Assembly (NCBI RefSeq): GCF_013002705.1
Contig: NZ_JABEND010000014.1
Coordinates: forward strand, 1-64,000
Direction: 5' to 3'
Length of the DNA stretch: 64,000 bases
Source: Nakamurella aerolata
GTDB taxonomy: Bacteria; Actinomycetota; Actinomycetes; Mycobacteriales; Nakamurellaceae
Within the stretch, counting starts at the first letter, position 1. The number at the start of each line of letters is the position of its first letter. Both the position numbers and the translations under genes were made by a program. This document shows, piece by piece, positions 1 through 64,000 of this stretch. The notes beneath the pieces are model-generated. The model worked only from the letters and a program-made list of their open reading frames with translations. It was not told the DNA's origin and did no database searches.

Positions 1-116
1 ACAGCCGGCTGCACTACCAGCCACCCGCCGAGTACGAACAAGCCCACTACGATCGACTACTGACCGTGCTCCAACCAGAGCCGGCCCACACAACACGACC
101 GGTACCAAACCCGTGA
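1..116 (+). pseudogene. IS3-family transposase OrfB, C-terminal tail (cut by window edge)
   Basis: The open frame begins at base 3 and stops at 114-116. The visible tail contains SRLHYQPPAEYEQAHY followed by about 20 residues. The (L)HYxxPxEYE pattern is the usual last segment of the DDE integrase of IS3-family elements, where it follows the catalytic Glu. The rest of the element lies to the left, so I cannot say whether it is intact. OrfA remnants of the same family occur at about 1.0 and 1.9 kb on the other strand, so the area has received IS3 insertions more than once. Family level is fairly sure; element name is not. Confidence 0.6.
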
Positions 117-131
117 CGCTTCATCGGTCAC

Positions 132-186
132 GTCGAGGTCTTTCGGATGGATGGCGTAGGAACCTCCATCGTCGGGAGACCTCGAC
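132..186. repeat. Inverted repeat just after the transposase stop
   Basis: The 10-mer gtcgaggtct at 132-141 is perfectly inverted as agacctcgac at 177-186, with further partial pairing inside (ggatgg / ccatc). It starts 16 bp after the transposase stop, so it may belong to the right end of the IS or act as its terminator. There is no T-run. Confidence 0.4.
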
Positions 187-225
187 GTCTATCTGCGGAC
201 CGACGCGCCCGGCCGACCTACACCC

Positions 226-324
226 TCATCTGGGAAGAGCCAGTTTGTTGATCGAACCACCGATGACCAGCCCTCCGCCGACGAACACGATCCCACGATT
301 AGGAATAATGGGCACCTTGGTCAT
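226..324 (-). CDS. 32-residue hydrophobic peptide with perfect Shine-Dalgarno
   Basis: A short frame encodes MTKVPIIPNRG followed by a hydrophobic glycine-rich stretch (IVFVGGGLVIGG) and the tail SINKLALPR. The ATG at 324 is preceded by AAGGAGG (333-339 on the plus strand) at 8 nt spacing, which is the main reason to accept such a small gene; a GTG directly before the ATG is an alternative. It follows the Cys-rich frame at 358-510 by about 30 nt on the same strand, so the two could be co-transcribed. The hydrophobic centre could insert in a membrane. I recognise no family. Confidence 0.45.
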   Translation of the reverse strand: MTKVPIIPNRGIVFVGGGLVIGGSINKLALPR

Positions 325-357
325 CACATCTGCCTCCTTGCACGATCAAGTCGCGTC

Positions 358-510
358 CTAGCAGCGTCGCGAGCCTGGCGGGTACTTGCCAACGGTGAAC
401 TTGTAGTAGTTGCAGTTGCCCACTCCCACAGTCTCGCACTGATTCTGTCCGGGAATCGGATCCAGCGCGCGATCGGGCCTGCTGCACCAGCAGGTGACAG
501 TTCTAGTCAC
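358..510 (-). CDS. Cys-rich short tail, possibly the remnant of a longer secreted protein
   Basis: From a GTG at 510 the frame encodes about 50 residues ending in GNCNYYKFTVGKYPPGSRRC. It contains five cysteines and the segment DPIPGQNQCETVGV. The frame has no clear Shine-Dalgarno, and a stop lies not far upstream, so this is more likely a displaced C-terminus than a complete gene. The DNA for PIPGQ (15 bp identical) recurs at about 2.7 kb ahead of another Cys-rich tail. The strongly SD-led 32-residue peptide gene follows directly. Function unknown. Confidence 0.35.
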   Translation of the reverse strand: MTRTVTCWCSRPDRALDPIPGQNQCETVGVGNCNYYKFTVGKYPPGSRRC

Positions 511-987
511 GCGGCCAGGCTGGCCCCTTGCTTGTCTTCACAACCAAACACAATCACGCGTTGGCCGCCCTGACCTGCGACAACACGCCCAGAACCCGAT
601 CTACGGCTGTAGTACTAGAAACCCTCCCGCCGCCATCACAACGGTCCCTGAGATCGCCCGCTTCAGTGTCCGCCGCCGGAGCTCTTCACGTTGCACCTCT
701 CTCCAGATTCACGGTTGCATCCACTTCCCGGCTGTCTATACCACGGCAGGTCGAGTTTCCGTCCATCAAGGCTCCAAGACCGCTTTGCACCTTCCCTCTT
801 GGAATCAAAAGGAAACTGACACATGAACTGGTCATGTATCGAGAGCCATACTGATCCAGCCCGTGCAGCGAGTAGACCACTTTCCATGCGTCGCACCCTA
901 TTTCATGATTTGAACGAAGCAACGGTCTCATCGGCGGCTTGGAACCCTTCACCCCGTAATACCCATGTGGCATAGGCCTCAACAACC
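511..987. other. Decayed stretch without a convincing gene
   Basis: Several overlapping frames of 60-125 codons exist on both strands, but none has good codon bias, a Shine-Dalgarno and a recognisable product together. Base composition is clearly less GC-rich than in the core genes. I see this as degraded accessory DNA. Confidence 0.4.
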
Positions 988-1110
988 TCCCGCCGCACCC
1001 GCTGCAACTCGCCCCGCTCATCGGCATCAATCGCCGGCCCAGCAACTGCTCACCCCACACCGATCCCGGGCGACCTGCGCGATCGTCCGACCAGTGTCAC
1101 CAAATGCGCA
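988..1110 (-). pseudogene. IS3-family OrfA remnant 1
   Basis: Read on the minus strand, pieces of an IS3-type OrfA can be followed: TGRTIAQVARD (helix-turn-helix part), GEQLLGR, then DERGELQRVRREV (start of the leucine-zipper region). A deletion and frame changes separate the pieces. The same order of motifs, less damaged, is present at 1763-1990, so these are two copies of one element family. No intact transposase remains. Confidence 0.5.
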
Positions 1111-1133
1111 TGAATGGCGGAGGTTCTCCTCAG

Positions 1134-1494
1134 CTACCGTGTCGCGTCCGGACTTGCTCTCACCACAGCTACGGCCCTGGCGATGGCGAGGCCGCACGCG
1201 ACCCAGACAAGCCACAGATTCGAGGCGATGCCGTCGCGCACAAGACCAACGGCAATAGTTGCCACTCCGGCAGCTAGGACCACCCAGGCCAAGACCTGGG
1301 CCGCGCGCAGCCAATGCACGCTCTGCAGTACCACCAGGATCGCACCGCACACCGACAGCACCCTGGCTATCGAGGTCCAAAAGACAACCGCTGGTGGCCC
1401 CTGCCAGGGCAACGTCACCGCGACAAACCAGATGGAGAATAACTGCAAGCTCAACCGCTACTTTGGCGTTGCTCTTGCTCCGCCGCTTCTCCAC
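1134..1494 (-). pseudogene. Small multi-pass membrane protein, apparently frameshifted
   Basis: A GTG at 1494 has a good GGGAGGA Shine-Dalgarno and opens VEKRRSKSNAKVAVELAV. The hydrophobic continuation (FSIWFVAVTLPWQG onwards, three or four membrane segments) lies in a different frame from about 1450 to the stop at 1134. The second part aligns with the protein at 2003-2422: LPW, then LAW, then WLVWVACGLAIA against WLAWLGCGFAVA. So this looks like a broken paralogue, or a sequencing error within a real gene. An OrfA remnant lies immediately downstream, as for the paralogue. Function unknown. Confidence 0.45.
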
Positions 1495-1670
1495 AGCAAC
1501 GTTCCTCCCATCGTCATGCTTCCCGATGCGAGCTCGGGATCAGTGTTCAACACCCGCGCCTGCAACGGCGTGTACAACCCAGCCGACCCCGTCGCACCCG
1601 GAACCACGCGACCCACAACCGAGAGCCGCAACCCGTATGAGAGCGGCAGAGAACCTGGGGCGCTCCAGCC

Positions 1671-1762
1671 CGATGGTCGGTCTCACACCGGTGGTGCAGG
1701 AGATGGGCCCAACGAGGCGGGCCAACTACATCGGGACACGACGACGGGTCCGACAAGGCCGC
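1671..1762. repeat. ~90 bp direct repeat, copy 1
   Basis: About 90 bp beginning gcccgatggtcggtctcaca is repeated nearly unchanged at 2731-2818, with roughly half a dozen differences. Copy 1 directly follows the OrfA remnant in the minus direction; copy 2 directly follows the stop of the 111-residue gene. It may be an IS end or a cassette boundary. Confidence 0.7.
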
Positions 1763-1990
1763 CGCATTTTTCAGGAAATCACGATCCATCCGCAACCCAG
1801 CGACCTCCCGCCGCAGCCGCTGCAACTCGGCCCGCTCATCGGTATCAACCGTCGGCGGAGGATCGGCCATCCGCGGCCCTCTTACCGGCCATCCACCGAC
1901 CCAACAACTGCTCACCTGCACCGATCTCCAGAGCGACCTCCGCGATCGTCCGACCAGTGTCGATCACCAAATGCACAACATCCTATAGGC
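1763..1990 (-). pseudogene. IS3-family OrfA remnant 2
   Basis: Minus-strand translation shows VIDTGRTIAEVALEIG, then GEQLLGRWMAG, then in a shifted frame DERAELQRLRREVAGLRMDR and DFLKNAAA. This is the standard IS3 OrfA layout of a helix-turn-helix followed by a coiled coil ending in (E/D)RDFLKKAAAFFA. The sequence runs into the 90-bp repeat at the place where the AAAFFA end should be, so the element was cut there. It abuts the 3' end of the membrane protein gene at 2003. Confidence 0.6.
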
Positions 1991-2002
1991 CCACCGTAGC
2001 GC

Positions 2003-2422
2003 TCAAGGGGGCGGTTCGCGTCCGCCTTCCTTCTGACTGCCTGATCGCTTGCGGGCGATTTCCCATCCCCCGGCGACCGCGAAGCCGCATCCTAGCCAAG
2101 CAAGCCATGCTCTCGATCCGAGTCCGACATTAAGTATCCCGAAGACCGCAACTGCTGATGCCACGACGATTGATCCCCATGCCAATGTTCTGGCGAACCG
2201 CGGCATTGCTGTGGCGGTAGCCATAGCAACCACGACCACGAGAATGACTGCCTTGCTACCGTAAAACCAGGGTACTACCACTGCAGCACATTCCCACGGA
2301 AGCGCCCCAGCAAGCATGAGAAAGCTTATAATCTTCGCTCGCCGCGCTAACACTTGATTCAACCCGGGGTGTTGGGCTTCCGACTCTTCCGACTGATAGT
2401 TCCTATTATTACCGTTACACAT
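2003..2422 (-). CDS. Small multi-pass membrane protein
   Basis: The frame encodes about 140 residues with a polar start and three or four hydrophobic segments (around FLMLAGALPWECAAVVVPW, AVILVVVVAMATATA, SIVVASAVAVFGI, WLAWLGCGFAVAGGW), ending with the basic tail ARKRSGSQKEGGREPPP. The ATG at 2422 is a guess; GTG or TTG codons shortly downstream are possible, and none has a strong Shine-Dalgarno. It is related to the frameshifted gene at 1134-1494. Base composition is more AT-rich than the core genes. In this context an immunity-type role for a neighbouring secreted protein is conceivable, but nothing in the sequence proves it. Confidence 0.45.
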   Translation of the reverse strand: MCNGNNRNYQSEESEAQHPGLNQVLARRAKIISFLMLAGALPWECAAVVVPWFYGSKAVILVVVVAMATATAMPRFARTLAWGSIVVASAVAVFGILNVGLGSRAWLAWLGCGFAVAGGWEIARKRSGSQKEGGREPPP

Positions 2423-2504
2423 ACTGATCAGCAGCCCGTCGCGAATGAACCGACACTGGTGATAATCGCCCAACGCGCTACTTTCGTAGTTCTCCCGAAC
2501 GCCT

Positions 2505-2747
2505 TCACGAGATTCCAGCCCGCCGTCCACACAAACACGAAGCCTCCAAGGAACATACTTGCTTAACACCGTACTGATTGTACCAACAACCGTTTCCGGC
2601 AGGTTGGCACATGGACTGCTTCGAACACTTCGCATACGTAGTTCTTTTAGATTTGCGCCTCTTACCGTCTAAACCGACGGTGTCGATCGGATCTGACGGT
2701 GGGGACTGTCCGGGAATCGGTGTAACTGGCCCGATGGTCGGTCTCAC
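2505..2747 (-). CDS. Cys-rich tail ORF after the 90-bp repeat
   Basis: After the repeat the frame reads VTPIPGQSPPSDPIDTVGL, then a basic stretch (GKRRKSKR) and a Cys-rich part (KCSKQSMC, GCWYNQYG, VCSLEASC). It shares 15 identical bases (PIPGQ) with the tail at 358-510. There is no convincing start: the only ATG overlaps the repeat. It therefore looks like a detached C-terminal domain rather than a complete gene. Confidence 0.3.
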   Translation of the reverse strand: MRPTIGPVTPIPGQSPPSDPIDTVGLDGKRRKSKRTTYAKCSKQSMCQPAGNGCWYNQYGVKQVCSLEASCLCGRRAGIS

Positions 2748-2818
2748 ACCGGTGGTGCAGGAGATAGGCCCAACGAGGCGGGCCGACTACATCGGGCCAC
2801 GACGACGGGTCCCGACTA
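2731..2818. repeat. ~90 bp direct repeat, copy 2
   Basis: This is the second copy of the sequence at 1671-1762. Its outer end coincides with the stop codon of the 111-residue gene (2816-2818), which suggests that recombination joined the repeat to that gene's end. Confidence 0.7.
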
Positions 2819-3151
2819 GGTAATCGTGTAGATTACCGGGTTTTTGAGGTCGGGAGAAAGACCAGCCAAGAGCTCGTTGTCGAAGTTGGGATCGCGGTGG
2901 TCCGGATACTCCCCAATACCGGGCTCTGTGGAGCTAATGAGCTGAACCACCGCGACGCCACCAATCTCCTCCACTAAAACCTTGTTAATGCCAGGGCGTT
3001 CATCCTCATAGAGGCCTTCGAGAATCTTGTCGTACACGATACTGCCGATCCCGTCCTCGATTGCCATTTCTTGCGGTACAGTAACCAGGTACTGGTCTCG
3101 ACGAGTTATTTGCACATGAAAACGAACTTGTGGTTCTTCATCCCGTTTCAT
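2816..3151 (-). CDS. Acidic 111-residue protein of unknown function
   Basis: This is a clean frame from ATG 3151 to a TAG at 2816. The protein is acidic and has no signal peptide or membrane segment. It contains the segments RFHVQITRRDQYLVTVPQEM, GIGSIVYDKILEGLYED and GINKVLVEEIGGVAVVQLI, which look like alternating beta strands and one helix. Upstream purines (GAAAGAAG) could serve as a weak Shine-Dalgarno. Composition is less GC-rich than the core genome. I do not recognise the family. Small, acidic, soluble proteins in such islands are often immunity proteins or antitoxins, which is inference only. Confidence 0.5.
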   Translation of the reverse strand: MKRDEEPQVRFHVQITRRDQYLVTVPQEMAIEDGIGSIVYDKILEGLYEDERPGINKVLVEEIGGVAVVQLISSTEPGIGEYPDHRDPNFDNELLAGLSPDLKNPVIYTIT

Positions 3152-3212
3152 CCCACAGACTTCTTTCTTGAATGCCGGTTGCGCCGCTTGAGGCTAGATC
3201 ATGCCAATCGCT

Positions 3213-3422
3213 TCATGTCACCACTTTCCAGATGATCCCCCGCCCCCACCGAAAAGCAAAAATAATAAGGGCGGATCCAAGCCGGTTCCTGCCACCCCCA
3301 CAGGCAGCAGGGACAGTCGAACGCATCGCCCAACGGCTTGAATCCAGCAGAGCAAACCACGCCGCAACCAGAAACACAAATAACGAATACATCACGGGGG
3401 TCCACCGGACGATTCCTGGCAC
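3213..3422 (-). CDS. Possible small membrane protein
   Basis: The frame holds 69 codons from 3422, or 59 from the ATG at 3392 (MYSLFVFLVAAWFALLD). A first hydrophobic segment is followed by a basic Gly-rich loop and a second one (SALIIFAF). Start and reality are uncertain because there is no good Shine-Dalgarno. It lies in the same direction between the ABC permease gene and the acidic 111-residue gene. Confidence 0.25.
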   Translation of the reverse strand: MPGIVRWTPVMYSLFVFLVAAWFALLDSSRWAMRSTVPAACGGGRNRLGSALIIFAFRWGRGIIWKVVT

Positions 3423-3496
3423 AGATCGCTTACCGGAAACGGCATTTCATCGATTCCGACTTCCGCGTGACCGATGGGTCGCCCGACCCACTGGCG

Positions 3497-4951
3497 TCAA
3501 CCGAGCACCGCCGAAGCGATGACGGCCTGGCCGATGCCGACCAGCACCACCAGCAGCCCGCCGCGTCCGAGCGCCCAGACCACCTGTGGCTGCACCATGC
3601 CGAAGCCCGACTCGTAGATCGGCGAGGTGTAGTCCGGCTCAGGACGCTTGGCCTGCAGCAACACGAACAGCATGGCGGCCGGCGGCGTCAGCGCAAGCAC
3701 CGGCAGCAGCGCCGGTCCGGCTGCGGGAATGCATAACGCCGTCCACAGCAGCGCGACCACAGCGGGCAACAGCAGGTGCGGCCAGCGCACAGACCAGGTG
3801 CTACCTCCCAGCATCCGTTGCAGCGCAGCAGATCTGGTCACAGCGCGCAGGCCGACCGCGGCGGACGAAGCGGCGAGCACACAGCCGACGGTGGCTGCCG
3901 TCGGCACCCCCACCGCGCCGATCAGCATCAGCACTCCGTACGGCAGCGCCAGCGCTCCGGCGGCCAACAGGCAGGCGCCAGGGAACCGACGGTAGCGCCG
4001 CACGTCAACGGCCAGCAGCGCCCCGACCCGCGACGGCGGCAGCGGACGCCAGCGCACCGAACCGATCCGCTGGGTGCGACGGTCGATCATCACTCCCGAC
4101 AGCATCGACGGATCGAGGAACGCGCCGGACGCCTGCGCCGCCGTCACCAGCTCGCCGGCCACCGACAACTCCTTGCGCGGCAACCGATCCAGCCCCCGCC
4201 AGGCCGCCCACCCGGCCGCGCCGGCCAGCAGCGCAAGGCCCGCGATCACCACCACGACCAACGACCAACCCGTCACCACCGGCAACGCCCAGCCGAAAAC
4301 GCGCGCCAACAACGCGGCAGCGACCAGCGCGCCGGCCACCACCACCAGCACCGGGAGCACCATCCGAAACCGTGGAAACTCCTGCGCCAGCACGGCTATC
4401 GCCACCAACACCGCGCCGAGGAGGCCGCCGGCGGCGGCTGCCCACAGGTAGTCGACCAACACCCCGCCGCCCGCGAAAGCCGCTCCGGCAACCGCCAGCA
4501 AGGCACCGACCGGCACTCCCAGCGCGACGATCACCAGCATGGCCCTTGGCAACACCAGGCGCCGCGAGATCGGCGCGGTCAGCAGCAGGCTGGCGGTGGC
4601 CCGGCCGGCGGCGATCGGGCCGAAAGCGCGGAGCAGCGCCAGCAATCCCGCCGCGATCGCCGTCGCCAAACCGGCGACAGCCCAACCCCTGACCGGATCG
4701 GGTTCCGGCGCCCACACCATCATCACCCCGGCGATCAGCTGGCCGAGGTAGCCCAACGGCAGCAACACCGCCAGCACCGCCGTCACCCCGTCGACCGAAC
4801 GTTCCCGGCCACGACGACGGTCCCGCCGAATCGATCGCAGCAGCCGCAGCGTCGCCCGGCTGGCCTTGTAGTCCGCGCTGTCCGGCGACCCACCTGCGGC
4901 AGCGGACTCGACGGCGGGCTCCGGAGCGCTACCGGCGCACGCCGCCGTCAT
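3497..4951 (-). CDS. ABC exporter permease-like membrane protein
   Basis: A 484-residue protein with about 60 polar, Arg-rich cytoplasmic residues (IRRDRRRGRERSV), then roughly ten to twelve hydrophobic segments made of Ala/Val/Leu/Gly. Its ATG overlaps the stop of the ATP-binding gene by 4 bp (ATGA), so the two are translationally coupled and surely form one transporter. The lack of a solute-binding gene and the two-component layout suggest export. I think it belongs to the actinobacterial DUF6297-type permeases, but that is from memory of their layout. The substrate cannot be told. Confidence 0.75.
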   Translation of the reverse strand: MTAACAGSAPEPAVESAAAGGSPDSADYKASRATLRLLRSIRRDRRRGRERSVDGVTAVLAVLLPLGYLGQLIAGVMMVWAPEPDPVRGWAVAGLATAIAAGLLALLRAFGPIAAGRATASLLLTAPISRRLVLPRAMLVIVALGVPVGALLAVAGAAFAGGGVLVDYLWAAAAGGLLGAVLVAIAVLAQEFPRFRMVLPVLVVVAGALVAAALLARVFGWALPVVTGWSLVVVVIAGLALLAGAAGWAAWRGLDRLPRKELSVAGELVTAAQASGAFLDPSMLSGVMIDRRTQRIGSVRWRPLPPSRVGALLAVDVRRYRRFPGACLLAAGALALPYGVLMLIGAVGVPTAATVGCVLAASSAAVGLRAVTRSAALQRMLGGSTWSVRWPHLLLPAVVALLWTALCIPAAGPALLPVLALTPPAAMLFVLLQAKRPEPDYTSPIYESGFGMVQPQVVWALGRGGLLVVLVGIGQAVIASAVLG

Positions 4952-5730
4952 GCCGCGAACCCCAGGTCGATCACCCGGTCGGCCACCCCGTCCACCAGTG
5001 CCCGATCGTGCGACACCAGCAGAATCGCTACACCATCGGCCTTTTCAGCGATCAGCCGACGCGCGAGCCAGCTCCGACCCTCACCGTCAAGCCGCTGTTC
5101 CGGTTCGTCCAGCACCAACACCCGGCGCGGCCGCACCAACGCCAGGCCCAGTGCCAGCCGGCGCCGCTGCCCCTGCGACAGCGTCCCCGGCAGCTGTTCC
5201 CACTGCTCCAGCAGGCCGACGTCGATCGCAACCTCACCGGCCACCTGGTTGGAATCGGCCACCCCGTGGGCAATCGCCACCAGGTTCAGGTGCTCGCCGA
5301 CGGATAGCTCGGCAAAGAAGTCCGTGTCGTCGCCGACCGTGGCGACCGCTGCTCTGCTGCGCGGGTCGGTGTCCACCATCGGCCGGCCGTCCAGCCACAC
5401 CCGACCGCCACCGCGGTCCTGCAGGCCCAGCAGACACCGGATCAGCGTGGACTTCCCGCTGCCGTTCGGCCCGACAACGGCGACCGCCTCACCGGCCGAC
5501 AGCTGCACCGACACCGAATCGAGGATCACCCGAGATCCGTACCGGCAGTGCAGGTTGTCCGCACTGACCACCACGTCACCGGTCGCCGCCGCGACCTCCG
5601 CAACCTGCGGCCCGGCTGAGCCCGACGCTGGATCTGGCCCTTGGACCGATGCCGGGTTCGAATCCGACGCTGGTTCCCAATCCGCTTCGAGGTCGGACGG
5701 CACGCCCGAATTCCCATTGTTCCCCGACAT
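4948..5730 (-). CDS. ABC transporter ATP-binding protein
   Basis: A 260-residue nucleotide-binding subunit. After about 50 polar, acidic residues come the Walker A (VGPNGSGKSTLI), the signature LSQGQRRRLALGLALVRPRR, the Walker B with catalytic Glu (VLVLDEPEQRLDG) and the switch His (LLVSHDR). All catalytic parts are present, so it should power the coupled permease at 3497-4951. The acidic N-terminal extension is longer than in most family members. It is transcribed in the same direction as prmC, about 50 bp after the prmC stop, so read-through from the rpmE-prfA-prmC unit is possible. Confidence 0.9.
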   Translation of the reverse strand: MSGNNGNSGVPSDLEADWEPASDSNPASVQGPDPASGSAGPQVAEVAAATGDVVVSADNLHCRYGSRVILDSVSVQLSAGEAVAVVGPNGSGKSTLIRCLLGLQDRGGGRVWLDGRPMVDTDPRSRAAVATVGDDTDFFAELSVGEHLNLVAIAHGVADSNQVAGEVAIDVGLLEQWEQLPGTLSQGQRRRLALGLALVRPRRVLVLDEPEQRLDGEGRSWLARRLIAEKADGVAILLVSHDRALVDGVADRVIDLGFAA

Positions 5731-5777
5731 ACCTGGTCAACTACCCGGCAGTGGCGCAGGTTCCCGCGGGAGGCGGG

Positions 5778-6665
5778 TCAGGTGGTGTGCCGACGCAGCG
5801 ACACCCTGGTGGCGGTGACGAAACGCGGTCGCCCGGCCAGGTCGTCGTGGTCGGTGACGTCGGCAAACAGCTTGCGGGCGGCGAACAATGCGGGCACCGA
5901 CTCGCCCTGGGTGTCGTCGTGCTCCAGCGCCAGCACCGCACCGGGGTGCAGCAGCGTCGCCAGCACCGACACCAGCGGACGGATCAGCGCCAGCCCGTCC
6001 GGGCCGGCGAACACCGCCTCGGCCGGATCGTGCTCGGCCACCTCGGCCGGCACCGGCGTGCCGTCGGGCACATACGGCGGGTTGACCAGCGCCAGATCGA
6101 CCTGCCCCTCGACATCACCGAGCACCCTGGCATCGAGCACGTCACCGCCGCGCAGATCGATACCGGCACCACCGGCGTCCAGCTGCTGCTCGTTGTTGCG
6201 GCGCGCCCAGGCCAGCGCACCGGCCTGCTGCTCCACCGCTATCACCCTGGCGTCCGGTCGGGCCGCCGCGACGCCGAGCGCCAGCGCTCCGGAACCGGTG
6301 CACAGGTCGACCACCAACGGATCGCGCACGTCGGCGATCGCGGCGAGGCCCCACTGCAGCAGCAGCTCGGTCTCCGGGCGCGGCACGAACACCCCGGGCC
6401 CGACAGCTATCTGCGCGCCACCGAACGGCACCGACCCGAAGATGTGTTGCAGCGGAACGCGTTGCGCGCGACGGTCAACATAGCTGAGATATTCGTCGGC
6501 CCACGACGGCGACACCAGCGGGGTCAGGTAGAGCCTGGTCCGGTTGACGCCGAGCAACCAGGCAGCCAGCTCTTCGGCGTCCACCTTGGGAGTGGGAACA
6601 CCGGCCGCGGCCAACTGATCGGTGGCGCGCCGCACCACCATCCGCAGCGGCGTGGTGTCAGCCAT
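5778..6665 (-). CDS. prmC: Peptide chain release factor N5-glutamine methyltransferase
   Basis: PrmC (HemK) methylates the Gln of the GGQ motif in release factors using S-adenosylmethionine. The protein has 295 residues: a helical N-terminal domain that binds the release factor, then a Rossmann methyltransferase with the SAM-binding stretch [14 protein letters not shown] and the catalytic NPPY ([11 protein letters not shown]). The ATG at 6665 overlaps the end of prfA by 8 bp. Its substrate is encoded by the gene it overlaps, which is the usual arrangement. Confidence 0.95.
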
Positions 6666-7752
6666 CGGTGCCCTCGCCGCCGGCCGCGGCCAGCCGCTGT
6701 GCCCGGTCGGCGGACTCCAGCGCGTCGAGCACCGCGTCCAGATCACCGTCGAGCACCGCGTCGAGGTTGTAGGCCTTGTAACCGACCCGGTGGTCGGCGA
6801 TCCGATTCTCCGGAAAGTTGTAGGTACGCACCCGTTCCGAGCGGTCGACGGTGCGGACCTGGGAGCGGCGGGCGTCGGCCTGCGCCGCCTCGGCCTCTTC
6901 CCGAGCGGCCACCAGCAGCCGAGACCGCAGGATGCGCAGGGCCTGTTCCTTGTTCTGCAGTTGCGACTTCTCGTTCTGGCAGCTCACCACGATGCCGGTG
7001 GGCAGGTGGGTGATGCGCACCGCGGAATCGGTGGTATTCACCGACTGCCCGCCCGGCCCTGACGACCGGAACACGTCGATCCGCAGCTCGTTCGGATCCA
7101 CCGTGACGTCGACGTCCTCGGCCTCGGGGGCGACGAAAACCCCGGCCGCCGAAGTGTGGATGCGGCCCTGCGACTCGGTGACAGGCACCCGCTGCACCCG
7201 GTGCACGCCGCCCTCGTACTTGAGCCGGGCCCACACGCCGTCCGGCGGTGCCGGGTTGCCGCGCGCCTTCACCCCGACGGTGACCGAGGTGTAGCCGCCC
7301 AGCTCGGATTCGGTGGCGGACAGGATTTCGGTGGCAAAGCCGCGCCTATCCGCATAGCGCAGATACATGCGCAGCAGGTCGCCGGCGAACAGCGCCGATT
7401 CCTCGCCGCCCTCACCGGCTTTCACCTCGAGGATGATGTCTTTGGCGTCGTCCGGATCGCGCGGTGCCAGCAGCTCGGCGAGCTCGGCCTCAAGGGTGTC
7501 GACCCGCTCGGCGAGCTGCCGGGACTCCTCGGCGAACGAGGCGTCCTCGTCGGCGAGCTCCCTGGCGGCACCGAGATCGGCCCTGGCGGAATCCAGCGCG
7601 GTGATGGTGTTGATCACCGGGGTGAGCTCCGCGTAACGGCGACCCAACCGGCGGGCCGTGTGCTGATCGGCGTGCACGGCCGGATCCGCCAACTGCTGCT
7701 CAAGCTCCCGGTACTCGGACAGCAGCGCGGAGTGCGCGGCGGCAGTGGTCAT
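6658..7752 (-). CDS. prfA: Peptide chain release factor 1
   Basis: RF1 recognises UAA and UAG and triggers peptide release. The protein has 364 residues: a coiled-coil domain 1, a codon-recognition domain (the usual PxT-type tripeptide region; [20 protein letters not shown] is conserved family sequence), the catalytic GGQ in SGPGGQSVN, and the conserved tail [21 protein letters not shown] chose the ATG at 7752, preceded by a GTG; the upstream part of the open frame reads through the rpmE terminator and is not coding. It is coupled to prmC by overlap. Confidence 0.96.
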
Positions 7753-7830
7753 CACAGCTCGATTCGATGGATGGGGACGTGCAGGGTGACGCGGGCACGC
7801 ACTCGGCCAGGTGCCGGAGGTGCGGCCCAG

Positions 7831-7872
7831 CAAGCAAAACGGCGCCCGCCGGCCGAAGCCGGGCGGGCGCCG
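7831..7872 (-). terminator. Intrinsic terminator after rpmE
   Basis: A GC-rich hairpin (about 13 bp arms, cggcgcccgccgg against a near-perfect complement) occupies 7840-7872. Read on the minus strand it is followed by TTTTGCTTG. It lies directly after the rpmE stop and should end most rpmE transcripts before prfA. Confidence 0.7.
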
Positions 7873-7882
7873 CAAGAACCGG

Positions 7883-8095
7883 TTAGCGGTTGCGCTTGCC
7901 GTAGCGAGCCTCGAAGCGGGCGACACGGCCGCCGGTGTCGAGGATCTTCTGCTTGCCGGTGTAGAAGGGGTGGCAGTTGGAGCAGACCTCGACGTTGATG
8001 TGACCGGAGGTCTCGGTGCTGTGCGTGGTGAAGGTGTTGCCGCAGCCGCAGCTCACCTGCGTGGTGACGTACTCGGGGTGAATACCGCTCTTCAT
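7883..8095 (-). CDS. rpmE: 50S ribosomal protein L31, zinc-binding form
   Basis: A 70-residue L31 starting [10 protein letters not shown]. The Cys ligands CGC and CSNC are all present, so this is the zinc-containing (C+) type rather than the zinc-free paralogue made under zinc starvation. The ATG at 8095 has a good AAAGGAT Shine-Dalgarno. It sits between rho and prfA as in other actinobacteria, except that an AbiEi-like gene now separates it from rho. Confidence 0.96.
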
Positions 8096-8350
8096 CGTGG
8101 ATCCTTTCGAGGGCTCCGGGTCGGCCGGCCCGCCTGAGGCGGTCACCGTTGCTGCCGTGAACCGGTGCCGGGATGGGGGTTGACGTGCGCCGAAACCCGT
8201 GTTTCAGCGCCGATCCAGTGTGCCATGGCTGGCCACGTGAGTGTTAACCGGCGAGCCCGCTGCCGTATTCCGAATCCAGTGCCCGCGCGCCCGGGCGCCC
8301 GGGCGCCGGGGTATCCGGAGCGTCCGAGGCGTCCGAGGCGTCCGGGCGCA
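8096..8350. other. Leader region of rpmE with short tandem repeats
   Basis: No gene is visible. The region contains alternating gcgcccggg runs around 8284-8310 and three tandem copies of a 10-mer (gcgtccgagg type) at 8321-8346. The rpmE promoter must lie here on the minus strand, but I could not fix its boxes. Confidence 0.4.
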
Positions 8351-8422
8351 TCACAGCTGAGTTCGCACGTCACAGCCCGGTTGGTTGACGAATCCGGCTG
8401 TGATGCGCGAACTCGGCTGTGA
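8351..8422. repeat. Long palindrome, family copy 1 (left of AbiEi-like gene)
   Basis: The arms at 8351-8380 and 8394-8422 are complementary at about 26 of 29 positions (core gagttcgc and tcacagcc against ggctgtga and gcgaactc). The loop is about 13 nt. A second copy in the same orientation lies at 9533-9604, so the pair brackets the gene at 8435-9415. The copies differ mainly in the loop and at a few arm positions. Confidence 0.8.
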
Positions 8423-8434
8423 GCTGCCCCGACC

Positions 8435-9415
8435 TCACAGCTCAAGGGGGCGCCAGGGCAGCGGCCGCCAAAAGCCACGCGGTTTCGGCGCACCGCGGCG
8501 GGACGCCAGCATGCGGACAGCCCGCTCCACCAACCGTCTCGGTGACGCCTGATCCTGACGCTGGATCCGCAGCACCAACCAGCCGAGCTCGGTGAAGGAA
8601 TCCTGCCGGTACTTCTCGTCCATGATCACCGTGCTGAGGTCACGCTCTCCGCGCAGTTCGCGGTACTTCCCCTGGCCGTCGTACTCCCACAGCAACCCGG
8701 CCTCTTCGATCATGCCGTCGGCGCGCCCGACGAAGCGCCGCTGCTCATCGAAAACCTCCACCTGCGCTTCGCTCGGCGGCAGCCCGGCCTCGGCGAAGAC
8801 CACCCGTACCCAACTCTCCGGTGGGCTCTCGGCGCGGCCGTCCACCAGACGCAGCGCGCGCCGGGCCGCCGCGATGCCCGGCCGCCGGTCTTGGCGACCG
8901 AAGTGCTCGATCAGCGCGTCCGGCCGGCACAGCCCCGAATGCAGCGCGGCATCGGCGACCGTCACCGCCGTCAACAACGGGGCGGTTCTGGCGACGTCCA
9001 CCAGGGTGCGAGCGGGGGTGGTGATGCGGGCCGGGCCGATGGCGGTGCTGACGGTGGTGACCTCGTCGTCCGCGAGTTGCGCGGTGTGCACCCATAGCCG
9101 CGGCTCGCGCCGGCCACCGCCGCGCCGGCTCCGGGTGAGCTGCACCTGAGCGGTATTGGTGCCCTGCGCCAGCGGCAGCCCCCAGACGGCGGCTGCGGAG
9201 AGATGGCTGAGCACCGATGCGTTGGTGCCGTGCGCCACCGCCAGCGACCGGCTGACGAATGCCTCCGACTCCCAGACCGCGGGTACCGGAACCCGATACA
9301 CCCCGGGCGTCACCGGTTCCAGCTCGCCCCTGCGCAGCCGGGTGCGGATCTCGGCGTCGCTGAAACCGTTGGCCAGCAACGAGGTTCGGGTCACCAACTC
9401 GGCGGCAGCATCCAC
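8435..9415 (-). CDS. AbiEi-like antitoxin-domain protein with a C-terminal endonuclease-like domain
   Basis: A 326-residue protein. Residues 1-110 follow the winged-helix layout of AbiEi-type regulators (LVTRTSLLANGFSDAEIRTR, RRGELEPVTPGVYRVP, LSHLSAAAVWGLPL). The last 110 residues resemble the DUF559/Vsr-like nuclease fold: ESWVRVVFAEAGLPPSEAQVEV, then GRADGMIEEAGLLWEYDGQ with acidic residues on a beta strand, then a Lys/Arg-rich part. Such two-domain proteins are common and scattered in actinobacteria, usually without a partner toxin gene, and none is seen here. It is inserted between rho and rpmE, normally neighbours, and is flanked by two copies of a long palindrome. Confidence 0.75.
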   Translation of the reverse strand: MDAAAELVTRTSLLANGFSDAEIRTRLRRGELEPVTPGVYRVPVPAVWESEAFVSRSLAVAHGTNASVLSHLSAAAVWGLPLAQGTNTAQVQLTRSRRGGGRREPRLWVHTAQLADDEVTTVSTAIGPARITTPARTLVDVARTAPLLTAVTVADAALHSGLCRPDALIEHFGRQDRRPGIAAARRALRLVDGRAESPPESWVRVVFAEAGLPPSEAQVEVFDEQRRFVGRADGMIEEAGLLWEYDGQGKYRELRGERDLSTVIMDEKYRQDSFTELGWLVLRIQRQDQASPRRLVERAVRMLASRRGAPKPRGFWRPLPWRPLEL

Positions 9416-9532
9416 CCGTCCAGCATGGTCACCAGCTGGTCATCGCACAGCTGCCGACCGCAGATTGTGGATGAATGGGCGGATGGAGACGGCGCCTGTG
9501 GACAACTCGGCAGCGCATCCCGTCCGCCGACC

Positions 9533-9604
9533 TCACAGCTGAGTTCCCGCATCACAGCCCGGTTAGTTGACCATTCCGGCTGTGATGCGCGAACTCGGCT
9601 GTGA
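9533..9604. repeat. Long palindrome, family copy 2 (right of AbiEi-like gene)
   Basis: The arms are at 9533-9562 and 9576-9604. The copy has the same orientation as 8351-8422 and almost identical sequence. The right arm (ggctgtgatgcgcgaactcg core) is unchanged between the copies, while the left arm and loop carry substitutions. Confidence 0.8.
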
Positions 9605-9686
9605 TGTGCCGCGGGCTGACGCTCCGGACGACGCGCCAACGCCGCCGGGGACGCCGGCAAGCCGGGGACGCCGGCAGGCCGGGAAC

Positions 9687-11834
9687 CTAGTCGCGTTCGG
9701 TGCCAGGGGTGTTCTTGGCGACCTGCATCAGGAACTCGATGTTGCTGCGGGTCTTGCGCAGCCGCTCCAGCACCAGCTCGATGCCCTGCTGGGTGTCCAG
9801 CGCGGACAGCACCCGCCGCAGCTTCAGCGTGATGGCCCGCTCGTCCGGGCTCATCAGCAGCTCTTCCTTACGAGTGGACGAACCGTCCACGTCGATCGCC
9901 GGGAAGATGCGCTTCTCGGCGAGCCGGCGGTCCAGCCGCAGCTCGGCGTTGCCGGTGCCCTTGAACTCCTCGAAGATCACCGTGTCGCCGGCCGACCCGG
10001 TCTCCACCAGGGTGGAGGCGAAGATGGTCAGCGAACCGCCGTCCTCGATGTTCCGGGCCGCACCCAAGAAACGCTTCGGCGGGAACAGCGCGGTGGAGTC
10101 GACGCCGCCGGACAGGATGCGCCCGGACGCCGGGGCGGCCAGGTTGTAGGCGCGGCCCAGCCGGGTGATCGAGTCCAGCAGCACCACAACGTCTTTGCCC
10201 ATCTCGACCAGGCGCTTGGCCCGCTCGATCGCCAGCTCGGCCACCATGGTGTGGTCGGACGGCGGCCGGTCGAAGGTGGACGCGATCACCTCGCCCTTGA
10301 CGCTGCGCTGCATGTCGGTGACCTCTTCGGGCCGCTCGTCCACCAGCACCACCATCAGGTGCACCTCGGGGTTGTTGACCGAGATGGCGTTCGCGATGGC
10401 CTGCATGATCATGGTCTTGCCGGCCATCGGCGGTGCCACGATCAGCGCCCGCTGGCCCTTGCCCACCGGCATCACCAGGTCGATGACGCGGGTGGTCAGC
10501 AGGTGCGGCTCGGTCTCCAGCCGCAGCCGCTCGTTCGGGTACAGCGGGGTCAGCTTGGTGAACTCAGGACGGTCCTTGAGCTGCTCGGGCGGCAGCCCGT
10601 TGACGGTGTCCAGCCGGACCAGCGCGTTGAACTTCTGCCGCTGCTGCTCGCCCTCGCGCGGCGCCCGCACCACGCCGGTGACGTGGTCGCCGCGGCGCAG
10701 CCCGTTCTTGCGGACCTGGCTCAGCGAGACGTAGATGTCGTTCGGGCCCGACAGGTAACCGGAGGTGCGGATGAACGCGTACGAGTCGAGCACGTCGAGG
10801 ATGCCGGCCACCGGCAGCAGCACGTCGTCCTCGCGGATCTCGGTGTTGCCTTCGTCGCCGCCACGGTCGCGCCCGCGCCGGTTGCGGTCGCGGTAGCGGT
10901 TACGACGACGGCCGCCGCGGCCACCCTCGTCGTCATCGCGCCGGTCGTCGCGGTTGCGGTCGTCCCGGTTGTTCTGGTTCTGCTGATTCTTGTTCTGACC
11001 GCCGCCCTGGCCCTGCTGGTTCTGATTGCCCTGCTGGCCCTGGCTCTGCTGGCCGGAATCGGTGTTGTCGCGATCCCTGCGGTTGCGGCGGTTACGACGG
11101 CTGCGGCCCTCGTTGCCGTCGCCCTGCCCGTCGTTCTGCCGGTCCTGCTGGCGGTCGTCCTGCCGGTCTTGCCGGCGATCATCCTGCTGCCGGCCCTGCT
11201 GGCGGTCGTCCTGTTGCTGGTCCTGCTGGCGGTCCTGCCGGTCGCGCTGCCGCTGCTCACCGGACTCGGCGGCTTCACTCGAGCGGCCGGCATCCGAGCG
11301 CCCGGCATCCCGGGTGATCGCGCCGTTGCTGGAATCAGCGGAACCGGAATCAGCGGCTGCGCCGTTCACCGAACCGTTGGACGCCGGCTCTGCGCTGCCG
11401 TCGAACAGCGCATCGCCGGCCGGCGCGCCCTGCCTGCGGCTGGCCGCCCGGCGCCGCGCCGGGCGCTCGGCACCACCGTCACCAGCACCATCAGCCGCGG
11501 CGTCGGCAGCAGCACCCCCGGCCCCCGCACCCCCGGCGGCGGCCGTGCCGGCGGCAGCGCCGTCGGTCGGCGCTCCCCCGGCGGAACCGTTCGCGGCGCC
11601 GGACCGGGCGCCCCGGCTGGTGGTGGCTGCGGCGGAACCACCGCCATCGCCGTTGAACTGGCGGGCGGTGATAGCGGCGACCAGGTCGCCCTTGCGCATG
11701 CCGGAGAGTCCCTTGATGCCCATGGAGGAGGCCATGGCCTTGAGGTCGGCCAGCACCATCTTGTTCAGCGCGCCGGGGCCGACTGCCCCTTTGCCGCGCG
11801 AGGTGTTGTCCAACAGCTCCGTGGTGTCGCTCAC
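9687..11834 (-). CDS. rho: Transcription termination factor Rho with a long disordered insert
   Basis: A 715-residue hexameric RNA helicase that ends transcription. The first 55 residues form the Rho N-terminal helix domain (LADLKAMASSMGIKGLSGMR). Residues of about 55 to 340 are a low-complexity region, first Ala/Gly/Ser rich, then Arg/Asp/Gln/Asn rich (QDRQDRQQDQQQDDR type). From about 340 come the RNA-binding fold (LLPVAGILDVLDSYAFIRTS), the Walker A region (ALIVAPPMAGKTMIMQ near 470) and the conserved C-terminal half. The GTG at 11834 has a GGAAGGAA Shine-Dalgarno. Such inserts are known in actinobacterial Rho and bind RNA; this one is particularly long. Confidence 0.97.
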   Translation of the reverse strand: MSDTTELLDNTSRGKGAVGPGALNKMVLADLKAMASSMGIKGLSGMRKGDLVAAITARQFNGDGGGSAAATTSRGARSGAANGSAGGAPTDGAAAGTAAAGGAGAGGAAADAAADGAGDGGAERPARRRAASRRQGAPAGDALFDGSAEPASNGSVNGAAADSGSADSSNGAITRDAGRSDAGRSSEAAESGEQRQRDRQDRQQDQQQDDRQQGRQQDDRRQDRQDDRQQDRQNDGQGDGNEGRSRRNRRNRRDRDNTDSGQQSQGQQGNQNQQGQGGGQNKNQQNQNNRDDRNRDDRRDDDEGGRGGRRRNRYRDRNRRGRDRGGDEGNTEIREDDVLLPVAGILDVLDSYAFIRTSGYLSGPNDIYVSLSQVRKNGLRRGDHVTGVVRAPREGEQQRQKFNALVRLDTVNGLPPEQLKDRPEFTKLTPLYPNERLRLETEPHLLTTRVIDLVMPVGKGQRALIVAPPMAGKTMIMQAIANAISVNNPEVHLMVVLVDERPEEVTDMQRSVKGEVIASTFDRPPSDHTMVAELAIERAKRLVEMGKDVVVLLDSITRLGRAYNLAAPASGRILSGGVDSTALFPPKRFLGAARNIEDGGSLTIFASTLVETGSAGDTVIFEEFKGTGNAELRLDRRLAEKRIFPAIDVDGSSTRKEELLMSPDERAITLKLRRVLSALDTQQGIELVLERLRKTRSNIEFLMQVAKNTPGTERD

Positions 11835-12404
11835 GAAGTTCCTTCCTGCCCGGCCGTTTCGGCCGGTGTGGGATTTGCCGCCAGAACTGACGGCGTCGAC
11901 AACCGGACCGGTGTGGTCCGGCGGAGGAAATCAAGCCCCCGGTGATCACCTGCCGGGTGTGGTCCGCCCGGCGGTCCCGTCGCCTCGCGGCGAGGGTGAG
12001 ATCGGAGCGGTGCGGTTGTTCGATCAGAGCATCCGGGTATCGGAACTCTGCGTGAACTGTGATGGTGAACTGCCCGACCGTATCCAGCGGTCTCGCCGCG
12101 CGGTGACGTTGCAACGAATTCGCTGGGAAAGCACTATCCGGCGGCATACCAGCCGCGGCCGGATCGGCAGAAATCACACCGTTTGCGGTCACACTCCGTC
12201 GGTGATCGTTGCCTAGTCTACCGTCCCCGCGACAGCGGGGGCAAACAACCCGCAGGGCGCGCCGCGGCGCAGGTCACGCTCGCGACGCGCGAGCCCTGAT
12301 GGGTCGGCTCCGCACTCGCCGCCGGCCGCGCTCTAACCCCAGACCTTCTCATTACGAGCTACACGTCTGTTCCGCGCTCGCTGCGAGCCGCGCGGGAACC
12401 GGTG
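11835..12404. other. Long rho leader region
   Basis: No gene is visible in these 570 bp. The likely promoter at 12215-12244 would give a 5' leader of about 370 nt. Rho genes often carry long leaders used for autoregulation; that role is inference here. Confidence 0.45.
12215..12244 (-). promoter_or_regulatory. Candidate rho promoter
   Basis: On the minus strand TTGCCC (12239-12244) and TAGACT (12215-12220) are 18 bp apart, a fair sigma-70 match. A perfect 6-bp hairpin (ccccgc gaca gcgggg) lies in the spacer and could be an operator. Confidence 0.45.
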
Positions 12405-13337
12405 TCAGGTCGACACCTGCAGCCCGTCGGTGTCGACCGGAAGGATCGCCGCGGTGAACCCGTCGGGCGGGCGCTCCCACAGCCGGGCGGCGTCGCTGCC
12501 GAGTTGCTCGGCGGTGACGAACGCCAGCACCGACGGCCCGGCACCCGACACCACCGCGGCCACCCCGGCCCCGCGGAGCCGGGCCACCAGTTGTGCGGTG
12601 GCCGGCAGCGCGTCGGCCCGGTAGGGCTGGTGCAGCCGGTCGGCGGTGGCGTCCAGCAGCAGCGCCGGCTCGTCGGTCAACGCGTGTACCAGCAGCGCGG
12701 CGGCGGCCACGTTGGCGACCGCGTCACGGTGCGGCACCTGGGTGGGCAGCAACGCCCGCGCCTGCTCGGTCGACGCACCGACGGCGGAGCTGAACAGCAC
12801 CAGCCTGATGTCGGGGTGAACCGGCCGCCGCACCACCCTGGTGCGTCCGTCCGGCCCCTGCCAGGCGACGGTGAACGATCCCAGCACCGCAGGCGCCGCG
12901 TTGTCCGGGTGACCCTCGATGCTGGAGGCCAGGTCGAGCAGCGCCTCGTCCGGCAGCCGGGCCGCTCCGTCTGCGGTCAGGGCGCGGGCCACCGCAAGGC
13001 CGGCGACGATCGCCGCCGCCGACGAGCCCTGACCGCCGCCGTGCGGAATCTCGTTGTGGCACACCAGATCCAGCGCCATCGCCGGTTGTCCCAGCTCGGC
13101 GAAACCGCGCATCGCGCTGCGGTACACCAGGTGGCTCTCGTCCAGCGGTACCGTGTCGGCACCCTCGCCGGTGACCCGAATCCGCGGACCCTCGCCGGGC
13201 GGGGCCGGCCGGGCGGTGACGGTGTCGTACCGGCCCAGCGCCACACCGAAACTGTCGTAGCCGGGGCCGAGGTTGGCCGAGGTGGCCGGCACCCTGACCG
13301 TCACCGCTGCCGGTGATCCGTCGGCAGGACGGCTCAT
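12405..13337 (-). CDS. thrB: Homoserine kinase
   Basis: ThrB phosphorylates L-homoserine with ATP, the step before threonine synthase. The 310-residue protein is a GHMP kinase: [20 protein letters not shown] at the N-terminus, the phosphate-binding loop [18 protein letters not shown] near residue 100, and a C-terminal [11 protein letters not shown] motif. The ATG at 13337 overlaps the thrC stop by 4 bp. It is the last gene of the coupled DALR-lysA-membrane protein-hom-thrC-thrB run. Confidence 0.96.
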
Positions 13338-14494
13338 GTTTGCTGCTGCAGCGCCGCTGTCACCGCTTCGATGGTGACCGGCAGCACCGTCGGCTCCGGC
13401 ATGGCGCGCATCGCGGTGTCCGGGTCCTTGAGTCCGTTGCCGGTGACGGTGCAGACCACCAGCGAGCCGCGCGGCAGTCGGCCGTCGGCTGCGGTGGCCA
13501 GCAGCCCGGCCACCGACGCCGCCGAGGCCGGCTCAACGAACACCCCGACGTCGGTGGCCAGCAGCGAGTAGGCGGCCAGGATCTGCTCGTCGGTGACGGC
13601 GTCGATCAACCCACCGGAGGCGTCCCTGGCGTCCACTGCACCGTGCCAGGACGCCGGGTCGCCGATCCGGATGGCGGTTGCGATGGTGTCCGGCTCGCGC
13701 ACCGGATGCCCGAGCACCAGCGGCGCCGCCCCCGCCGCCTGGAACCCGAACATCCGCGGGGTCTGCGACACCACTGCGTCGTCGGCGTACTCGCGGTACC
13801 CGCGCCAGTAGGCGGTGATGTTGCCGGCGTTGCCCACCGGCAGGCAGTGCACGTCGGGGGCTCGGCCCAACACGTCGCAGATCTCGAAGGCCGCCGTCTT
13901 CTGGCCCTCGATCCGCATCGGGTTCACCGAGTTGACCAGCTCGACCCCTTCAGTGTCGACGGCGGCCTTGCGCGCCATCTCGAGACAGTCGTCGAAGTTG
14001 CCGTCCAACTGCAGGATGCGCGCGCCGTGGACCACCGCCTGGGCCAACTTGCCGGCGGCGATCTTCCCGGTCGGGATCAGCACAGCGCATTCCAGCCCGG
14101 CGCGGGCGGCGTAGGCGGCGGCCGACGCCGAGGTGTTGCCGGTGGACGCGCACAGCATCACGGTGGCGCCGGCGGCCTTCGCCGCTGTCACCGCCACCGT
14201 CATGCCGCGGTCCTTGAACGAGCCGGTCGGGTTGGCGCCCTCCACCTTCAGCAGCACCTCGCAGCCGGTGCGCTCGCTGAGGGCCGGGGCGGGCAGCAGC
14301 GGGGTGCCGCCCTCCAGCAGCGTCACCACCTCGGCACCGTCGAGGATTCCGATGCGGTCGGCGTAGGCGCGGATCAGGCCCGGCCAGCCCTGGTGCACAA
14401 CGCTTCTCGCCGCGTCGGCATCCACCACCGGCTCGGCACTGGGCACCTGCGCGGCGCCGGCCGCGGCCGTTTGCCGCTCAACACTCCGGGTCAT
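13334..14494 (-). CDS. thrC: Threonine synthase
   Basis: ThrC is the PLP enzyme that turns O-phosphohomoserine into threonine. The 386-residue protein carries the PLP lysine in [11 protein letters not shown] (Lys near residue 94), the phosphate loop [18 protein letters not shown], and the conserved end ([14 protein letters not shown]). It overlaps both hom upstream and thrB downstream by 4 bp (ATGA), so the three are translationally coupled. The N-terminal 25 residues are slightly longer than usual. Confidence 0.96.
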
Positions 14495-15873
14495 TGCACC
14501 TCTCCCATCACCCGCATCACCGACGCCACACTCCGCACCACATCCAGGGCGGCGACCTTGTCGACGGTGGCGGCCAGCGCGGCTTCCGGTGCGGCGTGCG
14601 TCACCAGCACCAGCGAGGCGTCGTCACCGCGGCCCTGCTGCCGCACCGTGGCGATCGACACCCCGCCGTCGGCGAACGTCGATGCCACCGCGGACAACAC
14701 CCCGGCCCTGTCCAGCACGTCGAGGCTGACGTAGTAGCGGGTCGGCACCTCGCCGAACGGCCGCAGCGGCAGGTCGGCGTAGGCCGACTCGCGCGGCCCG
14801 CGGCCGCCGGCCACCCGGTTGCGGGCCACCGCAACCAGGTCGCCGAGCACCGCGGACGCGGTCGGGGCGCCGCCGGCTCCCGGCCCGTAGAACATCAGCT
14901 GCCCGGCCGACTCCGCCTGGACGTACACCGCGTTGAACGCGCCGTCCACCCGCGCCAGCGGATGGGTGTTCGGCAGCATCACCGGGTGCACCCTGGCCGA
15001 GACCGATTCGGTCTCGTCCGCGACCACATCATCGCCCGCGGCAGCACCGCCATCCGCGGCACCGCCTGGCGCTGCACCGCCGTTGCGCTCACAGATCGCC
15101 AAAAGCTTGATGACGCAACCGATCTCGGTGGCCGCGGCGACGTCGGCAGCGCTCACTGCTCCGATGCCTTCGCGGTGGACGTCGGCGGCGCCGACCCTGG
15201 TGTGGAACGCCACCGACGCCAGAATCGCGGCCTTGGCGGCCGCGTCGAAGCCGTCGACGTCCGCGGTGGGGTCGGCCTCGGCGTACCCCAGCCGGCCGGC
15301 CTCCTTCAGCGCCAGCTCGTAGCTGTCGCCGGTGGCCGTCATTGCCGAAAGGATGAAGTTGGTGGTGCCGTTGACGATGCCGAGCACCTGCGAGATCCGG
15401 TCTCCGGCAAGCGATTCCCGCAGCGGCCGGATCAACGGGATGGCGCCGGCCACGGCCGCCTCGAAGTACAGGTCGGCGCCGGCCGCGTCGGCGGCGGCGT
15501 ACAGCGTCGGGCCGTCCTCGGCGAGCAGCGCCTTGTTCGCGGTCACCACGCTGGCACCGCGCCGCAGCGCCGTCAGCAGCAGTTCTCTCGTCGGGTCGAT
15601 CCCGCCCATCACCTCGACGATGACGTCGATGCTCGGGTCAGCCACCACCGCGGCGGCGTCATCGGTGAGCAGCCCGGCCGGAACCTCAGCGTGGCGATGC
15701 GGGCGACGCACCGCCACCGCGGCCAGTTCCACCCGCGCGCCCACCCTGGCGGCAAGATCGTCGGCCTGTTCCAACAGCAGCCGGATCACCTGTGATCCGA
15801 CCACGCCCGCGCCCAGCACGCCGACGCGCAGCACCGCGGCGGCCGGGTCGCCGGGCTTGCCGGGTGAGGTCAT
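14491..15873 (-). CDS. hom: Homoserine dehydrogenase with ACT domain
   Basis: Hom reduces aspartate semialdehyde to homoserine, the branch point to threonine and methionine. The 460-residue protein has the NAD(P) motif [16 protein letters not shown], the conserved [11 protein letters not shown] and [10 protein letters not shown] of the catalytic domain, and a C-terminal ACT domain ([20 protein letters not shown]), which typically mediates threonine feedback inhibition. The ATG at 15873 overlaps the end of the small membrane protein gene by 4 bp. A short Ala/Gly/Asp-rich insertion around residue 290 ([17 protein letters not shown]) is unusual. Confidence 0.96.
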
Positions 15874-16097
15874 CGGCCGCGCCGTGACACACCGCGGAAC
15901 ACCCGGAAGGCGATCACCAGCAGGGCGATCACCACCAGCACCGCCACTACCGCGATGGTGACCCGCAGCCACCCCGGCATGTCGGGTTTCACCAGCACCA
16001 GAACGATCAGCACCGCTGCGATGCCGAGCAGCACGGTGCCTGGCACCAGGGACGGCTGGCCGGAGGGGCCGCCGGCGCGGGACGGTTGAGTGGTCAC
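15870..16097 (-). CDS. 75-residue two-segment membrane protein coupled between lysA and hom
   Basis: About 20 polar residues are followed by two hydrophobic stretches ([15 protein letters not shown] and [21 protein letters not shown]) separated by a short loop with KPDMPGW, and a basic tail RGVSRRGR. The gene overlaps lysA at its start and hom at its end by 4 bp each, so it is translated as part of the amino-acid run. I recognise no family. The coupling on both sides suggests equal expression with lysA and hom. Its function may be unrelated to the pathway. Confidence 0.8.
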
Positions 16098-17587
16098 CAG
16101 TTCTCCAGTCGCATCAGATCGTCATCGGTTTCGCGGCGCAAAAGGGTCCGGTCCACCCCATCGGCCACAGCCACCACCGCCGGCCGCGGCATCCGGTTGT
16201 AGTTGCTGGCCATGGCATAGCAGTACGCGCCGGTGGCGGCAACGGCGAGCAGGTCGCCGACCGCGACGTCGGCTGGAAGGTAACAGTCGCGCACCACGAT
16301 GTCGCCGCTCTCGCAGTGCTTTCCCACTACCCGGGACAGCATGCCCGGTGCCTGCGACCCGCGCGACGCCAGGGTCACCGTGTAGTCGGCGTCGTAGAGC
16401 GCGGTGCGGATGTTGTCGCTCATCCCGCCGTCCACCGAGACGTAACGGCGCACCTGGCCGCCGTCAAGCGCGACGTCCTTGATGGTGCCGACCCGGTAGA
16501 CGGTGACCATCGACGGCCCGACGATGGCCCGTCCCGGCTCGACGGCGATCCTCGGGACGGCCAACCCTGCGGCCTGAAGCTCCCGAGAAACGATGGCGCG
16601 CAACGAATCTGCCATCGCATCGACAGCGGGCGGATCGTCGCTGCTGACGTAGGCGATGCCGAGGCCGCCGCCGAGGTCGAGGGTGTGCACAGTGTCGGCC
16701 AGCTCGGAATGCGCGCTGGTCAGGTCCGCCAGCAGGCCGACCAGCCGATGCGCGGCTACTTCAAATCCCGATGGATCGAAGATCTGCGAGCCGATGTGCG
16801 AGTGCAGCCCGACCAGCCGCAGACCGGAGCAGGCCAGCACCCGGCGCACCGCCTCGGCGGCATCGCCGGCCGCCAGCGAGAACCCGAACTTCTGGTCCTC
16901 GTGCGCGGTGGCAATGAACTCGTGGGTGTGCGCCTCCACCCCCACCGTGACCCGCACCATCACATCGATCGGATGCTCGGGGGTGCCGCGGCGGGGGCGG
17001 CCGTTGCCGCCGGCAGCCGCAGCGGCCTGGTCGGCGTGGGGGCCGGCCTCGGTGAGCTCGTCAACCAGCCCGACCAGCCGCCCGATCTCGTCGAACGAAT
17101 CGATGACGATCTCACCGACCCCGGCGTCCACCGCCTGCCGCAGCTCCGCCAGCGACTTGTTCGACCCGTGCAGCGCGATCCGCTCGGCCGGGAAACCCGC
17201 GCGCAGCGCCAGCGCCAGCTCGCCGCCGGTACAGACGTCCAGCGACAAACCCTCGTCCGCGAGCCAGCGCACCACCCCGGCGCACAGAAACGCCTTGCCG
17301 GCGTAGTGCACGTCCCTGGCCGAGCCGAACGCCTGCGTGAACTCCCGGCAGCGGGCGTGAAAATCGTCGGCGTCCATCACCATCAGCGGGGTGCCGTACT
17401 GCTCGGCGAGCTCGATCACCGAACGGCCGCCGACGGTCAGCACCGACCCGCCGATGCCGTCGCCGACCCGGGACGCGGTCAGCGGCCAGACCTTGCGGTC
17501 CAGCTCGATCAGGTCGGACGGGGCCGCCCCCACCGGGTGCGGGGTGAGCACCTCGCCGTGCCGCGGCCCGGCCGGATGCGCCCTCAC
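16094..17587 (-). CDS. lysA: Diaminopimelate decarboxylase
   Basis: LysA decarboxylates meso-diaminopimelate to lysine. This is a 497-residue fold-III PLP enzyme: the PLP lysine in YAGKAFLC (near residue 95), the conserved [16 protein letters not shown] and GGGLGIAYV segments, EPGRAIVG, and the C-terminal [10 protein letters not shown] and [10 protein letters not shown]. The insertion around residue 190 ([19 protein letters not shown]) is longer than usual. The GTG at 17587 overlaps the DALR gene stop by 4 bp. Confidence 0.96.
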
Positions 17588-18534
17588 AGCTGCTCCGGTG
17601 CGCTGATGCCGAGGGCGGTGAGCCCTGACCGCAGCACGTCGGCGGCGTGCTGGGCCAGTGCTGCCGTGTCAGCGGGGATGTCGGGGTGGGCGCCGGCCCG
17701 GACGTCGGTCGCGTTGGCCTGAGCCTCGCCGTCGGCGGTGTCGGCGGTGTCGGCGGTGTCGGCCGTATGGGTGCCGGGGCCGGACGCCGGGGCGGTGAGG
17801 CGCTGCCGCTCGATGTGCTCGAACGGCTCGGGGACCAGCGTCAACAGTTCGGTGACGGCCGCTGCCAGCGACTCCAGGTAGCGGGTGAGTCGATGCGGCT
17901 GGCCCCGCTCCGCGGCGCGGCTCAGCACCACCGGGTACTGGCCGAGCAGCCGGCGCAGGGTGTCGGTGGCCGACAATGCCGACAACACCGCGGCAGATTG
18001 AGCAGCCGACCACCGGGGGCTGGGCGCCAGCGGGGTGCGCGCCCCGTCGGCCGCGCCGGTTCTCCCCTGTTCGACGGCCCGTTGTTCGACAGCGTGTTTT
18101 TCGGCGGCCGAGCGTTCGGCGGCCCGGCGCTCGGCGGCCCGGCGCTCGGCCGCATGCCGGGCCGCGCGCAGCAGCCGCGCATGGGCGAACCGCACCGCGA
18201 AGACAGGGTTGGCTCCGGTGGCGCGCCGCCACCGCTCGAAGTCGAGCCGGCCCTGCGGGTTGCGGGCGCGGCGCAGCACCGCGTACCGGGCGGCGTCGGC
18301 GCCCAGCTGCCGGGTCAACTCGTCCACCGACAGCGTCATCGTCTCCGTCGTCGCCGACGCCGCCTTCATCGACACCGCCGTCATCGTGTCCGTCGTCGCC
18401 GACACGCGCATCGGCGCTGCCGAACTCGTCAACCGGTCGGCAGTTGCGCGCAGCGCGCGTTCGGCCGCGGCGAGTTCATCGATCGGGGCAGCCGAGCTGC
18501 CGGCGGCGGCGAGCGGCGACGAGGGTGGTGGCAC
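17584..18534 (-). CDS. DALR anticodon-binding domain protein, remnant of argS
   Basis: A 316-residue protein in the place where argS lies in related genomes (upstream of lysA). Only the C-terminal tRNA-anticodon-binding half is recognisable: [71 protein letters not shown]. There is no HIGH or KMSK motif, so it cannot charge tRNA alone. A heptad-like [20 protein letters not shown] run and a [12 protein letters not shown] repeat are inserted. The GTG at 18534 has no Shine-Dalgarno but sits just after a TAGAAT box, so the mRNA may be leaderless. A complete ArgRS must be encoded elsewhere. Confidence 0.75.
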
Positions 18535-18540
18535 CCGTTC

Positions 18541-18546
18541 ATTCTA
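18541..18546 (-). promoter_or_regulatory. -10 box for a probably leaderless lysA-thrB operon
   Basis: TAGAAT on the minus strand ends 6 nt before the GTG at 18534, so transcription would begin at about the start codon. I see no good -35 box. An in-frame TAG (part of this box) excludes any earlier start. Confidence 0.45.
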
Positions 18547-18727
18547 GGAATCGATCACCGGCGTTCCGCGGGGCAGTCCGGTAGTTACGGGCGAGCCGGA
18601 CACCCGCTCAGCCGCAGCCCGTAGACTTCGACACCGGTCGACGTCACCGCAGGTGCGGTCGACCGCGTCCCTTTCGGCCCATCGTTCACAGCGCGGCGTG
18701 CGCGGCAACAGCGAGGTTCTTCTCACC

Positions 18728-19639
18728 ATGATGGCTCCCTCTCCCCGCGGCGGCGCGCAACCGGCGGCGCCGCGAATCCGCGCCAAACAGGGTCTGCCGT
18801 GGTTGACCATCATCGCCGTCGTGGTGGTGATCGCGATTGCCGGCGCCATCACCTGGGTGGTGGTCGGCAAGGCCAGGTCGAACGCCGCAGCGCAGAACCG
18901 GCAGGACGAGCTCACCGCGGTGTGGGGCCCGACCGTCGACAACCGCGACCCGTCGGAGAAGATCAACGGCATCTACATCGGTGCGGTCGCCGACAAGGGA
19001 CCCAACACCCCGCTCGACTACCTGCAGTACCGCGCCGCTATCCACGTCACGCCCGAGCAGCGCGTGCAGTACGACCGGTTCCCCCCGGTCGGCGGGCCGC
19101 ACGACGGACAGTGGGCGGACTGCCGCGGCGTCGTCTACAGCAAGGCCGTGCGTGACGAGAACATGGTGCACACGCTGGAGCACGGCGCCATCTGGATCGC
19201 CTACAACCCCGACCAGATCAAGGGCGCGGCGCTGGACAAGCTCAAGGGACTGGTGCAGGGCCAGAGCTTCATCTCGATGAGCCCCTACCCGGGTTTGAAG
19301 TCGCCCATCTCGCTGCAGGCCTGGGGGCACCAGCTGACGGTGCCGTCCGCCGACGACCCGCGGATCGAGCAGTTCATCACCGCGCTGCGGCAGAACCAGT
19401 ACGTCTACCCGGAAACCGGCGCCACCTGCGACCCCGGCCCGGCCTGGGACTCGGCCAACCCGCCGGCCTTCAACCCCGCCCCGCGCACCGCGACCGACGT
19501 CCCGATGGACGGCGCCGGCGCCGCCGGCGCGGCGACCGACAACGGCATGGGTAACACCGCCGGCGGTCCCGCGGTGAGTGGCCAGAGCCAGCCCGTTCCC
19601 AGCGGCGCGGCGCCGTCGCAGGCCCCGACCTCAGGGTGA
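18728..19639 (+). CDS. DUF3105 membrane-anchored extracytoplasmic protein
   Basis: A protein of about 303 residues with a short cytoplasmic start, one membrane segment (LPWLTIIAVVVVIAIAGAI) and an outside domain. The domain shows the DUF3105 pattern VRDENMVHTLEHGAIWIAYN and a Cys pair (WADCRGVV, ATCDPGPAW). The last 50 residues are Ala/Gly/Ser rich and probably disordered. The ATG at 18728 or the one right after it is the likely start, with a GAGG 11 nt upstream. It lies 7 bp ahead of the DUF305 gene; DUF3105/DUF305 pairs are common in actinobacteria. Function is not established. Confidence 0.85.
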   Translation: MMAPSPRGGAQPAAPRIRAKQGLPWLTIIAVVVVIAIAGAITWVVVGKARSNAAAQNRQDELTAVWGPTVDNRDPSEKINGIYIGAVADKGPNTPLDYLQYRAAIHVTPEQRVQYDRFPPVGGPHDGQWADCRGVVYSKAVRDENMVHTLEHGAIWIAYNPDQIKGAALDKLKGLVQGQSFISMSPYPGLKSPISLQAWGHQLTVPSADDPRIEQFITALRQNQYVYPETGATCDPGPAWDSANPPAFNPAPRTATDVPMDGAGAAGAATDNGMGNTAGGPAVSGQSQPVPSGAAPSQAPTSG

Positions 19640-19646
19640 GCCGGAG

Positions 19647-20678
19647 ATGACCAACGACCGCGCCGGGGGGCGGCCGGAGGATCCGGGCGCTGACGCACCG
19701 TCGACCGGACCGTCCGCGTCCGGCGCCTCGTCGTCCGGACCGTCCGCGTCCGGCGCCTCGTCCGCTGCCCCGGCGTCCGGCGCCGCATCGTCCGGTGCCC
19801 CGGTGTCCGGCGCCGACGCCGACCTCACCGACGACCTGGACCCACGGCTGGACGATCGTGCACGCCCGTTCGACAGCACCGGCGTACCGGGCCGCGCCGG
19901 GTCGAGCCGGCCGGGGACGTCGTCACTGGCGGCCCGTTGGGGCAGCAAAGGCGTCACCATCGTGCTGGCCCTGACCACGGTGGCGGTGCTGCTGGTCGGA
20001 TTTCTCGTCGGCTTTGCCGTGCGCGGCGCCACCAACAATGAGGGGCCGTCCGCGCTGCTCGCCGCCCCGGCCAGTTCGTCGGTGGACGCCGGCTTCGCTC
20101 GCGACATGATCGTGCACCACCAGCAGGGCGTCACCATGGCCAACTACGCCGAGGAGAACACCGACGACCCCGACGTCCGCCGGATCGCCTACGACATCAG
20201 CGCCACCCAGCTCGCGCAGATCGGCCAGATGCAAGGGTGGCTGGCGTTGTGGCAGCTGCCGCCGCAGGTCTCGGGGCCACGGATGGCGTGGATGCAGGGC
20301 GGCGGCCACGACATGGCCGCGATGAACGGTGCGGCCGCACCGACCACCGGCGGCTCCGCTGCTGCCGGGGCCGGGGCCGCGACCGGAACCGCCGACGACT
20401 CCGGCCACATGGCGCTGATGCCCGGGATGGCCACCTCGGGCGAGATGGACCGGTTGAAGTCGTTGCGCGGCAAGGAGTCCGACATCTATTTCTTGCAGCT
20501 GATGATCCGCCACCACCAGGGCGGCCAGGCGATGATGCAGTACGCGCAGGACAACGCCGGGAATCCCATCGTCGCCAACTTCGCCGGCAAGATGCTGCAG
20601 TCGCAGACCGCCGAGGTCACCGTGATGACGCAGATGCTGGCCGAGCGGGGGGCCAAGCCGCTGCCCTTCAACGGCTGA
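19647..20678 (+). CDS. DUF305 membrane-anchored protein
   Basis: A 343-residue protein. Residues 1-70 are a low-complexity part with a repeated SGPSASGASS / SGAPVSGA pattern. One membrane segment follows (VTIVLALTTVAVLLVGFLVGF), then a DUF305 domain made of two ferritin-like His/Met-rich halves: DMIVHHQQGVTMANYAEENT and LMIRHHQGGQAMMQYAQDNA. A Met/His-rich linker (HDMAAMNG, GHMALMPGM) joins them. The residues suggest copper binding, as proposed for some family members; that remains inference. The ATG at 19647 has GCCGGAG upstream and is 7 bp behind the DUF3105 gene. Confidence 0.88.
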   Translation: MTNDRAGGRPEDPGADAPSTGPSASGASSSGPSASGASSAAPASGAASSGAPVSGADADLTDDLDPRLDDRARPFDSTGVPGRAGSSRPGTSSLAARWGSKGVTIVLALTTVAVLLVGFLVGFAVRGATNNEGPSALLAAPASSSVDAGFARDMIVHHQQGVTMANYAEENTDDPDVRRIAYDISATQLAQIGQMQGWLALWQLPPQVSGPRMAWMQGGGHDMAAMNGAAAPTTGGSAAAGAGAATGTADDSGHMALMPGMATSGEMDRLKSLRGKESDIYFLQLMIRHHQGGQAMMQYAQDNAGNPIVANFAGKMLQSQTAEVTVMTQMLAERGAKPLPFNG

Positions 20679-20709
20679 GCCTTTCCCCCACCGAGCCCGG
20701 CGGTCGAGC

Positions 20710-20741
20710 CGAGCGGCGCTTCACGATCACCGGGCCGCTCG
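20710..20741 (+). terminator. Hairpin after the DUF305 gene
   Basis: cgagcggc (20710-20717) pairs with gccgctcg (20734-20741). The segment is partly duplicated just downstream (ggcgcttcacgatc repeated). There is no T-run, so it is a candidate terminator only. Confidence 0.35.
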
Positions 20742-20843
20742 GCGCTTCACGATCGCCGGGGCCGCTAGGCGTCGTGGTGCGCCGTCGTCGCCCGGCCCGG
20801 ATTGGGAATCCGGATGCCGGCTCGGGTACAGTTTCTGATTGTC

Positions 20844-20915
20844 GCCCCCGTAGCTCAGGGGATAGAGCACCGCCCTCCGGAGGCGGGTGCGCAGGTTCGA
20901 ATCCTGCCGGGGGCA
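20844..20915 (+). tRNA. tRNA-Arg (anticodon CCG)
   Basis: Complete cloverleaf: acceptor GCCCCCG/CGGGGGC, D arm GCTCAGGGGATAGAGC, anticodon stem CCGCC/GGCGG with loop CTCCGGA (anticodon CCG at 20877-20879), T arm with GGTTCGAATCC. The discriminator base is A; CCA is not encoded. TTGGGA and TACAGT about 19 bp apart just upstream could be its promoter. Confidence 0.96.
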
Positions 20916-21070
20916 CAGTTGGTTCGGTTTGTCGTTTCCCTTTACTTTCGGCCCCGTGTTCGGGAGCCGTCGGCACCGGCGTTCGCCACCGATCACGTGC
21001 TGCGCCATCGCGAACGACGGCTCCAGGGCGCGCTCCCACGCACTGGCCGGTCCCCCACCGAACCCGACCC

Positions 21071-21705
21071 CGCCATCACAACCGTTCCGGTACATCACAA
21101 CCCGTCCAGCACGCTGAAACGGTTGTGATGTGCGGGAATCGTTGTGCTCGCCGCGATACCGCTCAGAGAGGTCCCGGCGATCCTGACGAGAGAGCTGCCG
21201 GCGAACCGGACGAGAGGGATGCGGGAGACCCGGACTCCCCCCACCCCGCCATCACAACCGTTCCGGTACATCACAACCCGTCCAGCACGCTGAAACGGTT
21301 GTGATGTGCGGAAAGTGTTGTGCTCGCCGCGATACCGCTCAGAGAGGTCCCGGCGATCCTGACGAGAGAGCTGCCGGCGAACCGGACGAGAGGGATGCCG
21401 GAGACCCGGACTCCGCCCACCCCGCCATCACAACCGTTCCGGTACACCACAACCCGTCCAGCACGCTGGAACGGTTGCGACGTGCGGAAAGCGTTGTGCT
21501 CGCCGCGATACCGCTCAGAGAGGTCCCGGCGATCCGGACGAGAGGGGCCGGCGATCCGGACGAGAGGGATGCCGGCGATCCCGGACTCCCCCCACCCCGC
21601 CATCACAACCGTTCCGGTACACCACAACCCGTCCAGCACGCTGAAACGGTTGTGATGTGGGGAAAGTGTTGTGCTCGCCGAGACACCACTGAGAGAGGTA
21701 ACCGG
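21071..21705. repeat. 176-bp tandem repeat array, about 3.5 copies, each with a palindrome
   Basis: Units begin at 21071, 21247, 21423 and 21598 (spacing 176, 176, 175). Each begins with the palindrome atcacaaccgttccggtaca...aaacggttgtgatgt and continues with a ~100-bp spacer rich in gacgagag. Units 1 and 2 are almost identical; unit 3 has a rearranged spacer; unit 4 breaks off around 21705. The array fills the gap between tRNA-Arg and the 3' end of the P450 gene. No coding sequence is convincing, since the unit length is not a multiple of 3. Confidence 0.9.
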
Positions 21706-21784
21706 TCAACCGCGCCAGTTCCAGCGCCAGCTGAAGCGCCGACTGAAGCGCCAGCTCCGAAGCGCCGGCCAGCCGGAGGCGAGC

Positions 21785-23524
21785 TCAGTTCAGCAGGACG
21801 GGCAGCTTCTCCACGCCGTAAACGATCGAGGTCTGGCGATAGTCGAGATCCTCGGGCGGGGTGGCGAGGCGCAGGTTCGGGAAGCGCTTGACCAGCGCCG
21901 GGTAGGCGATGCGCAGTTCCATCCGGCCCAGCTCCGCACCGATGCAGCGATGCGCGCCGTAGCCGAAGGCCAGGTGCTTGGTCGGCGCCCGATCCGGGTC
22001 CACATGATCAAGGTCAATACGATCAAGGTCAATACGATCAAGGTGGGCACGATCCGGCTCAGCACTGCCCAGATCCGTTGCGCCACCGGGCTTTCCGGCA
22101 GCGCCGTTCTTCGCCGGCTTCTCGTCGGCCAGCAGTGCAGGGTCACGGTCGGCCGCGGACAGCGACACCAACACCACGTCGCCCTTGCCGATGTGCACGC
22201 CGTCCACCTCGGAGTCGATCCGCGCGAACCGCGGGAAGGCCACCTGCACAACGGTGAGGTACCGAAGCAGCTCTTCGACAAAGGGGGCGATGGCCTTGGG
22301 ATCGTTGCCGATCCGGTCGCGGGTCAGCGGATCGCGCAGCAGCACCAGCGCTCCCAGCGCGATCATGCTGGCGGTGGTCTCGAAACCACCGACCAGGATG
22401 CCGTCGGCCAAACCAGCCAACTCGCGGTCGCTGATCGAGTCCCCGTGCTCGCGGATGATCATGCCGAGCAGCCCGTCCCCCGGCTCCTTGCGTTGCTGCG
22501 CGACCACGCCCATCAGATAGTCGAGCGATTCGCTGATCGCGCCGAGCGACGCACCGGCGCCGGCGAACAGGTCGAACCGGGCCACCGACAACCGTTGGAA
22601 CGCTTCACGATCCTCGTAGGGCACCCCGAGCAGCTCGCAGATGGCCAGCGACGGGATCGGCAGGGAGAACAGCTCGCACAGGTCCACCGGCTTGCCGCCG
22701 GAGCGGATGTAGCGCTGCTCCATCTCGTCAAGTTGCGCTTCGACGATTTCCTGAAGGCGCGGGGTGAGCCGGGACAGCCGCCGCATGGTGAACTCCGGCG
22801 TCAGGATCTTGCGCAGCCGGGTGTGATCGGGCGGGTCGGCCATGCCGAGGCCCCCTGGATCCTTCTCTTCCGCGTTGCCTCCGATGGCAGCCACCAGCGA
22901 TTCGTCCGCGGCGATGTTGGCGAAGTCGTTCGAGAACGTCTCGGTGTCCGCGAGCACCTGCTTGGCCTGCTGGTAGCCGCTGACCAGGAAAACGTTGACG
23001 CCGAACGGCAACGGCAACTTCGCCACCGGCGTATCGGCGCGCATCGCCGACAGTTCCGGCAGCGGATCCAAACCGTTGCGGCGCAACGGCATCGTCGCCG
23101 ATGCCGGCAATAGCGCCAGCGGCGACCTGCCCCGTTTGGTCTGCCAGGCGACGGCGCGTTTGGCTGCCGCGGCGATCAGCTTCGACCGGCCCGCTGCCAC
23201 CGCGGGCCGGACGCGCCCGACGACCGCTCCCCCGACACCGGCCGCCACCCGGCCGCCGGTGGTGACAGCCGCCCGCGCCTTGCGCACCAACCGGCCGCTG
23301 CGGGAGGCCGGCCGCTGCACCAGATCGAGGTCGGCGGGGTCGGCCGGGTCGTCGGCGGTCGGCTGGACCGGCTGCATGGGTGCGGTGTCTTCGCCGGGGT
23401 CCGGCGCGGACGCCGATTCCGGGGCCGGACGCTGCGACTGGTGCGCGACGGGGCAGCGCGCCGGGGTGCTGGTGTTGGACGATTCCGGTGCCGGGGTGGC
23501 GGAATCCTGTCCGGGCTCACTCAC
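21785..23524 (-). CDS. Cytochrome P450 with a long N-terminal extension and a repeat insertion
   Basis: A heme monooxygenase of 579 residues, far longer than the usual ~400. The catalytic core has the helix-I motif GGFETTAS (near 380), the helix-K ExxR (ELLRY region) and the heme-ligand loop FGYGAHRCIG (near 521). Residues 1-180 are a Pro/Ala/Asp-rich region with CPVAHQSQ and an Ala/Val-rich amphipathic part. Between DPALLADEKP and the heme loop there is an insertion with a 5-residue repeat (LDRID) coded by 15-bp tandem DNA repeats. I chose the GTG at 23524. No redox partner gene is nearby. Substrate unknown. Confidence 0.88.
   Translation of the reverse strand: MSEPGQDSATPAPESSNTSTPARCPVAHQSQRPAPESASAPDPGEDTAPMQPVQPTADDPADPADLDLVQRPASRSGRLVRKARAAVTTGGRVAAGVGGAVVGRVRPAVAAGRSKLIAAAAKRAVAWQTKRGRSPLALLPASATMPLRRNGLDPLPELSAMRADTPVAKLPLPFGVNVFLVSGYQQAKQVLADTETFSNDFANIAADESLVAAIGGNAEEKDPGGLGMADPPDHTRLRKILTPEFTMRRLSRLTPRLQEIVEAQLDEMEQRYIRSGGKPVDLCELFSLPIPSLAICELLGVPYEDREAFQRLSVARFDLFAGAGASLGAISESLDYLMGVVAQQRKEPGDGLLGMIIREHGDSISDRELAGLADGILVGGFETTASMIALGALVLLRDPLTRDRIGNDPKAIAPFVEELLRYLTVVQVAFPRFARIDSEVDGVHIGKGDVVLVSLSAADRDPALLADEKPAKNGAAGKPGGATDLGSAEPDRAHLDRIDLDRIDLDHVDPDRAPTKHLAFGYGAHRCIGAELGRMELRIAYPALVKRFPNLRLATPPEDLDYRQTSIVYGVEKLPVLLN
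22006..22044. repeat. 15-bp tandem repeat inside the P450 gene
   Basis: The unit gatcaaggtcaatac is repeated head to tail at 22006, 22021 and partly 22036, keeping the frame. It encodes the LDRID repeat of the P450 insertion and points to slippage expansion. Confidence 0.85.
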
Positions 23525-23634
23525 ACCCGCAACGCTACCGGCGGCGCGGCGCCGCTCCCCCGCGGACCCCGAGGCCGCGCGGTCCACCCCCCTGATCCAC
23601 CCGAGGGCGCCAGGGCCGGACGGCGGCAGCGAGA

Positions 23635-24258
23635 ATGTGCCACGTGACCGCCGCCGTGGAGACTGCCCTCAACCTCATCGGCATCTTCGCGTTCGCCCTG
23701 TCCGGGGCGCTGATGGCGGTGCAGAAGCGGATGGACATCGTCGGGATGGCGGTGCTGGCCGGCATCACCGCGCTGGGCGGCGGGGTGATCCGTGACGTGC
23801 TGATGGGCGATGTGCCGCCCGCCGCGCTGCGGAACACCTGGTGGCTGCTGCTGCCGTTGGTGGCGACGGTGCTGGTGTTCTTCTTCCATCCGGTGGTGGC
23901 GCGGCTGCGGCGCGCCATGCTGGTGTTCGACGCCATCGGGCTCGGGGTCTTCTGCGCGTCGGCGACGGCCAAGGCCCTGGCGTTCGGGATGTCGCCGGTG
24001 GCGTCGGTGCTGCTCGGCACCGTCACCGGGGTGGGCGGCGGCATGCTGCGCGACGTGCTCGCGGGTGAGATCCCGTCGATCCTGCGGCGCGACACCAAGC
24101 AGTACGCGGTGCCGGCGGTGGCCGGTTGCATCCTGGTGGTGCTGCTGGACGCGGTGCACCAGCAGGGTGTCTGGGTGCAGGCGCTGGCCGCCGTCGGCAT
24201 CTGCACCTGGCGGTTGCTGGCTCTGTGGCGACGTTGGGGTGCTCCGGCGCCGCGCTGA
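23635..24258 (+). CDS. TRIC-type (YicG/YadS family) membrane channel protein
   Basis: A protein of about 205 residues with seven hydrophobic segments arranged as two repeats of three plus one. Each repeat carries the glycine motif of this family: ITALGGGVIRDVLMGDVPP and VTGVGGGMLRDVLAGEIPS. Bacterial TRIC homologues form homotrimeric cation channels. The start may be the ATG at 23635 or the GTG at 23644 (MTAAVETALNLIG), and no Shine-Dalgarno decides. It converges on the WYL regulator gene with 7 bp between the stops. Confidence 0.85.
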   Translation: MCHVTAAVETALNLIGIFAFALSGALMAVQKRMDIVGMAVLAGITALGGGVIRDVLMGDVPPAALRNTWWLLLPLVATVLVFFFHPVVARLRRAMLVFDAIGLGVFCASATAKALAFGMSPVASVLLGTVTGVGGGMLRDVLAGEIPSILRRDTKQYAVPAVAGCILVVLLDAVHQQGVWVQALAAVGICTWRLLALWRRWGAPAPR

Positions 24259-24265
24259 TCGGCCG

Positions 24266-25285
24266 TCAGTTGGCGTCCGGCTCGGCGTCCGAGTCTGCAT
24301 CGGACGACGGGGCCAGGTAACGGTCGGCCAGTTCGCGGGCGCGGCGGTGCAGGGCGTCACGCAGCCACATGGGTTGCAGCGCTTCGGCTTCGGCGCCGAG
24401 CTGCCACAGCGCCCACTCGGCGTGTCTGGCGTCCTGGAAGCTGACCTGGAGCCGTCGCCACCCAGCACCGGCTACCCGGTCGGCTTGGTCGCCATGCACC
24501 GCGACGGCGGTGGCGAGCAGTTCGTCGCACCGGTCGGCGCTGACCCGCAGCACGACGATGACCTGATCGTCACCGGCCCGGAACCGCTCGCTGCGCTCGC
24601 GCCAGAGCTGTTGCAGGTCAACGTCTTCGGGCCGGTCGGCCGGCTCGTCGAGTAGCTCGGCGGTAAGAATCCTTGACAGCCGGTAGGTGCGGTCGGCACC
24701 GTCCCTGGTGGCCAGCAGGTAGCCAACGCCGCCGATGGTGACCAGGCCGACCGGGTCGACCGTGCGCCACCGCGGACCCTGCCCCGTTGCCGCGTACTCC
24801 ATGCGCAGTTTCCGTCCGGCCAGCAAGGCTTGCCGGACGGTCCGCAGCGCGCCGGCGGGCACCGGGTCGGTGCTCTGGCGCCGGGCCAGCAGGTCGGTCT
24901 CCGGGTCGACGAGCAGTCGCCTGGCGCCGTCACCGGCGGCGGCGCGGTGCCCGTCGGGCAGTGCATCCACCACCTTCCGCAGCGCCGATCCCAGGGCAGC
25001 GCCCAGCCCGAACGCCCGGCCGCCGTGGCTCGACCCGGCCGCCAGCATCGCGACCGCCTCGTCGTGATTCAGCCCGGTCAGCTCGGTCCGGAAGCCGGGC
25101 AGCAGAGCGAAACCGCCGTGCCGGCCGCGCTCGGCATAGACCGGCACGCCGGCGGCGGAGAGTGCGTCGATGTCGCGCAGCACGGTGCGGGTGGACACCT
25201 CAAGCTCGCGCGCCAGCTCGGTGGCGGTCAGCCGACCACGCTGGCGCAGCAACAACACCAGTGACACCAGCCGATCCGCCCGCAT
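24266..25285 (-). CDS. WYL-domain transcriptional regulator (YafY type)
   Basis: A 339-residue protein. Residues 1-60 form a DeoR-like winged helix (RQRGRLTATELARELEVSTR, VLRDIDALSAAGVPVYAERG). The middle shows the WYL domain (RKLRMEYAATGQGPRWRTVD, GYLLATRDGADRTYRLSRI) and the end the WCX extension. The tail DADSDAEPDAN is acidic. It is divergent from the RidA gene with a strong palindrome between them, and this pairing of YafY-type regulator and RidA-like protein is frequent, so it probably controls that gene. Confidence 0.85.
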   Translation of the reverse strand: MRADRLVSLVLLLRQRGRLTATELARELEVSTRTVLRDIDALSAAGVPVYAERGRHGGFALLPGFRTELTGLNHDEAVAMLAAGSSHGGRAFGLGAALGSALRKVVDALPDGHRAAAGDGARRLLVDPETDLLARRQSTDPVPAGALRTVRQALLAGRKLRMEYAATGQGPRWRTVDPVGLVTIGGVGYLLATRDGADRTYRLSRILTAELLDEPADRPEDVDLQQLWRERSERFRAGDDQVIVVLRVSADRCDELLATAVAVHGDQADRVAGAGWRRLQVSFQDARHAEWALWQLGAEAEALQPMWLRDALHRRARELADRYLAPSSDADSDAEPDAN

Positions 25286-25305
25286 CAGGCGACCCTAGGG
25301 AACTC

Positions 25306-25344
25306 CGCGGCAAAACACGACCGAGGATGTCGTGATTTGCCGCG
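25306..25344. promoter_or_regulatory. Near-perfect palindrome between divergent regulator and ridA-like gene
   Basis: cgcggcaaaacacgac (25306-25321) pairs with gtcgtgatttgccgcg (25329-25344) at 15 of 16 positions. It lies 21 bp from the regulator start and about 100 bp from the RidA start, between divergent genes, so it is not a terminator. An operator for the WYL regulator is the simplest reading. Confidence 0.5.
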
Positions 25345-25441
25345 ACCGTGGATGCGGCAGGGACTCAACCCCGCACAACCACAGCCGCCGGTTCAGGGCG
25401 GATCCGAACAGAACTGGAGCAGAACAGAAGTGGAGCAGAAC

Positions 25442-25843
25442 GTGGCACTCGAACGCACCGCCATCAACCCGGTGACCTGGTCGACCGAACTGGGCTTCGA
25501 CTCCGGCGTCCTGGTCGCCGGCGGTACCAGGACGCTGTACTGCTCGGGGCAGACCGCCACCGGCCCCGACGGCACACCGATGCACGCCGGCGATGTCGCC
25601 GCACAGCTCACGCTGAGCATCGACAACCTGGAGGCGGTGCTCACCGCGGCCGGCATGACAGCGGCAAACCTGGTGCGCCTCAACGTCTTCACCACCGACG
25701 TCGATCTGTTGATGCCGCACTACGGACTACTGGCGTCGTGGCTCGGAGCTGCCGGAGTGGCCCCGGCCACCACCATGCTCGGCGTGAGCCGGCTGGCGAT
25801 CCCAGGGCAGGTGATCGAGCTGGAGGGCACCGCGGTGGGGTGA
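25442..25843 (+). CDS. RidA/YjgF family protein
   Basis: A 133-residue protein of the RidA fold, whose members deaminate reactive enamine/imine intermediates or catalyse related reactions. Visible family features are LYCSGQTATGPDG, the helix AAQLTLSIDNLEAVLTAAGM, NLVRLNVFTTDV and PATTMLGVSRLAIPGQVIEL. The catalytic Arg of archetypal RidA (R in the VRxxVEV context) is not evident at the end, so it may belong to another subgroup. I chose the GTG at 25442, preceded by GGAG at 6 nt; longer frames upstream are probably not coding. Confidence 0.85.
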   Translation: MALERTAINPVTWSTELGFDSGVLVAGGTRTLYCSGQTATGPDGTPMHAGDVAAQLTLSIDNLEAVLTAAGMTAANLVRLNVFTTDVDLLMPHYGLLASWLGAAGVAPATTMLGVSRLAIPGQVIELEGTAVG

Positions 25844-25886
25844 GCCGGCCCCGGCGCGGAGCCCACGTCCGGCACCCGTCACGGGG

Positions 25887-25917
25887 TTGACCTCAACTGC
25901 GGTTGAGGCTGTGCAGT
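25887..25917 (+). promoter_or_regulatory. SoxR-type operator and promoter
   Basis: TTGACC (25887-25892) and TGCAGT (25912-25917) are separated by 19 bp, the overlong spacer typical of MerR-family promoters. The palindrome CCTCAACTGCGGTTGAGG (25891-25908) matches the SoxR box pattern CCTCAAG-N4-CTTGAGG. It sits 30 bp before the MFS start codon, and soxR is the next gene. Confidence 0.82.
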
Positions 25918-25946
25918 GGTCGAGCACGCCACCGAAAGGACGTCAG

Positions 25947-27458
25947 ATGCCCTCCACAGCGCCATCGACCACGGGACCACCCTCCGCCAGCAACGATGGA
26001 CCGCCTGGCCCAACGAAGCTGACCCTGCCGGTGGTGCTGGCGGGCGTCGCACTGGTGGCGATGTCCATCTCGGGCACAGCCATCGCGTTGCCCAGCATCG
26101 GCGAGGACCTCACCACCTCCGGCTCGCCGTTGAACTGGGTGGTCGCCGGGTACAACCTCGCGTTCGCCGCCATGACGCTGGTCGCCGGTGCGGCCGCCGA
26201 CCGGGCCGGTCGGCGCCGGGTCTTCGTCGCCGCCACGGTCCTGTTCTGCGCCGGCTTCCTGATCACCGCTGTTGCACCGGCCATCGCAGTGCTCGACTTT
26301 GCCCGCATCGTCTCCGGGATCGGGGCCGCCGGCGTCATGGCCGCCGGTGGCGGCCTGCTGGCCTCCGGGTACAACGGTGCCGCCCGGAACCGGGCATTCG
26401 CGCTGATGGGCACCATGGCCGGCGTCGGTATTGCGGCCGGCCCCACTCTGGTCGGCGCATTGATCGCGCTGACCGGGTGGCGGGGCAGCTTCATCGTTTT
26501 CGCCGTGGTCGGGGTGCTGGTCGCGATCGGCGGGAGCCGGCTCGCCGAATCTCGTGCTGCCGGCGCCCGCACCGACTGGATCGGCAGCGGACTGTTCGTG
26601 GTGGCTCTCTGCGCAATGATGTTCGCTCTGCTCGAGGCGCCCGAGCTGGGGTGGGGGCACCCCGCGGTGCTCGGCGCGCTGGCCTTCGGAGCCGTCGGTT
26701 TCGCTGTCTTCGCCGTTGCCCAGCGGCGCAGTGCCAACCCGGTGTTGGCTCCGGAGCTGGTCGCCGAACGCGCCTTCATGGGCTGGTGCCTTGCCACCCT
26801 GACCACCTCGATCGGTTTCCTTGGCGCTCTGGTGTTTCTGCCGACCTATCTGCAGGCGGCGGCCGAGCAGTCTCCGGTCACGGCCGGGCTGTCGATGCTG
26901 TTGCTCACCGGCCCGGTGCTGGTCGCGCCGCTGGTCGCGGTCACCCTGGTGAACCGCGGGGTCTCCGCGCGGCTGCTGATCATGACGGCGTTGGCCTGCG
27001 TGGTCGTCGGCAACATGGGGATGATCGTCCTGAGCGCGCAGCACACGACCGCGCTCGTCGCCGCCCCGCTGCTGCTGATCGGAATCGGCATGGGCGCGTC
27101 GTTCGGCATCACCGACGGGCAGGCCATGGCCCAGGTTCCGGCCCGCCTGGTCGGCACGGCGCCCGGGTTTCTCAACACCCTCCGCGGTGCCGCTGAGGCG
27201 CTGGTGATCGCCGGATTCGGCGCCGCACTGCTCGGCCTGCTGACCACCAGGGTTGACGACCCCGGCAGAGCAGCCGAGGTCGCCGCCGGTCCGCTCGCGA
27301 CCACCGACGCGGCACAGCGGAGCGCCGAGATCGACGCCTTCACCGCCTCATGGCGTCTCACCCAGATCGGCGTCGGCGCAACGTGTTTGCTGCTCTCGGC
27401 TGCCGTCGCGGTGCTGCTTTTCCGAGGACAGGCCAGGACCGTCCGGCACCAGGCGTGA
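25947..27458 (+). CDS. MFS drug exporter (EmrB/QacA type), probable SoxR target
   Basis: A 503-residue membrane protein with about 14 hydrophobic segments. The N-terminal half has GTAIALPSIGEDL, the loop 2-3 motif GAAADRAGRRRVF and the segment-5 stretch ALMGTMAGVGIAAGPTLVG characteristic of drug/H+ antiporters. The ATG at 25947 has a clear GAAAGGA Shine-Dalgarno. A SoxR-like box lies just upstream and the soxR gene overlaps its end, so redox-active compounds probably induce it. Export of such compounds (for example quinone- or phenazine-like molecules) is a reasonable guess. Confidence 0.9.
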   Translation: MPSTAPSTTGPPSASNDGPPGPTKLTLPVVLAGVALVAMSISGTAIALPSIGEDLTTSGSPLNWVVAGYNLAFAAMTLVAGAAADRAGRRRVFVAATVLFCAGFLITAVAPAIAVLDFARIVSGIGAAGVMAAGGGLLASGYNGAARNRAFALMGTMAGVGIAAGPTLVGALIALTGWRGSFIVFAVVGVLVAIGGSRLAESRAAGARTDWIGSGLFVVALCAMMFALLEAPELGWGHPAVLGALAFGAVGFAVFAVAQRRSANPVLAPELVAERAFMGWCLATLTTSIGFLGALVFLPTYLQAAAEQSPVTAGLSMLLLTGPVLVAPLVAVTLVNRGVSARLLIMTALACVVVGNMGMIVLSAQHTTALVAAPLLLIGIGMGASFGITDGQAMAQVPARLVGTAPGFLNTLRGAAEALVIAGFGAALLGLLTTRVDDPGRAAEVAAGPLATTDAAQRSAEIDAFTASWRLTQIGVGATCLLLSAAVAVLLFRGQARTVRHQA

Positions 27459-27979
27459 CCGTGTCCGATCCCATCGGCAAGCTAACGGAATCGCAGACAG
27501 GGCACGTCGACCCCGCTACCCCGTTGACGATCGGCGAGGTGATGCGGCGGACCGGAGTGAGCGCGTCGGCGCTGCACTTCTACGAGCGGAAAGGATTGAT
27601 TGCCAGTACCCGCACCTCGACCAATCAGCGGCGGTACGAGCGTCACGTGCTGCGCGGCGTTTCGCTCATCCTGGTCGGCAGGCGCCTTGGCATACCGCTC
27701 GCCGACGTCGCCGCGGTCTTCTCCGCGCTACCGACCGACCACGCGCCGACGCATCAGGACTGGCAACGGGCCTCCCGCCTGTGGAAGCGGCAACTGCAGG
27801 AGCGCCGCCGACAGCTGGAGGCGCTGGAGCGCGAGCTGACCGGCTGCATCGGCTGCGGTTGCCTGTCGATGAAGGCCTGTCTGCTGCTCAACCCGGACGA
27901 CGCGCTCGGGGCTGACGGGCCGGGCCCGGTGCGCGTCCAGGGCGACCAGCTCCGATCGAACGCGCGGCCGCCGGGTTGA
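27455..27979 (+). CDS. soxR: Redox-sensing MerR-family regulator SoxR
   Basis: A 174-residue protein. The MerR-type winged helix is at 25-95 (TIGEVMRRTGVSASALHFYE, RKGLIASTRTSTNQRRY), followed by a dimerising helix and the [2Fe-2S] cluster loop CIGCGCLSMKAC near residues 129-140 with all four cysteines. Oxidation of the cluster by redox-cycling compounds switches SoxR to an activator. The GTG at 27455 overlaps the MFS stop (GTGA); a second GTG at 27461 is possible. Being downstream of the SoxR box promoter, it probably raises its own expression. Confidence 0.93.
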   Translation: MTVSDPIGKLTESQTGHVDPATPLTIGEVMRRTGVSASALHFYERKGLIASTRTSTNQRRYERHVLRGVSLILVGRRLGIPLADVAAVFSALPTDHAPTHQDWQRASRLWKRQLQERRRQLEALERELTGCIGCGCLSMKACLLLNPDDALGADGPGPVRVQGDQLRSNARPPG

Positions 27980-27991
27980 GATCGATGCCGG

Positions 27992-28063
27992 TGGGCGCGG
28001 ACGGGTTCGAACCGCCGACCGCCCGGGTGTAAACCGGGTGCTCTTCCGCTGAGCTACGCGCCC
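27992..28063 (-). tRNA. tRNA-Val (anticodon TAC)
   Basis: Minus-strand cloverleaf: acceptor GGGCGCG/CGCGCCC, GCTCAGCGGAAGAGC D arm, anticodon stem CCCGG/CCGGG with loop TTTACAC (anticodon TAC), and T arm with GGTTCGAACC. The discriminator is A and CCA is not encoded. It lies between soxR and the peroxiredoxin gene. Confidence 0.95.
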
Positions 28064-28237
28064 CTGACTGCCGGACGCCGGTGCCGCCCGCGCACCGCCG
28101 AATCCGGCCGTACCAGCGTATCGAGGTCGCGCTGGCACGAGAAATCGCCGAGTTGCCGGCCGTCGCGTCGCCCGCGACCGGCCGGGCGGGACACGTCCGC
28201 AGCCTCAGCGGGCCCAGCCGGCTCGGCCCAGCCCAGC

Positions 28238-28717
28238 TCAGGACGGCAGCGCGGCGATGGCTCGGCGCCAGGCGTCCTGATCGCGCGGTTCGCCCGGCTG
28301 GTTGACCTCGGCGAACTGGACGATGCCGTCCTGATCGACCAGGAAGGTGCCGCGGATCGCCATGCCTGCGTCGGAATTGAACACGCCGTAGGCCTTGGCC
28401 ACCTCGCCGTGTGGCCAGAAGTCGCTGAGCAGCGGGAAGGTGTAGCCCTGGTCCTGCACCCAGGCCTTCAGCGCGAACGTCGGGTCGGTGGAGATGGCGA
28501 GCACCTGCACCGCGTCGTTGGAGAAACTCGGCAGATCGTCGCGCACCGCGCACAGCTCGCCGGTGCAGATGCCGGAGAAGGCGAAGGGGTAGAACACCAG
28601 CAGCACCGACTTCTTCCCGGCGAAGTCGGCCAACGACACCGACTGCCGATCGGCATCGGACAGGGTGAAAGCCGGGGCGGAATCGCCGACGGCGGGTGGA
28701 CGTGCAGCCTCAGACAT
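28238..28717 (-). CDS. ahpE: Peroxiredoxin, AhpE type
   Basis: A 159-residue thioredoxin-fold peroxidase. The peroxidatic Cys is in FYPFAFSGICTGELCAVRD, where the family's PxxxT/S-C context is kept, and the Arg is in the GTFLVDQDGI region. AhpE reduces peroxides and peroxynitrite. The ATG at 28717 has GGGAGTC upstream. In mycobacteria ahpE also neighbours a DUF3052 gene and aceE, which supports the name. A second Cys (ELC) is within the same loop. Confidence 0.88.
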   Translation of the reverse strand: MSEAARPPAVGDSAPAFTLSDADRQSVSLADFAGKKSVLLVFYPFAFSGICTGELCAVRDDLPSFSNDAVQVLAISTDPTFALKAWVQDQGYTFPLLSDFWPHGEVAKAYGVFNSDAGMAIRGTFLVDQDGIVQFAEVNQPGEPRDQDAWRRAIAALPS

Positions 28718-28829
28718 TTCGACTCCCAGCTGTCGGCCCGGCTTTCGACCCGGGCGGTACTTGCGCAGAACTGGATGACTCAACTCTTGCGGCAGAACGC
28801 TTGGCGAACCTGCGGACGCCGCACACCGA

Positions 28830-29252
28830 TCAGCGTTTGGAGCGCGGCGCGCCGGCCCGCGCCAGCCGGCTGATCATCCACTCGTCGGTGGACCCGGCAC
28901 CGGCGGACTGGGACAGCCCTGCCGTTCGTGCGGCCTCGCTGATGTCCGCCGGCTCGATGTAGCCGTCGCGGCCGGTCTTCGGGGTGAGCAGCTGGATCAC
29001 GCCGTCGTCGGCGAGCAGGGTCAGCGCATCCACCAGCGCGTCGGTGACGTCGCCGTCGTCGTCGCGCCACCAGACCACCATGGCGTCGACCACCTCGTGG
29101 GCGCCCTCTTCCACCAGTTCGGTGCCGGTGAGTTCTTCGATCGCATCCCGCAGATCGTGGTCGACGTCGTCGTCGTAACCCATCTCGCCGACCACGTCAC
29201 CGCTGGACAGCCCCCACCGAGCCACCACAGCCTGGGCTGCAGTTGCCGTCAC
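28830..29252 (-). CDS. DUF3052 family protein
   Basis: A 140-residue acidic protein: WGLSSGDVVGEMGYDDDVDH, AIEELTGTELVEEGAHEVVD, MVVWWRDDDGDVTDALVDAL, LADDGVIQLLTPKTGRDGYI. It has no signal peptide or membrane segment. The GTG at 29252 has a strong AGGAGGGG Shine-Dalgarno, which excludes the longer open frame. The family is actinobacterial and of unknown role; some members were reported to bind other proteins. It is divergent from aceE with 257 bp between, and ahpE follows on the same strand. Confidence 0.87.
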   Translation of the reverse strand: MTATAAQAVVARWGLSSGDVVGEMGYDDDVDHDLRDAIEELTGTELVEEGAHEVVDAMVVWWRDDDGDVTDALVDALTLLADDGVIQLLTPKTGRDGYIEPADISEAARTAGLSQSAGAGSTDEWMISRLARAGAPRSKR

Positions 29253-29509
29253 AGTCCCCTCCTGCCATTGTCGCCTCGCACGCCACCTGCCGGCCATCGC
29301 ATGCACGCCACCATAGGTGAGTCGGCTCGCCGCGTCTCCACCTGCCCACCCCCAAGCCGCCAGAAGGCCATGCTGCCCAAGGGGTGGGTGCGGTCGGTCG
29401 CCCCAGTGAGGGAAGATGGATACGGACACCAAACAACAGAACTGAACCGGGAGCAACGCGGCCGTGAACCCGGCCGCACACGGGCTCCCGCAGGTGACGA
29501 GGAGATCCC

Positions 29510-32332
29510 TTGACAGGCCCACAGAACGGTTCGGCCGCACCAGGGCAGGCCCAGCAGCCAGCCGGTACCCAACTGCATTCGATGATCCGCGACGGCCTGG
29601 CCGCCCAGCTGCCGGACATCGATCCGGAGGAGACCGAGGAGTGGCTCGACTCGTTCGACGCCATGCTCTCGGCGGGCGGCCGCCAGCGCGCCCGCTACGT
29701 GATGCAGCGGCTGCTCGGCCGGGCGCGGGAACAGCACGTAGGGCTGCCCGCGCTGACCACCACCGACTACATCAACACCATCCCGACCACCGCGGAGCCC
29801 GAGTTCCCCGGTGACGAGGAGCTGGAGCGCCGCTACCGCTCCTGGATCCGCTGGAACGCGGCGATCATGGTGCACCGGGCGCAGCGTCCCGGCATCGGCG
29901 TCGGCGGCCACATCTCCACCTACGCCTCCTCCGCCACCCTGTACGAGGTCGGCTACAACCACTTCTTCCGCGGCAAGGACCATCCCGGCGGCGGCGACCA
30001 CGTGTTCTTCCAGGGGCACGCCTCCCCCGGCATGTACGCCCGCGCGTTCCTCGAAGGACGGCTGTCGGAGAACGATCTCGACGGCTTCCGGCAAGAGGTG
30101 AGCCATCCCGGCGGCGGGCTGCCCAGCTACCCGCACCCGCGGCTGATGCCCGACTTCTGGGAGTACCCGACGGTGTCCATGGGGCTCGGCCCGATGAACG
30201 CCATCCAGCAGGCAAGGGTGAATCGCTACCTGCACCATCGCGGCCTGAAAGACACCTCGCAGCAACACGTCTGGGCCTTCTTGGGCGACGGCGAGCTGGA
30301 TGAGGTGGAGTCGCGCGGGTTGATCCATGTACCGGCCATCGACGGGCTGGACAACCTCACCTTCGTGATCAACGCCAACCTGCAGCGGCTGGACGGCCCG
30401 GTCCGCGGCAACGGCAAGATCATCCAGGAACTCGAGGCGTTCTTCCGGGGTGCCGGCTGGAACGTCATCAAGGTGATCTGGGGACGCGAGTGGGACGCGC
30501 TGCTGCAAGCCGACCGCGACGGCGCTCTCGTCAACCTGATGAACACCACCGCCGACGGCGACTACCAGACCTACAAGGCCAACGACGGCGCCTATGTCCG
30601 CGAGCACTTCTTCGGCCGTGACCCGCGCACCAAGTCGATGGTGGCCAACATGTCCGACGCCGACATTTGGAATCTGCGCCGCGGCGGGCACGACTATCGC
30701 AAGGTGTACGCGGCCTACCAGGCGGCGATGGAGCACGTCGGACAGCCGACGGTGATCCTGGCCAAGACCATCAAGGGCTTCCACCTCGGTTCCAGCTTCG
30801 AGGGTCGCAACGCCACCCACCAGATGAAGAAGCTGACCCTCGACAACCTCAAGTCGTTCCGGGACGAGCTGCACATCCCGATCTCCGACGAGCAGCTCGA
30901 GGCCGATCCGTACGCGCCGCCGTACTACCACCCGGGCGACAGCTCCGCCGAGATCGCGTATCTCAAGCAGCGCCGCAGCAAGCTCGGCGGTTTCGTGCCG
31001 CAGCGCCGGGCGCAGGCTCCGGTACTGCCCGATCCCGACCCGAAGGCGTTCGAGGCGGTGGCGAAGGGCTCGGGCAAGCAGGAGGTCGCCACCACCATGG
31101 CGTTCGTCCGGCTGGTCCGAGACCTGTTCAAGGACAAGGCCGTCGGCGATCGGATCGTGCCCATCATCCCGGACGAGGCGCGCACCTTCGGGATGGATTC
31201 ACTGTTCCCCTCGCAGAAGATCTACAACCCGTCCGGCCAGCTGTACACGGCGGTAGATGCCAATTTGATGTTGGCGTACAAGGAGTCCGAGCAGGGCGTG
31301 ATCCTGCACGAGGGCATCGACGAGGCCGGTTCGGTGGCGACGTTCACCGCCGCCGGCACCACCTACTCCACCCACGGCGTACCGCTGATCCCGATGTACA
31401 TCTTCTACTCGATGTTCGGGTTCCAGCGCACCGGCGACGGGCTCTGGGCGGCCGGCGACCAAATGGCCCGCGGGTTCATCCTCGGCGCCACCGCAGGGCG
31501 GACAACGCTCACCGGTGAGGGTCTGCAGCACGCCGACGGGCACTCGCATCTGCTGGCGGCCACCATGCCGCACGTGGTGGCGTACGACCCGGCGTACGGC
31601 TACGAGATCGGGCACATCGTCAAGGACGGGCTGCGCCGCATGTACGGCGAGGGTGGCCGCAACGAGCAGCACCCGCAGGGTGAGGACGTCGTCTACTACA
31701 TCACCATGTACAACGAGCCGTACGTGCAGCCGGCGCAGCCCGAGAACCTCGATGTGGCAGCACTTCTGAAGGGCATGTACCTGCTGAAGCCGGCATCGGC
31801 CGTCACCGAAACCGACGGCAAGGCCAGGGCACAGCTGCTGGCGTCCGGGGTCGGCGTCCGCTGGGCGCTGGAGGCCCAGGAGCTGCTGGCCACCGACTGG
31901 AACGTCGCCGCGGACGTCTGGAGCGTCACCAGCTGGTCGGAGCTGCGCCGCGAGGCCGAAGTGATTGAGCGGCAACGGCTTCTGGAACCGGACAAGGACT
32001 TCGGGCAGCCGCACGTCACCACGGCGTTGGCCGACCAGCCCGGCCCGGTGATCGCCACCAGCGACTACCAGCGCGCGGTGCAGAACCAGATCGCGCCGTG
32101 GGTGCCTGGCGACTACGTCGCGCTCGGCGCTGACGGGTTCGGTTTCTCCGACACCCGCCCGGCTGCCCGCCGGCACTTCCTGATCGACGGGCCGTCGATG
32201 GTGGTCGCCACCCTGTCCGCCCTGGAGAAGCGCGGCGAGTACCGGCAGGGGGCGGCGGCGGAAGCCGCGGCCAAGTACCAGTTGCACGACGCATCGGCCG
32301 GCTCGTCCGGCAACGCCGGCGGCGAGTCCTGA
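29510..32332 (+). CDS. aceE: Pyruvate dehydrogenase E1 component, homodimeric type
   Basis: AceE decarboxylates pyruvate with thiamine diphosphate and acetylates the E2 lipoyl group. The 940-residue length is typical. It has the ThDP motif starting GDGELDE (near 260) and ending around [10 protein letters not shown], the segment [13 protein letters not shown] near the C-terminus and [12 protein letters not shown] near 115. The TTG at 29510 follows GAGGAG at 6 nt. Its product acetyl-CoA feeds the fatty acid genes downstream. The E2 and E3 genes are not in the window. Confidence 0.97.
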
Positions 32333-32338
32333 CCGATG

Positions 32339-32368
32339 GGGCCGGGCGCGTGCCAGCGCGCCCGGCCC
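32339..32368. terminator. Strong hairpin between aceE and a convergent gene
   Basis: gggccgggcgcg (32339-32350) is perfectly complementary to cgcgcccggccc (32357-32368) with a 6-nt loop. It starts 6 bp after the aceE stop and can serve both convergent genes. There is no T-run, which is common in high-GC terminators. Confidence 0.65.
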
Positions 32369-32394
32369 GATCGGCAGCCGCTGAGTCCAGCAGG

Positions 32395-32832
32395 TCAGCG
32401 GATGGCGGCCGCGAACCGCTTCGCCTTGCGGCGCCGCGCCAGCACCAGCAGCAATGCCAGCAACGCAACGGGTTCGGTCACCTGATCCGTGCGTGCGGTG
32501 ACGGTGTGCCCGCCCGAGCCCGACGGTTCGAGTTGAGCCACGACGCTGCCGCTGCCCTCGACGAGGTCGGCGGAACCGTGCGCACTGCGCAGCTCGAACT
32601 GTCCGGTGGAGGCAGACAGTGTCCACTTGCCGGCGCCGGTCCGGACCGCGGTGACGCTGCTACCGGCACCGCCCTGCAGGGTTGCCCCGGAGTCCTGCGG
32701 GACGAACCGATAGCCGCTCAGCTCGCCACCGTTGCGGAGGAACCGCTTCGGCAGCTTGCTCACCTGCCCGCCCGCGGTCCGAATCTCGAAGGACAGCAAC
32801 CCGGCCCTGCGCGCGCTGATGCTGATCGTCAT
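32395..32832 (-). CDS. Hypothetical protein with a C-terminal membrane segment
   Basis: A 145-residue protein. Residues 1-110 are rich in beta-forming residues (FEIRTAGGQVSKLPKRFLRN, GKWTLSASTGQFELRSAHGS), then comes one hydrophobic segment (PVALLALLLVLA) and the tail RRRKAKRFAAAIR, which suggests a tail-anchored protein with the basic end in the cytoplasm. The ATG at 32832 has GAGAGGAAG upstream. It follows the MerR-type gene on the same strand by about 90 bp and may be its target. No family recognised. Confidence 0.65.
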   Translation of the reverse strand: MTISISARRAGLLSFEIRTAGGQVSKLPKRFLRNGGELSGYRFVPQDSGATLQGGAGSSVTAVRTGAGKWTLSASTGQFELRSAHGSADLVEGSGSVVAQLEPSGSGGHTVTARTDQVTEPVALLALLLVLARRRKAKRFAAAIR

Positions 32833-32882
32833 GGGACTTCCTCTCGTCGGCTACTTCTTCTTGATTTCCTCGGCCGCGCGCA

Positions 32883-32930
32883 GCGCAGTCAGTGCCCGGC
32901 GCAGTCAGTGCTCGGCGCAGTCAGTGCTCG
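32883..32930. repeat. 16-bp tandem repeat covering the stop of the MerR gene
   Basis: Three units of gcgcagtcagtgctcg (first unit with cc for tc) lie head to tail. The TGA of the MerR gene (32921-32923) is inside the third unit, so changes in unit number move the sequence after the stop, not the protein. Confidence 0.8.
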
Positions 32931-33658
32931 GCGGATTCGGCCTCAAGAGCCCTCGACACCCGCACCAGAACGTCCAGCTGCGCCGCGTTGTAGATGTCGC
33001 GCAGCGCCAACCCGATGTCCCTGGCCGCCGCAACCGGCGCCTCATCGGCGGGCCGGTGCTGTTTGGCGGCGCGGGCGGCCGGCAGCATCCGGACGGCCAG
33101 TTCGGCGCGTTCCGCCTCGCCGGCGTCCGCCGGCAGCCGCTCGAAGTCGGCGTCGGCATCGGAGTCGACAGCGGTGCTCAGCCATTCCCGCAACCGGCGC
33201 TGTCGGTGTTCGGGCAGCAGCCGGCTGAGGACGAATAACGTCGCCTTGTCGGTATCGGTCAGCGTTGCGGCGGTCTCGACATCGGCGAAGCCCGGCGGCA
33301 TGCCGCGGTGCACCTCGTTACTGAGCACCTGTTGCAGGTCGCGGCGGATCTGCTCCAACTGCTCGATCCGTTCCGACAACTGCGCATCGAGTGACCGGAA
33401 GAGCGCATCGGCCTGCGGGCCCTTGCTGTCCAACTCCCGGATCTGCGCCAAGGTGAAGCCGATCTCGGTGAGTCGCCTAATCCGCAGCAGCCGGATCAGG
33501 TGCAGCGCGCCATAAGCCTTGTAGCCGTTGGTCCTTCGTTCCGGCTCCGCCAGCAGGCCGACCTCGTGGTAGTACCGCACCGTGCGCAGGCTGACCCCGG
33601 CCAGCCTGGCCACCTCGCTGGTGCTCCAGCCGGTGAGTCGGCGGTCGGTGTTCGTCAT
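32921..33658 (-). CDS. MerR-family transcriptional regulator
   Basis: A 245-residue protein. The MerR DNA-binding domain covers residues 8-75 (STSEVARLAGVSLRTVRYYH, EVGLLAEPERRTNGYKAYG), then a long coiled-coil (LDAQLSERIEQLEQIRRDLQ) and a larger C-terminal effector domain without obvious Cys ligands. TipA-like regulators have such layouts; the ligand is unknown. The ATG at 33658 has no strong Shine-Dalgarno. The downstream tail-anchored protein gene is a possible target, and two copies of a perfect palindrome lie upstream at 33.76 and 33.83 kb. Confidence 0.85.
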   Translation of the reverse strand: MTNTDRRLTGWSTSEVARLAGVSLRTVRYYHEVGLLAEPERRTNGYKAYGALHLIRLLRIRRLTEIGFTLAQIRELDSKGPQADALFRSLDAQLSERIEQLEQIRRDLQQVLSNEVHRGMPPGFADVETAATLTDTDKATLFVLSRLLPEHRQRRLREWLSTAVDSDADADFERLPADAGEAERAELAVRMLPAARAAKQHRPADEAPVAAARDIGLALRDIYNAAQLDVLVRVSRALEAESAEH

Positions 33659-34385
33659 GCCGGCAGCTGCCGGTTCTCCCCGGTCGCCGCGCGCGGCAGT
33701 TCCGGGCGGGCGACCCGAGTCCGATGATCCCGCTGCTCTCACTGCCGCAGTAGACACCGTGCCGCGGCGGCACGGTCAAACCGGCCGGCGCAGTACGGCG
33801 GGCCGCGGCCGACGGCGGCGCAGCGGCAGTGCCGCGGCGGCACGGCCCTACCAGCGTGCGGGACGATTGTCCCGTTTCGTCCCGCTGCCCCATCTAAGTG
33901 CTTCACATCGTTGTTCGGACAGCTGGCGACTTGGGCTCCGACCGCCGGCTGCCCGACCCGTGCCCACGGTTGCCGACAGTTGCCGACAGTGGCCGACAGC
34001 TGCCGACAGTTGCCGACAGGCACGGCACAGCGGAGCAAAACCGCTACCGCAGAACGGATCCGCGGCCCCACCACACCGGCGTCCGGCCTCGGGCCGACAA
34101 TGACATCGACCAAGATTGGACAAAGAATCTGATACAGCTGACTGGCGCAGCGCAACCGGCGGCGGATCAAAGATGACGATGTGGTCACGTTGTGACCGAG
34201 GCAGCGCAGCGTCTTCCGCCAAGCGCAGCCGCGCGGTAGCCTCCCCTCGTTGTTGCTCTTCCTCGGCTTTGCATTTCGGCTCGGCGAGTAAGGCGCATCC
34301 CCTCCGGCGGAGACTTGGGCCGCTGAGGTGTATCACCCCGTCGCCGGGAGATCCGGTGTCGGACTAGCTCTTTGAGGAGAGCAGC
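33659..34385. other. 727-bp gap with palindromes and a 10-bp tandem repeat
   Basis: No convincing gene. A palindrome ccgtgccgcggcggcacgg occurs at about 33759-33777, and a near copy about 70 bp further (33830-33846). A 10-mer ttgccgacag is repeated five times at 33970-34019 with one or two changes. From about 33.9 kb to 34.35 kb the sequence is less GC-rich. The last part is the leader of the cold-shock gene. Confidence 0.5.
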
Positions 34386-34589
34386 ATGGCGCAGGGAACG
34401 GTCAAATGGTTCAACGCGGAGAAGGGCTACGGCTTCATCTCCCCTGACGACGGCTCCGGTGACGTCTTCGTGCACTACAGCGCGATCTCCGGATCCGGGT
34501 ACCGCTCACTCGAAGAGGGCCAGACGGTCACCTTCGAGGTCGAGCAGTCCGACAAGGGCCCGCAGGCGGCCAACGTCACGCCTGCCTGA
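34386..34589 (+). CDS. cspA: Cold-shock domain protein
   Basis: A 67-residue single cold-shock domain: [19 protein letters not shown] holds RNP1 (KGYGFI) and DVFVHYSAI holds RNP2 (VFVHY). It binds single-stranded RNA and DNA and melts RNA structure. The ATG at 34386 follows TGAGGAGAG. It is probably monocistronic, since a hairpin lies directly after the stop. Confidence 0.96.
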
Positions 34590-34594
34590 GAGAC

Positions 34595-34632
34595 CACGAC
34601 CGGGTGCCGCAACGGCGCGGTACTCGGTCGTG
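34595..34632 (+). terminator. Hairpin after cspA
   Basis: cacgaccgggt (from 34595) pairs with the segment ending ggtcgtg at 34632, with some mismatches. It ends 14 bp before the start of the next gene. No T-run. Confidence 0.5.
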
Positions 34633-34646
34633 CCAGGCTGGCCATC

Positions 34647-35927
34647 ATGACGGCTGACCGCGGCACGCTCCCTGGCAGTCACCAGCACGCACCGGACGGC
34701 CAGCCGGCCGCTGCCGAGCCTGCTGGCGACGCCGCGGCCTCCCGCCGCCGCGACATCGGCCCGGAAACGCTGCGCAGGGTGGAGCGGTCCGCCTCCGCGC
34801 TCGCGACCAGGGCGATCGCTGCCATGGATGCGCGCCTGTCGTGGTTTCGCGCGCTGTCGGCAGAGCAACGCTCGTGGGTGACGCTGGTAGCCCAGGCCGG
34901 TATCGCCGGCTACGTCAGCTGGCTGGACGGCTCCCCCACTGCACGGCTGACCGAACAGGTTTTCGGTGCCGCACCCCGGCGACTGCTGCGCCAGGTCACC
35001 TTCCGGCGCACCGTCGAGCTGGTCCGGCTGTCCATCTCGGTGGCCGACGAGCACATTCCCGCGCTCGGTGACTCACCGGCCGAGCGAGCCGCACTGGCCG
35101 ACACGCTGCTGCGGTACAGCCGCGAGATCGCCTTCGCCGCAGCGGGTTTGTACGCAGCCGCCGCGGAAACCAGGGGCGCTTGGGACGCCCGCATCGCCGC
35201 CGCCATTGTCGACGGGTTGGTGCGCGGGCAGGATCCCGAAGAGCTGGCCTCGCACGCCGCCGCCCTGAGCTGGGACAGCACCGCGCCCGCCGTCGTGCTG
35301 GTCGGCGCGGCACCGCCCGGCGACCCGCAAGCAGCGGTCGACGCGGTCGACGAGTACTCCCGCGCCGGCCGGCCGGCGCTGGCCGGCGTCCACGGCACCC
35401 GACTGGTGGTGTTGTTGTCCAGCGTCCCCGGCAGTCACGGTGCGACCGACCGGGGCAGCGCCCCGGATGAGCAGCTGCTGCGGCTGTTCGGCCCTGGTCC
35501 GGTGGTGATCGGCCCGGCCGCCGCCGGCATGGCAGGTGCGGTGCACTCGGCGACCGAGGCGCTCGCCGGCCTGGCGGTAGTCGCCGCCCGGCCGGACGCC
35601 CCCCGGCTGATCGCCGCCGACGCCCTGATGGCCGAACGCGTGGTGGCCGGTGACGGCGCAGCCGCCGAACAGCTGCGGCAACTGATGGCCCCGCTGGAGA
35701 CCGCAGGGTCGCCGCTGCTGCCGACGCTGCGCAGCTACCTCGACCACGCCGGCGCGCTGGAACCGGCGGCCCGCACACTGTTCGTGCACCCGAACACCAT
35801 GCGCTACCGGCTGCGCCGGGTCGCCGAGCTCACCGGGCTCGACCCCTGGGACGCCCGCGACCAGTTCACGCTGCGGATCGCGCTGGTGCTCGGGTCGCTG
35901 CCGGCCGGCGCGGTGCAGGGCAGCTGA
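34647..35927 (+). CDS. fasR: PucR/FasR-type activator of the fatty acid cluster
   Basis: A 426-residue protein. The N-terminal 300 residues follow the actinobacterial FasR layout (RAIAAMDARLSWFRALSAEQ, RSWVTLVAQAGIAGYVSWL, FRRTVELVRLSISVADEH), and the C-terminus is the PucR helix-turn-helix LFVHPNTMRYRLRRVAELTG. In Streptomyces the FasR of this type sits directly before fabD-fabH-acpP-fabF and activates it; in mycobacteria a homologue lies between aceE and fabD. The same position here supports the name. It is unrelated to the TetR-type mycobacterial regulator also called FasR. Confidence 0.85.
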   Translation: MTADRGTLPGSHQHAPDGQPAAAEPAGDAAASRRRDIGPETLRRVERSASALATRAIAAMDARLSWFRALSAEQRSWVTLVAQAGIAGYVSWLDGSPTARLTEQVFGAAPRRLLRQVTFRRTVELVRLSISVADEHIPALGDSPAERAALADTLLRYSREIAFAAAGLYAAAAETRGAWDARIAAAIVDGLVRGQDPEELASHAAALSWDSTAPAVVLVGAAPPGDPQAAVDAVDEYSRAGRPALAGVHGTRLVVLLSSVPGSHGATDRGSAPDEQLLRLFGPGPVVIGPAAAGMAGAVHSATEALAGLAVVAARPDAPRLIAADALMAERVVAGDGAAAEQLRQLMAPLETAGSPLLPTLRSYLDHAGALEPAARTLFVHPNTMRYRLRRVAELTGLDPWDARDQFTLRIALVLGSLPAGAVQGS

Positions 35928-35938
35928 GGGCGACGGGA

Positions 35939-36697
35939 GTGAACGTCACCGTCGGGTTCCCGCTCGCGATCGTGCTGCTGGTGCTGGCCGGCGGCGCGGC
36001 GGCGGTCACCCACGTCGCCGGGCTCGGCCGGGCCAGGGACAACCTGATCATCGCGGCGCGGGCCACCGCACAGCTGGCGGCGGTCAGCGCCGTGATCGTG
36101 TTCGTGCTGCGGTCGATGTGGCTGACCGTCGCGTTTCTGCTGCTGATGCTCGGGGTGGCCACCGTGACGGCCAGCTACCGGATCAGCGGCCGCCGGGTGG
36201 GCCGCGGGCTGTGGGCCGGCGTCGCCATCGTCGCCGGGGTGCTGCCCACCATGGCGATCATCGTGGCGTCCGGGGTACTGCCCGCGCAGCCGGTCGCGGT
36301 GCTGCCGACCGCCGGCATCCTGATCGGCAACGCCATGGTGGCCACCGCGCTGGCCGGGCGCCGGCTGCGTGAAGAGTTGACCGGCAGGCGCGGCGAGTAC
36401 GAGGCGATGCTTTCCCTCGGCATGCGGCGCCGGGACGGCGTGCTGGAACTGGGCCGGCCGGCCGCCGCGCTGGCCCTGGTCCCCGGTCAGGACCAGACCC
36501 GCACCGTCGGCCTTGTCACCCTGCCCGGCGCCTTCGTCGGGGTGTTGCTGGGCGGCGGCTCGGCATGGCAGGCGGGCGCCACCCAGCTCCTGGTGTTGAT
36601 CGGGCTGCTACTGGTGCAGTCCCTTGCCGTCGCCAGCACGGTGGCGCTGGTGGCCGCCGGGCTGCTGCCGGTCGGCTCGACCCCACTTCCCGACTAG
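35939..36697 (+). CDS. FetB/YbbM-like (UPF0014) ABC permease
   Basis: A 252-residue membrane protein with about seven hydrophobic segments, and the family stretch VLPTAGILIGNAMVATALAG followed by LREELTGRRGEYEAMLSLG (cytoplasmic loop). Family members such as E. coli FetB work with an ATPase partner (FetA) in metal export, but no ATPase gene is adjacent here. The GTG at 35939 follows GGGA 11 bp after the fasR stop, so it is probably cotranscribed with fasR. Its insertion between fasR and fabD is unusual for this cluster. Confidence 0.82.
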   Translation: MNVTVGFPLAIVLLVLAGGAAAVTHVAGLGRARDNLIIAARATAQLAAVSAVIVFVLRSMWLTVAFLLLMLGVATVTASYRISGRRVGRGLWAGVAIVAGVLPTMAIIVASGVLPAQPVAVLPTAGILIGNAMVATALAGRRLREELTGRRGEYEAMLSLGMRRRDGVLELGRPAAALALVPGQDQTRTVGLVTLPGAFVGVLLGGGSAWQAGATQLLVLIGLLLVQSLAVASTVALVAAGLLPVGSTPLPD

Positions 36698-36814
36698 CCG
36701 GCAGCCTTGGCCGGACCGGCCGATTCCTTTGGTTGGTTCCTACAAAGTCGCCGGGTCGAGTTTGGTAGCCGGCCGATTCGATACCGATGCCCGAAAGCTG
36801 ATTGACTGACGGGC

Positions 36815-37741
36815 GTGCTGGCCATCGTCGCGCCCGGTCAGGGCGCCCAGAAACCCGGAATGCTGTCCGCCTGGCTGGAGCTGCCCGGCGTCGCCGAGCA
36901 GCTGACCGCCTGGGGTGACGCCGCCGGTCTCGACCTCGCCAGGCTCGGCACCACCGCCGACGCGGACGAGATCAAGGACACCGCCGTCACCCAGCCATTG
37001 GTGGTCGCCACCGCGCTGCTGGCAGCCGGCCAGCTGTCGATCCCGAGCGGAAACGGCACTGTGGTAGCCGGGCACAGCGTCGGCGAACTGGCGGCCGCCG
37101 CCGTCGCCGGAGTCATCAGCGCCGACGAGGCCACCGCCCTGGCCGCCACCCGCGGTCGCGCCATGGCCGCGGCCAGCGCCCTCACCCCGACCTCGATGGC
37201 GGCCGTGATGAACCCGGACATCGACGCTGTCCTGGCCACGCTGAACGAGCGAGACCTGGTGGGCGCCAACGTGAACGGGGCCGGGCAGGTGGTCGCCGCC
37301 GGCACCAGGTCACAGATCGACGAGCTGGTCGCCGCACCCCCGGAGGGCATGCGGGTGATCGCGCTCTCGGTCGCCGGCGCCTTCCACACCGCCTACATGG
37401 AACCGGCGCGCGAGGAGTTCGCCGGGGTACTGGCGCAGCTGCGCCCCGCCGACCCGACCGCCGTCCTGCTGACCAACGCCGACGGCAGGGCCATCGGCTC
37501 CGGCGGCGAGTACCTCGAGCTGCTGAGTCGGCAGCTCACCTCACCCGTGCGCTGGGACAAGTGCATGGACACCATCGCCGAGCTCGGCGTCACCGGGCTG
37601 CTGGAACTGCCGCCCGCCGGCACCCTCGTCGGCCTGGCGAAACGCCAGCTGAAGGGCGTTGCCACGCTGGCCGTCAAATCACCGGACGATCTGCCGGCCG
37701 CAGCCGCCTTCATCACCGAACACGCAGGAGCCGCCGCATGA
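36815..37741 (+). CDS. fabD: Malonyl-CoA:ACP transacylase
   Basis: FabD moves malonyl groups from CoA to ACP for chain elongation. The 308-residue protein has the first motif PGQGAQ, the active Ser in GHSVGE (near residue 87), the Arg-containing TRGRAMAAAS helix and the active His in GAFHTAYM. The GTG at 36815 is used; no strong Shine-Dalgarno is visible. It overlaps fabH by 4 bp. A 117-bp gap before it may hold the operon promoter and the FasR site. Confidence 0.95.
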   Translation: MLAIVAPGQGAQKPGMLSAWLELPGVAEQLTAWGDAAGLDLARLGTTADADEIKDTAVTQPLVVATALLAAGQLSIPSGNGTVVAGHSVGELAAAAVAGVISADEATALAATRGRAMAAASALTPTSMAAVMNPDIDAVLATLNERDLVGANVNGAGQVVAAGTRSQIDELVAAPPEGMRVIALSVAGAFHTAYMEPAREEFAGVLAQLRPADPTAVLLTNADGRAIGSGGEYLELLSRQLTSPVRWDKCMDTIAELGVTGLLELPPAGTLVGLAKRQLKGVATLAVKSPDDLPAAAAFITEHAGAAA

Positions 37742-38718
37742 GCGTCACCCTCAACACCGCAACCGGGCGCCAGGGATCGAAGGTCGTCGGCCTCGGGCAC
37801 TACCGACCCGAGCGAGTCGTCAGCAACGACGAGCTGGCCAAGACCATCGACACCAACGACGAGTGGATCCGCACCAGGGTCGGGATCGCGGAGCGGCACT
37901 TCGCCGCGCCGGACGAGACCGTCGAGCAGATGGGCGCCAAGGCCGGTGAGCAGGCCATTGCCGACGCGGGCCTGCGCCCGTCGGACATCGACACCGTGAT
38001 GGTCGCGACCTGCACGCTGCCGGCCCAGATCCGGCAGGCGTCCACCAAGGTGGCGTCGCTGCTCGGCATCGTGTCGCCCGGCAGCTTCGACATCAACGCC
38101 GCCTGCGCCGGCTTCTGTTACGGACTGGCCAACGCCAACAGCCTGATCCGCTCCGGCGAGGCCGGCACCGTGCTGCTGGTCGGCGCCGAGAAGCTCACCG
38201 ACTGGGTCGATCCGACCGACCGCGCCAACGCGATCATCTTCGCCGACGGCGCCGGCGCCGCGGTGATCACCGGCAGCGACACCGCTGAGGTCGGCCCGGT
38301 GGTGTGGGGCTCCGAAATCGAGCACACCGAGACCATCGGGACGACGGTGCCGGAGCGCAAGATCTACCAGGAGGGTCAGACCGTCTTCCGGTGGGCCACC
38401 ACCAAGATTCCGCAGCTGGCCCTCGACGCGGTCGCCAAGTCCGGGGTGCAGCTGTCCGACATCGACGTGCTGGTGCCGCATCAGGCCAACCTGCGCATCG
38501 TCGACGCCATCGCCAGGCGACTGCGCGCCGAAGGGGCCCGCGAGGATCTGCGGGTGGCCGACGACATCGTCACCACCGGCAACACCTCGTCGGCCTCCGT
38601 GCCGATCGCGCTCGACCGGATGCGCAAGGCCGGCACCGCCCGGTCGGGCGACCTGGTGCTCGCCGTCGGCTTCGGCGCCGGACTCACCTACGCCGGACAG
38701 GTTTTCCGCTGTCCGTGA
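37738..38718 (+). CDS. fabH: Beta-ketoacyl-ACP synthase III
   Basis: FabH condenses a short acyl-CoA with malonyl-ACP and starts fatty acid synthesis. The 326-residue protein has the catalytic triad: Cys in NAACAGFCYG (near 121), His in VPHQANLRI (near 246) and Asn in TGNTSSASVP (near 281). The ATG at 37738 overlaps the fabD stop, so the two are coupled; an open frame further upstream is not used. In actinobacteria this enzyme often prefers branched starters, which the sequence alone does not show. Confidence 0.96.
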   Translation: MSVTLNTATGRQGSKVVGLGHYRPERVVSNDELAKTIDTNDEWIRTRVGIAERHFAAPDETVEQMGAKAGEQAIADAGLRPSDIDTVMVATCTLPAQIRQASTKVASLLGIVSPGSFDINAACAGFCYGLANANSLIRSGEAGTVLLVGAEKLTDWVDPTDRANAIIFADGAGAAVITGSDTAEVGPVVWGSEIEHTETIGTTVPERKIYQEGQTVFRWATTKIPQLALDAVAKSGVQLSDIDVLVPHQANLRIVDAIARRLRAEGAREDLRVADDIVTTGNTSSASVPIALDRMRKAGTARSGDLVLAVGFGAGLTYAGQVFRCP

Positions 38719-38832
38719 CCAGTCGGCCCGCGACCAGCGGGTCACCGCGCCAGCAGCAGAGCTGATCGGGCAGAATTCGCCCGTTGCGTCGAGTGGATCG
38801 CCCGCTCGACCACCTTGAGAAAGGAACACCAC

Positions 38833-39075
38833 GTGTCCGACAACACCGAGATCCTTCCCGGCCTCGCCGAGATCGTCGAAGAGGTCGCCGGAGTCCCGGC
38901 CGCCGACGTCACCGGCGACAAGTCGTTCACCGACGACCTCGACATCGACTCGCTGTCGATGGTCGAGATCGCCGTTCAGGCCGAGGACAAGTTCGGCGTC
39001 AAGATCCCCGACGACGAGCTGGCCAACCTGAAGACCGTGCAGGACGCGGTCGACTACATCCAGCGCAACAAGTAG
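38833..39075 (+). CDS. acpP: Acyl carrier protein
   Basis: An 80-residue acidic carrier with the phosphopantetheine Ser in DLDIDSLSMVEI (near residue 40) and the recognition helix 2 around it. The GTG at 38833 follows AAAGGAAC. The ACP holds the growing acyl chain for FabD, FabH and FabF, whose genes flank it. The 115-bp gap after fabH leaves room for a separate promoter, in line with the high ACP demand. Confidence 0.96.
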   Translation: MSDNTEILPGLAEIVEEVAGVPAADVTGDKSFTDDLDIDSLSMVEIAVQAEDKFGVKIPDDELANLKTVQDAVDYIQRNK

Positions 39076-39309
39076 CAGCCGCCCGGCCCGGCGCGGCAGC
39101 CGCCTCCGCCGGGACCGGCTACCGCCTCGGCGGTCCTGCCGTCCCGGACGCCACCCGTCCAGGCGGCAGCCCCCGCGCGTCGGTGCGCTGATGCTCGGAA
39201 CTCTCGGCAGCGCGCACCGACGCGGCACCGGCACCGCACCCCACGACCGGGCCGGCGCCGGCCGCCACCGGACCAGCCCGCAACCCGGGAAAGTGAGCCT
39301 CGAAACCCG

Positions 39310-40557
39310 ATGACCGCCAAGCATTCCGCCAACTCAGCCGACCAGGTCGTTGTCACCGGGATCGGTGCCACCACCCCACTCGGAGGGACAGCACCGGAAA
39401 CCTGGCAGGGCCTACTGGAGGGTCGCAACGGCGTCGGCAGCAACGATGCGCCGTGGGTCGACACGTTCGACCTGCCGGTGCGCATCAAGGCCGGGCTGAA
39501 GGTCGAGCCCACCGAGGTGCTCAGCCGGGTGGAGGCCAGGCGGCTGGATCGCTGCCAGCAGGTGGCGTTGGTCGCCGCCCGCGAGGCCTGGGCCGACGCC
39601 GGCGAACCTGAGGTCGACCCGGTGCGGCTCGGCGCCGTCGTCGGCACCGGGATCGGCGGCGCTATGACGCTGCTCGATCAGGACGACCTGCTGGAAACCC
39701 AAGGGCTGAGCAAGGTTGCCGTGCTCACCATCCCGATGCTGATGCCCAACGGCCCGGCCGCAGCCGTCGGCCTGTGGGCCAAGGCCAGAGCCGGTGTGCA
39801 CGCACCAGTCTCGGCCTGCGCGTCCGGCGCCGAGGCCCTGGCCTGGGCGTGGCGGATGATCCGCGACGGCGACATGGACATTGCCATCGCCGGAGGCGCC
39901 GAGGCGTGCATCGCCCCGATCACCGTTGCCGGGTTCGCCCAGATGCGGGCGATGAGCACCCGCAACGACGACCCGGCCACCGCGTCCCGCCCATTCGACC
40001 TCGGCCGCGACGGGTTCATCCTCGGCGAGGGCGCCGGAACGATGATCCTGGAGCGCCGCGATCACGCCGAGGCCCGCGGCGCCAAGATCTACGGGGTGCT
40101 GGCCGGGGCCGGCATGTCCAACGACGCCCACCACATCACCGCGCCGGAACCGGAAGGCGAGGGCACCACCAGGGCCATCGAACGCGCGCTGCGCTCGGCC
40201 GACCTGTCCCCCACCGACATCGGGCATGTCAACGCGCACGCCACCTCCACCCCGGTGGGCGACATCGCCGAATCCAACACCGTGCTGCGGGCGCTGGGCG
40301 AGCATCCGGTGGTGACCGCCAACAAGTCGATGACGGGGCACCTGCTGGGCGCCTCCGGTGCGGTGGAGGGCATCGCCACCCTGCTGGCGGTGCGTGACGG
40401 GATCGTGCCGGGCACCAAGAACCTGAACGACCTCGACCCGAAGGTCGGCGTCGACGTCGCCACCACCAACCGCGAGGTCTCCGACCTCCGCGCTGCCCTG
40501 AACAACTCCTTCGGCTTCGGTGGGCACAACGTGGTGCTCGCGTTCACCAAGAACTGA
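39310..40557 (+). CDS. fabF: Beta-ketoacyl-ACP synthase II
   Basis: FabF elongates acyl-ACP with malonyl-ACP. The 415-residue thiolase-fold enzyme has the active Cys in APVSACASGAEAL (near 169) and the two His in NAHATSTPVGD (near 307) and KSMTGHLLGASGA (near 342), with the ending LNNSFGFGGHNVVLAF. The ATG at 39310 follows a GC-rich gap of 234 bp after acpP in which no gene is seen. It fits the KasA/FabF position in the actinobacterial cluster. Confidence 0.96.
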   Translation: MTAKHSANSADQVVVTGIGATTPLGGTAPETWQGLLEGRNGVGSNDAPWVDTFDLPVRIKAGLKVEPTEVLSRVEARRLDRCQQVALVAAREAWADAGEPEVDPVRLGAVVGTGIGGAMTLLDQDDLLETQGLSKVAVLTIPMLMPNGPAAAVGLWAKARAGVHAPVSACASGAEALAWAWRMIRDGDMDIAIAGGAEACIAPITVAGFAQMRAMSTRNDDPATASRPFDLGRDGFILGEGAGTMILERRDHAEARGAKIYGVLAGAGMSNDAHHITAPEPEGEGTTRAIERALRSADLSPTDIGHVNAHATSTPVGDIAESNTVLRALGEHPVVTANKSMTGHLLGASGAVEGIATLLAVRDGIVPGTKNLNDLDPKVGVDVATTNREVSDLRAALNNSFGFGGHNVVLAFTKN

Positions 40558-40602
40558 CCCGAATCCGGCCGAGAACCCCATCGAAGAACCGAGGTCGCTG
40601 AC

Positions 40603-42048
40603 ATGACTGCCGCTCCTGCCACTTCCGCCGACGGCGGAGCCACCGGCGACACCACGGCCGGACCGCGCCAGCTGGATCCACGCGAACCCGAGGTGCGGCT
40701 GGTCAAGCTGCTGGACGCCGACACGCTGGTGCCGCTGCACCCCACCGACACCTCGGGGGTGTCGGCGGTGCGCGGACGCATCGACGGCGCCAAGGTGATC
40801 GCCTACTGCACCGACGCCACTCGGCAGGGCGGCGCACTCGGTTTCGAGGGCTGTCAGCACATCGTCGACGCCATCGATACCGCTGTGCGGGAACGGGTTC
40901 CGGTGGTCGGGCTGTGGCACTCAGGCGGCGCCAGGATCGCCGAGGGCGTTGCCTCCCTCGACGGCGTCGGCGGCGTCTTCGCCGCGATGGTGCGGGCTTC
41001 CGGCCGGGTGCCGCAGATCTCCCTCGTCCTCGGTGCGGCCGCCGCCGGCGCCGCCTACGGCCCGGCGCTGACCGACGTGGTGGTGATGGCACCGGAGGGC
41101 CGGATCTTCGTCACCGGCCCCGATGTGGTGAAGTCGGTGACCGGTGAGCAGGTCGACATGGAGGCCCTCGGCGGCCCGTCGGCGCACGGCCGCAAGTCCG
41201 GCGTGGTGCACGTCGTCGCCAAATCCGAGGACGACGCCTACGCCCAGGCCCGCAAGATCACCACGGCGTTCTCCCGGCCCGGCATCACCGGCGTCGCCGG
41301 CATCACCGACGACCCGGAGCTGGCAAAAATGTTGCCGGAACAGAAGAACCGTGCCTACAACGTGCGCCCGCTGATCGACCGGATTTTGGACGAGCCGCTC
41401 GACGAGCTGCAGACCAAGTGGGCGCCGAACATGGTGATCGGCCTCGGCCGGCTGGCCGGCCGCAGCGTCGGCGTCGTCGCCAACAACCCGCTCCGGCTGG
41501 GCGGCTGCCTCGACTCGGTGTCGGCCGAGAAGGCCGCGCGGTTCGTCCGGATGTGCGACGCGTTCGGCATCCCGCTGCTGGTGATCGTCGACTGTCCCGG
41601 GTACCTGCCCGGCGTCGGGCAAGAATGGGACGGTGTTGTCCGCCGCGGCGCAAAACTGTTGCACGCCTTCGCCGAAGCCGACGTGCCCCGCGTGACCCTG
41701 GTGACCCGCAAGGCCTTCGGTGGCGCCTACATCGCGATGAACGCCAAATCCCTTGGCGCGACCGCGGTCTACGCCTGGCCGGACGCCGAGATCGCCGTGA
41801 TGGGCGCCAAGGCCGCCGTCGGCATCCTGCACCGCCGCAAGATCGCCGCGGCCGCCGACGACGAACGTGACCAGGTGATCGCCGAGCTGGCCGACGAGCA
41901 CGAGCGCGGCCTCGGTGGTCTGCAGCGCGCCATCGACATCGGTGTGGTGGACGAGGTCATCACCCCGGCCGAGACGCGGCGCCGGGTGGCCGAAGCGTTG
42001 GCCGCCGCCCCTGCCGGTCGTGGTGCGCATACCAATATTCCGTTGTAG
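40603..42048 (+). CDS. accD: Acyl-CoA carboxylase carboxyltransferase subunit (AccD type)
   Basis: A 481-residue carboxyltransferase that passes CO2 from biotin to acetyl- or propionyl-CoA. It has two crotonase-like halves: GGARIAEGVASLDGVGGVFA and GAAAAGAAYGPALTDVVVMA in the first, and DCPGYLPGVGQEWDGVVRRG and KAFGGAYIAMNAKSLGA in the second. There is no zinc finger, so it is the actinobacterial acyl-CoA carboxylase type like AccD6, which occupies the same place after the ketosynthase in mycobacteria. The biotin carrier subunit is encoded elsewhere. Its malonyl-CoA would serve FabD. Confidence 0.93.
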   Translation: MTAAPATSADGGATGDTTAGPRQLDPREPEVRLVKLLDADTLVPLHPTDTSGVSAVRGRIDGAKVIAYCTDATRQGGALGFEGCQHIVDAIDTAVRERVPVVGLWHSGGARIAEGVASLDGVGGVFAAMVRASGRVPQISLVLGAAAAGAAYGPALTDVVVMAPEGRIFVTGPDVVKSVTGEQVDMEALGGPSAHGRKSGVVHVVAKSEDDAYAQARKITTAFSRPGITGVAGITDDPELAKMLPEQKNRAYNVRPLIDRILDEPLDELQTKWAPNMVIGLGRLAGRSVGVVANNPLRLGGCLDSVSAEKAARFVRMCDAFGIPLLVIVDCPGYLPGVGQEWDGVVRRGAKLLHAFAEADVPRVTLVTRKAFGGAYIAMNAKSLGATAVYAWPDAEIAVMGAKAAVGILHRRKIAAAADDERDQVIAELADEHERGLGGLQRAIDIGVVDEVITPAETRRRVAEALAAAPAGRGAHTNIPL

Positions 42049-42146
42049 TTCGCTGTTTGTGGCCGGCTCCGGGGTGATGGGCACGGCCCTTGTTGCGCCA
42101 CGGCCGTCTCCGGGGTGGGTGAGCGTTGCCCTTGTTGCGCGACGGC

Positions 42147-42244
42147 CGTCTCCGGGATGATGGGCACGGCTAGGCTTCGCTGGCTACCCGGACTCGCTGC
42201 GCTCGCCCAGGCAGCTGGCGCTGCAGAGTGCGCCGTGCCCACCA
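42147..42244. repeat. 98-bp direct repeat, copy A
   Basis: Begins cgtctccgggatgatgggca and ends in cccacc. Nearly identical to 42399-42496, with about five differences. It includes gctgcgctcgcc and ggcagctggcgctgcag. Confidence 0.8.
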
Positions 42245-42398
42245 CCCCTGCGCCGGCCTGACGACACGACGGGGCAATTGATGCGCGCCGCGACCGGCGT
42301 GGGCTGCTTGTGAGGGCAGATTGATGATCGGCCGCTGAGGCTATCCCAGGTCACTGCGCTGACTCCCCCGAATGCAGCCGCTCCGCAGACGAAGCCGC

Positions 42399-42496
42399 CG
42401 TCTCCGGGGTGATGGGCACGGCTAGGCTTCGCTGGCTACCCGGGCTCGCTGCGCTCGCCCGGGCAGCTGGCGCTGCAGAGTGCGCCGCGCCCACCG
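42399..42496. repeat. 98-bp direct repeat, copy B
   Basis: The second copy of the element at 42147-42244, 252 bp away and in the same direction. Confidence 0.8.
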
Positions 42497-42580
42497 GCCC
42501 GTGCGACGGCCGACTCAGAGTTCGCCGTCCCCGTCAGCCCTGCGCCGGCCTCACGACAACGACCGGGCACTTGGTGCGCC

Positions 42581-42652
42581 ATCACAAACCTTTCCGCACG
42601 TCACAACCGTTCCAGCAGACTGAAACGGTTGTGACGTACCGAAACAGTTGTG
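42581..42652. repeat. Long palindrome, dispersed family copy near accD
   Basis: The inner arms acgtcacaaccgtt and aacggttgtgacgt are perfectly complementary, with a 12-nt loop (ccagcagactga). The outer arms (cacaaacctttccgc, accgaaacagttgtg) pair partly. It is clearly of the same family as the array at 21071-21705. A left half only recurs at about 42790-42830. Confidence 0.8.
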
Positions 42653-42940
42653 CTCGTCGGCGGGCAGTCCACAGCGCGGTGTCACACCGCGCGACGCTGC
42701 CTGCCAATGACCCGACCGGCTAGCCAATTGCCAACGGACGTCCCGCGAACCGCTGTCTCGCGAGGCAACGTCCCGCGAGCCCACCTCTCGCCATCACACA
42801 CCTTTCCGCACGTCACAACCGTTCCACGACCGACGTGGGCTGCTTGTGGAGGCAGATCGACGCTCGGCGCGGCACAGTGCGCCATGCCCACCACCCCTGC
42901 GCCGGCCGACTGGTGGTGCCATGACCACCAGGTGTGCTGG

Positions 42941-44563
42941 TCAGGCGCCGAGGCGGCGGACTTCGGCGAGCAGCTGTTGGTGCTCCGGTGAGTTCACGAC
43001 GCTGAGCGGCGGGGTCGGGTAGCGCGCCACCGCGATGCGCAGGGCCAGGACGGCGGTTGCGGCGTCCGAGAGGCGTTGGGACGGCAGCTCGCCGGACTGC
43101 ACAGCGGCGACGATGCCCCGCACCGCGGCGGCCGGGTCGATCGGCATCAGCACCAGATCCTGGCCCGCCGCAAGCGCCCGCCAGGCAGCCTCGCCCGACG
43201 AGAAGCTGTTGGCGATCGGGGCCATCTGCATCGAGTCGGACACCGTCACACCGCCGAAGCCGAGACCGTCGCAGCCGGCAGTTCCCTTGCCGCGCAACAG
43301 CTCTCCGACGATCGCCGGCGAGATGCTCGCCGGTACGGTGTCGGCGCCGGCGGCGGGCATCAGCACGTGGCCGGTCATCACCGCGGCGGCACCCGCGTCG
43401 ATTCCGGCGCGCATCGGAACGGCCTCGGTCTCGTTCCACTCCGCGCAGCTGGCCGAAAGGTCCGGCAGCGCCTTGTGCGTGTCGGTGGCGATCCGGCCGA
43501 TGCCGGGAAAATGCTTGAGAGTGGCTGCCACGCCTGCGCTTTGGTACCCGCGCACGGCGGCGCTCACCAGCACGCCGGTGCGCTGCGGATCGGTGCCGTA
43601 CGAGCGGTCGCCGATCGCCGACGACCCGTCCACCGGAAGCACGTCGGCATCCGGCGCAAAGTCGAGATTGACGCCCACAGCACGCATTTCGGCGCCGGCG
43701 GCCGCCGCCACCTTGGTCACGGTCGACGCCGCCTTCGCGGTCGGCGAGATACCGGCGAGCGCGCCCGCGCCCGGAAACTTGGTGAACCCGTTGACCAGGC
43801 GAGCCACCTGGCCGTACTCCTGGTCAACCCCCACCAGCATCGGGATGTCCCGCAGCGGACCCGTTGTGCCAGAGCGATACTGCTGCTGCAGATCGTCGGC
43901 GGCGGCCTTGACCCGTTGCGGCGTACCGGATCCGGTGCCGTCCACCACGCCGTCGGTGCCCATCAGGATGACGGCACCGTAGGGCGCTCCCCCGGTCTTG
44001 CCGGCCTGACCATTGGTCGGCATCACCACGGTCGCCGCACGCTGCAACGGCGTCATCGACCCGACCAGCGCAGCTGCCCTGGCCCTGTCGTCCGCCGTCA
44101 CCCGCACCGGACCGGTCTGCTTCGACGGGCCGATGCGCGGCTTGGGCTTAGCGGCCTCAGCTGACGCTCCCGGCTTGGCCGACGATGCCGACGGCTTGGC
44201 CGGCGATGCTGACGGCTTCGCGGACGCTGCCGGCGCGCCGGACGCCGCCGGCGTGCTGTCCGCAGGCTTTCCGTCAGTGCTGGCAGTACCCGCAGAAGCC
44301 GCAGAAGCCTCAGTAGACCCAGTACTCCCGGAGGCGCCACCCGCGACATCGCCGGTATCGGCCGTGCTTGATGCCCCTGTGCTCGGTGCGGCGCCGCTGG
44401 TTTCGGCCCGGCCGGTAGCGGTCGGGCCCGCGGTCATCGCCGCGGCGGCCGACGGTCCCGCCGCCGGATCACCCGCGGAATCGTCCTGAGAACACCCGGC
44501 CAGCACCACGGGCAGAGCAAGGACCAGCGCGGCGACGGCACAGCGGGAACGGGGATGCCTCAC
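42941..44563 (-). CDS. Glycoside hydrolase family 3 lipoprotein (NagZ-like)
   Basis: A 540-residue lipoprotein: signal peptide with lipobox (LALPVVLAGCSQ), then about 130 residues of Ala/Ser/Thr/Pro linker (repeats like KPSASPAKPSASS), then a family 3 N-terminal barrel. Visible motifs are MGTDGVVDGTG, VGVDQEYGQVARLVNGFT, LKHFPGIGRIATDTHKALP (the His-Gly loop typical of NagZ) and VTVSDSMQMAPI with the nucleophile Asp. The enzyme probably removes N-acetylglucosamine or related sugars from cell-wall fragments outside the membrane. I chose the GTG at 44563, with GGAAGG upstream. Confidence 0.88.
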   Translation of the reverse strand: MRHPRSRCAVAALVLALPVVLAGCSQDDSAGDPAAGPSAAAAMTAGPTATGRAETSGAAPSTGASSTADTGDVAGGASGSTGSTEASAASAGTASTDGKPADSTPAASGAPAASAKPSASPAKPSASSAKPGASAEAAKPKPRIGPSKQTGPVRVTADDRARAAALVGSMTPLQRAATVVMPTNGQAGKTGGAPYGAVILMGTDGVVDGTGSGTPQRVKAAADDLQQQYRSGTTGPLRDIPMLVGVDQEYGQVARLVNGFTKFPGAGALAGISPTAKAASTVTKVAAAAGAEMRAVGVNLDFAPDADVLPVDGSSAIGDRSYGTDPQRTGVLVSAAVRGYQSAGVAATLKHFPGIGRIATDTHKALPDLSASCAEWNETEAVPMRAGIDAGAAAVMTGHVLMPAAGADTVPASISPAIVGELLRGKGTAGCDGLGFGGVTVSDSMQMAPIANSFSSGEAAWRALAAGQDLVLMPIDPAAAVRGIVAAVQSGELPSQRLSDAATAVLALRIAVARYPTPPLSVVNSPEHQQLLAEVRRLGA

Positions 44564-44780
44564 ACAGAACCTTCCTGGCCGCACGTCACCGCACCTCACA
44601 CGGAAACGCAGCGACGGCGTTCGGGTCAGCCGCGGTTCGCGGCCCGCACCAGCCTGCCATGCCGGCGGACGGCGGCCGACCATCCGGGCCGGACTGCCGT
44701 CCCCATCACACCTGCCCATCGCGCCCGGCGAGCGGCGCCGGCACCCACAGCACCGGTCGCGGCGGCCATCGCGCTTGCGG

Positions 44781-45515
44781 TCAGGCGTCGCAGTCGCGCG
44801 GCTGCGCCGAGCCGGCGGCCGCCACCCCGACCCGCAACCCGGAGCCCTCGTCGATCAGCGGCCAGGTCAGTCGCCAGTCGGTGCAGCTGGAAGTCCCGTC
44901 GAACGACTTCTCAGGGTCCTGGCGCGAGCGCAGCGAGAACACCACCTGACGCGGTTCGTCATGCACCTCCTCGATCACGATCTCGGTGTCGACGGTGCTC
45001 GAATACTCGTCCCACCAACGGCTTTCATCGATCTTCTCCGGCTGCTCCGAGGTGACGGTCTCGGCCCAGCCGGCGTAGTCGTGGGTGTTGATCGCGTTGA
45101 AGTGCTGCTGCAGCAGGTCGCGGACCGCCGCGGCGCCCGGCTGGTCGGCCGTCTGCTGGTCGGCGAAGCGCACCTGCGTGGACTCACCGCCCTCGGTCGG
45201 CACATCGACCGGCGGCTCCTGCGCACTCGAGGCGGCGGACGACGACTGCGCCGCCGATGGCTGCGCTGACGGCCCCGCCGACTGCTGACCCGAGGCGCCG
45301 ACCCCCGCGCCAGGGCCGCCGGAGCTGGCCGGCGGCGGGCCGGACGGGCCGGGTGGCCGGGGTCCGGAGGTTGGCGTCGTATCGATCGACTGGGCGGCGG
45401 CGACCGTGCTGTCGGTCCCCCGGTCGCGCCCGATCAGGTACGCCGACGCGCCGACGATGCCCGCGCACAACACCAGAATGACGCTGAGCAGCACCGTCAG
45501 CGATGCCTTGTTCAT
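44781..45515 (-). CDS. Membrane-anchored protein with NTF2-like outer domain
   Basis: A 244-residue protein. One membrane segment lies at residues 5-25 (LTVLLSVILVLCAGIVGASAY), followed by a Pro/Gly/Ser/Gln/Ala-rich linker to about 115 and a C-terminal alpha-beta domain: VRDLLQQHFNAINTHDYAGW, WWDEYSSTVDTEIVIEEVHD, CTDWRLTWPLI. The pattern fits an NTF2/SnoaL-like fold, which often binds ligands or peptides. The ATG at 45515 is likely. It lies upstream of the NagZ-like gene on the same strand, about 220 bp away. Function unknown. Confidence 0.7.
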   Translation of the reverse strand: MNKASLTVLLSVILVLCAGIVGASAYLIGRDRGTDSTVAAAQSIDTTPTSGPRPPGPSGPPPASSGGPGAGVGASGQQSAGPSAQPSAAQSSSAASSAQEPPVDVPTEGGESTQVRFADQQTADQPGAAAVRDLLQQHFNAINTHDYAGWAETVTSEQPEKIDESRWWDEYSSTVDTEIVIEEVHDEPRQVVFSLRSRQDPEKSFDGTSSCTDWRLTWPLIDEGSGLRVGVAAAGSAQPRDCDA

Positions 45516-45672
45516 CGGCGGTCCGCTCCCTCGATCACCATGCCGTGGCCAACCGGCCGGCACTGCCAGCGGCGTGCTGTGCCAAGGGATTCAGGCTAGA
45601 GGACGGGCCGGCGCCGCCGGCCGAGCCGTCGCAGGCGCGGCGATACGGTTCAGCGGCGTCACAGCGGCGGGC

Positions 45673-46173
45673 TCAGCCGACCTGATGCAGCCAGGTGACC
45701 TGGGTGCCGTCGCCGGCGCGGCGATACGGTTCCAGCTCGGCGTCGATGTCGGCACCGAGCAGCTGCTGCAGTTCGTGCGCCAGCTTCTCGGCGCCGTAGC
45801 CGTGCTCCAGCAGCGCCCTGATCCGGTCCTCGCCCACCATCACGTCGCCGTTGGCGGAGGTCGTCGCGCGCCAGATGCCGCGGCCCGGCAGGTGACAGAT
45901 GCGTTCACCGTCGCTGCCGGCGCTGGGCTCCTCGGTGACCTCGAACCGCAGCATCGGCCACGCCTTGAGGGCATTGGCGAGCTGGCCGCCGGTGCCGGGG
46001 GCGCCCGTCCAACTGAGGTCGGTGCGGAGCTGACCAGGCGCTGCCGCCTGGGGGGTCCAGTGCAACGCCACCCGGTCGCCCAGAACGGACGACAAAGCCC
46101 ACTCGGCGTGCGGGCAGATCGCTGCCGGCGCCGAGTGGACGTACACCACGCCCCGGCCCATCGCTTCGCCCAT
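45673..46173 (-). CDS. DUF3145 family protein
   Basis: A 166-residue cytoplasmic protein of an actinobacterial family: GRGVVYVHSAPAAICPHAEW at the start, ALHWTPQAAAPGQLRTDLSW in the middle and a conserved end (RIRALLEHGYGAEKLAHELQ). The ATG at 46173 follows GGAGGTG; a second in-frame ATG 12 nt later is possible. The family's function is unknown to me. It is divergent from the SMR exporter genes. Confidence 0.85.
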   Translation of the reverse strand: MGEAMGRGVVYVHSAPAAICPHAEWALSSVLGDRVALHWTPQAAAPGQLRTDLSWTGAPGTGGQLANALKAWPMLRFEVTEEPSAGSDGERICHLPGRGIWRATTSANGDVMVGEDRIRALLEHGYGAEKLAHELQQLLGADIDAELEPYRRAGDGTQVTWLHQVG

Positions 46174-46269
46174 CGGACACCTCCGCCTTGTCGTCTGCTC
46201 CTGCGTCTTCCCCAACGTGGAGCAGCGTGCGGATGCCGCGACGAGATTCGTCAGGCCCGTGCATGCCGT

Positions 46270-46303
46270 ATCAAGTTGTCTTCATGATCAAGTTGTCTTC
46301 ATG
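46270..46303. repeat. 17-bp exact tandem duplication
   Basis: atcaagttgtcttcatg occurs twice in direct contact (46270-46286 and 46287-46303), between DUF3145 and the riboswitch. Its AT-rich content stands out from the surroundings. It may be an operator or a slippage product. Confidence 0.7.
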
Positions 46304-46430
46304 CGGTTACTCGCGGGCGCTCCGCAACCAGCGGGCACACCGTGACCATTGTGCACCTTGTGACGGCTGAATACCAGCGTTGCGGCGCGATCGCCGGTAG
46401 ACTCGCCCGCGGAGCCCAGCGATCGGGCTC

Positions 46431-46472
46431 GCGGACGAGGGAGCAGTACCCGCACCACGACAAGACTGACTC
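46431..46472 (+). ncRNA. Guanidine-III riboswitch
   Basis: The 42 nt reproduce the consensus of the guanidine-III (ykkC-III) aptamer: GGACGAGG, then GTACCCG, then GACAAGAC. GCGG pairs with CCGC (P1), and GAGCAGT pairs with ACTGACTC with one bulged A (P2), giving the H-type pseudoknot. It ends a few nt before the AAGGG Shine-Dalgarno of the first SMR gene. Guanidinium binding should free that site and turn on the exporters. A TAGACT box at 46398-46403 may be the promoter -10. Confidence 0.88.
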
Positions 46473-46488
46473 AGAAGGGCCATCAGTC

Positions 46489-46803
46489 ATGGCGTGGATC
46501 ATCTTGATCGTTTCGGGGATGTTGGAGGCGGTGTGGGCCGCCGCGCTGTCGGAGTCGAACGGATTCCGGCGCAAGGGCCCGACCATCCTGTTTCTGGTGG
46601 CGTTGGCGGCCAGCATGGCCGGCCTGGCCTTGGCGATGCGCACCCTGCCCACCGGCACCGCATATGCCGTCTGGGTCGGCATCGGCGCAACACTCACCGT
46701 GCTCTGGGGATTCGTCACCGGGCAGGAGCGGCCGACGGTGTTGCGCGGTCTGCTGATCCTGCTGCTGGTCGGCTCCGTCATCGGGCTGAAGGTGGTGAGC
46801 TGA
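46489..46803 (+). CDS. SMR-family guanidinium exporter subunit 1
   Basis: A 104-residue protein with four membrane segments and the SMR Glu in the first (IILIVSGMLEAVWAAAL, Glu near residue 13), and the segment-3 stretch GTAYAVWVGIGATLTVLWGF. The Gdx-type subgroup of SMR proteins exports guanidinium with protons; the guanidine riboswitch directly upstream argues for that role rather than broad drug export. The ATG at 46489 follows AAGGG. The next gene starts after a 1-bp gap, so the two probably form a heterodimer. Confidence 0.92.
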   Translation: MAWIILIVSGMLEAVWAAALSESNGFRRKGPTILFLVALAASMAGLALAMRTLPTGTAYAVWVGIGATLTVLWGFVTGQERPTVLRGLLILLLVGSVIGLKVVS

Positions 46804-46804
46804 C

Positions 46805-47167
46805 ATGGCATGGCTGATCCTGTTGCTCAGCGCCATCTGCGAAGCGGTGTGGGCGACGGCGCTCGGCGAGTCCCATGGATTCTCGGAGCCGCTGCCCACG
46901 GTCATCTTCTTTGTCGCGCTGGCGGCCAGCATGATCGGGCTGGGCTGGGCGGTGCGGCACATCCCGATCGGTACCGCCTATGCGGTGTGGGTCGGTGTCG
47001 GGGCCGCGCTGACCGTGAGCTACGCGATGATCACCGGCGCCGAAACCGTCTCGGTCGGCAAAATCATCTTCATCAGCGGCATCGTGCTCGCCGTGGTCGG
47101 GCTGAAGCTCGCACCCGAGCCGAAGGCGCCACGGCGGGCCGAACAGCCCGCGGAACCTCGCGACTGA
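46805..47167 (+). CDS. SMR-family guanidinium exporter subunit 2
   Basis: A 120-residue SMR protein with four membrane segments, the Glu in LILLLSAICEAVWATALGES and GTAYAVWVGVGAALTVSYAM. It has an extra basic, Pro-rich tail (KAPRRAEQPAEPRD) beyond segment 4. Its ATG follows the stop of subunit 1 by 1 bp, so translation is coupled. Paired SMR genes usually give an antiparallel heterodimer with each protein in a fixed orientation. The riboswitch upstream would control both. Confidence 0.92.
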   Translation: MAWLILLLSAICEAVWATALGESHGFSEPLPTVIFFVALAASMIGLGWAVRHIPIGTAYAVWVGVGAALTVSYAMITGAETVSVGKIIFISGIVLAVVGLKLAPEPKAPRRAEQPAEPRD

Positions 47168-47248
47168 CGGTCGATTCCGGCTGCGGCGCAAGCGGTTCCC
47201 ACGAGCCCGGCGATCAGCGGCGCCGACCGGCAGTCTTGACGCTCCGCC

Positions 47249-47647
47249 TCAGGGCATGGTGGCTAGCGCCTCATCGATGTCGCACAGATGGCCGCCGGTG
47301 CTCATCGCGGCAATGGCGCGTTTGAGCGCTTCGACGCGCTGCTCGGCCTCCGTGACGATGTGGTCGGCGATCCTGCTCCACTCCTCTGGCTGTGGCTGCG
47401 GCGGCAGAGCATCGAAGGTCTCGGCGATTTCTTTCACGGTAAGGCCGACGCGTTGGGCGAGCTTGGCCACCTTGATGCGGCATGAGGCATCTGAGGCGAA
47501 CCGGCGCTGATTGCCCGCGGTGCGCTGTGCGCGAATCACGCCGTGGCGTTCATAAAAGCGCACGGCCGACGGTGCGACCCCACTCTGGGCGGCAACCTCG
47601 CTCACCGTCAGCCCGGACTCGGTTCCGATCACCGTTGTGACGCTCAT
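47249..47647 (-). CDS. MerR-family regulator divergent from an MFS gene
   Basis: A 132-residue protein similar to SoxR in its first 110 residues (LTVSEVAAQSGVAPSAVRFY, ERHGVIRAQRTAGNQRRFAS, KLAQRVGLTVKEIAETFDAL) but with no CxxCxC cluster at the C-terminus (STGGHLCDIDEALATMP, one Cys). So it senses something other than redox via an Fe-S cluster. The ATG at 47647 is 63 bp from the start codon of the divergent MFS gene, whose promoter has a MerR-type spacer, so it very probably controls that gene. Confidence 0.87.
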   Translation of the reverse strand: MSVTTVIGTESGLTVSEVAAQSGVAPSAVRFYERHGVIRAQRTAGNQRRFASDASCRIKVAKLAQRVGLTVKEIAETFDALPPQPQPEEWSRIADHIVTEAEQRVEALKRAIAAMSTGGHLCDIDEALATMP

Positions 47648-47672
47648 GCCTGCAATGTGACACACCGGGCTG

Positions 47673-47703
47673 TTGACTTCAACATTTGTTCAACTTCTAG
47701 CGT
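47673..47703 (+). promoter_or_regulatory. MerR-type promoter of the MFS gene
   Basis: TTGACT (47673-47678) and TAGCGT (47698-47703) are 19 bp apart. The spacer carries an inverted repeat (gttga...tcaac). The start codon at 47711 lies 8 bp after the -10 box, so the mRNA is probably leaderless; no Shine-Dalgarno is seen. Confidence 0.7.
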
Positions 47704-47710
47704 TCCAGGG

Positions 47711-49114
47711 ATGACCCCCTCCGCAGCCCCACCGACGCCATCCAGCACCCGAGCCGCAACCGGCCAGGGAGGCGTGATCGTCGTGCTCGCCGGCGGCATG
47801 CTGCTGCAAGCCATGAACATCTACCTGACCAGCGCACTGATGCCCAGCATCGTGACCGACATCGGCGGGGAGAACTACTACGCCTGGGTCACCACGGTCT
47901 TCATCGTCGCGAGCGTGGCAGCGACGATGGCCGTGCCGACCGTGCTCGGCCGTCTCGGTTCTCGTGTCTCCTACCTCGTCGCGGGCGGAGCGTTCGGCAT
48001 CGGCAGCGCGATCGCTGCGGCGGCACCGACGATGGAACTGCTGCTCGTTGGCCGCCTGGTCCAAGGCGTCGGCGGCGGCATGCTGTCCGGCTTGGCCTTT
48101 GCGCTGATCCGGTCCGCCCTCCCCGAGCAGTCCTGGGGCAAGGGCACCGCGATCATCTCGGCGATGTTCGGGATCGGCACGCTCACCGGCCCCACCATCG
48201 GTGGCGCCTTCGCACAGTTCGATGCCTGGCGATTGGCCTTCGGCGTGGTCGCGGTCGTCGCTGTCGGACTCGGTATCGCTGCGACCTCGGTCCTGCCCCC
48301 TTCGCCCCGTTCGGAGACCGCGAGCAGGCTGCCGTGGTCGTCGTTGCTGGTGCTCACCGCCGCGGTCGCAGCGTTGAGCGTGGCCGGCGTCGTCCCCGGC
48401 TGGTGGTTCTGGGTCGCTGTGACCGTAGGAACCGCGCTGGTCATCGCGTTCGTGGCCGTCGACCGCGCCACCAGATCAGGTGTGCTGCCGGCGATCACCT
48501 ACCGCGCCGGGTCGTTGAAGTGGCTCTACATCGCTCTCGCGCTGACCACAACGGTGACGGTCAGCGAGGCGTTCACCCCGCTGTTCGGTCAGCGCATCTT
48601 CACCCTCGTGCCGTTCGCGGCGGGTTTCCTCGGTGCGACGGTCTCCGCGGGTTGGTCAGTTGCAGCACTCGCGAGCGCTCGCGTCAAGCGCCGACGCGAT
48701 CAGCAACGGTTGGCACTTGCTGGCCCGGCGATCACTACCGTCGCGATGCTCGTCCTGGTTCTGTTGCAGTTCGTCCCCGCGACGCCGTTGGCGCTGACCG
48801 GCTGGATCATCGCATTGGTCGTCGCCGGAGCAGGCACGGGTCTTTCCAATCCCCACCTGTCCGTGTGGGTGATGTCCAGCGTCCCCAACGACGCCGATGA
48901 TGCGAAGGCCGCCGCCGCGATCCCGGTCGCCAGCATGATTGGGCAGGCCATCGTCGCAGCCCTCGGCGGCACCGTCGTGAATGCCGGGTTGTCCTCGTAT
49001 CAGCACGCAGCAAGCAACCTGTTCATCCTGCTCGGCATTGTCGCGTTGCTGGGCCACTTCGCCGTTCGCGCGTCCACCCGCCGCCAGCCCCAGTTCGGGG
49101 GCAACCGCGACTGA
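47711..49114 (+). CDS. MFS exporter under MerR control
   Basis: A 467-residue protein with about 12-14 membrane segments. Family features include the loop VPTVLGRLGSRVSYLVAGGA and the segment-5 region IISAMFGIGTLTGPTIGGAF, of drug/H+ antiporter type. The ATG at 47711 is preceded only by the MerR-type promoter. Codon choice in the middle and later parts looks somewhat less GC-biased than in the core genes (more tcg, ctc, gtc), which may point to later acquisition with its regulator. Substrate unknown. Confidence 0.88.
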   Translation: MTPSAAPPTPSSTRAATGQGGVIVVLAGGMLLQAMNIYLTSALMPSIVTDIGGENYYAWVTTVFIVASVAATMAVPTVLGRLGSRVSYLVAGGAFGIGSAIAAAAPTMELLLVGRLVQGVGGGMLSGLAFALIRSALPEQSWGKGTAIISAMFGIGTLTGPTIGGAFAQFDAWRLAFGVVAVVAVGLGIAATSVLPPSPRSETASRLPWSSLLVLTAAVAALSVAGVVPGWWFWVAVTVGTALVIAFVAVDRATRSGVLPAITYRAGSLKWLYIALALTTTVTVSEAFTPLFGQRIFTLVPFAAGFLGATVSAGWSVAALASARVKRRRDQQRLALAGPAITTVAMLVLVLLQFVPATPLALTGWIIALVVAGAGTGLSNPHLSVWVMSSVPNDADDAKAAAAIPVASMIGQAIVAALGGTVVNAGLSSYQHAASNLFILLGIVALLGHFAVRASTRRQPQFGGNRD

Positions 49115-49260
49115 CAGCAACGTGCCCCTCTGGGTCAAGCTGGTGTGCCCGCAGTCCTTATGCGCGCACCCGGTTTCCACGCGGTCCCGAGCGACCCCCC
49201 GCGCGCAGCGGCCCACCATGAAACAGCCGGCAAGGCATCAGCCGACGCAATACCTCGGTC

Positions 49261-49338
49261 TGGTGGGGCGACTGGGGCTCGAACCCAGGACCTGACGGAT
49301 TATGAGTCCGCTGCTCTGACCAACTGAGCTACCGCCCC
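49261..49338 (-). tRNA. tRNA-Met (anticodon CAT), CCA encoded
   Basis: Minus-strand cloverleaf: acceptor GGGGCGG/TCGCCCC, GCTCAGTTGGTCAGAGC D arm, anticodon stem CGGAC-type with loop TCATAA (CAT at 49302-49304 on the plus strand as atg), T arm GGGTTCGAGCC, discriminator A and an encoded CCA. It is not an initiator, because the acceptor's first pair is G-C and the GGG/CCC anticodon stem is absent. A tRNA-Ile2 (CAT modified to lysidine) cannot be fully excluded. Confidence 0.9.
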
Positions 49339-49517
49339 GCAGGCACCCTACCCAGCGCCGCGCACCGGGCTTGTCCCTGCCCGCGTCTCTGCCCGTGTCC
49401 CCCTCCCGTCTGGCTGGCCGGCGGTGGCAAACCCCGTACCGACCACGCTCGCCGGTGGGCTACCATTGTTGAGCGCTGCGACGGCCGATGGAGGCCGGCA
49501 ACGTCGGCGCAGAACGG

Positions 49518-49590
<73 letters not shown>

Positions 49591-49701
49591 CTTCGCTCGG
49601 CAGCACTACGCCGCTGAGCACCCACGGCCCGCCGCTCACCCGAGCCGCGGGCCGTTGTGCTGAGCGAGCTGGCCGTGGAACTACCGGTGAAAGGGGCTTC
49701 G

Positions 49702-50115
49702 ATGATCGGTCACCGGCACCGCGCGGTGGTTGCCGCCGTCGGAGCGCTGCTGCTCGCCTCGCTCGCGGCCTGCACCACCAGCCCCACCGGCGCTCGGTCG
49801 GACTGCGTGCCGGCGCCCAAGGCCACCGACTGGTTGATCGGCGAACTCCGCACCGGCGTCACCGTCGAAGACCAACCCCAAGCCGTCAGCGCCCCGGCAT
49901 TCGGCGACATGTATGCGGTGGCCATGCATCTGCGGCAGCCTGACGGCCAGCAGGTGACGGCGGTTTTCGCGATGAACGCACTGGACGGTCCCGCAAAGGT
50001 GTACGCCGTGAATCCCCCGGCCCAGGACAACGCTCAGCTGCCATCAGCCGCCAGCTTCGGCATGTCGGATGCGTCAGCCGGCGCCCGCAGCGCGATCCGC
50101 TGCCTGGATTCCTGA
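49702..50115 (+). CDS. Small lipoprotein of unknown function
   Basis: A 137-residue protein: basic start (MIGHRHR), hydrophobic core, lipobox LASLAAC, then a compact outer domain with two further Cys (SDCVPAPK, RCLDS) that could form a disulfide. The segment DMYAVAMHLRQPDGQQVTAV suggests a beta-rich fold. The ATG at 49702 follows AAGGGG at 7 nt. It is convergent with the dnaG-linked gene across a strong palindrome. No family recognised. Confidence 0.75.
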   Translation: MIGHRHRAVVAAVGALLLASLAACTTSPTGARSDCVPAPKATDWLIGELRTGVTVEDQPQAVSAPAFGDMYAVAMHLRQPDGQQVTAVFAMNALDGPAKVYAVNPPAQDNAQLPSAASFGMSDASAGARSAIRCLDS

Positions 50116-50175
50116 CGCCCGCCCTCAGCCTGCCACCGGCTGCGAGCCGAGCAAGCCGGTGGTGCGAGTTTCAAA

Positions 50176-50253
50176 TGTCCGAAAGTGGCTTCTCGTTCGG
50201 GCTTTGCCGCGGAGCCCCGCGGCGAACTCGCGACGAGAAGCCACTTTCGGACA
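50176..50253. repeat. 21-bp perfect inverted repeat between convergent genes
   Basis: The left arm, starting tgtccgaaagtggcttctcg at 50176-50196, is perfectly complementary to 50233-50253. Inside are two further stems (gttcg/cgaac and ccgcgg/ccgcgg), so nearly the whole 78 bp can fold. It lies 60 bp after the lipoprotein stop and 35 bp after the stop of the convergent gene, so it can end both transcripts. Confidence 0.8.
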
Positions 50254-50287
50254 AAAGCAGCCACGGCCCACTGCCGACGTTGGGCGC

Positions 50288-50929
50288 TCAGTCCACGCCG
50301 ATGACGCCCTGGTCGTCCACCTGACGCAGCTGCGCCGCTACCCGCTTGGCTGCGACCAGCAGTCCCGGCGCCGCGGGGTCGGCGCCGGTATCCAGTCGTA
50401 GCTGCGGCAACAGCCCGTCCCGTCCGGCCACCCGGCGCAGGCTCACCCAGCCGCCCCCACCGTGCCACGGCAGATATCGGCTGGCGGCCACCGAGCGCCG
50501 CACCCTTGCGTGGATCTGGTCGGTCACCTTGACCGGCCGCTCCAGCGCAAAAGTCAGCGGGGCAGCATCGACGGTGAGTTCGCCGTCCCAACCCGTGTCG
50601 GCGCCGGACTGATCGCTACCAAACGTCAGCTCTCGCAACGGAATCACGGTGAGCTGCCGCGGCTGCAGCCTGGCCTTGGCAATGCGGTGCCATGGCAGCG
50701 CCGACAGCCCAGCACCGACCGCGGTCTCGCCCGCCGCCGGTTCCGCCGAGCGCTCTGCCCCTCCAGACACGTCCGGACGCAGGATCAACAGCCGCAACCT
50801 CGTCACGGTCAGCTGCACACCGTCGGTACTGCGGGCATGCGCATGCACCACTTCCTCAGGACCGAGCTCGTCGCGGACCTGCTGTGGGACAACGGAGTTC
50901 GCGGAGAACCAACGCCGCAGCAGACCCAT
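50288..50929 (-). CDS. Hypothetical protein coupled to dnaG
   Basis: A 213-residue soluble protein. Features: MGLLRRWFSANSVVPQQVRD, EVVHAHARSTDGVQLTVTRL, LSALPWHRIAKARLQPRQLT, IHARVRRSVAASRYLPWHGG, LRLDTGADPAAPGLLVAAKR. The ATG at 50929 shares one base with the dnaG stop, so it is translated in series with the primase. Similar genes accompany dnaG in other actinobacteria as far as I recall, but without a known role. No catalytic motif visible. Confidence 0.75.
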   Translation of the reverse strand: MGLLRRWFSANSVVPQQVRDELGPEEVVHAHARSTDGVQLTVTRLRLLILRPDVSGGAERSAEPAAGETAVGAGLSALPWHRIAKARLQPRQLTVIPLRELTFGSDQSGADTGWDGELTVDAAPLTFALERPVKVTDQIHARVRRSVAASRYLPWHGGGGWVSLRRVAGRDGLLPQLRLDTGADPAAPGLLVAAKRVAAQLRQVDDQGVIGVD

Positions 50930-52965
50930 CAGTCCTCTCCCCTTGCCCGCTGGGCGAGCGCCCTGCGGTAAGCCGTCATCGAGAACAGATCGGCCTGCAG
51001 GGCAGCCGCCCGCTCTCGGTCGCCCTGAGCGCTGGCCCGCTGCAGCGCCGAGCCGAGCCGCCGCTCTTCCGCAGCTGCCGCCCGTTCCGCCATTGCCGCA
51101 AGCACCCGACCGGCATAGTCGGCCGTCGGCTGGCCGTCGCGCTGGTGCGGCGGCTCAACCGCCAGCTCAGACACCAGCGACCGCAACACACCTGGGGCGA
51201 GCCGCTCGCTGACGACACCCATCCACGCCGGACCCGGCGGGGCGTCACCCGGGCCGCCCGCCGCCAGCACCCCCTCGTGCACGGCCTGGTACGCCGGGTC
51301 GGAAAACACCGTGACGGGAATGTTCGGATAGTCGGCCGCCACCAGATCCGGTTGCTGCAGAACGAGTTTCAGAACTTCGCGCTCCACCGCCGAGCGCGGG
51401 TCCCGCGGGTCGGGTCGACGCACCTGCGGCGCCTGCACCGCGGTGGCCGTTGCCTGGCCCGCGGCGATCGGTGTCGCCCCGGCGCCCGCGGAGGCGCCAC
51501 CGGATGCATTCCCCACGGCGGCGCGCTGCCCCACTGCGGCGCCGCCCGGACGGGCGGTGCCGTTGGCCTGATCGGCGGCGGGCTGGCCGCGAAACGGCAC
51601 CGCCGGGCGCTCCCGTTCCCGTTGCCGGGCAGAGAGAATGCGAGCCGCCTCGCGGACCTTGCCGGCCAGGTCCGACTCGGCAACGCCAAGCCAACCTGCG
51701 TACTTGTTGACGTACTGTGCGCGCAGGTCGGGGTTCTTGATCTGAGCCAGCAGCGGGGTGACGGCCCTGGTCGCGCCAACGCGACCCTCCGGCTGCTCCA
51801 GATCGAACTGAGCCAGCGCGCTGTCGACGGCGAACGCGAACAGCGGTGTGCGCCGGTCGACAAGGCCACGGACCGCGGCATCGCCCTTGGCCTGCCGCAG
51901 TTCGCACGGGTCCATGCCGTCCGGCGCGATCGCCACGAAGGTCTCACTGGCGAATTTCTGGTCGGACTCGAACGCCTTCAGGGCGGCCTTCTGCCCGGCC
52001 GCGTCACCGTCGAAGGTGTACACCACCTTGCCGCGCATCAGCTCGGAGTCCATCAGATATCGGCGCAGCACGCTGATGTGCTCGTCACCGAACGCGGTGC
52101 CGCAGGAGGCAACGGCAGTGGTGACGCCGGCCAGATGCATGGCCATCACGTCGGTGTAACCCTCCACCACCACAGCGGTGCGCTGTTTGGCGATGTCTCT
52201 TTTGGCCAGGTTCAAGCCGTACAGCAGCTGAGACTTCTTGAACAGCACAGTCTCTTGGGTGTTGACGTACTTGGCCTCGATCGGGTCGTCGTCGAAGAGC
52301 CGGCGCGCACCGAATCCGACAACATCGCCGGCCGCATCGGTGATCGACCACAGCAACCGGCGGTGGAAGCGGTCGATCATCCCGCGCTGACCCCGGCGCG
52401 ATACCCCTGCCTTTTCCAGCTCCTCGGCCGAAAATCCTTGCCGGATCAGTGTTTTGGTGAGCCGGTCCCAGCCACCCGGGGCGTAGCCGCAGCCGAAGCG
52501 CAGCGCGGCGGTCAGGTCGAATCCGCGTTCGGCAAGGAACGCCCGCGCCGACTCTGCCTCGTCGGCGGCGAGCTGTTCGGCGTAGAAGGCCGCCGCGGCC
52601 TTGTTGACGGCCAGCAACCGGGAACGGGTTCCGGGTTTCACGCGCGGCCCGCTACCGCCCTCCACCCGCTGCAGGACGATGCCGACCCGCTCGGCCAGCC
52701 GCTCGACCGCCTCGACGAAGCTCAGGTGTTCAATCGCGGCGACGAAGCTGAACACGTCGCCGCCCTCGCCGCAGCCGAAGCAGTGGTAGCTGCCGTGGCT
52801 GGGCCGGACGTTGAACGACGCGGTCTTTTCGTCGTGGAAGGGACAAAGACCCTTGAGGTTGCCGCCGCCGGCGGGCTTCAGCGCGACGTACTCGGCGACC
52901 ACCTGCTCGATGCGGTTGGCGTCGCGGACCCGTTCCTTGTCCGCATCCGAAATCCGTCCCGCCAC
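50929..52965 (-). CDS. dnaG: DNA primase
   Basis: DnaG makes RNA primers at the replication fork. The 678-residue protein has a zinc finger (LCPFHDEKTASF ... HCFGCGEGGDV), the RNA polymerase basic motif region (RFHRRLLWSITDAAGDVVGF), the TOPRIM domain with VVEGYTDVMAMHLAG (Glu near 265) and YTFDGDAAGQKAAL (DxD near 320), and a C-terminal helicase-binding part after an Ala/Gly/Pro-rich linker. The ATG at 52965 is used. Confidence 0.97.
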   Translation of the reverse strand: MAGRISDADKERVRDANRIEQVVAEYVALKPAGGGNLKGLCPFHDEKTASFNVRPSHGSYHCFGCGEGGDVFSFVAAIEHLSFVEAVERLAERVGIVLQRVEGGSGPRVKPGTRSRLLAVNKAAAAFYAEQLAADEAESARAFLAERGFDLTAALRFGCGYAPGGWDRLTKTLIRQGFSAEELEKAGVSRRGQRGMIDRFHRRLLWSITDAAGDVVGFGARRLFDDDPIEAKYVNTQETVLFKKSQLLYGLNLAKRDIAKQRTAVVVEGYTDVMAMHLAGVTTAVASCGTAFGDEHISVLRRYLMDSELMRGKVVYTFDGDAAGQKAALKAFESDQKFASETFVAIAPDGMDPCELRQAKGDAAVRGLVDRRTPLFAFAVDSALAQFDLEQPEGRVGATRAVTPLLAQIKNPDLRAQYVNKYAGWLGVAESDLAGKVREAARILSARQRERERPAVPFRGQPAADQANGTARPGGAAVGQRAAVGNASGGASAGAGATPIAAGQATATAVQAPQVRRPDPRDPRSAVEREVLKLVLQQPDLVAADYPNIPVTVFSDPAYQAVHEGVLAAGGPGDAPPGPAWMGVVSERLAPGVLRSLVSELAVEPPHQRDGQPTADYAGRVLAAMAERAAAAEERRLGSALQRASAQGDRERAAALQADLFSMTAYRRALAQRARGED

Positions 52966-53021
52966 TACAACACTCTATGCGGCCCCGGCCGGAACGTGGT
53001 TGGTTGCCCACCGCTGCCGGT

Positions 53022-53102
53022 GTTGTACCTGAGCTGCTTCCAGTGCCGCGAAACGCGCCGACATCGGCCGATTCGCCGCACTGGAGGCAGGAAAGGTACA
53101 AC
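53022..53102. repeat. Long imperfect hairpin upstream of dnaG
   Basis: gttgtacctgagctgcttcc and the following 11 nt (53022-53052) pair with 53072-53102 at about 25 of 31 positions; the loop contains a further stem (gccga/tcggc). It lies between the start of dnaG and the end of the small basic gene. The sequence is unrelated to the tcaca-type palindromes. Confidence 0.75.
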
Positions 53103-53111
53103 CACGCCCGG

Positions 53112-53357
53112 TCATGGTGCCACCGGCTCCTTCGGCAGCGGCCTGGCAGCCGCCCCGGAGAGCGTGGTGGGCAGCGGATTGCGCGGCTCGCGCACGCCGG
53201 CCGCACTGCCGCCGGTGTCGTCGCCGGGGCCGCGCCGGGCGGCTCCGGCCGGCACCCGCCGGAAGCGGCCGAGCAGCCGCGATACCCCACGCCCGATGCC
53301 CCGCGCCACGCCGCGCACCCCGCGCCCGAGCCGCCGCAGTGGATGTCGTTTCCCCAT
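53112..53357 (-). CDS. Small basic protein of unknown function
   Basis: An 81-residue protein starting MGKRHPLRRLGRGVRGVARG with many Arg/Gly, then a Pro/Gly/Ala-rich tail. The ATG at 53357 follows GGGAGAGG. The positive amphipathic start could bind nucleic acid or membrane. It stands between dgt and dnaG on the same strand. No family recognised. Confidence 0.5.
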   Translation of the reverse strand: MGKRHPLRRLGRGVRGVARGIGRGVSRLLGRFRRVPAGAARRGPGDDTGGSAAGVREPRNPLPTTLSGAAARPLPKEPVAP

Positions 53358-53505
53358 CCGACTCACCTCTCCCGATCTCGCCCGGTGATCCGGGCTGATC
53401 AGATGCTCGCGTGCAGCAGCGGGTGAGGACAAGGGCACTGCGCCCACAGCGGAGCCACTTCGCCCTCGGCGAAGCCACCCGTGCAGAACCGGTCAGCTGA
53501 ACCCG

Positions 53506-54813
53506 TCAACCGGTGAGCCGCCGGTGCCAGCGGGTGGCCTCGGCGTCGGTCAGCAACGCCACCTGGTCGAGCACCACCCGCAGCCGGGCCGCGTCGTCCC
53601 CGGCGGCGATCCAGCGCGGCGCGAACAGCGGGTCGAGCGCCTCGGCGCCGCGGTCGTGCAGCGCCGTCACCAGCTCGGTGAGAATTTGTTGCTGATGTTC
53701 CTGGGTGGCCTGCCGAGCCGGGGTGCGCATCACGTAGCGGACAGCGACCGCCTTGAGCATCGCCACCTCGGCCCGGAGCCGGCGCGGCACCAGCAGGTCG
53801 GCCTGGTAGCGGGTGAGCGGTCCGTCCCCCGCCTGCCGACGGGTGGCGGTCACCGCGCCGTTGATCATCCGTCCGGTGAGCTCACTGCTGGCTCGCTTCA
53901 GTTCCGCCTGACCGGCCAGGCCGGGCCGGAAGTGGGTGGCGGCGCTGATCTCCGGGCGGTCGAGCAACTCCCCCAGCACCTCGGCCAGGTCGTGCGCCGA
54001 CTCGGTGGAGAGCCCGCGGCCGGCGGCTTCGGCCACCGCCAGGCGCTCGTCGACGGCCGCCGGGCCGCGCAGCGATTGCAGGTCGATGCGGCCGGAGACG
54101 ATGCCGTCCTCGACGTCGTGCACCGAATAGGCGACGTCGTCGGCCCAGTCCATGATCTGCGCCTCGAGGCACAGCCGGCTCCCGCCGGCCGGGCGAATCC
54201 ACTCCAACACCGGCTGCTGCTCGGGATAGACACCGAACTTCCCGGTGCCGCCCGGCGCCTCGGCGCGGGCCCACGGGTACTTGATGACGGCGTCCAGCGC
54301 CGCCCTTGTCAGATTCAGCCCCACCGAGCTGCCGTCCGGAGCGAGCACCTTCGGCTCCAGCTCGGTCAGCAGCCGTAGGTTCTGCGCGTTGGCCTCGAAA
54401 CCGCCTGCGGCGGCGCCGATCTCGTTCAACACCGCCTCGCCGTTGTGACCGAACGGCGGGTGGCCGATGTCGTGGGCCAGCCCGGCCAGATCGACCAGGT
54501 CGGGGTCGGTGCCGAGTTGACTGCCGATGCCGCGGGCGATCTGCGCGACCTCCAGCGAGTGGGTGAGCCGGGTGCGCGGCACGTCGTCCTCGTCCGGCGG
54601 CACCACCTGGGTCTTTCCGGCCAGCCGGCGCAACGCTCCCGAGTGCAGCACCCTGGCCCGGTCCCTGGCGAACGGCGACCGGCCGGAGGTCGGAGCCGAT
54701 CCGGCCGCCAGCTCGGCGGACTTGCCGGGTTCGCGCACCAGCCGGTCGACGTCGTCACCGGAGTAACCGGGCGGCGCCGAAGAGCGGCTGTCCCGGTCGG
54801 GCGGTTCGGTCAT
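53506..54813 (-). CDS. dgt: Deoxyguanosinetriphosphate triphosphohydrolase-like protein
   Basis: An HD-domain dNTP triphosphohydrolase of about 435 residues. The metal-binding residues are in RTRLTHSLEVAQIARGIG (H), LAGLAHDIGHPPFGHNGE (HD) and WADDVAYSVHDVEDG (D). The family hydrolyses dGTP or other dNTPs to nucleoside and triphosphate. I prefer the ATG at 54813; GTG codons at 54849 and 54846 would add 12 residues. It is 40 bp or less from the YdcF-like gene on the same strand. Confidence 0.92.
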   Translation of the reverse strand: MTEPPDRDSRSSAPPGYSGDDVDRLVREPGKSAELAAGSAPTSGRSPFARDRARVLHSGALRRLAGKTQVVPPDEDDVPRTRLTHSLEVAQIARGIGSQLGTDPDLVDLAGLAHDIGHPPFGHNGEAVLNEIGAAAGGFEANAQNLRLLTELEPKVLAPDGSSVGLNLTRAALDAVIKYPWARAEAPGGTGKFGVYPEQQPVLEWIRPAGGSRLCLEAQIMDWADDVAYSVHDVEDGIVSGRIDLQSLRGPAAVDERLAVAEAAGRGLSTESAHDLAEVLGELLDRPEISAATHFRPGLAGQAELKRASSELTGRMINGAVTATRRQAGDGPLTRYQADLLVPRRLRAEVAMLKAVAVRYVMRTPARQATQEHQQQILTELVTALHDRGAEALDPLFAPRWIAAGDDAARLRVVLDQVALLTDAEATRWHRRLTG

Positions 54814-54852
54814 CCGCAGTTCACCGGGGGCTGACTGGTTGCTCACCACTGG

Positions 54853-55485
54853 TCACTCGACGGTTCCGCCGGCGTTGGACGAACCGCCGGTGACCAGGTA
54901 GAACAGCGACCCGGCCAGTTCCCTGGCGAAGTAGGAGGTTTGCGCGCCGCTGGCGGTGGGCCCGTCGCGCTCGGGTGAGGTGGTCACCCGCAGCCCGAGA
55001 TCCCCGGCCATCAGCGCGGCCCGGTAGACGTGGGCGGGGTCGCTCACCAGCACCACAGAGCCGATGGAACGGGCAGCCAGTTCCGGCTGGGCCGCGCGCA
55101 GGCTGGCCAGCGTGTCGCCGCCGGTCGGCACCGCCAGCAGGTCACTGGCCGGCACCCCACGCTCGGCCAGGTAGGCCCGTCCGGCTGCGCCCTCGGTGGT
55201 GCGGTCACCCGGCTGGTTGCCGCCGACGGTCACCACCAGCGGCGCCACCCGCTGCTGCCACAGCTCGTAGGCGTGGTCGAGCCTGGCCTGGTAGACCGGC
55301 GACGGCCGCCCGTTGTACTGCGCGGCACCGAGCACCACGATGGCCTGCACCGGCTGCCGCTCGTCGCGGTTCGCGGTGATCATCATGCGGGTGAACAGGC
55401 CGGCGGCGATCACCACCATCAGCACCAGCAGACCGCCGACGGCACGGCCGAGCCACCGGCCCGCCGTGCCCGCCGTCAGTGCCAC
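54853..55485 (-). CDS. YdcF/SanA-like (DUF218) membrane protein
   Basis: A 210-residue protein with one membrane segment (AVGGLLVLMVVIAAGLFT) and a DUF218 domain: QAIVVLGAAQYNGRPSPVYQ, ARLDHAYELWQQRVAPLVV, TVGGNQPGDRTTEGAAGRAY, VVLVSDPAHVYRAALMAGDL. Family members are linked to envelope barrier or S-adenosylmethionine binding, without a settled reaction. The GTG at 55485 follows AAGGGAGC. It precedes dgt on the same strand. Confidence 0.87.
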   Translation of the reverse strand: MALTAGTAGRWLGRAVGGLLVLMVVIAAGLFTRMMITANRDERQPVQAIVVLGAAQYNGRPSPVYQARLDHAYELWQQRVAPLVVTVGGNQPGDRTTEGAAGRAYLAERGVPASDLLAVPTGGDTLASLRAAQPELAARSIGSVVLVSDPAHVYRAALMAGDLGLRVTTSPERDGPTASGAQTSYFARELAGSLFYLVTGGSSNAGGTVE

Positions 55486-55788
55486 TGTTGCTCCCTTGTT
55501 CGCAACGCCCTGTCCACCGGCCGGCGCCGGCCGGCGTTCACCGCGATCATGCCAGGGCGGCCCGGCCGGCCCGCCGCTGCTGCACAGGCCGGCTACCCCC
55601 AGGCGCCGCGCCGGCCGGACTCTCGGTACCGGCGGCGACGGGCCGTGCCGGCGAAACTTTCAGCACCAGCCGCAGTCCCGCGCCGATTTACGCCGCTGTC
55701 GGCTGGATTCCGGCCGGGTTTGTCGGTACAGCTGAATTTTCCCGAGCAGCCCGCCGGGTGAGCCCCCTGCGACAGCCGCCGATCCGCG

Positions 55789-56568
55789 ATGCGGTGCAAT
55801 GGGTCGGTGGCAGCAGCATCTGCCGGCGCGGGCCATGGCGCGCCGCGCCGGCACCTGAAGCGGGTTGTTCGCGACCCCGACCCGCGCACGCCGCTGCCCG
55901 ATTGGGTGGCGGCGATCCCGGCGGTGCGCCAGTTGTTGGATCTGCCGGATGGCTGGCAGGTGCCGGCCGGAGTCACCGTGCTGGTCGGCGAGAACGGGTC
56001 GGGCAAATCGACCATTGTCGAGGCGCTGGCGGCCAGCTATCCGCGGCTGCCGATGGATCGCACCGGCCCCGGCGTCGGCCGCGACGAGGCGCCGCTGGCC
56101 CGGCACCTGACATGTGAGACCGACCGGATGGCGGCTCGCGGCGGGTTCTTCCTGCGGGCCGAGGCGATGCACGGCTATCTGCGCGCCTATGACGAGTCGA
56201 TCGGCGAGAGCCGTCCCGACCGCGGCGAGACGCCGGTGCTCAGCCGCAGCCACGGCGAGGGCTTCCTCTGGGTGCTCCAGGAGCACTTCGCCCAGGCCGG
56301 GGTGTTCTTCCTGGACGAGCTGGAGGCGGCGCTGTCGTTCTCCTCGTGCCTGGGTCTGCTGTCGCTGCTTGACACCCTCGCCAGCGAGGGAAGCCAGGTG
56401 ATCATGGCCACCCACTCGCCGCTGCTGGCCGCCCTTCCCGGGGCCACCGTTTATCAACTGGACGACGACGGTATGCACGAAACACCTTGGCAGGAACTGG
56501 ATCTGGTGACGCAGTGGCGCGGATTCCTCAGTGCGCCGCAACGCTTCCTGCGGCATCTGCTCGACTAG
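55789..56568 (+). CDS. AAA-family ATPase (COG3910-like)
   Basis: A protein of about 255 residues resembling the minimal ABC/SMC-type ATPases: Walker A in VLVGENGSGKSTIVEALAAS, a signature-like SRSHGEGFLWVLQEHF, Walker B FFLDELEAALS and the switch His in VIMATHSPLLAALPG. No transporter partner is adjacent. The start may be the ATG at 55789 or the GTG at 55807. It is convergent with glyS. Members of this group are solitary and of unknown function. Confidence 0.82.
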   Translation: MRCNGSVAAASAGAGHGAPRRHLKRVVRDPDPRTPLPDWVAAIPAVRQLLDLPDGWQVPAGVTVLVGENGSGKSTIVEALAASYPRLPMDRTGPGVGRDEAPLARHLTCETDRMAARGGFFLRAEAMHGYLRAYDESIGESRPDRGETPVLSRSHGEGFLWVLQEHFAQAGVFFLDELEAALSFSSCLGLLSLLDTLASEGSQVIMATHSPLLAALPGATVYQLDDDGMHETPWQELDLVTQWRGFLSAPQRFLRHLLD

Positions 56569-56761
56569 CCCGGCCGGGCAGCGCCAACGCTGCCACCCCG
56601 GCGACCACGGCGATGCCCGCCAACAGCAGGTACCCGCGCCCTGCCCCCTCGACACCGGAGCGCAGCACCAGCCCGGTGAGCGCAAAACACCAGCGTGCGC
56701 GGGCGCCACTCGTCGCTGAGGGCGCCGAAGCGCGACACGGAGCCAGCGGGCCGACGCCCAA
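56528..56761 (-). pseudogene. Possible C-terminal fragment of an MFS-type membrane protein
   Basis: The frame on the minus strand contains CFALTGLVLRSGVEGAG followed by a hydrophobic stretch (YLLLAGIAVVAGVAALALPG) and a short polar end. It looks like the last transmembrane segment of a transporter without the rest. It overlaps the end of the AAA ATPase gene and has no start signal, so it may also be chance. Confidence 0.25.
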
Positions 56762-56783
56762 CGATCGGTCAACAGCGCGCGAC

Positions 56784-60080
<3,297 letters not shown>

Positions 60081-60186
60081 AGGCTATGCGATGCCGCCGC
60101 TGCGGCTGCGCGGATATCGGCCGCGCTCGAAGGGCGGTGCCCGCGGCAGCGGCCGACGAGCGACGCAGCCACAGTGACCGGCGAGG

Positions 60187-63100
60187 TCAGCTGGTCTGCA
60201 GCACCGGCGCCGGGCCCGCCGGGGTGCGCCGCACATGCAGCCTGGTGGGGATCCGCTGGCGCAGGTCGTCGACGTGCGACACCAGACCGACGGTGCGGCC
60301 GTCGGCGCGCAGATCGTCAAGGGTGTCCATCACCACGTCGAGGGTCTGCGCGTCGAGGGTGCCGAAGCCTTCGTCCACGAACACCGTGTCGAGCAGCTGA
60401 CCGCCGGATTCGGCGGCCACCACGTCGGCCAGCGCCAACGCCAACGCCAGCGACGCCAGGAACGATTCGCCACCCGACAAGGTCTTCGCAGGGCGCACCG
60501 TGCCGGTGTGCGCATCCAGGATGTCGAGCCCGAGGCCGCCGCTGCGCCCGCGCGACTCGCGCTCGGCGGAGTGCACGAAGCTGTACCGCTGGCCCGACAT
60601 GCGCAGCAGCCGCTGGCCCGCCACCTCGGCCACCTGCCGCAGCCGGGCGGCCAGCACATAACTACGCAGCGACAGCGCCCTGGCGTTCTGGCCGCGGCCG
60701 GCCACCACGTCGGCCAGCGCGGTCAACTCGGCATCCCGTGCGGCGACGGGAGCGAGCGCGCCCAGGGCGGCCGTCACGGCCTTGATGGCGGTCGCGGAAC
60801 GACGCTGCACCCGCCGCGCGGTCTCGGCGGCGGCAATCGCTGCAGCGGCCCGTTTCTCGGCGTCCGCAGCGCGGAGTTGCACCGGCGCCAGGTCGAGGCG
60901 CTGGCCGGCGTCCACCTCGGCGAGCTGGGGGTCGGCCAGCCGCGCGGCGACCGCCACCTGCTGGTCTTCGAAGCTGCGGATCTGGGCGGTGGCGGCGTCG
61001 ATGTCGATCGCGGTGGCGGCGGCCGCGGCGGCCTCCAGATCGGCAAAGCCGGCATGTTCCACCGACAGCTTCAACGCCTGGCCCGTCCTGGTCGCCGCCC
61101 CGATCGCGGTGTGCAGCGCGTCGACGGCGGCGGCCCACTGCTCGCGGGCACCGGCCAGGTCGCTGACGTGCTGGCGCCGCTCGGCAACGGTGGCGAACGG
61201 CCGGGCGTGCCGGCGCAGCAGCTCGGCCCGGTCGCGCAACCTGTCTTCGATGGCGTGGCTCTCGGTGACCAGCGCGGCACGGCGACTCATCAACTGGTGC
61301 AGGTGTTGCTGCAGCTCCAGCTGGCGCTGTTCCAGCGCCTGCAGTGCCTTCGCGCGCTTGCCGGTCTGCCCGGCCAGTGCGACGGCGGCCCGCACCCTGG
61401 CGGCGGCCGCGTCACGTGCGGCGACCGCCTGCTCGCTGTCGAGCCCGGCGGCGGTGCCGGTCAGCTCGGCGCAGCGGCGCTGCAGTTCGGCCAGCCTGGT
61501 TTCCTGCGCGGTGCGCTGCTCCGCAGCGGCGTTCTCCTGTTGCTGGGCGGCGGCGACGTCTGCGGAGCTGACCTGATCATCGCTGGGCCGGGCCGGATGC
61601 GGGTGCTCGCCGGCACCGCACACCGGGCATCGCTCGCCGTCGGCCAGGGCAGCGGCCAGTTCGGCGGCCATGCCGGCGAACCGCCGTTCGGTGAGTTGCT
61701 GGCGCAGCTCGCGGCTGTGCTGATGCGCGTCGACGGCGGCGCGCACCTGCTCTCCGCAGTCGGCGAGTTGTGGCTGCAGCCGCTGCAGGGTGTCCGCGGC
61801 GTCGGCCACGGCGGTGGCAGCGGCCACGTCGGCCTTGAGACCGGGCACCTCGGCGGCGGCCTGCTCGGCGGCGGCCAGCCGATCGCGCAGCTCGGTGAGC
61901 TTGCCGGGAACCGCGCCCACGGTGGTCTCGCCTGCGGTGATCTGGTCGACCGCCTCCGCAAGTTCGGCGGCCAGCTCGCCCCTGCGGCGCTCGTCGTCGC
62001 CCTGTTGGCCGGCCTCGGCGACGACGGCGGCCAGCGTTCCGGCCAGTTCGCGACCGGTGGCGGCGAGCCGCCGCAACTCACCAGCGTCCGGGGGCCGGCC
62101 GAACTGGTCGGCGTGCTCGGCCGCCTGAAGCAGGTCGTTCCCGTTCCAGCCGGCGGCGTCTTCACCGCAGCGCGCCGCCAGCTGCTCGGTGCGCCGAGCC
62201 GCCTGGCGTTCGGCGGCCGCGGCGCGTTGCAGCTCGGAAGCGGCACCGTCAGCGGTGGCCCTGGCCTGCATCACCGGGACGGCGGCCAGCGCACCGGCCA
62301 GCGCCTTCCGCTTGGCCTGGATCTCGTCGGCCTGGCCGGCCAGCTGCCGATGCTGGGCCAGCAACTGTTGCTTGCTGCGCACCAGCTCGGCCCGTTGGGT
62401 GAGCGCGGCGAGCTCGGCCGCGGCCACCTTGTTGGCCTGCTGTGCCCGCTCGCTTGCGGATTCGGCGGCCTGCGCCGCCGCCTGCTGCGTCCGGGCAAGA
62501 GCGGCGAGCTGTTCGGCGCCGAACTCGGCGGCCGCGTCGCTGGTGCTGGCCTCGGCGAGGGTGGCCCGCCGCCGCTGCAGCTCGTCGCTCAGCCGGCGCA
62601 GTTGTTGCCCGGACTCGCGTCGCATGCTGGCGAAGGCCTCTTCGATGTCGGCGAACCTGCCGGTGTCGAACAGCCGCTCCAGCAACTGTTCTCGCTCCGC
62701 GGTGTCGGAACGCAGGAACCGCGCGAACTCGCCCTGAGGCAGCAGAACCACCTGGAAGAACTGGTCGGCAGACATGCCGATCAGGTCGAGCACGGCGTCG
62801 CCGACCTCGCGGTGACCGGTCAACCCGGCCGGGCCGCCGGAGCCGGTACTGCCGGCCGGTGCCTCGTCGAGCCAGGTCAGCGTCGCCTTGGCCGGCTGCT
62901 TGGTGGTGCCCTCGCCGCGGGTCTTCGGGCGCAGGTATTCCGGGCTGCGGGTGAGCAGCAGCCGCCGGCCGGACAGGCTGAGCTCGAGCGTGACAACGGT
63001 GCGGGTGTGTGGCTCGGCGGCATCGCAGCGCAGCCGCTTCGCCTGCCCGCGCGGGCCGGGCACCGTGCCGTACAGGGCGAAGGCCACCGCGTCGAGCAGG

Positions 63101-63228
63101 GACGTCTTGCCGACACCGGTGTCGCCGTGCAGCAGGAAAAGGCCGGCCTCGCCCAGTGCGTCGAAATCGACCTCGACCTCGCCAGGGTAGGGACCGAAGG
63201 CGCTCAGCGTAAGCCGGTGCAACCGCAT
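60187..63228 (-). CDS. sbcC: SMC-like nuclease ATPase subunit SbcC
   Basis: A 1013-residue Rad50-like ATPase: Walker A (LLHGDTGVGKTSLLDAVAFA), Q-loop (QFFQVVLLPQGEFARFL), two long coiled coils, a zinc hook near residue 534 (GERCPVCGAGEH), then the signature KTLSGGESFLASLALALALA and Walker B LLDTVFVDEGFGTLD. With SbcD it cuts DNA hairpins and blocked double-strand ends. Start ATG 63228 lies 4 bp after the sbcD stop, so the genes are coupled. A hairpin-cutting nuclease is relevant in a genome with many long palindromes. Confidence 0.96.
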   Translation of the reverse strand: MRLHRLTLSAFGPYPGEVEVDFDALGEAGLFLLHGDTGVGKTSLLDAVAFALYGTVPGPRGQAKRLRCDAAEPHTRTVVTLELSLSGRRLLLTRSPEYLRPKTRGEGTTKQPAKATLTWLDEAPAGSTGSGGPAGLTGHREVGDAVLDLIGMSADQFFQVVLLPQGEFARFLRSDTAEREQLLERLFDTGRFADIEEAFASMRRESGQQLRRLSDELQRRRATLAEASTSDAAAEFGAEQLAALARTQQAAAQAAESASERAQQANKVAAAELAALTQRAELVRSKQQLLAQHRQLAGQADEIQAKRKALAGALAAVPVMQARATADGAASELQRAAAAERQAARRTEQLAARCGEDAAGWNGNDLLQAAEHADQFGRPPDAGELRRLAATGRELAGTLAAVVAEAGQQGDDERRRGELAAELAEAVDQITAGETTVGAVPGKLTELRDRLAAAEQAAAEVPGLKADVAAATAVADAADTLQRLQPQLADCGEQVRAAVDAHQHSRELRQQLTERRFAGMAAELAAALADGERCPVCGAGEHPHPARPSDDQVSSADVAAAQQQENAAAEQRTAQETRLAELQRRCAELTGTAAGLDSEQAVAARDAAAARVRAAVALAGQTGKRAKALQALEQRQLELQQHLHQLMSRRAALVTESHAIEDRLRDRAELLRRHARPFATVAERRQHVSDLAGAREQWAAAVDALHTAIGAATRTGQALKLSVEHAGFADLEAAAAAATAIDIDAATAQIRSFEDQQVAVAARLADPQLAEVDAGQRLDLAPVQLRAADAEKRAAAAIAAAETARRVQRRSATAIKAVTAALGALAPVAARDAELTALADVVAGRGQNARALSLRSYVLAARLRQVAEVAGQRLLRMSGQRYSFVHSAERESRGRSGGLGLDILDAHTGTVRPAKTLSGGESFLASLALALALADVVAAESGGQLLDTVFVDEGFGTLDAQTLDVVMDTLDDLRADGRTVGLVSHVDDLRQRIPTRLHVRRTPAGPAPVLQTS

Positions 63229-63231
63229 CGG

Positions 63232-64000
63232 TTACTCCCCTCCGCCGGCGCGCGCCAGCGCCAGCGCCTGGTCGATGAGCCCGGCCTCGGTTGCGGTGGC
63301 GGTGCTGCCGCGGCATTCGGCAATGAAGGTGTGCACCAGCTCGACGTCGGTGATGCCGGCGCGGGCCACGTCGACACCGACGGTGTGCGCCGTGGGTTCG
63401 GGCGGCTGCCAGCTCAGCGTGACGGCATAGGGAAACTTCTGCTGCAGCCGCCGCATCGGTTCCAGCGGGCGTACCGGGTCGGTGAGCCGCGCGCTCAGAT
63501 AATGCTCGGTGTACTCGCCGTACCCGGCGAGCAACTCCTGCAGCGTTCCGGTCAGTTCGACAAGTGGGCGGGGTACCGGCAGCGGCAGCTCGCTGATGCG
63601 CATCGACCGGCCGGCGGCCAGCTCGACCAACGTGACGCTCTTGCGGTGCCCGGCCTCGTTGAACGAGTACGCCAGCGGCGAGCCGGAATACCGCAGCTGC
63701 GGCGAAACCTGTTGCGCCCCATGAAGATGCCCGAGCGCCACATAGTCGAGCCCGTCGAAAACCTCAGCCCCGACCGACTCGACACCGCCGACGGCGATCG
63801 ACCGCTCGGACCCGGCCGGGCTGGCTCCGACCACGAATGCGTGCGCCATGGCTACCCCGTGCAGTTCCGGGTGCTCGCGCTTGCGCCGGCCGAAGTCTTC
63901 TCGAATGTGTTGCAGCGCAACCGACATCACCGCTTGGTGGGACGCCGGGCCGGGCAACCCCAGCCGCCGGCGCACCACCTCGGGCTCAAGATAGGGCACC
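63232..64000 (-). CDS. sbcD: Exonuclease subunit SbcD, C-terminal part (cut by window edge)
   Basis: The 256 visible residues include a Mre11-type metal-site motif (YVALGHLHGAQQVSPQLRYS) and the C-terminal capping domain of SbcD. The N-terminal metal motifs (DxH, GNHD) lie beyond the window. It is the nuclease partner of the SbcC encoded directly downstream. Confidence 0.95.
   Translation of the reverse strand, partial: VPYLEPEVVRRRLGLPGPASHQAVMSVALQHIREDFGRRKREHPELHGVAMAHAFVVGASPAGSERSIAVGGVESVGAEVFDGLDYVALGHLHGAQQVSPQLRYSGSPLAYSFNEAGHRKSVTLVELAAGRSMRISELPLPVPRPLVELTGTLQELLAGYGEYTEHYLSARLTDPVRPLEPMRRLQQKFPYAVTLSWQPPEPTAHTVGVDVARAGITDVELVHTFIAECRGSTATATEAGLIDQALALARAGGGE

Follow-up and report, generated by a model that had tools for sequence, protein, structure and literature searches.

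The window, a stretch of 64,000 nucleotides of the Nakamurella aerolata genome analysed here (contig 6, 1-64000), contains a tandem array in which one member of a dispersed ~81-bp palindrome family (family A) has been amplified locally, and two sister families in the same genome (B and C) bracket genes encoding a predicted nuclease with an AbiEi-like N-terminal part. Matching repeats also flank many homologues of these genes in congeneric species. Palindrome families of this kind, family A excepted, are paired with AbiEi-Vsr-like nuclease genes, and their copies have probably spread by binding, cutting and repair.

The original prediction for this region described a 176-bp tandem array built on one palindrome between tRNA-Arg and a P450 gene, with units 1 and 2 nearly identical, and both aspects were borne out. 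A repeat search of the window located a 176-nt unit in four copies, which begin at positions 21063, 21239, 21415 and 21590 (spacing 176, 176 and 175), and Tandem Repeats Finder reported a single array with a period of 176, 3.6 copies and a score of 1104. Each unit encompasses a ~81-bp palindrome and a ~95-bp spacer that contains 22-24-bp sub-repeats. Identity to unit 1 is 97% for unit 2 and, over the aligned part, 91% for units 3 and 4. With up to two mismatches allowed, the window contains 15 occurrences of the 13-base arm CATCACAACCGTT, where shuffles predict 0.8. A further family-A copy, accompanied by part of the array spacer (86% identity over unit positions 1-153), was detected on contig 8, ~510 bp from a tRNA-Ser gene. 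Since units 3 and 4 are ~9% off unit 1, and a partial unit is present on contig 8, an assembly duplication of one unit cannot explain the whole array. The coordinates of the features in the window are collected in Table 1. The P450 ORF on the far side of the array contains 15-bp tandem repeats of its own (21997-22044).

Table 1. Palindromes and associated genes in the window.
Feature	Position	Strand	Remarks
Family-C palindrome, 3' side of nuclease gene	8346-8428	+	
Nuclease gene	8435-9415	-	326-aa protein: AbiEi-like part and predicted Vsr/I-Bth0305I-like domain
Family-C palindrome, 5' side of nuclease gene	9529-9610	+	114 bp upstream of the gene
tRNA-Arg(CCG)	20844-20916	+	156 bp before the first array palindrome
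Tandem array	21063-21699	.	Units of 176/176/175 bp, last unit partial
Family-A palindrome, copy 1	21072-21152	+	
Family-A palindrome, copy 2	21248-21328	+	
Family-A palindrome, copy 3	21424-21504	+	
Family-A palindrome, copy 4	21599-21679	+	
P450 ORF	21785-23587	-	Next ORF after the array, opposite strand to tRNA-Arg(CCG); matches Pfam p450
Dispersed family-A palindrome	42578-42659	+	Convergent gene gap
Partial family-A element	42790-42826	+	One arm, weak match (23 bits)

A structured non-coding RNA had been put forward as one explanation for the array, but the comparison of family-A copies did not sustain it. Across 33 copies, the two arms pair in 78.9% of cells, a value below all 500 shuffles (mean 81.0%), nearly every shuffle contains more double changes in the arms than the genuine copies do, and Rfam yields no family at threshold within the array. 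In view of the missing arm covariation a conserved RNA hairpin is unlikely, and this candidate was rejected. What is conserved in family A are fixed bases at mirror positions in both arms, largely CACA, GTAC, CACA and CAGC, and this base-specific, mirror-symmetric conservation has the look of a protein site. Elsewhere in the window, a Guanidine-III riboswitch (46409-46475) scores above the Rfam gathering cut-off.

BLAST and covariance-model searches of the 4.35-Mb N. aerolata genome identified the family-A palindrome at many sites, and the weakest of these matches defined families B and C, which present the same layout with other letters. In all three families each arm carries two family-specific half-sites 19 bp apart, resulting in four half-sites per element (right, right, left, left); the family-A arm consensus contains GtAC and lacks GTAG, one of the two tags (GTAG or CGTC) that go with the 20-40 bp stem of REPs. 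In the loci fetched from this genome (356 kb of 4.35 Mb), nhmmer returned at least 63 matches, at least 61 of them with a score of no less than 40 (A, 37; B, 12; C, 12). The two matches under 40 were excluded from the gap, target-site and cluster counts, and these copy numbers, as well as the 46 clusters into which the 61 copies fall, are lower bounds. Local amplification is common, with two to four palindromes in 9 of the 46 clusters, three of which mix families A and B. A mixed array with the order B-A-B-A and spacings of 128, 165 and 128 is found at C1:472984-473486 (L011), where two families have been amplified together. All 61 copies lie outside the called genes, apart from an 8-bp overlap at one of them; gene calling was based on codon usage and missed the B-flanked nuclease gene on contig 12. 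The copies occupy 28 convergent, 28 tandem and 5 divergent gaps. At the palindrome edges, direct duplications of k = 2-4 were slightly above shuffled pairings, with arm symmetry as a possible cause; no excess was seen at k = 5-9, and the copies in this genome show no clear target-site duplication overall. Searches of 16 congeners with families A, B and C as DNA, and with A as a covariance model, yielded no match to these families among the matches listed, and one exact family-A pattern had zero matches in genome and viral contig collections, from which records near the window are possibly absent.

The proximity of the array to tRNA-Arg had also raised the question of whether other tRNA genes carry similar elements, and the analysis of the palindrome loci indicates that they do. 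A tRNA gene (46 were considered) is found no more than 520 bp away at 8 of the 26 family-A loci, at 1 of 10 for B and at 0 of 11 for C, with mixed-cluster loci counted under both families and the 520-bp limit chosen after the data were seen. By chance, 0.9% of loci would be expected there if they fell anywhere in the genome, and no more than 4% if confined to intergenic DNA; for family A the chance value is ~6e-6 even under the assumption that every tRNA flank is intergenic. Closeness to tRNA genes therefore exceeds chance for family A but is no rule of the palindrome class. The original prediction suggested an integration hot spot, and tRNA-directed integration as a general mechanism is not supported, given the lack of a tRNA gene within 520 bp at 18/26 A, 9/10 B and 11/11 C loci, and the sister families bracketing nuclease genes.

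The nuclease gene of the window lies between two family-C palindromes, in a cassette spanning positions 8346-9610, and on contig 12 two family-B palindromes flank a homologue 59% identical to the window protein. A profile built from these two proteins (A2) identified two genes in the N. aerolata genome at E <= 1e-5, one C-bracketed and one B-bracketed, with no third gene at that threshold, and found homologues in 15 of 16 congeners. The neighbours of the window gene encode Rho and L31, and those of the other copy encode EF-Tu, DUF3224 and MDMPI_N proteins; no toxin genes such as AbiEii (DUF1814) were detected beside either gene among the ORFs checked. Homologues were likewise not found in plasmids and phages by tblastn with one protein, nor by a wider profile (A3) in 80 lysA loci of other actinobacteria. 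An L31-Actinobacteria leader (8112-8171, minus strand) lies close to the cassette.

The domain composition of the window protein was addressed with sequence profiles and with an AlphaFold model (pLDDT 94). PADLOC AbiEi profiles matched its N-terminal part (1.1e-17) and up to 30 of 33 homologues, and Pfam AbiEi_4 remained below cut-off for the window protein. Model residues 4-192 align with AbiEi (6y8q; Z 9.0, 173 residues, 5.8 A), and residues 197-308 with the homing endonuclease I-Bth0305I (3r3p; Z 11.3, 97/97 residues, 2.4 A) and with Vsr (Z 10.2). DUF559 was detected in 5 and MTES_1575 in 4 of the 33 homologues (E <= 0.01). Residues A74, D155, S197, D233, E244, D246, G247 and R270 are invariant in the 33 homologues, and E196 and E200 are nearly so. 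On the basis of the model and the profile matches, the window protein is predicted to be an AbiEi-like module fused to a Vsr/EDxHD-type nuclease.

The association between nuclease genes and flanking repeats was then evaluated in the congeners by aligning the 450 bp on each side of a gene to each other on both strands and recording the local score. The analysis included 50 loci, from 64 homologue rows, and 354 control genes of 600-1500 bp from spread samples of two congeners. A flank score of 50 or more was obtained for 26/50 homologue loci and 4/354 controls, of 60 or more for 19/50 and 2/354, and of 70 or more for 14/50 and 1/354. Without the two N. aerolata loci that prompted the idea, 24/48 loci reach 50; no such match is present in 24 of the 50 homologues. 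Matches occur in 16 of 27 loci with a homology score above 100 bits and in 10 of 23 below. The four control matches include one nuclease homologue that was absent from the locus list and one Mutator-family transposase; the latter gene (L265 in G002, 7394-8782) has matching inverted flanks. A crude cut on self-complementarity is passed by 10 of the 26 matches, the N. aerolata C pair passing and the B pair failing, and some matches are tandem repeats. L241 scores 24 in this test because its ORF was drawn over one palindrome; a separate comparison gave 136 bits.

The letters of the bracketing repeats mostly differ from gene to gene, and of 2450 ordered pairs of flanks from different loci, 11 match with at least 40 bits; L241 and L230 have a 45-nt piece in common, and the flank matches of L210, L212 and L215 to L211 probably fall within tuf, which these loci share. 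Bracketing palindromes also occur as solo copies in spread samples, two for L227 family 2 (G014) and one for L253 family 1 (G002), and no further copies were found for L250 and L254 in 418 kb of G002 or for L212 in 464 kb of G014. The 5'-side palindrome of L240 has one copy elsewhere, its own flanks matching weakly (score 33), and the extra matches of L233 lie only ~2 kb from its own gene. In L230 (G011, 433-2882), a nuclease homologue lies inside an array of ~10 repeat copies, present on both sides, which resembles the window array with a gene in its middle.

These counts also bear on another explanation, namely that these are ordinary REP-like palindromes without a dedicated enzyme, for instance bidirectional terminators, in insertion-tolerant gaps beside tRNA and nuclease genes. 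The location of 28 of the 61 copies in convergent gaps and the enrichment of family A beside tRNA genes are in agreement with such elements, but this explanation hardly accounts for repeats on both sides of 26/50 homologues versus 4/354 other genes, nor for arms that lack the covariation expected of an RNA stem, and we consider it very improbable.

One recurrent genomic context for the nuclease homologues is the neighbourhood of tuf, which they adjoin in six species (N. aerolata, G016, G014, G001, G005 and G008). The loci concerned are L210, L211, L212, L214, L215 and L219. Flank scores of 52-74 were obtained for the tuf-side homologues of N. aerolata, G016, G014 and G005, with repeats that differ between species, and no flank match was detected for those of G001 and G008. 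The simplest reading of these sequences is that the nuclease gene beside tuf stays put while its palindromes change.

A feature shared by many of these repeats is an internal cadence. The 19-bp spacing had been spotted by eye before it was evaluated. The set comprised 28 segments, of which 26 came from the flanks of homologues and the others were the A consensus and one copy of family D (described below); lags of 8-35 were compared with shuffles that keep base composition only. A 9-nt near-repeat was observed at lag 19 in 10/28 segments and at lag 20 in 3/28; other lags were seen at most twice, and shuffles yielded ~0.2 per lag. Two N. aerolata families, A and C, are among the lag-19 segments, and no repeat at lag 19 or 20 is present in 15/28 segments, including N. 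aerolata B and family D.

The tRNA-Arg locus of 15 congeners contains long palindromes in 3 species, and in each of them the centre of one palindrome is no more than ~210 bp from the tRNA gene, in two cases on its 3' side. The palindrome beside tRNA-Arg in G014 (family D) is dispersed at 10 or more other places in that genome, with one 22-nt match in G002. The A3 profile subsequently revealed a distant homologue (L190, 3796-4618; 61.8 bits), matching MTES_1575 and DUF559 in Pfam, that lies between two family-D copies with a flank score of 84. A palindrome family found at tRNA-Arg before any associated gene was known was hence later observed to bracket a nuclease homologue, as predicted. The other two long palindromes beside the same tRNA-Arg are unrelated (L187 in G002, 7673; L181 in G015, 9243): the former has no second copy in 418 kb of G002, and the latter matches itself and one weak site.

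The window cassette is flanked by rho and rpmE (encoding Rho and L31). No nuclease gene was detected in 70 other loci where both genes were found (15 congeners and 55 other actinobacteria; E 1e-4), and given its absence from 70/70 loci the cassette most simply came in within the N. aerolata lineage. An alternative is that whole cassettes (palindrome, gene, palindrome) move, and that solo palindromes are recombination scars left after gene loss, like solo LTRs. This would fit the rho-rpmE cassette, which is most simply an insertion with both ends alike, but it has to contend with one gene each for 12 B and 12 C copies, with 37 A copies for which no gene was found, and with the fetched N. aerolata loci, where no trace of a gene rises above noise close to solo palindromes. 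On balance, we regard it as distinctly improbable. Searches for a family-A gene in those loci (356 kb of 4.35 Mb, with all A copies found) returned noise only, besides the B and C genes. Such a gene may be located elsewhere in the genome and be too distant for A2, a possibility that follows from A2 having missed the family-D gene of G014 that A3 found. Alternatively, family A may be a relic, or may depend on the enzyme of family B or C; at the array locus the enzyme would then be absent, lost or overlooked, or the one that B or C also uses.

The explanation that we favour, spread by binding, cutting and repair, is the following. In the paired families a nuclease gene lies between two palindromes of its own family, with further copies standing alone in intergenic DNA. 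The AbiEi-like part would bind the half-sites and the nuclease would nick or cut at or near the palindrome, with repair of the break copying palindromes to new places and expanding them locally in tandem. Tandem pairs with copied flanks, as in the array, would be by-products of this process. This reading presupposes repair by the host, since joining of the ends is beyond a nuclease by itself.

The same half-sites could instead be operators, with the AbiEi-like protein repressing its own gene and the dispersed copies constituting its regulon. AbiEi-family antitoxins are described as repressing their own promoters via inverted repeats (PMC7319586), one C palindrome is located 114 bp upstream of the window nuclease gene, and the conserved positions are base-specific and mirror-symmetric, like those of protein sites. 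We nevertheless consider an operator role unlikely: a second palindrome lies 3' of the nuclease gene, 5 of 61 copies occupy divergent gaps and the remainder are split evenly between convergent (28) and tandem (28) ones, operators would not be expected to form tandem arrays in which the flanks are copied too, and the conserved nuclease domain would be left without a role.

If these nucleases do go with their own palindromes, proteins that join an AbiEi-like to a DUF559/Vsr-like part, a type without assigned function, would gain a role, and the spread of palindromes would become testable with a new enzyme class. The families would also provide a natural series of protein-site pairs in which the letters change and the geometry is kept, sometimes at one place, as beside tuf. 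More tentatively, the data may outline a second, independently evolved bacterial repeat-and-enzyme system, defined by an AbiEi-Vsr nuclease and half-sites in a kept 19-bp cadence with changing letters, in which ~80-bp palindromes spread by break and repair without a transposase. Searches of open-access literature, which leaves out most papers behind subscription, returned no title or abstract opening that connects palindromic repeats with AbiEi, DUF559 or Vsr proteins.

Each component of the proposed system has known relatives. AbiEi antitoxins and Rv2827c resemble the N-terminal part in the predicted fold of residues 4-192 and in its AbiEi profile matches, and these relatives bind inverted repeats, two of 23 bp in the case of AbiEi and four in that of Rv2827c (PMC7319586). 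They differ in that here the module is fused to a nuclease, the sites are located on both sides of the gene and dispersed, and no toxin gene adjoins it in the ORFs checked. The I-Bth0305I, DUF559 and MTES_1575 nucleases share the nuclease fold, over 97/97 residues of 3r3p, and the corresponding DUF559 and MTES_1575 matches, but here an AbiEi-like module stands in front and the gene is chromosomal and lies between palindromes.

The closest parallel in arrangement are the REP/REPIN-RAYT systems, or REPtrons, which likewise comprise short dispersed intergenic palindromes, with several families per genome and clusters, and an enzyme gene with members of its own family on either side (PMC3116915, PMC8266576, PMC3733652), as seen here for B and C and not found for A. 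The RAYT transposase is the dedicated enzyme described for dispersed bacterial palindromes, the CGTC class of REPs being reported without one (PMC3733652). RAYT was rejected as the palindrome enzyme in N. aerolata: no Y1 transposase was found, with 0 matches to Y1_Tnp (PF01797) in the genome (about 95% complete), and the control was positive in 5 of 14 genomes. Where REPtrons have a Y1 HUH transposase, the enzyme here is predicted to combine a Vsr-like nuclease with an AbiEi-like part; the element here (families A, B and C) is also distinct, with ~81 bp and four half-sites. The system is hence best read as a REPIN/RAYT-like arrangement with an unrelated enzyme. Weighing arrangement above chemistry, it would be a REPtron variant; as neither the enzyme nor the element layout is of the REPtron kind, we regard it as a new kind of system that resembles REPtrons in arrangement and is not a member of them.
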